A stretch of 29,553 nucleotides of DNA, taken from positions 1 to 29,553 of IMG/VR virus record IMGVR_UViG_3300008262_002649; one strand, given 5' to 3'. Both the position numbers and the translations under genes were made by a program. Below the pieces are notes generated by a model. It saw nothing but the letters and a program-made list of their open reading frames with translations, ran no database searches and was not told the origin of the DNA. Shown in pieces: positions 1 through 29,553 of this stretch. Numbering within the stretch: the first letter of the stretch is position 1; each line of letters begins with the position of its first letter. This DNA comes from a virus.

Positions 1-80
1 CCATCGTTATTTTTACCAACTCTAACAAGGTCGGAACAGTAATAAGGCTGTAGTAATCTAGGAAGTGTTATTGTTTTCAT
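1..80 (-). CDS. Partial N-terminus, possible FkbM-like methyltransferase
   Basis: Only the first 26 codons are in the window; the gene runs off the left edge. The ATG is at 78-80, one base after the stop codon of the upstream glycosyltransferase, so the two are probably translated together. The visible peptide contains LVRVGKNNDG, resembling the R-[IV]-G-x-x-N-D-G-G-Y stretch near the N-terminus of FkbM-type sugar or glycan methyltransferases. Its place behind a glycosyltransferase fits a glycan-modifying role. With so little sequence the family call is tentative; that an ORF starts here is more secure. Confidence 0.45.
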   Translation of the reverse strand, partial: MKTITLPRLLQPYYCSDLVRVGKNND

Positions 81-81
81 A

Positions 82-795
82 TTACCATTCACCAGACCAA
101 TGTTTTATATTGGCTTCAGCATAAAATTCTTTTTTTAATTTTTCCCAATCTATGTCACCATCACCTTTATAAATTATTGTATCGTGTGGTGGATGTTCTC
201 TGTATGTTTTAATAAACGGAATCTGTTCTATATATTTACGCATTTCAGTAAACTTCTCGACACCAGGATCCGTGTTAATCATTTCACCAAATAATACTGT
301 TGTTACGGCGTGCATGTATGTTTGTGGACCCAAAAAGAAAACATTCTTATGTCCTTCATATCGCCTCTGTAATATTAATTCAATTGTTTTTGCTTGAATT
401 GGATTTTTAGGTTCAGTCAACATAAAGTCTTGTGAAAAATCCCACTCCAAACAAGTCGGCAACACACACTTTATACCATCTGTTATAATTTCTGATAATG
501 GTATATTACAAAAACGGTCAATGTCCATGTAGAGACCACCTTCATTATATAATTTAAAGAGCCTCCATAGATCAGTTTTTTCAACTATATGTATATCTTT
601 AATTAAATTATAATCTCTTTTATTTAAAACATTTTTTAGATATTCATCTACATCATTATCATCATGTACTGTAACAGTCCAGTCAGGATTCAAATCAATT
701 AGTTTGCGCAAACCATTGACAATGAGTGGTGATTTACTGTCGACCACATCTTTAGTCTTCCAAGCAACGTGTGCAATTTTAGGTATGGAACTCAT
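82..795 (-). CDS. DXD glycosyltransferase (Gly_transf_sug/Och1-like)
   Basis: 237 aa. The N-terminus (M-S-S-I-P-K-I-A-H-V) matches the IPKIIHQ-type opening of sugar-transferring GT-A enzymes. GGLYMDIDRF around residues 86-95 supplies the D-x-D metal/nucleotide-sugar motif (D91, D93), preceded by the usual D-L-W-R-L-F-K-L-Y helix. It probably transfers a sugar to a phage or host glycan; donor and acceptor cannot be read from sequence. I start it at 795 because the conserved IPK motif begins two residues after this Met; a longer frame up to 882 would overlap the divergent J-domain gene. No ribosome-binding site is visible before the ATG. It is followed after 1 nt by another gene, and its start lies 13 bp from the divergent dnaJ start. 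Confidence 0.8.
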   Translation of the reverse strand: MSSIPKIAHVAWKTKDVVDSKSPLIVNGLRKLIDLNPDWTVTVHDDNDVDEYLKNVLNKRDYNLIKDIHIVEKTDLWRLFKLYNEGGLYMDIDRFCNIPLSEIITDGIKCVLPTCLEWDFSQDFMLTEPKNPIQAKTIELILQRRYEGHKNVFFLGPQTYMHAVTTVLFGEMINTDPGVEKFTEMRKYIEQIPFIKTYREHPPHDTIIYKGDGDIDWEKLKKEFYAEANIKHWSGEW

Positions 796-803
796 TATAA
801 ATA
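796..803 (+). promoter_or_regulatory. T4-type late promoter octamer for the J-domain gene
   Basis: An exact TATAAATA lies in the 13 bp between two divergent start codons. With usual T4 late-promoter geometry (octamer about -13 to -6) transcription would start near 809, which is the A of the dnaJ ATG. The transcript would then be leaderless or nearly so. The octamer is short and could be chance in A+T-rich DNA, but it is the only plus-strand copy located at a gene start. Confidence 0.5.
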
Positions 804-808
804 CATGT

Positions 809-1420
809 ATGAATAAAAATCTATATGATATCTTAGGCGTTTCTAAAAATGCAACATTTGAAGAAATTAAAGCCAAATACAAATCTCTTGCTCAACAACA
901 TCATCCAGATAAAGGTGGCGATCCTGAAATATTCAAGGAAATAAAAAACGCCTATGAAGTTTTAAGTGATCCTGTTAACAGGAAAAAATACGACACCACA
1001 GGCCACTACGAATCTGGTACAAGTCTCCGTGATCAAGCTCTAGAACAACTTAGTCGGTTATTTTTCAATTTACTTTCGAACATTAATCCTGATCTTGATG
1101 ATTTAATACTAATTATGAAAAATGAAAGCAGACGAGAAAAAGAAAACATTAATGGTAATATCAATGCTTGTAATGCACAAATGTTTAAATTAAAAAAAAT
1201 AATCAATAAAATTAAAAAGAAAAAAGATGATGGTGAAAATTTGTTAAAAATGTTTGCTGAAAACAAATTAAAAATGCATCAAAATGAGTTACAAAATTTT
1301 GTTAGGCAAATACAAATAGTTGATAGTGTAATTGAAATACTGGAAGAATACCAATATGGTGATGTGTCAATTTTACTCGAATCATTTGTAAATCCTGAAT
1401 CTGTTCCTCATAACAATTAA
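809..1420 (+). CDS. J-domain (DnaJ-like) co-chaperone
   Basis: 203 aa and the only plus-strand gene in the window. Residues about 3-68 form a full J-domain: N-L-Y-D-I-L-G-V start, HPD at 32-34, and F-K-E-I-K-N-A-Y-E-V-L-S-D-P. J-domains stimulate Hsp70 ATPase, so the likely partner is host DnaK. The Gly/Phe and zinc-finger regions of classical DnaJ are absent (class C type). The C-terminal part (about 110-185) is lysine- and asparagine-rich with predicted coiled-coil character and may bind a phage target. The start at 809 is set by the family N-terminus; in-frame Met codons upstream would run into the divergent glycosyltransferase. The stop codon abuts the CCA end of the convergent tRNA-Thr. 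Confidence 0.85.
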   Translation: MNKNLYDILGVSKNATFEEIKAKYKSLAQQHHPDKGGDPEIFKEIKNAYEVLSDPVNRKKYDTTGHYESGTSLRDQALEQLSRLFFNLLSNINPDLDDLILIMKNESRREKENINGNINACNAQMFKLKKIINKIKKKKDDGENLLKMFAENKLKMHQNELQNFVRQIQIVDSVIEILEEYQYGDVSILLESFVNPESVPHNN

Positions 1421-1496
1421 TGGTGCCCCAACCATGACTCGAACACGGGACCTACTGATTACAAATCAGTTGCTCTACCAACTGAGCTATTAGGGC
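1421..1496 (-). tRNA. tRNA-Thr (anticodon TGT)
   Basis: Reads GCCCTAA ... TTGGGGC as a 7-bp acceptor stem (one T-G pair), D-arm GCTC/GAGC with loop AGTTGGTA, anticodon stem ACTGA/TCAGT with loop TTTGTAA (anticodon TGT), normal T-loop TTCGAGT, discriminator A and encoded CCA. Length 76 nt. All canonical positions are present, so it should be functional. It lies 51 nt downstream of the tRNA-Gly-like element and probably shares its promoter. Its 3' end touches the stop codon of the convergent dnaJ. Confidence 0.95.
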
Positions 1497-1505
1497 TCTT
1501 TTTTG

Positions 1506-1529
1506 CAACTGCCATGACAACTGCCATGA
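1506..1529. repeat. Two tandem copies of a 12-bp repeat
   Basis: CAACTGCCATGA occurs at 1506-1517 and again, perfectly, at 1518-1529, in the spacer between the two tRNA genes. It may be a replication-slippage duplication or a remnant of tRNA-cluster rearrangement; no function can be assigned. Confidence 0.85.
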
Positions 1530-1547
1530 TATAGTCCTTAAAGAATT

Positions 1548-1617
1548 TGGAGCGGTGGTCTAGATTCGCACTAGATGAGTAAGTTGGACACCTACTCTGG
1601 TTCTATACCCCGACCGC
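1548..1617 (-). tRNA. tRNA-Gly(TCC)-like, non-canonical or degenerate
   Basis: 70 nt on the minus strand ending in T-CCA; U is the discriminator of bacterial tRNA-Gly. Acceptor GCGGTCG/CCACCGC pairs except C6-C67. Anticodon stem GTAGG/CTTAC, loop TGTCCAA (anticodon TCC, but G instead of the near-universal U33). Variable region 3 nt. T-stem TCTAG/CTAGA, loop TGCGAAT: the normal TTCGAAT with G at position 55. The D-arm is short (GGT/ACC, 5-nt loop) and lacks the G18-G19 pair. A consensus promoter starts transcription about 3 nt upstream, arguing that it is expressed. It may be a decaying tRNA or a tRNA specialised for something other than ribosomal decoding. Confidence 0.6.
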
Positions 1618-1626
1618 ATATGTAAT

Positions 1627-1655
1627 ACTATAACATTATATAGTGTGATTGTCAA
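1627..1655 (-). promoter_or_regulatory. Sigma70-type promoter for the two-tRNA unit
   Basis: Minus strand: TTGACA (1650-1655), 17-nt spacer, extended -10 TGTTATAGT with TATAGT at 1627-1632. Expected start about 1620, three bases before the tRNA-Gly-like element. The -35 overlaps the 3' end of the SprT-like gene, so the tRNA unit has its own promoter. Confidence 0.75.
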
Positions 1656-2172
1656 CACTTATTTGTGGTATATTTAACCATGCTATTGGTTCTGGCTTGA
1701 GTGGTGCATCCGGATTACGAATATCACTAAACACTTCCCACAATTTTTCTTTGATAGCAAATTTGGTAAACAATCCTGTTGATAATCCAAAAGCTTCAAT
1801 TTCCCATGGCTCATCATAGTAATTTAAGTTTTCTGTAATTTTTTGGCCTCTCCAACGAGTGCCATATTCATTCATTTCATTATAGGCATATTGTTTAACA
1901 TGAATCATTTCATGTGCTAATGTTTCTAGTATATCATGTGAACCTATAACCGGATTCAATTCTATTTGAAATTCTCTAGGTTTATTGCTTTCGTTGTAGT
2001 TCAATACATCAGCATAACCCAAAACATCAAGTTTAGAGTTAAATTTAATCCGAACACATATATTTTCTAACATCTTAGGTGTCATCAATTGTTCAGCATA
2101 AAAAATAGCTGCACGTTTAACAAATGGTCGAAAACGTTTTTTATCGGGACATCCGATTATACTGAGTTGCAT
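1636..2172 (-). CDS. SprT-like zinc metalloprotease-family protein
   Basis: 178 aa. LETLAHEMIHVKQ gives the H-E-x-x-H zinc motif (H87, E88, H91), followed by the W-R-G-Q and Y-x-x-P-W-E-I-E-A segments seen in SprT-like proteins of T4-related aquatic phages. Cellular relatives (Spartan/SprT) cleave DNA-protein crosslinks; the phage protein's substrate is unknown. The start is 2172 because AGGAGA precedes that ATG at good spacing; the in-frame ATG at 2211 has no such site. A late-promoter variant lies upstream at 2224-2231. It ends inside the promoter of the tRNA unit. Confidence 0.75.
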   Translation of the reverse strand: MQLSIIGCPDKKRFRPFVKRAAIFYAEQLMTPKMLENICVRIKFNSKLDVLGYADVLNYNESNKPREFQIELNPVIGSHDILETLAHEMIHVKQYAYNEMNEYGTRWRGQKITENLNYYDEPWEIEAFGLSTGLFTKFAIKEKLWEVFSDIRNPDAPLKPEPIAWLNIPQISVDNHTI

Positions 2173-2223
2173 CTGAGGTTTCTCCTGTGAAAACCAACTA
2201 ACACTTCTCAAATATTTAGGTAC

Positions 2224-2231
2224 TATTTATT
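2224..2231 (-). promoter_or_regulatory. Late promoter variant (AATAAATA)
   Basis: One mismatch from the T4 octamer TATAAATA on the minus strand, overlapping the stop codon of the dCMP deaminase gene. The expected start near 2218 would give the SprT-like gene a leader of about 46 nt containing its AGGAGA site. A one-off variant in A+T-rich DNA, so moderate confidence. Confidence 0.45.
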
Positions 2232-2673
2232 TTTCACCAGGTAAAATCTGTTCTACTGGTATACCACATTTATTTAAGAAGTCTATGCCGATGGTATCTC
2301 GATACGAATTACGGTAATATACCTTTTTAATACCAGCGGTATAGACTTGTTTTGCACAATGAATACATGGAGCATGTGTCAGGAACATGGTGGAACCATC
2401 TCCAGATTCACTACTTTTGGCCAGTTTGGCGATGGCATTAGCTTCTGCATGGATGACTTCATCCTTGGTTTTGGTGATAGTTCCACCATCTTCTAGGTAT
2501 TCTACCACCTCTTCACATTCATTGGTCCAGCCTGCAGGCATGCCATTGTAACCAATTGATATAATCCTATCATCTTTGACGATAATAGCACCAACCTGTA
2601 ATCGTTTTGCGGACGATAACTTGGCAAATCTTTCTGCCACATCCATATAAGCGTTAATAAATTTTTGTTTCAT
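2227..2673 (-). CDS. cd: Deoxycytidylate (dCMP) deaminase
   Basis: 148 aa, close to the usual length of the family. Zinc ligands and catalytic acid are visible: H-A-E (H75, E77) and P-C-x-x-C (C103, C106); GYNGMPAG at 41-48 is the nucleotide-binding signature of dCMP deaminases. It converts dCMP to dUMP, the thymidylate synthase substrate, and so feeds phage dTTP synthesis. The start is fixed by the neighbour: the frame extends upstream but those codons lie within the tRNA at 2679-2755, so the first usable ATG is at 2671-2673, only 5 nt after the tRNA CCA. There is no Shine-Dalgarno sequence in that gap. Confidence 0.88.
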   Translation of the reverse strand: MKQKFINAYMDVAERFAKLSSAKRLQVGAIIVKDDRIISIGYNGMPAGWTNECEEVVEYLEDGGTITKTKDEVIHAEANAIAKLAKSSESGDGSTMFLTHAPCIHCAKQVYTAGIKKVYYRNSYRDTIGIDFLNKCGIPVEQILPGEK

Positions 2674-2678
2674 AGTTT

Positions 2679-2755
2679 TGGTGGGCCTTGTAGGACTCGA
2701 ACCTACGACCAAAGGATTATGAGTCCTCTGCTCTAACCAACTGAGCTAAAGGCCC
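2679..2755 (-). tRNA. tRNA with CAT anticodon (Ile2 more likely than Met)
   Basis: 77-nt complete cloverleaf: acceptor GGGCCTT/AAGGCCC, D-loop with GTTGGTTA, anticodon stem GAGGA/TCCTT, loop CTCATAA, T-loop TTCGAGT, and ACCA encoded. CAT anticodons serve initiator Met, elongator Met or, after lysidine modification by TilS, Ile (AUA). This is not an initiator. C4-G69 and C5-G68, reported TilS identity pairs, are present, and the variable loop resembles E. coli tRNA-Ile2, so I favour Ile2. AUA codons are common in A+T-rich phages. Elongator Met remains possible. Confidence 0.93.
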
Positions 2756-2761
2756 CTTTGG

Positions 2762-2935
2762 TTACCAACTCCCGTCATCAATCCATACACGAATTGTTAT
2801 TGGTAAAAATTCAATAATATAAGAAGTTGTTACTTCCCAAGCATCATTCTCACTACCTTTACTAAAATCAATTCTCCAATGAAATGGATTTAATTTTAGT
2901 GTAATATTACATCCAGAATATTTTAACCAATTCAT
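2762..2935 (-). CDS. Small conserved-type hypothetical protein (57 aa)
   Basis: A 57-codon ORF starting MNWLKYSGCNITLKLNPFHW and ending V-W-I-D-D-G-S-W. Its ATG overlaps the stop of the upstream gene in an ATGA arrangement, strong support for a coupled real gene. The rich aromatic and alternating hydrophobic pattern suggests a small beta-strand protein. It ends 6 nt before the tRNA with CAT anticodon. No function recognised. Confidence 0.75.
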   Translation of the reverse strand: MNWLKYSGCNITLKLNPFHWRIDFSKGSENDAWEVTTSYIIEFLPITIRVWIDDGSW

Positions 2936-3162
2936 TTTAAAATTTCTGCAATAGGTTCATTAATGTTAAATTGACTACGGATATATTTGTCTTTTAACAT
3001 TTCTGGAATAATTGTATGTGGTTCTTCTAACATAAACGGACAAGGACCTCCCCATTTATTATGGGCCAAAAACGATTTAAATATTTCCAAATCTTTTTTA
3101 TCTTTTGGATCAAAAGTTCTTTTTTGATTTTTCGTCAATTGGTAATTTGTAAGAATTGTCAT
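2932..3162 (-). CDS. Hypothetical protein (76 aa)
   Basis: 76 aa, charged, with a segment N-K-W-G-G-P-C-P-F-M-L-E-E-P-H in the middle and I-P-E-M-L-K-D-K-Y toward the end. It looks like a compact soluble protein; no membrane segment or metal cluster is evident. It overlaps the upstream gene by 4 nt and the downstream small gene by 4 nt (both ATGA), so these three form a translationally coupled microoperon driven by the promoter at 3364-3392. I do not recognise the family. Confidence 0.7.
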   Translation of the reverse strand: MTILTNYQLTKNQKRTFDPKDKKDLEIFKSFLAHNKWGGPCPFMLEEPHTIIPEMLKDKYIRSQFNINEPIAEILK

Positions 3163-3353
3163 TTTACATATTCCATACTATCTTTTTTCATATAATGAAC
3201 TATCTGATTCTTTTTTGAATCAGGTACTTCTCTAACAACAGCAATAAATTTTTCGCCATCGATTTCTTCGATTGGCCAATTGGAATATGTATAGAAGATA
3301 TCCGTACCATTTCTAGCACGAACTTTTTTGAGAATTGATTTCACTTTTTTCAT
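3159..3353 (-). CDS. Hypothetical protein (64 aa), first gene of an early microoperon
   Basis: 64 aa, basic N-terminus (M-K-K-V-K-S-I-L-K-K-V-R) followed by a likely beta-rich body. The frame extends to 3392, but those codons overlap a consensus promoter whose expected start is about 3357, so only the ATG at 3351-3353 can be used from that promoter. The transcript would have a leader of about 4 nt. The gene overlaps its downstream neighbour by 4 nt. No family recognised. Confidence 0.7.
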   Translation of the reverse strand: MKKVKSILKKVRARNGTDIFYTYSNWPIEEIDGEKFIAVVREVPDSKKNQIVHYMKKDSMEYVK

Positions 3354-3363
3354 AATATGTACC

Positions 3364-3392
3364 ATTATAACATAGAATAGGGGGTCTGTCAA
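3364..3392 (-). promoter_or_regulatory. Perfect sigma70 consensus promoter
   Basis: Minus strand: TTGACA (3387-3392), 17-nt spacer, TATAAT (3364-3369) with extended -10 TGT. This matches the consensus in both hexamers. It drives the coupled genes 3353-2762 and possibly the tRNA and dCMP deaminase beyond. The -35 hexamer lies in the loop region of the hairpin at 3379-3401. Confidence 0.85.
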
Positions 3393-3401
3393 GAGCCCCC
3401 T
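3379..3401. other. GC-rich hairpin overlapping a promoter -35
   Basis: AGGGGG (3379-3384) pairs with CCCCCT (3396-3401), with inner TCT/AGA pairs and one bulged base. There is no U-tract on either strand, so it is not a standard intrinsic terminator. It lies between the hsp20 unit and the next early unit and could terminate, pause or process readthrough RNA. Confidence 0.6.
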
Positions 3402-3407
3402 ACATGT

Positions 3408-3473
3408 TTACCGACTTTTTGGATAATTCAACTGATCCCATTCCTCATCGGTTACGGGCCACCAGTTCATCAT
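3408..3473 (-). CDS. Possible 21-aa microprotein coupled to Hsp20
   Basis: A 21-codon ORF, MMNWWPVTDEEWDQLNYPKS plus a final R. Its first ATG overlaps the hsp20 stop codon (ATGA), the same coupling used by the neighbouring genes. The composition (three Trp, acidic middle, no low-complexity) looks more like a designed peptide than random A+T-rich translation. Very short, so it could be chance. Confidence 0.4.
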   Translation of the reverse strand: MMNWWPVTDEEWDQLNYPKSR

Positions 3474-3943
3474 ATACTCTTTTCTTTGATGGTAATTCTT
3501 TTAATGGTGTCTTGAGCCTGCACAAGGTTTTCTAACCACACACGCAACATACCATTTACCATTTCGGCTTGACCGATTTCAATCTTGTCAGCCAATGTAA
3601 ATGAACGTGAAAAATTACGATTAGCGATTCCTTTAAAGAGGAAATTTTCTTCTTCTTTAAGTTCATCTTCTTTTGCAGAGCCTTTGATGACCAATTTATT
3701 ACCTTCAAGAGTTACTTCAATATCAGACTTGGCGAAACCAGCAACTGCCAATTCAATGACATACTTGTTTTTGCTTACTTGTTTGATATTGTATGGGGGA
3801 TACGATGATACATTCTTGGTTACATTTTTGGTTACTTCTTCAATGTCTTTGAAGAATTTATCGTAGCCAACGGTGAATGGATCCAACGTTTTGTGAAAGT
3901 CAAATAGACTTGGTATACCACTTGGTAATAGACTTGTAGTCAT
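3470..3943 (-). CDS. hsp20: Small heat-shock protein, Hsp20/alpha-crystallin family
   Basis: 157 aa. The alpha-crystallin domain spans about 47-140: Y-P-P-Y-N-I, Y-V-I-E-L-A-V-A-G-F opening, I-E-V-T-L-E-G-N-K-L-V-I-K-G core, F-S-R-S-F-T-L-A-D strand and G-x-L motif (G-M-L-R-V-W-L). The C-terminal I-x-I anchor is present as R-I-T-I-K. Small heat-shock proteins bind unfolding proteins without ATP; in T4-like phages of cyanobacteria and SAR11 they are thought to help virion assembly or host survival under stress. AAGGAG precedes the ATG by 9 nt. Both an early-type and a late-type promoter lie upstream. Confidence 0.92.
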   Translation of the reverse strand: MTTSLLPSGIPSLFDFHKTLDPFTVGYDKFFKDIEEVTKNVTKNVSSYPPYNIKQVSKNKYVIELAVAGFAKSDIEVTLEGNKLVIKGSAKEDELKEEENFLFKGIANRNFSRSFTLADKIEIGQAEMVNGMLRVWLENLVQAQDTIKRITIKEKSI

Positions 3944-4007
3944 GTTTATGTGCTCCTTAGTTAAGCGAGTTAATCAAAATTATAGGCCCCTGAGGCACCT
4001 ACATCCA

Positions 4008-4038
4008 TATTTATAACACATTTTAATTCAAATGTCAA
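4008..4038 (-). promoter_or_regulatory. Overlapping sigma70 and T4-late promoter for hsp20
   Basis: Minus strand: TTGACA (4033-4038), 17-nt spacer, then TATAAATA (4008-4015). The first six bases serve as a -10 (TATAAA, with extended TGT), and the whole octamer is an exact T4 late element. Both would start near 4002, about 60 nt before the hsp20 ATG. One site could therefore work with host sigma70 early and gp55 late. Confidence 0.75.
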
Positions 4039-4049
4039 TACTTTTGATA

Positions 4050-4463
4050 TTAAAAATTATCTTTTTTAACTTTATTACCAATATTATATTTTGGTATTAA
4101 TTGCCATTCACTCTTTTCTTTGTGTGAAAGGATCTTGATTTGTGATAGAAATATTGGTTCTGGTGTTTGTGTGGATTTTTTATCTACCAAAGTTGTTAGA
4201 CCCCAATCTTCCAATAAATTAGCAATTGCGTTTCTACGGGAAAGGTCATTCTCACTAATATCGGTTGGTTTGCCATCTAAAGCAAACAATTCTTTAAAAT
4301 GCACAATGTAATATCTACCTTGCTTGTGTAAAATGTGGCAAGATTGATATAGTATTTTTTCTTTTTTGGAAGCGACTCCAATACGGGTGAGTGTTTCTCT
4401 GACTTTTAGGAAATCATCTTGTTGATTCAAAGTCACTTCAACTAAATCAGTAATGTTAATCAT
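4050..4463 (-). CDS. regA: RegA translational repressor
   Basis: 137 aa; closely follows T4 RegA, with F-L-K-V-R-E-T-L-T-R-I-G near the N-terminus, then L-Y-Q-S-C-H-I-L-H-K-Q-G-R-Y-Y-I-V-H-F-K-E-L and R-R-N-A-I-A-N-L-L-E-D-W-G-L. RegA binds start regions of early phage mRNAs and blocks ribosome entry. The N-terminus is a few residues longer than in T4 (INITDLVEVTL). It overlaps gp62 by 4 nt. In T4 the DNA polymerase gene 43 follows regA; here hsp20 follows. Confidence 0.93.
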   Translation of the reverse strand: MINITDLVEVTLNQQDDFLKVRETLTRIGVASKKEKILYQSCHILHKQGRYYIVHFKELFALDGKPTDISENDLSRRNAIANLLEDWGLTTLVDKKSTQTPEPIFLSQIKILSHKEKSEWQLIPKYNIGNKVKKDNF

Positions 4464-4843
4464 ATTCCGCCTTTGTCTGTTTTTCTTTTTATTTCAGCGA
4501 TCTGTTCATCAGTAAGAAGTCGTAAAGCCTCTTTGGCTTTCTCATTGGAATAACCAAAATATATCTTTATACATTCTATATTCTTGTCGACCTCTGATTT
4601 CTGCCACGGTTGGAATTTCCGTTTCATTGGTCTGATGGTATTTAGAAGATATTGATATTGAAGGTCTTTTTCTAAACTTGGGTGTTTGTTGAGTTCGTTG
4701 ACATATAAAACACAGTCCATGTGATAGGACAAGGCTCGGTTGATGATATATGAGTTATAATCTTTATAATCCAACTCATCACGAAATACGTTTTTTTTCT
4801 TCTCCAGTATAGATGGTATAATTTCTTTAAATAAATCTGGCAT
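4460..4843 (-). CDS. 62: Clamp loader small subunit gp62
   Basis: 127 aa, shorter than T4 gp62 (187) but like the short forms in aquatic T4-like phages. The N-terminal P-D-L-F-K-E-I-I-P-S-I-L and the R-A-L-S-Y-H-M-D-C-V-L-Y-V-N-E-L-N segment are typical. One gp62 joins four gp44 subunits to load the gp45 clamp onto primer-template DNA. It sits between the nuclease-like gene (1-nt gap) and regA (4-nt overlap) in the conserved 45-44-62-regA order. Confidence 0.88.
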   Translation of the reverse strand: MPDLFKEIIPSILEKKKNVFRDELDYKDYNSYIINRALSYHMDCVLYVNELNKHPSLEKDLQYQYLLNTIRPMKRKFQPWQKSEVDKNIECIKIYFGYSNEKAKEALRLLTDEQIAEIKRKTDKGGI

Positions 4844-4844
4844 C

Positions 4845-5297
4845 TTAATACTCCGATACCGTATACTTCATCATTTCTGTCAATGTGTCATCATCAACTT
4901 TTTGAATAGGAGTAACTGATTCTTGTTCGATGTCAATCAAAACCATATCACGACCATCTTTGGTGTAATAGTTTCTTGTTTTGAATGTTTTTGGATCAAC
5001 TTTAAATAACCAACCAGCATACTTATAATTATGGCGAGCTGCTGGTACCGTGACAAAATATAATTCATCTACGCCACGACATTTGCGTAATTGATTTGGT
5101 TTGATTGTGATTGCTTTTTCTTTGATAAAAGGCACTTGTGTTTTTACTTCAATTGTTTTACCATCACCCATCAAATCTTTTTTACTATCGAAATGATTGA
5201 GTGCTTGCTCAACAACAACACCTTTTTTGGACAAATAGTTACTAACATATTTCTCACCCATACGGCCGAGAATATCCATCATCTGTGAACGGTCCAT
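4845..5297 (-). CDS. Putative PD-(D/E)XK-type nuclease
   Basis: 150 aa. E15 in an N-terminal helix, K-K-D-L (D41) and I-E-V-K-T (E50, K52) after a G-D-G turn fit the E...D...E-x-K active site of PD-(D/E)XK nucleases; the size matches resolvase- or VSR-like members. It could process DNA at forks or recombination intermediates, but the motif is short and the fold is inferred. It interrupts the T4 order, lying between genes 44 and 62; its AGGAGA site overlaps the gp44 stop, so it is co-expressed with the clamp loader. Confidence 0.6.
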   Translation of the reverse strand: MDRSQMMDILGRMGEKYVSNYLSKKGVVVEQALNHFDSKKDLMGDGKTIEVKTQVPFIKEKAITIKPNQLRKCRGVDELYFVTVPAARHNYKYAGWLFKVDPKTFKTRNYYTKDGRDMVLIDIEQESVTPIQKVDDDTLTEMMKYTVSEY

Positions 5298-5305
5298 AAT
5301 TTCTC

Positions 5306-6238
5306 CTATTTAAAGGAACAATCAACCATGATTTCTGTTAAACAGGCTATCATATTGATTTCGTGGTCAGCCACAAAGGCGGATTGATATTGATACTTGG
5401 CGAGAATCAAAACTAGTTGTGGTACTGAATCTGGAGTTAATTCTTCGTATAAAGAATCATACAGTTTTCGATACACTTTGATCGGATCATTATCTAAATT
5501 GTTAGTGACCCATTTACGAGCAGATGAGAAATCTTTTTCTTTGAGAGCTTTGATTAAAACTTCGAGTTGAATATCAGCAACATTAGAGAGGATACCAGAA
5601 TCAATGGTACCAGATACCGAGTATCGTTGCAATTCATTAAGAATTCTACGATGGTCTGGAAAATGTTTTGTAATGACTGCCGCAACGACATCTTTTGAAT
5701 ATTTGATTCCTTCTTGTAAAAGGATGTTTTCAACCCGCTTAAAAAATTGTGACGCCAGTTTTGGTTTAGAACCGTTGATTTTAAAATCGATAACGGAGCA
5801 ACGAGAATGAATCGGATCGATAATACGATTTTTGAAATTACAGGTGAAGATGAATGAGCAGTTTGATGCAAATTCTTCAATGGCTCCCCGTAAAGCAGGT
5901 TGAGTTGAATTAGGGTTGAGATAATCAGCCTCATCAATGATGACAACTTTTCTGCCGCCCATGAGCGACATTGAAGAAGCATAATTTTTGATTTTGTTAC
6001 GCAGGACATCAATGCCAGACTCATCAGAGCCATTGATGATAATGTAATCGCAACCAATCTCATTACACAATGCTTTAGCAACTGTTGTTTTTCCAACACC
6101 TGCCGTACCAGATAAAAGAAGATTTGGTATTTCTTTTCTCTTAACGTACTCCTGAAAAGTTTCCTTGATTGCATCCGGAAGAATACATTCTTCAATTGTT
6201 TTTGGTCGATACTTCTCGACCCATAATAAATGTTCCAT
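5306..6238 (-). CDS. 44: Clamp loader large subunit gp44 (AAA+ ATPase)
   Basis: 310 aa. Opens W-V-E-K-Y-R-P like RFC/DnaX proteins; Walker A GTAGVGKT (44-51), Walker B VVIIDEAD (98-105), and SRC motif (145-147) with the arginine finger. Forms the ATP-driven motor of the gp44/62 complex that opens gp45 and places it on DNA. GGGAG lies 6 nt before the ATG. All catalytic motifs are intact. Confidence 0.96.
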   Translation of the reverse strand: MEHLLWVEKYRPKTIEECILPDAIKETFQEYVKRKEIPNLLLSGTAGVGKTTVAKALCNEIGCDYIIINGSDESGIDVLRNKIKNYASSMSLMGGRKVVIIDEADYLNPNSTQPALRGAIEEFASNCSFIFTCNFKNRIIDPIHSRCSVIDFKINGSKPKLASQFFKRVENILLQEGIKYSKDVVAAVITKHFPDHRRILNELQRYSVSGTIDSGILSNVADIQLEVLIKALKEKDFSSARKWVTNNLDNDPIKVYRKLYDSLYEELTPDSVPQLVLILAKYQYQSAFVADHEINMIACLTEIMVDCSFK

Positions 6239-6274
6239 TCAAAACTCCCATAATATAATATACAACAACTACAA

Positions 6275-6463
6275 TTATTGCAATTCACCTTGAAGCATAC
6301 CAACAACTTCAATAAAGCTCATATCAACCACCACATTACCTGTGGTGGTATTAATAACAGTAAATTCACCTTCTTCAGTTTTTGAAATAAACACCACAAC
6401 AACAAAATTAGGATTTACGGCAATAGTTTGTTTTGTTTGTGCATCTCTAAAATTTAATAACAT
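6275..6463 (-). CDS. Small conserved-type protein between clamp genes (62 aa)
   Basis: 62 aa from the ATG at 6461-6463, chosen because GGAGAG precedes it; an in-frame ATG at 6505 would lie inside gp45. The pattern of short beta-strands (Q-T-I-A-V-N-P-N-F-V-V-V-V-F, then E-F-T-V-I-N-T-T-T-G-N-V-V-V-D) faintly resembles FlbD-like small proteins, but this is only a shape similarity. It lies 1 nt after gp45 and before gp44, so it is probably expressed with the sliding clamp. Function unknown. Confidence 0.7.
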   Translation of the reverse strand: MLLNFRDAQTKQTIAVNPNFVVVVFISKTEEGEFTVINTTTGNVVVDMSFIEVVGMLQGELQ

Positions 6464-6464
6464 C

Positions 6465-7136
6465 TTACTCTCCAAATTTAGAATATTTGGCTTCAGTTGC
6501 AACAAAATACTGAATAGCTTGATTCTTATTTTTAAATAAAGAAAGACCTTTGGATGAAATTTCTACATCGTAGGAACCAGGAATCATTTTTAAATTTTCA
6601 GTTAAGAAAACCATTTTAAATTTTTGGCCATTGCCAGCCGCAACTTGAATTGTATTGGTATCGGCCGATGAATCTTTGACATCACAACTTGTCAAATTAA
6701 TATCGCCACCATCAGATTCCACGACTAGGTTAGGCGACTGTAACACATTCGTGATTTTAATAATAGAATCAAAATCATCTTTGGTAAGAGCGAAAGTGAT
6801 ATCAACTGAAGGTAGTGTCAATTCTTTATCAGGTGGAATCAAAATGCTTTCTTTTTCTGTTTTGCGATACTTGGTTTTATTACGACCAAAGTTAAAGATA
6901 ATATTAATATCATCAAAATCAATATCTGTATCTTTGCCAATTGAATGAATCGTCAAAAACTTATTTAAATCATACACACAAAAATCTTGTGGAAAAGAAT
7001 CTTTCAATGTGGCTTCTGCCAAAACATTTTTTCCGGTAGAAATTGTTTTGATTTTATTGCCAGCTTTGAATTGAATGCCAGAATTTAATTTGGCAAAGTT
7101 TTGTAATACTGTTAGTGTTTCACTTGATAACTTCAT
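6465..7136 (-). CDS. 45: Sliding clamp gp45
   Basis: 223 aa, the same size class as T4 gp45 (228). N-terminal K-L-S-S-E-T-L-T-V-L-Q-N-F-A-K-L-N and the F-L-T-I-H-S segment are diagnostic, and the two-fold repeated clamp pattern fits. Trimers encircle DNA, tether the polymerase and, with gp33/gp55, activate late transcription. Start placed at 7136 because GGAG lies 7 nt upstream; the alternative Met four codons earlier overlaps this site. Confidence 0.93.
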   Translation of the reverse strand: MKLSSETLTVLQNFAKLNSGIQFKAGNKIKTISTGKNVLAEATLKDSFPQDFCVYDLNKFLTIHSIGKDTDIDFDDINIIFNFGRNKTKYRKTEKESILIPPDKELTLPSVDITFALTKDDFDSIIKITNVLQSPNLVVESDGGDINLTSCDVKDSSADTNTIQVAAGNGQKFKMVFLTENLKMIPGSYDVEISSKGLSLFKNKNQAIQYFVATEAKYSKFGE

Positions 7137-7156
7137 TGTTTTCTCCATTATAAAAA

Positions 7157-7516
7157 TTACTGCTTCGAATATATTGTATCATGTTCATACAGAAACATCA
7201 AGCAGCACATTGCGTGTGCCAAGTGATGTTTACCAGATTCGGGATCATTAATTTCTCCTTCTTTCCAAGCCCACAAATGCCGTTGCATTGCATCAAAATA
7301 CCTACGCTTAGAATCTGGTACATACTTCCAATTATCTGGTTCATATTTCTCTGCACCAAACGTAAGTATTTCAACCGTTGCTTTTAGTGCTGCTGGCGGT
7401 AATAATCCATATTGTAATTTACCGCCATCAAATTTTCGGCCACCAGTGGTTGCATTTTGTGAAGCTCTTACTTCATCAACAATCTTATAACCAAAAGGAC
7501 CACTCATATCACTCAT
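7157..7516 (-). CDS. DUF5664 family (putative dATP/dGTP diphosphohydrolase)
   Basis: 119 aa. Carries the family string: G-G-R-K-F-D-G-G-K, L-L-P-P-A-A-L, L-T-F-G-A-E-K-Y, N-W, R-Y-F-D-A-M-Q-R-H-L-W-A-W, and H-L-A-H-A-M-C-C-L-M-F-L. The alpha-helical E/D/H arrangement suggests an all-alpha NTP pyrophosphatase-like fold; related phage proteins act on dATP/dGTP. It could shape the nucleotide pool during replication. It overlaps the upstream glycosyltransferase by one base (TAATG). Confidence 0.8.
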   Translation of the reverse strand: MSDMSGPFGYKIVDEVRASQNATTGGRKFDGGKLQYGLLPPAALKATVEILTFGAEKYEPDNWKYVPDSKRRYFDAMQRHLWAWKEGEINDPESGKHHLAHAMCCLMFLYEHDTIYSKQ

Positions 7517-8334
7517 TACATTTCTCCAACAAAATTAGCCACAGCTGGCATATCTCCTTGAAAATGATATGTGCCAATATGCGAGGTTTTCATCCAAGGA
7601 CATAAATGAATTGTACCACCAATCTTACGCCACATTTGGCAGAACATATAATCTTCTGACAAGTAACGATCAGAACCACCGCCAACAATGCTGTCTTTTG
7701 TATCAATAACTGTATCAAAGAAAGCGTGAATGTATCGTGTACCATCAAAGTGTGCTTGGCCAACATGGTCTGGTTTGTAACGAATCATTGGATATGCTTC
7801 TTCCATTTTTTTAAACACATCACGTTTAATCATCATAAAACCTGTGCCAATTTCTAACACTTCTAATGGTTCTGTAACGCTAAATTGTGCTGTGCCTTTT
7901 ACTGGATTAAAAACATAATCACCAGTGAGTTTTTCTAATGTTTGTGCATCAATATCTGGATTCTTTACTACAGCAGTTTTGACTGATTTCCATTTGATTG
8001 CTTTTTTAGGATAAGGACCACCAGAAACATCTTTGTCCATGGCCAATAAGGCAATTACATCTTGTGGATTAAAGTGAATATCTGAATCAATAAACAGCAT
8101 ATGAGTACATTCAGAACGATGAATATATTCATCCACCAAATAATTTCTTGCACGAGTAATTAACGATTCATTGAAAAGAAATGAAAATTTCACTTGCACT
8201 CCATATTGCATACAAAGACCTTGCAAATCTAAACAAGCTTTCATGTATAGACCATGATTCATACCACCATACATTGGCGTGGCCACGAACAGGCTTTTCT
8301 TTTGTAATTCTTCTTTTTTAATTGAAATTTCCAT
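7516..8334 (-). CDS. GT-A fold glycosyltransferase
   Basis: 272 aa. Early segment F-V-A-T-P-M-Y-G-G, then F-N-E-S-L-I-T-R-A-R-N, then M-L-F-I-D-S-D (D83, D85) as metal-binding D-x-D; a late L-S-E-D-Y-M-F-C-Q-M-W-R-K-I-G-G block and a T-S-H-I-G histidine complete the pattern of the phage GT family in T4-like viruses. Probably adds sugar to DNA bases, virion protein or host glycan; acceptor unknown. GGAG precedes the ATG. It follows the terminator of the winged-helix gene, so it needs readthrough or an unseen promoter. Confidence 0.82.
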   Translation of the reverse strand: MEISIKKEELQKKSLFVATPMYGGMNHGLYMKACLDLQGLCMQYGVQVKFSFLFNESLITRARNYLVDEYIHRSECTHMLFIDSDIHFNPQDVIALLAMDKDVSGGPYPKKAIKWKSVKTAVVKNPDIDAQTLEKLTGDYVFNPVKGTAQFSVTEPLEVLEIGTGFMMIKRDVFKKMEEAYPMIRYKPDHVGQAHFDGTRYIHAFFDTVIDTKDSIVGGGSDRYLSEDYMFCQMWRKIGGTIHLCPWMKTSHIGTYHFQGDMPAVANFVGEM

Positions 8335-8349
8335 TTGTTCTCCGAAAAT

Positions 8350-8382
8350 AAAAAAAGAGGAGTTCGTTAATGATACTCCTCT
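8350..8382 (-). terminator. Rho-independent terminator after the winged-helix gene
   Basis: Minus strand: AGAGGAGT (8375-8382 complement) pairs with ACTCCTCT over an 11-nt loop and is followed directly by a run of seven T. It ends the transcript of the winged-helix gene just before the glycosyltransferase. Confidence 0.88.
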
Positions 8383-8394
8383 ATAACCGATAGC

Positions 8395-8664
8395 TTAGTT
8401 AAAACTATAACCAGCAGATAATGCTGCACGAACCATAGCTTTGGTTGGTTTACCAATGCGATAGGCACGAACCTTTGTGCCATCACCACGGCGAACTGTG
8501 TTGGTGTAAATGCAGTGACCTTCTTGACGTAACTCATCAACACGAGCAGACACGTTTTGAATACCAAAACGAGCACGAGCTTGTGCTACAGTTAGGGTGT
8601 TGTAACCTTCAGATTTACTCAAGAAATTGAGGATCTTTTGTTTGGCTGATAATTGCTTCTTCAT
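8395..8664 (-). CDS. Winged-helix DNA-binding protein
   Basis: 89 aa from the ATG at 8664, preceded by GGAG at 6 nt. A-K-Q-K-I-L-N-F-L-S begins helix 1; L-T-V-A-Q-A-R-A-R-F-G-I-Q-N-V-S-A-R-V-D-E-L-R-Q-E-G is a clear helix-turn-helix with recognition helix, and the following hairpin C-I-Y-T-N-T-V-R-R is the wing. Likely a sequence-specific regulator. It is alone between a strong promoter and an intrinsic terminator, an arrangement suited to early, possibly self-regulated expression. Confidence 0.78.
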   Translation of the reverse strand: MKKQLSAKQKILNFLSKSEGYNTLTVAQARARFGIQNVSARVDELRQEGHCIYTNTVRRGDGTKVRAYRIGKPTKAMVRAALSAGYSFN

Positions 8665-8717
8665 ATAAAACTCCATAGTAAGTTAATAAAATAACCTTGC
8701 TTATTGCAAGTTCTCAC

Positions 8718-8747
8718 ATCATAACATTATATATGTGTGTGTGTCAA
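8718..8747 (-). promoter_or_regulatory. Sigma70-type promoter for the winged-helix gene
   Basis: Minus strand: TTGACA (8742-8747), 18-nt spacer, extended -10 TGTTATGAT with TATGAT at 8718-8723. Expected start about 8711, leaving a leader of some 47 nt before the ATG at 8664. Confidence 0.75.
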
Positions 8748-8768
8748 GTATAATGATGGTATACTTGT

Positions 8769-10034
8769 TTATCTGCCAACTTGTGGCAAATACTTGGCCT
8801 TGGTTTTTTCCCAAGATAAATCAATTAAATCGTCATAGAAAAGTGTTTCATATGAAACCTTGTTTTTCTTTTGTAGTTGCCGAATACGACCTTTGGCATA
8901 TTTGGTTTTCCAAATATTACTCAAAGCTTCTTCACTGGTATCAAATGATTTCACCAGTTCATCTTCTGTAATCTCCTTACGGAGAAATTCATTAGTATTA
9001 TTATAGAGAGGACTAAAATAGATGCCTCTCTGATGTTCAGTACGAATCAATTCTTTTGGTATCTGTAACTTAGAATAAGCAAAGTTTAATGAACGATTCT
9101 TGTGGTCACGTTTAAGTGGCAATCCTTGAGTGTTCTTGGCTTCCCACCATTCAAAATATTTACGAGTATGATTTTCTTTAATCCAATCAAATACAATTCT
9201 TTTGGTTGCTCTTGATGGTTCAAAGGCAACTGAACCTGATGAAAACCCCATTGGATTCCAATGTTCAAGTCCATCATACTGTGATAATCCGCCGGCTTTT
9301 GTTTTACCATACAATGATGTTGTGGTAACTCCAGCAAGAACATCACCATACTGTCGCTTCCAATCTTTCTGAACTGTATCAGATAAACACATCAATGCCA
9401 GTAATTTGCCACCCATGTAATTAAAACCAAGTGGTTGTAACGGAACGATGGTGGATCCAATTGCCGTATGATTAATCATATGTTGCTGTGTCTTAACATC
9501 TCTCGACCATCCGATTGCATTATCTCTCGGAGTCAAGTCCAGAAAGTCTGAGGAGATACAGATAACACCAAGATATTTGCCTGATACTTTATCGGTAAGA
9601 ATGTAAAATAGATTACGACCAATGTTAGAATTGTTCTTCATTGTGGAAGAAAAGGTACGAATGGCATTCCATCTCTCTGCTTCAGGTCCATTTGAAAGAA
9701 CCATAATTGGTTGTAACTTTTCATAATCATCCGGATCTTTTGGTGTCCAGAAATTGGCTTTAACTTCGTTAATCATATCTCTTTGGCTAGGATCAACCAT
9801 TTGCATTTCTTGACCCCACAAAGTGGAAACTTCGTGTTGTGGATATCGTTCTTTTACTTCACACCATTTTTGATATAAAGTATACTCACGTACATCCATT
9901 TGAGAGGCATATGTTAAGTCCTCAATTAGGACTTTCTTCATTACATCTTCATCAATGTGTTCAAATTTTTCAGCAGGATTTTTTTCTTGCCAAGTTTGCC
10001 ATTGCTCTTCTACATATTCAATAGGAGTTGCCAT
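8769..10034 (-). CDS. DruA-like (DUF4338-like) protein
   Basis: 421 aa, near DruA length. LGVICISSD (155-163), R-D-N-A-I-G-W (170-176), a G-K-L-L-A-L segment near 209-214, D-W-K-R-Q-Y-G-D (224-231) and G-V-T-T-T-S-L-Y-G parallel the DUF4338 order: L-G-x-x-x-x-S, R-D-x-x-I-G-W, L-A-S-x-x-L, D-W-x-x-R-Y-G, then E-T-x-V. DruA is part of the Druantia defence system in bacteria; its chemistry is not established, and the role of a phage copy is unknown. The gene overlaps peptide deformylase by one base and follows gp46/gp47. The assignment is from remembered motif order, not from a search. Confidence 0.5.
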   Translation of the reverse strand: MATPIEYVEEQWQTWQEKNPAEKFEHIDEDVMKKVLIEDLTYASQMDVREYTLYQKWCEVKERYPQHEVSTLWGQEMQMVDPSQRDMINEVKANFWTPKDPDDYEKLQPIMVLSNGPEAERWNAIRTFSSTMKNNSNIGRNLFYILTDKVSGKYLGVICISSDFLDLTPRDNAIGWSRDVKTQQHMINHTAIGSTIVPLQPLGFNYMGGKLLALMCLSDTVQKDWKRQYGDVLAGVTTTSLYGKTKAGGLSQYDGLEHWNPMGFSSGSVAFEPSRATKRIVFDWIKENHTRKYFEWWEAKNTQGLPLKRDHKNRSLNFAYSKLQIPKELIRTEHQRGIYFSPLYNNTNEFLRKEITEDELVKSFDTSEEALSNIWKTKYAKGRIRQLQKKNKVSYETLFYDDLIDLSWEKTKAKYLPQVGR

Positions 10035-10606
10035 TATTTCATTTTCATCTTTTTCATTAATTTACTTCTTTTTTGTAAACCAGATTGCAATGCCATTGGT
10101 TTAGTTTTACTAGTATACACTATTCCATTCATGTGGTCAAGCTCATGTTGAAAACAACGAGCAGATATGCCAGAAAAAGTGGCACCTTTCCATTCTCCAT
10201 TAAAATCTTGGTAACGAACTCCTATTTCTGCCGGACGAGTAATTCTTAAACCTAATAATGGAAAAGAAAGGCAACCTTCAATCATGTGGTTTTCTTCTTT
10301 TGATATATTAATAATTTCAGGATTAAAGAATGCCACATAATCATCATTGGTACCCATTACAAAAACTCTATATTTAAATCCGCATTGGTTGGCAGACAAC
10401 CCATAACCACGATAATATTTACAACTTTCTACCAAAGTAGAAGCAAACAAACTAGGATTAACCGGCGGATTATTAAAATCAAATTCTGGCATAACTTCAG
10501 TTAAAATTAAATCGGTTTCTGGCACCAATTTAAAAATGTTAATTTGTTTTTTTGGTTCAGAAATTTTTACCGCATCTTCGGTATTAAACGTAATTATATC
10601 ACTCAT
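10034..10606 (-). CDS. def: Peptide deformylase
   Basis: 190 aa with all three motifs: G-Y-G-L-S-A-N-Q (68-74 region, for GxGxAAxQ), E-G-C-L-S (110-114, C112 metal ligand) and Q-H-E-L-D-H (153-158, H154 and H158 ligands, E155 catalytic). It removes the N-formyl group from new proteins. Phage deformylases are frequent in marine T4-like viruses and may favour turnover of phage or photosystem proteins. An N-terminal extension of about 40 residues precedes the catalytic core. The start overlaps gp46 by 4 nt. Confidence 0.92.
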   Translation of the reverse strand: MSDIITFNTEDAVKISEPKKQINIFKLVPETDLILTEVMPEFDFNNPPVNPSLFASTLVESCKYYRGYGLSANQCGFKYRVFVMGTNDDYVAFFNPEIINISKEENHMIEGCLSFPLLGLRITRPAEIGVRYQDFNGEWKGATFSGISARCFQHELDHMNGIVYTSKTKPMALQSGLQKRSKLMKKMKMK

Positions 10607-12318
10607 TTTGCCACCTGACTAAAATTATTTTTCTTTTCAAATTTAATAATTGACCTGAATTTATCAAACAACTGGTCGCCCTTATGGGATATGACAAATA
10701 TATTTGTGTCGTTACCCATTTCATGAATCAACTTCAAAAACTCCTCTGTGCCAACACCATCTAATGATGAATCAAACACTTCATCAAGTATCAACAGATT
10801 AGTATTGGTAGAATTCTTTAACTTGGCTATCTGTCGCCATGTAAACAATAGTGCCAAGTCAATACGCATCTTCTCACCTTCTGAGAAATTAGCATAACTA
10901 AACTCATCACGGTGTCTTGATTTAATTGTTTCTTCAAACGATTCATTGATATTGAAGTTCACAAAGAAATCCATGGCCGTCAAATACTTATTAATCAATT
11001 TATTCATAATAGGTAAGTATTGACGAATAATCTTAGTCTTAATGCCAGTATCTTTTAGTAGGTTGCCGGCAAATTCATAATATTGTTTCTCTGATGCCAA
11101 TTGCTCTTGTTTGGTAACCAATGTAGCCAGTTCTGTTTTAAGTTCTTTTAACTTGGCATTTTCTTCTTCTAGATTATCTTTACGATTAGATAACTCGTTA
11201 ATTTCACTTTGTAACTTACCAATAAAATTATTAACGGCTGTGATAGTTGAATTATGTTTTACAACTTCGTTATTGTGTGCTTGTATGTGTTGTAGTATCT
11301 TTTGTATGGCATCAATTCTATCACTTGTTTCTACAATTTGTTTTGCAATGTCCGTTAATGCATCATTAACTTCAACCTTAGTTCCGTTTAATGTGGTAAT
11401 TTGTTGTTCTCTAAACTCTTGGTTGATGCCTTGTTTGCAAGTAGGACAATCACTATTATCGTGATAGAATCCTACCTCTTTTTCAATCTTCTTCAAACGA
11501 GATTCTAATTTAGATTCTAGATGAACCAGTTTGCCACTCTTTTTTTGCATGGCCATTTGATCCGAAATCTTACTGTTTAATACATCAATATGTTTTTGGA
11601 TCAATTCAATGTCTTTGGTTAATTTTTTAACCTGTTCTTCTGAGTCGGCAATATCTTTTTGTTTTTTTTCAATCTCAGCATTATTATGTTTACGGTGTTC
11701 TTCAATACTTTGTTTTTGAAAGTTAATCTTTTCAGATGTTAAATCCATTTCATATTTGTTTTTGGTAGAAGTATCTTTAATGACAGCCATCTTCTCTTTG
11801 ACTACACCATTCATAGATGAAAAGATTTGAATGTCCAGTAAGTCCTCAATGATTGCTCGTCTATCTGCTGGAGATAATTGCATAAATGGAACAAATGAAG
11901 CCGAACCAAGAATCACCACTTGAGTAAACGATTTATAATTTAATTTGAGAATAAATTTTTCTAAGTGTTCTTGATAATCTTTGGCTTTAGCATCTTGGTC
12001 AACCAGTATGCCATTACAATATACCTCAAATGTATTTGGTTTAATACCACGAATTACTTTGTATTGTTTTTTACCAATAGAAAATTCAATCTCAACTATA
12101 CAATCTTGTTGATTGATGGAGTTAAGTAATTGTGGTTTATTGATTTTACGAAATGGTTTACCAAAGAGACCAAAACACAAGGCGTCTAGTATTGTAGATT
12201 TGCCTGCACCATTATTACCAATGATAAGTGTATTTGGTGATTTGGTTAGATTGATTTCAGTAAAGTTTAATCCTGTTGAAAGAAAATTCTTCCAACGGAC
12301 TTTTTCAAATTTAATCAT
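10603..12318 (-). CDS. 46: Recombination endonuclease subunit gp46 (SbcC/Rad50-like)
   Basis: 571 aa. Walker A GNNGAGKST (34-42), a long coiled-coil (about 180-415) with zinc hook D-C-P-T-C (C291, C294), ABC signature FSEGEKMR (478-485) and Walker B LLILDE (508-513). With gp47 it resects double-strand ends for T4 recombination-dependent replication. Overlaps gp47 by 4 nt and deformylase by 4 nt. Confidence 0.95.
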   Translation of the reverse strand: MIKFEKVRWKNFLSTGLNFTEINLTKSPNTLIIGNNGAGKSTILDALCFGLFGKPFRKINKPQLLNSINQQDCIVEIEFSIGKKQYKVIRGIKPNTFEVYCNGILVDQDAKAKDYQEHLEKFILKLNYKSFTQVVILGSASFVPFMQLSPADRRAIIEDLLDIQIFSSMNGVVKEKMAVIKDTSTKNKYEMDLTSEKINFQKQSIEEHRKHNNAEIEKKQKDIADSEEQVKKLTKDIELIQKHIDVLNSKISDQMAMQKKSGKLVHLESKLESRLKKIEKEVGFYHDNSDCPTCKQGINQEFREQQITTLNGTKVEVNDALTDIAKQIVETSDRIDAIQKILQHIQAHNNEVVKHNSTITAVNNFIGKLQSEINELSNRKDNLEEENAKLKELKTELATLVTKQEQLASEKQYYEFAGNLLKDTGIKTKIIRQYLPIMNKLINKYLTAMDFFVNFNINESFEETIKSRHRDEFSYANFSEGEKMRIDLALLFTWRQIAKLKNSTNTNLLILDEVFDSSLDGVGTEEFLKLIHEMGNDTNIFVISHKGDQLFDKFRSIIKFEKKNNFSQVAK

Positions 12319-13391
12319 GCCTGTTCTTGGTTCAATGCCTCAACATATAATTCACGCATTACTGTTTTCAGCTTTTCATTATCAATATGTTCTTCTTGAA
12401 TACCATCTACAAACTTATTAATAATTGTGATGGTATCTTCTGCTTGATTTATCATATCATCTTCTACACCTTCTGTCAAGTCTGTAAAGTCCTCGGCAAT
12501 AGTAATATCAACAGGATTTACATTATACAGGTTATTCATCATTTTGTCAAACAGATAGGGGTTTGTTTTATTGATTACCACCACTTTAACATAGGTATTG
12601 GTGTATTTGCTTAAATCTTTATTGGTAATCTCGGTAATTGATTCCACTTTATCATCATAAGTGATTTTGTGGAACATGACATTTGGATTCTTTACAAAAT
12701 CAAGACTCCGATTGCTAAGGTCAAAAAGATGAAAGCCTCTAGGATCATTATAATCTTGCCAAGTAAGTTCATACGGGTTTCCAAGATAGTGAATACCGTC
12801 AGCTGAACTCCTATGATGATAGTGACCACTAAAAGTAAAATCGAACTTTCTAAATAACTCACGACTTAATCCTTCCTGGCTTGGCATGCCACGATACATG
12901 GCAAAACCGGCAATTTCAAAATGGCCCATACAGATTTGCGCATCTGTATTAGACATCTCAGAAATGGCATCATTATGGTTTTGAGGACAAATCCAAGGAA
13001 TCATACAGATTGGATATTTTTCATTATTCAACCAAATTGTTTTTGGACTTGATATTACATTGATGTTACTATACTCTTGTAATAACAAATCAACCGAATT
13101 TACATCGTTGGTATTTTTAAAATAGGTATCATGGTTGCCAGCCAACATATGTACTTGAATACCTTTGGCATATAATTTATCAAAAAACATCTCTCTTGTG
13201 CGTTTAAGTGTAAAGAAGTTTACATACTTTCTACGGTCAAATGTATCACCCAAAATAAGAACAGTATCAATGCCATGTTTTTCGAGAGTTGGGAAAAAAG
13301 TATCACGATAAAATTTCTCATAATAATCTAAAAAATGAATTGAATCATTACGAGCACCAAAATGTTGATCGGTTATAATTGCTGTTTTCAT
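12315..13391 (-). CDS. 47: Recombination endonuclease subunit gp47 (SbcD/Mre11-like)
   Basis: 358 aa calcineurin-like phosphoesterase: D-Q-H-F-G (motif I), L-G-D-T-F-D-R-R (II), L-A-G-N-H-D-T (III), G-H-F-E-I (IV) and S-G-H-Y-H-H (V). Mn2+-dependent nuclease partner of gp46. It begins directly at the stop of the YkgJ-like gene and ends overlapping gp46. Confidence 0.95.
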   Translation of the reverse strand: MKTAIITDQHFGARNDSIHFLDYYEKFYRDTFFPTLEKHGIDTVLILGDTFDRRKYVNFFTLKRTREMFFDKLYAKGIQVHMLAGNHDTYFKNTNDVNSVDLLLQEYSNINVISSPKTIWLNNEKYPICMIPWICPQNHNDAISEMSNTDAQICMGHFEIAGFAMYRGMPSQEGLSRELFRKFDFTFSGHYHHRSSADGIHYLGNPYELTWQDYNDPRGFHLFDLSNRSLDFVKNPNVMFHKITYDDKVESITEITNKDLSKYTNTYVKVVVINKTNPYLFDKMMNNLYNVNPVDITIAEDFTDLTEGVEDDMINQAEDTITIINKFVDGIQEEHIDNEKLKTVMRELYVEALNQEQA

Positions 13392-13808
13392 TTATATAAT
13401 ACTTTCTATACCAAATTTTTCTTTTGCCACTTTATTAGTTTCTGGATGACCAGCACTTCGGCAATCAAATTGTCTACACGATCTTGGTCGATGGTCATAG
13501 ATTGAACACTGGCCATCAATAAACATTGAACATCCTCCAGTAGGAGATTTTTTAAACATTGCCGCAAGTGGTCCAACATTAGGATTTTCCAAAATCATGT
13601 TTTTATCTGGTTGTATAAGACTTAGAGGATAACGGCCTGACGATACTTCTTCAGGAGTTAAAAATGGTGTTAATATTTCACAACATCTTGTACAGCTTCC
13701 ACAAGGAACATCAGATATGGGAGCGCCGCTATCAATTGATGTTAAATTAATATTAATAATTTTATACTTATTTTCTTTCAATATCTTCTTCCTCACATTT
13801 TTCACCAT
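13392..13808 (-). CDS. YkgJ-family cysteine-cluster protein
   Basis: Up to 138 aa. Cysteines are arranged as C-G-S-C-T-R-C-C near residue 36, then G-C-S-M-F and Q-C-S-I-Y-D-H-R-P-R-S-C-R-Q-F-D-C, the pattern of YkgJ/UPF0153 proteins thought to bind zinc or an Fe-S cluster. Function is unknown. The ATG at 13808 overlaps the upstream cupin gene by 41 nt and has no clear ribosome site; a TTG at 13779-13781, preceded by GAGGAAG, is an alternative start that would remove nine residues. The cysteine region is unaffected by this choice. Confidence 0.78.
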   Translation of the reverse strand: MVKNVRKKILKENKYKIININLTSIDSGAPISDVPCGSCTRCCEILTPFLTPEEVSSGRYPLSLIQPDKNMILENPNVGPLAAMFKKSPTGGCSMFIDGQCSIYDHRPRSCRQFDCRSAGHPETNKVAKEKFGIESII

Positions 13809-14556
13809 ACTGAATCTCTACAATTTTTAAAGGTTCATTTGAATTGTTTTGTAATTGGTGCCACACACCAATTGGTACATGTACAGTATTATGTTTATAG
13901 TATGTATTTTTTGATTTTGAACTAGGTCTTTGTTCGATGACGGTTGCTTCACCTTCAACAATATGCCAATGTTCATTTCTATATTGATGCTTTTGCATTG
14001 TTAAAGATTGACCAGGATCCACAATTAATTCCTTAACTTTTGTATTTGGTGTTTCATATAATACACGATAGAATCCCCAAGGTCTTTTTGTTTTAGGAGA
14101 TTTCCATTCGTTCAATAAATTTGAAGAAGAATTTAGCTTGATTTGACCACCAACACCAAAAACAAATTCAACACCATCAACAGACATTTCTGGTATGTTG
14201 TCTTTAGTTCTATCACCGCCATTTGCGAATATGAATATAGTATTGTTATCACGCCATGTTTTCTTTACTGTATTCAATAGTTTAATTGCACTATCATCTG
14301 TGTCGTCAAAATTAACAACATAGTCAACAGATTTAAGTGCTTTTATTATTTTAGACCGGTCGTGCCAATTCATAAAGGCTTTGCCTTTTTTACGAATCAA
14401 CCACTCATCACTATTAATACCAACAACAAGAATGTCGCCAAGGCTTTTGGCTTCATTCAAATAAGCAATATGGCCAGAATGTAGTGGATCAAATCCACCA
14501 GATACAACAATAATCTTTTTAGTTTCGGTTTGGTTTTCTGTGGTCAATGTTGTCAT
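13768..14556 (-). CDS. Nucleotidyltransferase-cupin fusion protein
   Basis: 262 aa in two parts. Residues about 14-150 are a cytidylyltransferase-like fold: V-S-G-G-F-D-P-L-H-S-G-H with the H-x-G-H motif (H26, H29), and an S-S-S-N motif near 143-146. Residues about 158-252 are a cupin like the C-terminal phosphomannose isomerase part of ManC: R-P-W-G-F-Y, Q-K-H-Q-Y-R-N-E-H-W-H-I-V-E-G (H190, H196, H198) and H233. It probably makes or modifies an activated sugar or polyol phosphate, matching the two glycosyltransferases elsewhere. The substrate cannot be read. It starts inside the end of the 52-aa gene. Confidence 0.82.
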   Translation of the reverse strand: MTTLTTENQTETKKIIVVSGGFDPLHSGHIAYLNEAKSLGDILVVGINSDEWLIRKKGKAFMNWHDRSKIIKALKSVDYVVNFDDTDDSAIKLLNTVKKTWRDNNTIFIFANGGDRTKDNIPEMSVDGVEFVFGVGGQIKLNSSSNLLNEWKSPKTKRPWGFYRVLYETPNTKVKELIVDPGQSLTMQKHQYRNEHWHIVEGEATVIEQRPSSKSKNTYYKHNTVHVPIGVWHQLQNNSNEPLKIVEIQYGEKCEEEDIERK

Positions 14557-14677
14557 AATATTTAATTTCCAATATAGAATCTATGGGTTGTTTAATACCA
14601 AATACAGCCACTTCTTCAAATTTATCAAATTCTTTTGTCATAATATAATCTTCTAATAAGTAGGTTACCTTATACAT
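14519..14677 (-). CDS. Small protein, MYKVTY paralog B (52 aa)
   Basis: A 52-codon ORF with AGGAGA at good spacing before the ATG. It begins MYKVTYLLEDY and contains S-I-L-E-I-K-Y-Y-D-N. Its start (MYKVTY) and its E-I-K-[YF]-Y-D segment match the gene immediately upstream (14693-14866), so the two are tandem paralogs. Its last 38 nt overlap the nucleotidyltransferase-cupin gene in another frame. Function unknown. Confidence 0.65.
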   Translation of the reverse strand: MYKVTYLLEDYIMTKEFDKFEEVAVFGIKQPIDSILEIKYYDNIDHRKPNRN

Positions 14678-14692
14678 TATATTCTCCTAAAA

Positions 14693-14866
14693 TTATATGT
14701 TTACCGTTGGTGTATTAGGATCATTCTCATCGTAGAATTTAATTTCAAATAAACAATCTTTGTTTATTTTTTTGGCAAAGTCCAGTGACTCTCTATGAGT
14801 TTTAAACCATTTAAACAGTAAAACATCTTTTTTATCCAAAGCTGGATAATATGTAACTTTGTACAT
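14693..14866 (-). CDS. Small protein, MYKVTY paralog A (57 aa)
   Basis: A 57-codon ORF beginning MYKVTYYPAL and containing L-F-E-I-K-F-Y-D-E-N-D. AGGAGAG, which forms the last codons of gp55, is its ribosome site, so its translation is probably coupled to the late sigma factor. Tandem paralog of the downstream 52-aa gene. Predicted alpha/beta, soluble. Function unknown. Confidence 0.75.
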   Translation of the reverse strand: MYKVTYYPALDKKDVLLFKWFKTHRESLDFAKKINKDCLFEIKFYDENDPNTPTVNI

Positions 14867-14870
14867 TATA

Positions 14871-15410
14871 CTACTCTCCTAAAAATTTTTCAATACCTTT
14901 TGATTTCTTTACCACTTGTTTTTTGGCTTTCTTTGTTTTTTCATAAGTTTCTATAAATTCGGCTATGTTATCATATAGTTCGAACTGTTTGGTTGTACCA
15001 TCTTCAAACTCCATCATTTCCATTTCATCTAAAATACCCATTTGTTCTGTAGCTTTATACTTTACATACGTTTGTTTCTTTTCTTTACCTATTCTTCGTA
15101 AAAAGGCAAAATAGATAATTTGTGTAAAGTAGGCAAAGGGGTTCTTTGATTTAGCTGGATCAAAGTTGTCAAAATACTGTAAACAATTTTCTATACCATC
15201 TGACATCATTTCATCACGGTAAGTATAGTTAATAAAATTAGGTTTATGGGATAGTCCTTCTGCTATTTTCATAAAGCACTCACCAATATAGTTTGGTATG
15301 GCAGGTTTAGGTTTCTTTTCCTTCTTGGCCTGTTTACAGGCCTCTTTGTAATCTACTAGTGCTTTTAAAAAATCTGCATTGTTTATATAATGTTTTTGTT
15401 TAGTTGTCAT
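14871..15410 (-). CDS. 55: Late-transcription sigma factor gp55
   Basis: 179 aa from the ATG at 15410 (a GTG three codons earlier is also possible; neither has a good ribosome site). Y-R-D-E-M-M-S-D-G-I-E-N-C-L-Q-Y-F-D-N-F-D followed by F-A-Y-F-T-Q-I-I-Y-F-A-F-L-R-R-I corresponds to sigma region 2, which recognises the TATAAATA element. Unlike host sigma factors it lacks region 4; -35 contact is replaced by gp33 and gp45. This predicts, and agrees with, the late octamers found in this window. Confidence 0.93.
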   Translation of the reverse strand: MTTKQKHYINNADFLKALVDYKEACKQAKKEKKPKPAIPNYIGECFMKIAEGLSHKPNFINYTYRDEMMSDGIENCLQYFDNFDPAKSKNPFAYFTQIIYFAFLRRIGKEKKQTYVKYKATEQMGILDEMEMMEFEDGTTKQFELYDNIAEFIETYEKTKKAKKQVVKKSKGIEKFLGE

Positions 15411-15428
15411 ATTTGCCACATAATGTTA

Positions 15429-15457
15429 TTGACATCCGCTTGACAGATGTGTATAGT
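15429..15457 (+). promoter_or_regulatory. Plus-strand consensus promoter facing the operon
   Basis: TTGACA (15429-15434), 17-nt spacer, TATAGT (15452-15457) on the plus strand, in the gap between gp55 and the 126-aa gene. A second TTGACA lies at 15440-15445. Transcription from about 15464 would run antisense to the 126-aa gene and uvsW; no plus-strand gene follows. It lacks the extended TGT seen at the five minus-strand promoters. Confidence 0.5.
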
Positions 15458-15489
15458 CGAGTATGTCCTTGGTTAAAAGTATTAAAGGT

Positions 15490-15870
15490 CTAATGTAATA
15501 GATTACCGTCATGGTTTAAATCTTGAAAATGTTCTAAAGCTTCATCTATTTCTTCATCACTCATCTCTTGAACCATTTTTTTAGCTTTTAGTAAATCTTG
15601 TATTTTCTTTATTGTGTTCACATAATACTCACAAAAATCATCAGCAGGATCAATTACACAAAGTATATCTTGTTTTTCCAACACAGTTTCGTTTTTTTTA
15701 ATTAATTGAATAGGCAACCAATGTTTCATCACAAGGCCAAGTTCTCGACCTTGAAATTCTAAATCAACACACATTGGTTCACTAATGTCATATGCATTCA
15801 TGCCGTTGGCAGTTAATTGCCCAACAATATCTTCACCATTCTTTAACCTGACTATTTTTATATTGTTCAT
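15490..15870 (-). CDS. Conserved-type phage protein, possibly LSm-like N-terminus (126 aa)
   Basis: 126 aa. Opens I-K-I-V-R-L-K-N-G-E-D-I-V-G-Q-L, a strand-turn-strand typical of small beta-barrel (LSm/Hfq-like) folds and of several T4-like conserved hypotheticals; the C-terminal third is acidic and helical (M-S-D-E-E-I-D-E-A-L-E-H-F). RNA binding would be a guess. It overlaps uvsW by 4 nt and is coupled to it. A plus-strand promoter begins just downstream and reads across it. Confidence 0.7.
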   Translation of the reverse strand: MNNIKIVRLKNGEDIVGQLTANGMNAYDISEPMCVDLEFQGRELGLVMKHWLPIQLIKKNETVLEKQDILCVIDPADDFCEYYVNTIKKIQDLLKAKKMVQEMSDEEIDEALEHFQDLNHDGNLLH

Positions 15871-17354
15871 TTTTTTAGTCCTATTTTGTATATTTTGAAT
15901 GGGAACCTCTCCTCATTATATATCTTAGTTCTTTCCAAAAAATGTTTCAATGTATAATTCATATGTTTTTTATATCTAAGGTCATCTGCTATGTCGTATA
16001 ATGTGGCTATTTCTTTGCCATCACTCTGTCGTAAGCCTCGTCCAATGCTTTGCAAAGTGCGTATACTCGATTTTGTTGGCATCGCAAATATAATGTTATG
16101 CAAATTCCTAATATTAATACCAGTGCTAAAAGTCCCAAAAGAAGCCACAATAATAGCATCGTTTTCTATCTCCATAATTTTTCGTATTTCCTCACGGTCA
16201 GTAGTTTCAGTACCACCATAAATGAAGAACACTTTTCTATTACTAATGTTTTTGGTGTTCTTTATCATATCATACAGGATACGACCATGTTTGTCAACCA
16301 TTTGAAAAAGTATAAGAGTATTTTTGCCTAAGCTAACTGCAAGATTCTTAATAAATTTATTTCTTGATTCATGTGAAATGAGATATTCAATTTCTTCTTG
16401 GTATGTTTTATCTTTTGCCTTTAAGCATTCATCATCGGTATGTTTTAAAACTAAACATTTAATTTCAAAATTTGAGAGTTGTTGTTTATCAATTAATTCT
16501 TTTGTACTAATAACTTTTTTGACCGTACCAAATAAACCCTCTAATACCAGTTTGTGTGTTTTGGTACCATCTAAAGTTCCTGTAAGTCCAATACGATATT
16601 TGGCATTAACACAAGATGTCAATATAGTTGTTAATGATTGTGCTTTAAACAGATGTGCCTCATCACCAATGATATAATCAAACTGATGAAAGTATTCTTT
16701 TGGAAGTTTATACAAAGATTGCCATGTAGAAATGGTAAGTGGTTTGTCGGTGTCTTTTTCTTTACCTTGGTAAATACGATGCACCTCGGTCATTTCACCA
16801 TTGTTATAATCACCAAAGTCGGAGTATAATTGTTCAACCAAAGATGTGGTAGGAACAATAATAAGACCTTTGAGATTTTGATATTGGTGTAATTGACGGA
16901 AGATTAGATAGATGATAAGAGATTTGCCAGATGCCGTTGGAGAAACCAACAACGCTCGGCGTTTTTGCATGGCATGAATATAAGCATCTAATTGGTGTTC
17001 TCGTATTTCAATTGGTTCACCCCGAGCGTGGATATTCAAATCTCCTATGAATTTCTTCGCATGATATACCGAGTATTCATCTTCGATATCAGGCCTTGGA
17101 TCACCATAATCAAATGTGTAACTTCTTTCATTACAAAATGATTCAATATATGGCAATAAACCAAGATAGATTTGATTCGTTTGTAAATTAAACATACGAA
17201 TTTTTCCATCCCAAATTCTATTACGATAAGCTGGAACAAATTGATAACCTGGAACAAAAAAAGTAAAGTATTCAGATAACTCTTTTGTAATGTGTTTCTC
17301 ACAAGTTACCTTGGCATATACCTCATCTTTTTTTATTATGGTTATATCACTCAT
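15867..17354 (-). CDS. uvsW: UvsW recombination helicase
   Basis: 495 aa (T4 UvsW about 500). Superfamily 2 motifs are in order: Q-like R-E-H-Q-L-D-A near 118, Walker A SPTASGKS (138-145), G-D-E-A-H (230-234), T-G-T-L-D-G, F-S-T-G-I-N-I-R and Q-S-I-G-R-G-L-R-Q. It unwinds D-loops, R-loops and branched DNA and helps shift T4 from origin- to recombination-dependent replication. The N-terminal substrate-recognition domain is present. 4-nt overlaps on both sides. Confidence 0.94.
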   Translation of the reverse strand: MSDITIIKKDEVYAKVTCEKHITKELSEYFTFFVPGYQFVPAYRNRIWDGKIRMFNLQTNQIYLGLLPYIESFCNERSYTFDYGDPRPDIEDEYSVYHAKKFIGDLNIHARGEPIEIREHQLDAYIHAMQKRRALLVSPTASGKSLIIYLIFRQLHQYQNLKGLIIVPTTSLVEQLYSDFGDYNNGEMTEVHRIYQGKEKDTDKPLTISTWQSLYKLPKEYFHQFDYIIGDEAHLFKAQSLTTILTSCVNAKYRIGLTGTLDGTKTHKLVLEGLFGTVKKVISTKELIDKQQLSNFEIKCLVLKHTDDECLKAKDKTYQEEIEYLISHESRNKFIKNLAVSLGKNTLILFQMVDKHGRILYDMIKNTKNISNRKVFFIYGGTETTDREEIRKIMEIENDAIIVASFGTFSTGINIRNLHNIIFAMPTKSSIRTLQSIGRGLRQSDGKEIATLYDIADDLRYKKHMNYTLKHFLERTKIYNEERFPFKIYKIGLKK

Positions 17355-17989
17355 TCTTTTTCATCAAACTTATAGAACCATGAATCAGGTGTACCAACAC
17401 TCCACTTGGATATATTTTCTACTGAATACACTTCTGTTGGTATTTTAAAATCAGGTGTTTTAACTACAGGTGGTACCATTGACACATCATACCACAGGCA
17501 ACGATTGTTTGGTTGACAGGCGAACTGGCCATTGTCTAGTTGAATAAAGTTATATGACTTATGTTCTTGCACACCTTCTGAAAAACTGGTGTCAATACGA
17601 TTAAAATCTGGTGCCGCAAAATCAATTGTAAAAAGGTATTTACCAAAATAAAATGCTCGGTCTTTACCAAAGTATTTTACTTTGAGGCCTCGTAGATTTG
17701 ATTTTTCAATTACTGCCATATCATATGATAGACAATCCCATATTTGTAGATTGTCTAACGGCAGATATTCCTCTACAGGTTTCCAAACATATGCAGAGAT
17801 TGGTAGTTTATCAAACAATGCACCATAATCGGTTAACATACATTCAATACGAAATGCCTGACCTTTGATGGCCTTGGCAGTAATCCATACACAAGGTTCT
17901 AATTCACCATGACCTTTTTCATGGTTATAAAGAAACTCTTTACGGACAAAACATTTAATGGGAGGTATGTTTGCAACTAAAAAGGACAT
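17351..17989 (-). CDS. Conserved hypothetical protein of T4-like phages (212 aa)
   Basis: 212 aa beginning M-S-F-L-V-A-N-I-P-P-I-K-C-F-V-R-K-E, an N-terminus I associate with a conserved protein next to uvsW/uvsY in aquatic T4-like phages. The start at 17989 forms a TAATG overlap with uvsY; an upstream in-frame Met at 18040 would lie inside uvsY. Rich in aromatic residues and beta-strand pattern, with L-R-G-L-K-V-K-Y-F-G-K in the middle. No catalytic motif recognised. Placement between two recombination genes suggests a linked role, but that is inference. Confidence 0.75.
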   Translation of the reverse strand: MSFLVANIPPIKCFVRKEFLYNHEKGHGELEPCVWITAKAIKGQAFRIECMLTDYGALFDKLPISAYVWKPVEEYLPLDNLQIWDCLSYDMAVIEKSNLRGLKVKYFGKDRAFYFGKYLFTIDFAAPDFNRIDTSFSEGVQEHKSYNFIQLDNGQFACQPNNRCLWYDVSMVPPVVKTPDFKIPTEVYSVENISKWSVGTPDSWFYKFDEKE

Positions 17990-18423
17990 TATTGACCACC
18001 TATGAATTTTTCCCAAGAGATGAAATCTCTTAGTTGCCAAGTTCTTTGTTTCAATTCATTCATAATAGATTCGATGACCGATACACATTCTTCGTGGTAT
18101 ACTTTCTTCTCTAACATTTTAATTAAATCCATGTCACCCTCTAAGTAAGCATTGATATCAGATTTTAAAACAAACGCAAAGGGTGACCATCCATGCGCAT
18201 CCAATTCTTCTTGGTCCATACGACCAGAGTAGTAATCAATCTTTATTTTACGCATACGGAGATAGTCAAAATGTGCCTTCTTAGAGGCAATCTTGTGTTT
18301 GGTAAGTATGGAGAGATATTGATTGTGTAGTTTTGGAATCTTTAACAGTTCTTTACCAGGTTCCGTTTGGTCAATTTCTGTATCTTTTTCCCACAACTTT
18401 AATATTTGTTCTAGATTTTCCAT
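17989..18423 (-). CDS. uvsY: UvsY recombination mediator
   Basis: 144 aa (T4 UvsY 137). K-I-K-I-D-Y-Y-S-G-R-M-D matches the K-A-R-L-D-Y-Y-S-G-R-G-D region of T4 UvsY; the protein is helical and acidic/basic mixed like the oligomeric mediator. UvsY helps the UvsX recombinase displace the single-strand binding protein. UvsX itself is outside this window. It has its own sigma70-type promoter upstream. Confidence 0.88.
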   Translation of the reverse strand: MENLEQILKLWEKDTEIDQTEPGKELLKIPKLHNQYLSILTKHKIASKKAHFDYLRMRKIKIDYYSGRMDQEELDAHGWSPFAFVLKSDINAYLEGDMDLIKMLEKKVYHEECVSVIESIMNELKQRTWQLRDFISWEKFIGGQ

Positions 18424-18454
18424 AATATATTCAATGATATAACAACAATTCTAC

Positions 18455-18484
18455 ATCATAACACAAACTATGTTATCGTGTCAA
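18455..18484 (-). promoter_or_regulatory. Sigma70-type promoter for the uvsY operon
   Basis: Minus strand: TTGACA (18479-18484), 18-nt spacer, extended -10 TGTTATGAT with TATGAT at 18455-18460. Expected start about 18448, 25 nt before the uvsY ATG. The -35 overlaps the stop codon of the tube-like gene, so uvsY-uvsW can be expressed separately from late genes. Confidence 0.72.
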
Positions 18485-19017
18485 GCCGTAATTGGTACAA
18501 ATTTAAAACTTTCATACACAAAAGTAACATCAGCGGTTACTATATCATCCGCAGATAATTTTGTATCAAATATAACGTCTGATAGAGAAACAGGAAACAT
18601 ATTGATAAACTCTACACGTAAAATAGGGTTGTTTAAAGAGGAGAGTATGGTTAATGTAGCATCAGAATATTCTTTCTTCTGTTGCCTTTTATAATTGTTT
18701 TGTATCTCAGTTTTTAAATTTCTATCATCTGTACCTTCAGGAGAAGCAAAAGAAAGAAACCAATTATACATTTGTTGCCATGTTTTTAATTCTTCATCAA
18801 CAATAAATTCAATATTAAAATTGTTGTAGGCAATCTTATTACCAGGTGCATATACATCTAACGATGGAAAATTGATTGGGGCCTGTCCTACACTCACCCC
18901 TGGTAAATTTACTGACTGGCAGAAGTATTGTGTCGAACCTATCCGATCAAAAGTTATGAGATACTTTGATGGTTGTAATAGATTGGTGTTTTGGGGGGTT
19001 CTAGTTAGTACGTTCAT
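18481..19017 (-). CDS. Tail tube-like virion protein, paralog of gp19
   Basis: 178 aa, nearly the length of the gp19 homolog here (180). Shared pattern: K-Y-L-I-T-F, then V-N-L-P-G-V-S-V (gp19 has A-Q-L-P-G-S-T-V), a glycine-containing strand pair, F-I-V-D-E-E-L and a W-x-x-M-Y-N-W-F-L-S-F helix matching gp19 W-M-N-S-I. T4 gp54 and gp48 also carry tube-like domains, so it may be a baseplate-tube initiator or a terminator-like piece. It follows the capsid-gene terminator and has no clear ribosome site. Confidence 0.65.
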   Translation of the reverse strand: MNVLTRTPQNTNLLQPSKYLITFDRIGSTQYFCQSVNLPGVSVGQAPINFPSLDVYAPGNKIAYNNFNIEFIVDEELKTWQQMYNWFLSFASPEGTDDRNLKTEIQNNYKRQQKKEYSDATLTILSSLNNPILRVEFINMFPVSLSDVIFDTKLSADDIVTADVTFVYESFKFVPITA

Positions 19018-19034
19018 ACGTTTATTTAGGTCAT

Positions 19035-19065
19035 AAAAAAAGAGACCTCCGTGTAGGAGGTCTCT
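19035..19065 (-). terminator. Rho-independent terminator downstream of the capsid gene
   Basis: Minus strand: AGAGACCTCC pairs perfectly with GGAGGTCTCT around a 5-nt loop, followed by a run of at least six T. Lies 50-80 nt after the major capsid stop codon. Confidence 0.92.
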
Positions 19066-19067
19066 CT

Positions 19068-19113
19068 AAAGGTCACTCTTATTGGTGACTTTTTAAAGTG
19101 CCTTGCGGCGACT
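19068..19113. other. Two further hairpins between capsid stop and terminator
   Basis: 19097-19113: AGT-GCC / GGC-(g)-ACT, whose minus-strand loop is GCAA, a GNRA tetraloop. 19068-19093: about 9 bp around GTCAC/GTGAC with an 8-nt loop. Together with the terminator they make three consecutive structures at the 3' end of the capsid mRNA, perhaps protecting it from exonucleases. Confidence 0.7.
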
Positions 19114-19114
19114 A

Positions 19115-20464
19115 TTACATCAAATTAGCTACCTTGAATATACGATAGTATACGTTTGTTCTTGGTGTAATCTGGTTTGTGCCAGCACCATTTGCCAAAG
19201 CGCCTTTAGCAAATGGGTTAGCTACCATGCCGTAACGAGTTTTGAAACCAATCTTAGGTTGGAATGTAAACTGGTCAACTGCACGAACCATTTGGAGAGG
19301 AACGTATGGGCAATAGAACAAACCTGCGTCATAAGGTGATGTACCTTTGTAACCAATTGTAACCAATTCTTGGTTGCTTGTGTAACCGCCAAAATATGGG
19401 TCAATGTATACTTTGATACGACCATGAAGCAGACCAGCAAATGTATTGCCTGTGTCATCTACTTGCAAATCAGCAGACAAAGCAGGAGTATATTGCAATA
19501 CACCAGCCATTGCCATAGCGGAAGCAACGTCAGAAGAAACGATCAACACATTACCTTTGCCTCTACGAGTCTGCTTAGCAATAACGTTTGCATCACGCTC
19601 GATTTGGAAAATCAAGCCTTTGAAACGCTCAACAGACCAACGACCGTTGGAGTCTGTATCTAAGTCAAATGTACCAGCAGTTGTTGTACCGTATTGTGCA
19701 CCTGTTACAGCGGACAAATAAATGGTACGAATAACTTCACGGTTGATCTCAGCAAGAATTTCTGTGGACAGAATGTTTGACAATTCTGTTTCAGCATCAA
19801 GACCATGGATTGCTTTCAAGTCTTGTGCGAGTTCTAAAGAGTACTCGGCTTTCAAAGCACGGCTTTGAGCAGTTACAGTAACTTTCTCAATGCTAAATGC
19901 CATTTGGCCAAATACGCTGTCAGAGTCAGCGCCAAGATTTTCAGCTGTCGATGTAGACATGCCAATACCAGTTGTGAAGGCATTAGCTGTAAAGCTTGCT
20001 ACAGGGTTTGTTGCGATATCATTATCAGGTGTTGTTGTGCCACGGAAACCGTAGGGATTAGCACCAGATGAAGCACCAGTGAATACTGTGTTGGCTTCGT
20101 TGAAGAATGCCTCAGTACCAGTTTGGTTTGTATAACGAGCACGCATTGCAAAAATCAAACCTGTAGGACCTGTCATTGGTTGAACACCAGCAACGTCATA
20201 AGCGATAAGATTTGGCAAAGAACGGCGAACCAAGCTAATCAAAATAGGATCAAAATTGCTGATACCAGAACCGGTAACGTTGGTAGGACCACCTGTACCG
20301 TATGCTGTTTCATTCAATACTTGAGCATCTTGTGACATAGCTTGTTGTTGGTTTTCCAAAACAAGAGCTGTAACAGCACGCTTGTATGGGTCTTTAATGG
20401 CTTCAAGTTCTGGATGTTCCAAAACAGGATTCCATTTCTTTTGTAGTTCTTCAGTCATATACAT
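19115..20464 (-). CDS. 23: Major capsid protein gp23
   Basis: 449 aa with the T4 gp23 HK97-like sequence: F-D-P-I-L-I-S-L-V-R-R-S-L-P-N-L-I-A-Y-D-V-A-G-V-Q-P-M-T-G-P-T-G-L-I-F in short, and the A-E-Y-S-L-E-L-A-Q-D-L-K-A-I-H-G-L-D-A-E region. Forms the hexamers of the head after removal of an N-terminal peptide by gp21; V-L-N-E (E52) before T-A-Y-G fits the protease rule [LI]-x-E and is the likely site. No gene 24-like vertex protein is seen here. AAGGAAAA precedes the ATG. Three hairpins follow the stop. Confidence 0.97.
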   Translation of the reverse strand: MYMTEELQKKWNPVLEHPELEAIKDPYKRAVTALVLENQQQAMSQDAQVLNETAYGTGGPTNVTGSGISNFDPILISLVRRSLPNLIAYDVAGVQPMTGPTGLIFAMRARYTNQTGTEAFFNEANTVFTGASSGANPYGFRGTTTPDNDIATNPVASFTANAFTTGIGMSTSTAENLGADSDSVFGQMAFSIEKVTVTAQSRALKAEYSLELAQDLKAIHGLDAETELSNILSTEILAEINREVIRTIYLSAVTGAQYGTTTAGTFDLDTDSNGRWSVERFKGLIFQIERDANVIAKQTRRGKGNVLIVSSDVASAMAMAGVLQYTPALSADLQVDDTGNTFAGLLHGRIKVYIDPYFGGYTSNQELVTIGYKGTSPYDAGLFYCPYVPLQMVRAVDQFTFQPKIGFKTRYGMVANPFAKGALANGAGTNQITPRTNVYYRIFKVANLM

Positions 20465-20495
20465 TTTTTGTTTTCCTTTTTTTGTATATTAGTTG

Positions 20496-21683
20496 TTATT
20501 TGTTTACAGTTTGTGAAATTGCTTTCGAGTAAACTTCCATTAAAGGATCGGAAGATTTTGCAACCTTCTTTTCTTCTTCAATTTGGACTTCATCATCCAA
20601 AGCAGAACTATCAGCAGAAACTACTGGATTTTTGAAATAAGATTCTTTCAATGTTTCCATTTTTTCTGTAAATTCATCCTCAGTAGTAAACTCAATACTC
20701 TCTGCGAGTGATTTCATTTTCTCTACTTGGGTCTGCGTTAGGCCTTCACACGCTGCGTAAATAGCCTCAAACTTTTTGTGCTCATTGAGTTCTTTTTTCA
20801 ACTCAATAGCAGATTTGATTTGCTCATTGTAAGCTTCTTCAAGTTCTTCAACCTTAGCAGTAAGCTCTTCAACAACATCCACTTTTTCTTCTGGAATGTC
20901 AATGTAATGATCTTCAAACAAATCTTTTAAACCGGAAATAAAATCTTCAACGATTTCGGCACGGAGACCTTTTTCGATGGCAATTTCATTATCTTTAACC
21001 CATTCTTCAACCATGTAATTGAGGTAATCATCAACTTTGGTGGCCATTTCTTCTTTAATTTCTTCAATGGCGGCTTCGAATTGTTCTGTTAAAGCTTCTT
21101 CTGCTTCAGCAATAACTTCTTCAGCACGAGCAATAACTGCTGCTTCAAAAATTGTTGTTGCCTTAGCAATAAATTCTTCAGAAAGATTTTCGCCAGAAAT
21201 TAAAGCATCAATATCTTCCTTCATTTTTTCTTTTTTGATCATTTTTTTAATCATGGCTTTATCTTCTTTCTCATCTTCGTGGCCTTCTTTTTCTGCTTCA
21301 GCGATAACTTCGTCATCATCTTCTGTTTCTTCGTATTGCTGAACACCAACAGAACCTTTATTTAAAGGCATTTGATTTTTGCCAGTTTTGCCTTCTGGAT
21401 GCTCAACAGAACCTTGCTCAGCAGGTTGACCTTTGAGTTTTTTGGCTGGCTCAGAACCTACAGGAGGTGTTGCACCAGGAGGAGTTGCTGTAGGCGCTCC
21501 TTTGTATGCATCTGGACCAGAATCCGTTGTTTTGGTAACTTGTGTACCTATGTCACCAACTTCTTTGGTACCATAAGCTACATCACCAGCTAGTTTTTGT
21601 GGTTTATCTTGGCCAGATTTTTTGCTTGATACTGTACCAGCAAGAATCTCTTTAGCGGCTTCGGACAGATTAAATTTTCCCAT
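20496..21683 (-). CDS. 22: Prohead core scaffold gp22
   Basis: 395 aa, longer than T4 gp22 (269). The N-terminal ~130 residues are low-complexity (Gly/Pro/Lys/Thr, then acidic E-T-E-D-D-D-E), and the rest is strongly acidic, Ala/Glu-rich coiled-coil, as expected for the internal scaffold that gp21 degrades. I-A-E-A-E, L-S-E and I-E-E repeats supply potential protease sites. An exact late octamer lies 29 nt upstream and AAGGAG precedes the ATG. The extended N-terminus is unusual compared with T4. Confidence 0.88.
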   Translation of the reverse strand: MGKFNLSEAAKEILAGTVSSKKSGQDKPQKLAGDVAYGTKEVGDIGTQVTKTTDSGPDAYKGAPTATPPGATPPVGSEPAKKLKGQPAEQGSVEHPEGKTGKNQMPLNKGSVGVQQYEETEDDDEVIAEAEKEGHEDEKEDKAMIKKMIKKEKMKEDIDALISGENLSEEFIAKATTIFEAAVIARAEEVIAEAEEALTEQFEAAIEEIKEEMATKVDDYLNYMVEEWVKDNEIAIEKGLRAEIVEDFISGLKDLFEDHYIDIPEEKVDVVEELTAKVEELEEAYNEQIKSAIELKKELNEHKKFEAIYAACEGLTQTQVEKMKSLAESIEFTTEDEFTEKMETLKESYFKNPVVSADSSALDDEVQIEEEKKVAKSSDPLMEVYSKAISQTVNK

Positions 21684-21711
21684 TTTGAAAATCTCCTTGA
21701 TTTATATTGGA

Positions 21712-21719
21712 TATTTATA
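21712..21719 (-). promoter_or_regulatory. T4-type late promoter for gp22-gp23
   Basis: Exact TATAAATA on the minus strand, at the 3' end junction of gene 21. Expected start about 21706, giving gp22 a leader of about 23 nt that contains AAGGAG. Confidence 0.72.
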
Positions 21720-21720
21720 T

Positions 21721-22365
21721 TTAAAGTTTTTTTACGAGTGATTCCCAAATGCGTAGACTCACTTCTTCAATTTCTCTTTGAGAGGCTTTTTTAATGGCCT
21801 GCTTTGCTTCAGAGAATTGTTGTTCGGTCCATACACCGTTGACTAACACCCACTCTTTGCCTTCCATAATACCATGTACGAAAGCATTTGGAGCAGAAGG
21901 GTCTGCTACAATATCCGCCGCTGTGGCTAGATGAAAATCATCTTGAACTATGTTAACACCATTAACATTTTTAAGAGAACCCATACCACGAGAAGATACT
22001 CCAATTTGAGCTCCTCCTTCGATCAGGCTCTTAACAATGTTACCCATAGGGGTGTCAAGAATCTTTGCTTTGCCTATCCAATCATTACCTTCTTGACGGA
22101 GACCCACAACCATGTGTGAAACTCTGTCGAGATTAATGGATGGAGTGTCTGGATGACCCAGCTCACCAAAGGCACGGTTTTTATTAATATATTGTTCTGT
22201 ATATCTTTGTACTTCTTTGGCCATGGTCTCTTTGAGATATTTACGGCCATTTCGGTTTACCACTTCGGCTTGAAGAAATGGACCCTCGATAAACAAAGTT
22301 TTCTTGCCGTCTTTATCTTCAGCAAGATATTGTAATGTTTCGGTGACTTCTGTAATTAACTTCAT
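21721..22365 (-). CDS. 21: Prohead core protease gp21
   Basis: 214 aa, T4-like prohead protease (peptidase S77). F-G-E-L-G-H-P (H71) and I-G-V-S-S-R-G (S124/S125) are the catalytic His and Ser regions; the G-P-F-L-Q-A-E-V-V-N-R-N-G-R-x-Y segment near 28-43 is the family signature. It matures the prohead by cleaving gp22, gp23, gp67 and gp68. Its start overlaps the stop of the gp68-like gene by one base (TAATG). Confidence 0.94.
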   Translation of the reverse strand: MKLITEVTETLQYLAEDKDGKKTLFIEGPFLQAEVVNRNGRKYLKETMAKEVQRYTEQYINKNRAFGELGHPDTPSINLDRVSHMVVGLRQEGNDWIGKAKILDTPMGNIVKSLIEGGAQIGVSSRGMGSLKNVNGVNIVQDDFHLATAADIVADPSAPNAFVHGIMEGKEWVLVNGVWTEQQFSEAKQAIKKASQREIEEVSLRIWESLVKKL

Positions 22366-22757
22366 TATAGTCCCATTGCCTTTCGTTTTCTTAAAGATAT
22401 TTGCCGTTTTCTTAACGACTGCCTTAATTTACTTTTTCGTTTAAACTTAGAACGCCTGGCCGCCATTGATCTGCGCCTACGCTCTTGTGGTGACATTCTT
22501 ATTAAACGACCACCACGAATTGTATAACCTGATACCGCTGACTTCTTAACCCTTCGTTGTATCTTTCCTTTACGAAATCGTACACGAACAAGGCTTGTTC
22601 TTCCTATTTTTTGTATATTACCTTCGGCTATTTCATTAGCCAAGCGTTCCTGAATTTGGTTAAATTTTTCATTAATCAATTCTTCAATACGGTTATCTAA
22701 TAATTCTTTCGCCTCTATTAAATTACCAGATAATAATTTGGTAACAAAATCTTTCAT
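22365..22757 (-). CDS. 68: gp68-like prohead core protein with polybasic tail
   Basis: 130 aa, by position (between gp67 and gp21) the gene 68 equivalent. The N-terminal half is helical: L-L-S-G-N-L-I-E-A-K-E-L-L-D-N-R-I-E-E-L, a form typical of core proteins. The C-terminal 75 residues are extremely rich in Arg/Lys (R-R-R-R-S, K-F-K-R-K-S-K-L-R), which suggests binding to DNA or to the acidic scaffold. Assigned by location and general character, since T4 gp68 shares little sequence. Single-base overlaps on both sides. Confidence 0.55.
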   Translation of the reverse strand: MKDFVTKLLSGNLIEAKELLDNRIEELINEKFNQIQERLANEIAEGNIQKIGRTSLVRVRFRKGKIQRRVKKSAVSGYTIRGGRLIRMSPQERRRRSMAARRSKFKRKSKLRQSLRKRQISLRKRKAMGL

Positions 22758-23275
22758 TATGGATCTATAGAATAGTTGCCATAATTGAATGCAGCAGGAT
22801 CATTAAACTGACCACGCTGGTAATATTCATTCTCTTTACGCAACTCTATAACCATTGTATAACTATCATTGGCAACCATACCACGAGTTATAATACCAAT
22901 ATCCCCGTTGCACCCTGCTGTACCTCTTGCATTGTTTGGTATTGTTGTCCAATTTCCCATACCATCGTATTCTCCGTTACCATTCATAATTATTAATGGT
23001 ATGTTGGTGTTTGCTTTCCAATACAATTGAACATCACCCTCTGATCCACAGTCATACCACAAACGATTTAGTGCTAATCCGTAATACGGTAATGATGAAC
23101 CACCAGAACTTAACAATCCAGGTACACCGTTTGCATTTAATGCACCATATAATGAATTCGCTTGTATGCGAGAAGCATTTGATTCTTGTCCGGAACCATC
23201 AAAAGAAGCTGTAAGCTTAACAACAACGTGTTCGGTTGTATCTTTAATTACTTGATATGTAAATGAGTTTGCCAT
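22757..23275 (-). CDS. Putative virion-associated protein (172 aa)
   Basis: 172 aa. Starts F-T-Y-Q-V-I-K-D-T-T-E-H-V-V-V-K-L-T, then beta-rich with W-Y-D-C-G, Y-W-K-A-N and a G-N-G-E-Y-D-G-M-G-N-W turn region; the look is of a beta-sandwich surface or decoration protein. I recall similar proteins in the portal-to-protease interval of aquatic T4-like phages, without known function. AGGAA precedes the ATG. It ends in a one-base overlap with the gp68-like gene. Confidence 0.65.
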   Translation of the reverse strand: MANSFTYQVIKDTTEHVVVKLTASFDGSGQESNASRIQANSLYGALNANGVPGLLSSGGSSLPYYGLALNRLWYDCGSEGDVQLYWKANTNIPLIIMNGNGEYDGMGNWTTIPNNARGTAGCNGDIGIITRGMVANDSYTMVIELRKENEYYQRGQFNDPAAFNYGNYSIDP

Positions 23276-23278
23276 TTT

Positions 23279-23500
23279 TTATTCCTGTTTAAATTCTTCT
23301 GGTATAGAAGCGGACCATGTCATCGCTTCATATGGTATGGTTACATATTTATTAATTTTATCCACATAATATAATGCAACCTTTTGACCATTAGGAAACA
23401 ACCTAATGGATTGTCGTTTCATTATTAAAATATTTGGCGGATCTTGTTCGGCCTTATTCTTTTTTTCACAGAGGGTATAAAATTCTTTAAGTGTTTTCAC
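23279..23500 (-). CDS. Hypothetical protein (73 aa), GTG start
   Basis: 73 aa using a GTG start that overlaps the end of the gp67-like gene by 14 nt; AGGAAA within that gene is a plausible ribosome site. Sequence includes I-L-I-M-K-R-Q-S-I-R-L-F-P-N-G-Q-K-V-A-L-Y-Y-V-D in part, a beta-hairpin-like pattern common in small T4-like conserved proteins. Lies inside the head-assembly block and shares its late promoter. Function unknown. Confidence 0.7.
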   Translation of the reverse strand: MKTLKEFYTLCEKKNKAEQDPPNILIMKRQSIRLFPNGQKVALYYVDKINKYVTIPYEAMTWSASIPEEFKQE

Positions 23501-23726
23501 TCTCTATTTCCTGTTCTTCTGGTTGTTCCTCTGAAGGTTCAACCGCCATATCTTGTGCCGTGGCCAAAGGATCTTCTGCCGGCTTTAATATGTTTTGTGC
23601 AATTTGTTGCTTTTGAGCATCCAAATGTGCCATTACTCTATTTTGTATATCACTATAAAGTACATCACGCATATCTTTTGCATTGTCATCAAAAGCGTAA
23701 TCAATAATTGCTCTTGTATTTTCCAT
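23487..23726 (-). CDS. 67: gp67-like prohead core protein
   Basis: 79 aa (T4 gp67 80 aa). Helical N-terminal part (I-I-D-Y-A-F-D-D-N-A-K-D-M-R-D-V-L-Y) and strongly acidic C-terminus (E-P-S-E-E-Q-P-E-E-Q-E-I-E), directly after the portal gene as in T4. Core component cut by gp21. Start placed at 23726 because GGAGA lies just before it and includes the alternative ATG four codons upstream. Confidence 0.75.
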   Translation of the reverse strand: MENTRAIIDYAFDDNAKDMRDVLYSDIQNRVMAHLDAQKQQIAQNILKPAEDPLATAQDMAVEPSEEQPEEQEIESENT

Positions 23727-23744
23727 TATTTTCTCCATTCAAAA

Positions 23745-23752
23745 TATTTATA
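23745..23752 (-). promoter_or_regulatory. T4-type late promoter for gp67-gp21
   Basis: Exact TATAAATA on the minus strand, overlapping the stop codon of the portal gene. Expected start about 23739, leaving a leader of about 13 nt with GGAGA before the gp67-like ATG. Confidence 0.7.
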
Positions 23753-25442
23753 GTATTTGTTTTAATTTACCAAATGTTCCGGTAGACTCTTTAACTTTAG
23801 AAGCCGCTTTTGCTTGTTGTAATGCTTGGTCTGATGCTTGTTGTTGCATATCCATTTGATGTTCTTGGTCATCCGGATTTTGTGGTTGAGCAGGTACTTG
23901 TGACATCATGGTTTGTTGTGCTACGTCATTCATAACACCAACAGGCAATCCAAGACCAGCTTCTTTCTCTTTCTCAATTTCTTCTTGCATGCGCTTAATA
24001 TCATCATCATTTAAACGTAATACATTTCGTTGTATCCATGCCTGAGAAAAATACCGACCAGTATAAGGATCAACAGAACCCAACAACTGTAATCTGTTGG
24101 TCATTAACTCTGCTTCTTTTAATTCACTAAAGTTATTATCTTTAATAAAATCATAATGAATGTTTTCTTTAAACAAAGACCATTCTTCATTGGTACAAAT
24201 ACCTTTTAATACACATTGTACACGTAAAGCTTGGTCAAAAATATCTGAAAATTTATTACGAACTCTATCAACAAATTTAGCAAACTTTAATTCATCTCGT
24301 GTAACTTCTGCAACTCGACCAATCGAAAAACCTTGATTAGATTCTAAACGAGAAATAGGTACACTTAAAGAATTATATAATTTCTTTTGAAAATATTTTA
24401 CATCTTCTAACTCACCTAAGTTTTGACCACCCGGCAATGTAGTAATCTCTGTGCCTTTACCACCTTCACGGCGTGGCAACCAAAAATCTTCCATCATTGA
24501 TAAGAACTTACGGTCATCACGAACTTCACCTGTGTTGGCATCATACACAAGTTTGTTTTTATACTTGACCATAATATCACGGAGATATTGTTCCGCTTTT
24601 AACTTAGGTAAATTGCCTACGTCAATATAAAATATACGGCGTTCTGGTGCTCGTGAGATACGATAGATAACTGTCGCATCTTCAATCATTCTTAACTGAT
24701 TGAGTGGTTTAATTGCCTTGTGTAGATAAGATAACACCACAGCACGGCGAGAATCCATTAAACCAGAAACAACAGAGATAATAGAATCAGTTGTAATTCG
24801 TACACCAACAGGGCCATAATTAGTAGAACTACCGGTAACCACTTTGTCGTTGTAAATATAATACTCATTAGCCACATTTACAACTTCTGCACCAGTTTTA
24901 TCATCTTTTTGTTTTTTTAATTCACGAACTTTTCTCAATTTGCGTGGGTCAATGTATCGTAATTCTTTGATACCAGCAACTGGATTTTCTTTATCAATAA
25001 TTACGTTATAAAATAATCTACCATCAATATAATACCGGCGGAAAATATCTGAAGCCATATTATTATAATTTAATATTCTTAAAATATTTTGAAATTCTTC
25101 TTTGATGGCCTTTTTAATTTTTTCTGGCTGGTTTAAATTATCCAAAACAATATTGGTAACTTGACCGTCATCATCTTTTACAATAGCTTCGTTCACAATA
25201 TCATCAATAGCCGATTCTATTTCTGGTTGCATAGCCATTTCTCTGTAACGAGAAATTAATTCTACTTCATTTTTTGCTGTACCATCCAGATCAACATAAG
25301 TTCCATAGTAAGCGGCCGATTGTATAGTTAATGCACCATCTTCATTAGCCGGTGACGTAAAAGATTGTTGCGCCGATTGATCGCTCTCGGCTTTATCCCG
25401 TGCGATTGTGAAACCAAAAAGAGAGAATTTATTAGCTGCCAT
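23748..25442 (-). CDS. 20: Portal vertex protein gp20
   Basis: 564 aa (T4 524). Contains the conserved gp20 stretches R-Y-R-E-M-A-M-Q-P-E-I-E-S-A-I-D-D-I-V-N-E-A in part, Y-I-D-P-R-K-L-R, P-E-R-R-I-F-Y-I-D-V-G-N-L-P, and E-D-F-W-L-P-R-R-E-G-G-K-G-T-E-I. Twelve copies form the vertex for DNA entry and tail joining. The C-terminal 60 residues are Gln/Met-rich low complexity (M-Q-Q-Q-A-S-D-Q-A-L-Q-Q). It follows gp19 after a gap with a hairpin. Confidence 0.96.
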   Translation of the reverse strand: MAANKFSLFGFTIARDKAESDQSAQQSFTSPANEDGALTIQSAAYYGTYVDLDGTAKNEVELISRYREMAMQPEIESAIDDIVNEAIVKDDDGQVTNIVLDNLNQPEKIKKAIKEEFQNILRILNYNNMASDIFRRYYIDGRLFYNVIIDKENPVAGIKELRYIDPRKLRKVRELKKQKDDKTGAEVVNVANEYYIYNDKVVTGSSTNYGPVGVRITTDSIISVVSGLMDSRRAVVLSYLHKAIKPLNQLRMIEDATVIYRISRAPERRIFYIDVGNLPKLKAEQYLRDIMVKYKNKLVYDANTGEVRDDRKFLSMMEDFWLPRREGGKGTEITTLPGGQNLGELEDVKYFQKKLYNSLSVPISRLESNQGFSIGRVAEVTRDELKFAKFVDRVRNKFSDIFDQALRVQCVLKGICTNEEWSLFKENIHYDFIKDNNFSELKEAELMTNRLQLLGSVDPYTGRYFSQAWIQRNVLRLNDDDIKRMQEEIEKEKEAGLGLPVGVMNDVAQQTMMSQVPAQPQNPDDQEHQMDMQQQASDQALQQAKAASKVKESTGTFGKLKQIL

Positions 25443-25474
25443 ATTATTTACTTTTCCAATTCAATTAAACATAA

Positions 25475-25493
25475 ATGGGGTAAATTACCCCAT
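25475..25493. other. Perfect hairpin between tube and portal genes
   Basis: ATGGGGT pairs with ACCCCAT around AAATT. Neither strand has a U-tract immediately after it, so it is probably not a full terminator; it may stabilise the tube mRNA 3' end or reduce portal expression relative to tube. Confidence 0.7.
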
Positions 25494-25505
25494 ATAAAAA
25501 ACATA

Positions 25506-26048
25506 TTAAGAAGTAGTATTTGATTCCCAATATTGAAATGCAAATGTTGCTGCATATTCTTCAATAGAATCATTTGAACCCCAATCTAAATCAATTGGAG
25601 CCACATCTACAGGGAACAAACCAACAAATTTATATTTCTTTAGCTCTTGTCCGGCTTTACCGTATTGAGTAACTTCAGCATCAACTGAATAGTTTGCAGG
25701 ATTTACAGCACCTGCATTTCTTACGTTTGACACATGACTATTAATTGAATTCATCCACGACTCTAATGCATTGCGGATTAAAAAATCTTCATCATTAATA
25801 ATTTGTAATGTCCAATCGGTAAATGTTCTATTACCAGCAAACTTTAATTCACGTCCAAAATAATACAACGGAAAGCTGTTAACTGTTGAACCTGGTAACT
25901 GTGCTGTTTTTGCCATAAATGTTGTTTTTTGTCCAACAACAAGAGCATTTGATACTATTGTTGGGAATGTCAGAGAGACCTTAAATAGATTAGGACGAGC
26001 ACCGTCACCAATCATATTTGCTCTAAATTCTGCTACATTGAATGCCAT
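25506..26048 (-). CDS. 19: Tail tube protein gp19
   Basis: 180 aa (T4 163). F-R-A-N-M-I-G-D-G-A-R-P-N-L-F-K-V, the A-Q-L-P-G-S-T-V motif, Y-Y-F-G-R-E-L-K-F-A-G-N-R-T-F-T-D-W and the W-M-N-S-I helix are standard for T4-like tube subunits, which stack as hexamers inside the sheath. GGAGA precedes the ATG. A late octamer variant lies just upstream. A paralogous tube-like protein is encoded at 18481-19017. Confidence 0.95.
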   Translation of the reverse strand: MAFNVAEFRANMIGDGARPNLFKVSLTFPTIVSNALVVGQKTTFMAKTAQLPGSTVNSFPLYYFGRELKFAGNRTFTDWTLQIINDEDFLIRNALESWMNSINSHVSNVRNAGAVNPANYSVDAEVTQYGKAGQELKKYKFVGLFPVDVAPIDLDWGSNDSIEEYAATFAFQYWESNTTS

Positions 26049-26071
26049 TTAATTTCTCCTATTATTCTTAG

Positions 26072-26079
26072 TATTTATT
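26072..26079 (-). promoter_or_regulatory. Late promoter variant (AATAAATA) for gp19
   Basis: One mismatch from TATAAATA on the minus strand, overlapping the stop codon of the sheath gene. Expected start about 26066, 18 nt before the gp19 ATG. Confidence 0.55.
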
Positions 26080-27763
26080 AGACAGCACCAACAACTGTTG
26101 TGAAGTCAACACCAGTTCCAACGGCAATAAAATTCAATTGGATGAAATTGACTGAACGAGCAGGTTTGATGTAAATATCACCAACAAATTGATTTGAATC
26201 AATTACTTGTGGTGTATTATTTGTGGTGTCACAAACAACTTTAAAATCCGTAATACCACGGCGACCTTGTACATCTCGTAAAAATGGAGTTACCAATGAA
26301 ACAAATTGTGAACGAGTAAATTCGTCATTAAATTCAAACAATGAATACTTGGCTGCTTCTGCAATTGCTTTTTCTAAAACAATAAACAATCTACGAACAT
26401 TAATACGGTCAAATGCAGATGGTTTAGATTGTAGTGTTTTGTCACCAAATAAAATAATACCTTGTCCTGGGAACGAAACAACAGGATTTACACCAACTGA
26501 ATAAATAGTATCTCTTTGAGTTTTATTTGGATTCCATGCTAGTTTTATTGCATTTTTAACTTGACCACGATTTAAACCTGCTGGAGAATACCAAGGATCA
26601 CGAACAGTATCAGTATTAACACAAAGACCAGCCACATCACCATTCAATGGAACGTAACGATACTTGTTATTATACTTGTCATACATGTATTTGTAACCAC
26701 TATCAGCAACAACATAAGAACTGGAACGGTCTAAGGATGTTAACCAAGTTATAATTCCACTAACTTGATTGGTACTAACAGTATCAACAGCTGAAGTTGG
26801 CGGTGAAATAAAAGCAATACAATCTTTACGAGAGTTGACAACATTATCGATTACGTATTGTTGAACTAATGTGTTTGCTTCTCCTGTTATAACTAAAGAA
26901 ATATTGGTGTCTTCTTTATTTGCAAACAAATCATATCCAAGTTGTAAATCTCCGTTTGTTGGAACGGCATCACTACCACCACTTAAAGAAATTTGTTGAT
27001 TTGTTGTTAGATTTGCAAAAGTTGTATTTGCAGCTGTTGTACCCCAAGTTGTAAATGTTGAACTATAACTTGGTGGATCAATAGCGTAAATATAACGTGA
27101 GTTGTTAAAAATTACATTTTTATAATAGTTGCTGGATCCATTAATCGAAGCATCAACCGCTTTTGATACAAATGGATAAGTTTCTAATACTGTTCCTTGA
27201 GTTCCAGTAAATTTACCATCAGCATCAACTACAATAATATGCATTTCATCATTCGAACCGCCAACAGATGAGGCATAATCAGAAGTTCCTGGAGCACTTG
27301 TAAAATATGATTTATACGTCCAGCTGGTAAATAAAGATGTGTTGGCACAAACATGAACATCTAACGAATTACCTAAAGATCCAGGATAACGACCAATAAA
27401 TGATCCGTAAAAATTACCATTGTTGATATTCAAATATGTAAATTGAAATGTGTTTTCGTTTGGAATTTGCCAAGCGGTGTTTGATGTAGCGTTATTTGCA
27501 CCACTTTGTAGTGCTCGAACAACACTTAAATTATTTCCGTAAGATAAAAAACTAGATGCAGTAAAAAAATCTGTAGCGGTAGTGTCGGTTGGTGCACCAA
27601 ATACTTGTTTTAAAGTTGCCTCATTATCGACAAGAGTAATTTCTTTTGCTGGGCCCCACATAAAGTGTCCAACAAAAGCACCGGCCGTAGTTAGAACCGA
27701 AGGAACGACTGTAGTTAAGTCTATTTCGGAAACATTTACGCCTGGAGAGATTTGAAACGCCAT
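26078..27763 (-). CDS. 18: Tail sheath protein gp18
   Basis: 561 aa (T4 659). N-terminus I-S-P-G-V-N-V-S-E-I-D and G-A-F-V-G-H-F-M-W-G-P-A are the standard sheath opening; C-terminal I-L-F-G-D-K-T-L, F-D-R-I-N-V-R-R-L-F and F-V-G-D-I-Y-I-K-P-A-R-S form the conserved core that contracts. The middle is a variable surface domain and accounts for the length difference. AAGGAG precedes the ATG. Confidence 0.96.
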   Translation of the reverse strand: MAFQISPGVNVSEIDLTTVVPSVLTTAGAFVGHFMWGPAKEITLVDNEATLKQVFGAPTDTTATDFFTASSFLSYGNNLSVVRALQSGANNATSNTAWQIPNENTFQFTYLNINNGNFYGSFIGRYPGSLGNSLDVHVCANTSLFTSWTYKSYFTSAPGTSDYASSVGGSNDEMHIIVVDADGKFTGTQGTVLETYPFVSKAVDASINGSSNYYKNVIFNNSRYIYAIDPPSYSSTFTTWGTTAANTTFANLTTNQQISLSGGSDAVPTNGDLQLGYDLFANKEDTNISLVITGEANTLVQQYVIDNVVNSRKDCIAFISPPTSAVDTVSTNQVSGIITWLTSLDRSSSYVVADSGYKYMYDKYNNKYRYVPLNGDVAGLCVNTDTVRDPWYSPAGLNRGQVKNAIKLAWNPNKTQRDTIYSVGVNPVVSFPGQGIILFGDKTLQSKPSAFDRINVRRLFIVLEKAIAEAAKYSLFEFNDEFTRSQFVSLVTPFLRDVQGRRGITDFKVVCDTTNNTPQVIDSNQFVGDIYIKPARSVNFIQLNFIAVGTGVDFTTVVGAV

Positions 27764-27813
27764 TTTATTCTCCTTAATATGATGTTAATCTGGCAGTTAT
27801 GATACCATAGCAA

Positions 27814-27821
27814 TATTTATC
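27814..27821 (-). promoter_or_regulatory. Late promoter variant (GATAAATA) for gp18
   Basis: One mismatch from TATAAATA on the minus strand, in the 69-nt gap between terminase and sheath genes. Expected start about 27808, leader about 45 nt including AAGGAG. Confidence 0.55.
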
Positions 27822-27832
27822 AATCATAGGAT

Positions 27833-29359
27833 TTATAGATCCTTGAACCATTTGGTGGTATAATTTGCATAAGTGTCGCCTCCATTAGCAACTTCCCATA
27901 AATCTCCACCTTCAATCATAAAATCTGGTTTTGTACCATCATCAATAATAGGTTCAGGTAGAACCTCTTCATCAATCTGATTCATATTTTCCAATTGAAT
28001 CTGTTTTCTTAAATCATGGTTAACTATTTCTCTGAAGTATTTTTGAGTGGCAGCCCAAGCAAAAATAACCAAAGTCATCACATTGTCATCATTGGCACCA
28101 TCGGCTGCAGCAAAAGAGGTCTTATATTGTTCAAAAGTGGTTAACTCTGAGTAGGTATCAAAGTCATTAATTAATAACTTATCACCTTCAATCAAAGTTT
28201 TTAAGTTGGAACAACCAATTTGTTTTACCTGTGGTGACATTTTAAGTCCCATCTGTACACCTCTGGCAAAACCAGCCGATAATTGTTGTGGTTTTTTGTT
28301 ACCAGTAAACACTTTTAACAAGTTTTCATACTCAAGGTCTTGGTGTAATATATCTGCCACCTGTGGATTGTTATTAATCTCTACCAATACATAGGCATCA
28401 TTGTACAGTTTGGCTGCATTATATATTACCGTTGGAAACAATAGTGGTGATATTGAAGAACTATTGTAGGTGGCTACCTGTTTGTATGGTGTTGTTGATA
28501 TATCTATTACCGAAAATGCCGAGGAGTCTAAATTTTTACCTTCAGACACATCCACACAAATACAATACAAGTGGTCTGAGTTGTGTTCAGTACCTTCTTT
28601 AATTGGATTTTCATAAATTTTCATCTTATCGTGGTCGGCAATTGGATTGATATATCTCAATTGTTGTAGTTTGTAACCAGAAATAAGGGTGTTGGACGAA
28701 CCTAAGAATTCGGTTTCAAACTCCTGTGAGAATTGCCGTTCTGAGGTATTACGAATTGTTTCTTCTTTCCAAACATCATCACGACCTGGCACCATTGACC
28801 AATGAATCTGAAAGTTTTTATAGTTGTTTCGGCCTTCAATTGAATCCATCCATAGTTTATAGAATAGATTCATACCATTTGGTGTAGAAACAATAATAAT
28901 CTTTGAGGACTTACCAGATGAGATTACCGGATAAACGGAGTTAAAGAACTCATTGGCAATGTTGTTTGGTACGAAAGCGAATTCGTCTAAGAATACAATG
29001 TTAAACGAACCCCCTCGGATCGCTGAGGAACTGGTGGAGGCCGCAATAACCTTAGACCCGTTCTCTAGTTCTACGTTACCCTTGTTCCATGTCACCACGC
29101 CTTGTTGGAGCCATTGTGGTAAATTTTCATATGCCAGTTGATATTTGGACAAAATATCACGAGCCAGAAATGGCCACATATCAAAATTGATTAGACCTTG
29201 GTCCACGTTAACAATTTTAATATATTTTCTACAAAAATGTATTGGATCTTTAGAACATTTTATGTATTCTTGTACTTGTTCTTCCGTATATTCGTGTTCG
29301 ACACCAACTTTTTTTAATAACGGATTGTCACGATAAGAATCTTTATTTTGTATGGACAT
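27833..29359 (-). CDS. 17: Terminase large subunit gp17, missing the Walker A segment
   Basis: 508 aa (T4 610). N-terminal Y-I-K-C-S-K-D-P-I-H-F, then L-I-N-F-D-M-W-P-F; at about residue 64 it jumps to L-A-R-D-I-L-S-K-Y-Q-L-A-Y-E-N-L-P. In T4 gp17 and relatives some 50-60 residues lie between these, including the C-K-x-P-R-Q-x-G-K-[ST]-T Walker A motif; none of it is here. Walker B I-V-F-L-D-E-F (121-127), coupling motif S-T-P-N-G (158-162) and nuclease acids D270, E327 and D424/D425 are present. As written it should not hydrolyse ATP. The frame stays open, so this is an in-frame loss or an assembly gap. One-base overlap with gp16. Confidence 0.92.
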   Translation of the reverse strand: MSIQNKDSYRDNPLLKKVGVEHEYTEEQVQEYIKCSKDPIHFCRKYIKIVNVDQGLINFDMWPFLARDILSKYQLAYENLPQWLQQGVVTWNKGNVELENGSKVIAASTSSSAIRGGSFNIVFLDEFAFVPNNIANEFFNSVYPVISSGKSSKIIIVSTPNGMNLFYKLWMDSIEGRNNYKNFQIHWSMVPGRDDVWKEETIRNTSERQFSQEFETEFLGSSNTLISGYKLQQLRYINPIADHDKMKIYENPIKEGTEHNSDHLYCICVDVSEGKNLDSSAFSVIDISTTPYKQVATYNSSSISPLLFPTVIYNAAKLYNDAYVLVEINNNPQVADILHQDLEYENLLKVFTGNKKPQQLSAGFARGVQMGLKMSPQVKQIGCSNLKTLIEGDKLLINDFDTYSELTTFEQYKTSFAAADGANDDNVMTLVIFAWAATQKYFREIVNHDLRKQIQLENMNQIDEEVLPEPIIDDGTKPDFMIEGGDLWEVANGGDTYANYTTKWFKDL

Positions 29360-29553
29360 TACTCTTTACCTTTAATGAGTTTATTCAACTCAGCGGTAGA
29401 ACCAATAAAAATGGCTTTGTCTATATTAGTACCAGCATTTTTCTTTTTATCTTCATCCATCTCACGCATTTGTTTTTGTATTGCCAACAACTCTTTATTG
29501 GCATCTACCACATTTTTGAGTAGTGTGCCATATACTTCAAAAGCACGGGGATG
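29359..29553 (-). CDS. 16: Terminase small subunit gp16, C-terminal part
   Basis: The last 64 codons of a gene that continues past the right edge. H-P-R-A-F-E-V-Y-G-T-L-L-K, a coiled-coil L-A-I-Q-K-Q-M-R-E-M-D, and N-I-D-K-A-I-F-I-G-S-T-A-E-L-N are typical of the C-terminus of gp16 in T4-like phages. gp16 recognises phage DNA and stimulates gp17 ATPase. TAATG overlap with gp17 indicates coupled translation. Confidence 0.85.
   Translation of the reverse strand, partial: HPRAFEVYGTLLKNVVDANKELLAIQKQMREMDEDKKKNAGTNIDKAIFIGSTAELNKLIKGKE

Follow-up and report, generated by a model that had tools for sequence, protein, structure and literature searches.

A T4-type large terminase gene without its P-loop in a metagenomic phage contig: probably a local assembly error

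Does a T4-like phage make a large terminase (TerL) without the Walker A motif, or is the motif missing from one metagenomic contig only? The question is raised by a 29,553-nt contig from IMG/VR (IMGVR_UViG_3300008262_002649; this whole stretch is called the window here), in which an ORF of 508 aa with an ATG start (27833-29359, minus strand) reads ...INFDMWPF followed directly by LARDILSKYQLAYENLPQW..., with no Walker A in the protein. The loss of the P-loop through an in-frame gap, from FDMWPF straight to LARDIL, had been noticed in a sequence-only reading of the window and was confirmed on this ORF. That reading had placed the gap at about 29167 and its size at about 50-60 residues; alignment to L002, a near-identical intact locus, put the breakpoint at 29167/29168 and the loss at exactly 156 bp, or 52 codons. 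The features at this end of the window are:

27833..29359, minus strand: large terminase gene of the T4 gp17 type, shortened internally by an in-frame gap of 156 bp, so that 508 aa are encoded in place of 560
29165..29170, minus strand: the two junction codons (breakpoint 29167/29168, microhomology of 2 nt), where 52 codons or 156 bp, RQVGKT among them, are missing
29359..29553, minus strand: 3' portion of the gene upstream, which shares one base with the TerL start and runs off the window; from its position presumably gp16, the small terminase

The window TerL has 2,517 matching records in the phage collection; the best 30 of these 2,517 are from cyanophages, at approximately 48-53% identity, and most of the rows among these 30 are annotated as terminase. 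Both the N-terminal ATPase domain (PF03237) and the C-terminal RNase H-like nuclease domain (PF17289) were found in the window protein above the curated cut-offs of Pfam. The Terminase_6N match begins at profile position 56, compared to position 5 in the protein of the intact sister locus L002, and Terminase_6C is matched over the same profile positions in both. Outside the gap, TerL of the window differs from that of the near-identical contig G001 by two synonymous substitutions. The remainder of the gene thus looks normal; the sequence-only reading had described it as conserved. When the intact sister protein was compared with the PDB, the T4 gp17 structures 3ezk (E=2.1e-95) and 3cpe (E=4.8e-94) were the best sequence matches; T4 gp17 has the same two domains in the same order, and the sister protein aligns with 3ezk over its residues 6-501 of 560, Walker A (RQ-GKT) included. 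In contrast to the two sister copies, the window copy lacks the 52 residues around the P-loop and with them the Walker A of a T4 gp17-type large terminase. On these alignments the defect would belong to the window contig, and need not extend to the phage itself.

Several other genes of the window were recognized. A 421-aa protein of this T4-like phage (8769-10034, minus strand) matches the Pfam family DruA (Druantia protein) with E=1.6e-19, and is adjoined by a peptide deformylase (10034-10606, minus strand; E=1.4e-32), a gene known from marine cyanophages. The same contig encodes a DnaJ-domain protein (704-1420, plus strand; E=2e-22), whose gene runs counter to the majority of the long ORFs, and an Hsp20-type protein (3470-3943, minus strand). 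At 13768-14556 (minus strand), one ORF combines a cytidylyltransferase-like domain with a mannose-6-phosphate-isomerase C-terminal (cupin) domain.

Two near-identical contigs from other IMG/VR assemblies allow the gap to be compared directly. G001 (IMGVR_UViG_3300008261_000109, 62,059 bp) matches the entire window and contains L002; G002 (IMGVR_UViG_3300008263_000022, 89,563 bp) matches positions 1-29224 and contains the corresponding locus L007. Both are colinear with the window at an identity of about 99.8-99.9%, with 29 mismatches in 14,612 bp, 9 in 14,363 bp and 1 in 387 bp for G001, and 35 in 14,804 bp, 6 plus one gap in 14,364 bp and 0 in 58 bp for G002. From this similarity we infer that the three contigs represent the same phage. 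Both sisters carry extra DNA with RQVGKT between window positions 29167 and 29168 (measured on L002 of G001 as the 156 bp, or residues 65-116 of the intact 560-aa protein), so that the TerL gap is absent from 2/2 near-identical contigs of other assemblies, as is looked for in an artefact. A 33-mer across the intact right boundary retrieved exactly these two contigs from the viral_contigs collection. The sister sequences had come in several separate stretches; a second retrieval, which covered each breakpoint region of G001 and the end of G002 in one piece, was concordant.

Many of the differences between the window and one or both sisters are clustered in short patches (window 115-532, 2227-2248 and 6810-7310), the rest being near-identical, which suggests either recombination tracts or assemblies that mix strains. 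Near the junction, three window positions (29012, 29063 and 29500) have a base other than that of G001, and the first two also a base other than that of G002. Among loci matched by 9-base flanks, the window base at 29063 is common (32/34), but at 29012 and 29500 it was seen in 0/6 and 0/4 matched loci, respectively; a strain chimera at the junction is not claimed.

At the junction itself, the two blocks that match between the window and L002 abut at 29167/29168, with 2 nt in common, and the clean join contains no N. Within positions 440-770 of L002, no direct repeat families of at least 8 nt were reported, and seven inverted-repeat pairs were. Three of these pairs bracket or overlap the segment: an imperfect pair of 24 nt (75%), an imperfect pair of 14 nt (86%; L002 504-517 and 693-706, flanking the segment) and a pair of 10 nt. 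With a 2-nt microhomology and no such direct repeat family reported, a repeat-mediated deletion was set aside; the inverted repeats are kept as a lead for a real deletion, as those that flank the segment could promote a real polymerase skip. The sequence-only reading had regarded the in-frame state of the gap as striking. One in three random single deletions would keep the frame, and the open frame is therefore unremarkable and carries little weight as evidence.

A scan of viral contigs confirmed 556 relatives, of which the best 80 were kept and examined. Aligning the gene to gp17 of related phages had been proposed in the sequence-only reading, and among these best 80 of 556 the RQVGKT motif lies in the matched stretch of 74; in the other six (L051, L052, L058, L071, L076 and L080) the contig begins downstream of the motif, so that 0/80 of the kept relatives were seen to lack the P-loop. 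A degenerate pattern of the joined codons, specific to this join, had 0 matches in viral_contigs, from which records very near the window may be omitted; with that proviso, a shared natural variant was set aside.

The survey also shows where contigs of other assemblies stop. Nine of the 80 loci have their contig start between codons 40 and 179 of the intact gene, four of these at codons 128-133 and hence 12-17 codons beyond the right breakpoint, and G002 stops at window position 29224, 57 bases beyond the left breakpoint. Because the list of 80 loci is ranked by match, and contigs that begin further into the gene are thereby disfavoured, we treat the clustering of contig starts as supporting but not decisive. 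Conservation of the DNA explains the breaks only in part. Of 28 blocks of 60 bp compared in 70 full-length relatives, the one that holds the P-loop has the highest conservation (0.928), and the two that directly follow the right breakpoint score 0.912, but the blocks at 541-660 are equally high (0.922 and 0.916) and those at the two breakpoints are unexceptional (0.886 and 0.873).

Over the span of the window, exactly one short loss is private to each of the three contigs: the window lacks 156 bp, G001 172 bp and G002 13 bp beside an N. The latter two are located at:

14634..14805, no strand assigned: 172 bp present in the window and G002, absent from G001; a private short loss
20999..21013, minus strand: 13 bases lost beside an N in G002, breaking the frame, inside ORF 20496-21683 (which we take from its position to be gp22); the window is identical to G001 here

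The flanks in G001 match perfectly around the 172-bp loss, G002 is identical to the window at 14634-14805, and at least 139 of the 172 bp are present in the fetched stretch of a 96%-identical contig (G003). Diverged direct repeats about 190 bp apart occur in this region, and the loss in G001 could be natural in origin. The 13-base loss in G002 looks like a scaffolding scar.

We consider it probable, at roughly 0.83, that the TerL gap is a local assembly or scaffolding error and that the large terminase of the phage is of the ordinary T4 type and has a normal P-loop. The 156 bp would have been dropped in assembly and the two flanks joined; the loss presumably arose there and not in a DNA molecule. 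This reading is favoured because near-identical contigs from two other assemblies carry the segment at the same place and because every one of the three contigs shows a private loss, and it is supported by the contigs of other assemblies that stop near the gap. Of the four explanations offered in the sequence-only reading, a collapsed or recombined assembly is thus the best supported, and a P-loop from elsewhere is unsupported. Co-existing viruses with similar regions can give rise to shorter or chimeric contigs, according to passages of PMC5610896. The window resembles short-read metagenome misassembly among related strains in that the loss occurs in one assembly only and near the ends of other contigs, although the passages of that paper on misassembly describe no small internal loss like this one. 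Against an assembly error, the junction has no N, and the 2 nt shared would be too little for a k-mer overlap, so that a chimeric read or a join of trimmed ends must be supposed; moreover, the 172-bp loss in G001 is perhaps natural, and the inverted repeats around the TerL segment could speak for a real event.

The clean join and these inverted repeats are what one might expect of a real deletion in some genomes of the sampled population, a packaging-defective variant for which intact relatives supply the motor, and the near-identical intact genomes in other assemblies could complement it. Such a variant would probably need to outnumber the intact form to be assembled, its junction pattern is unmatched in the other viral contigs (those very near the window perhaps excepted), and the private short losses of the two sisters, of which one adjoins an N, speak for assembly. 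A real deletion is on this balance unlikely, and a natural cheater, that is, a defective T4-like genome without a working packaging ATPase that persists on the motor of co-infecting intact siblings, is slightly less likely still. A working terminase without a P-loop of its own, with the P-loop supplied by another protein, would fit the open frame and the conservation of the remainder of the protein, but in both near-identical contigs the P-loop sits where it normally does, and T4 requires the catalytic residues of its ATPase centre, as stated in passages of PMC3012670. The sequence-only reading had also suggested a search for a separate P-loop ORF resembling the missing segment; none was found within the 29,553-nt window. 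A tblastn search of the window with the 52 missing residues of L002 gave three hits, the best of which (E 3.8) is in a stop-containing frame; the missing DNA shares four 12-mers and no 15-mer with the window on either strand. A P-loop elsewhere in the window was accordingly rejected, and we hold a working motor of this kind to be highly improbable.

The case for an assembly error carries a caution: when a single metagenomic contig lacks an essential motif through an in-frame loss, the cause can lie in the assembly, and such losses can be tested cheaply by setting the contig against near-identical ones assembled elsewhere. If the deletion were nevertheless true, the window would represent a naturally occurring T4-like phage variant that is defective in packaging.
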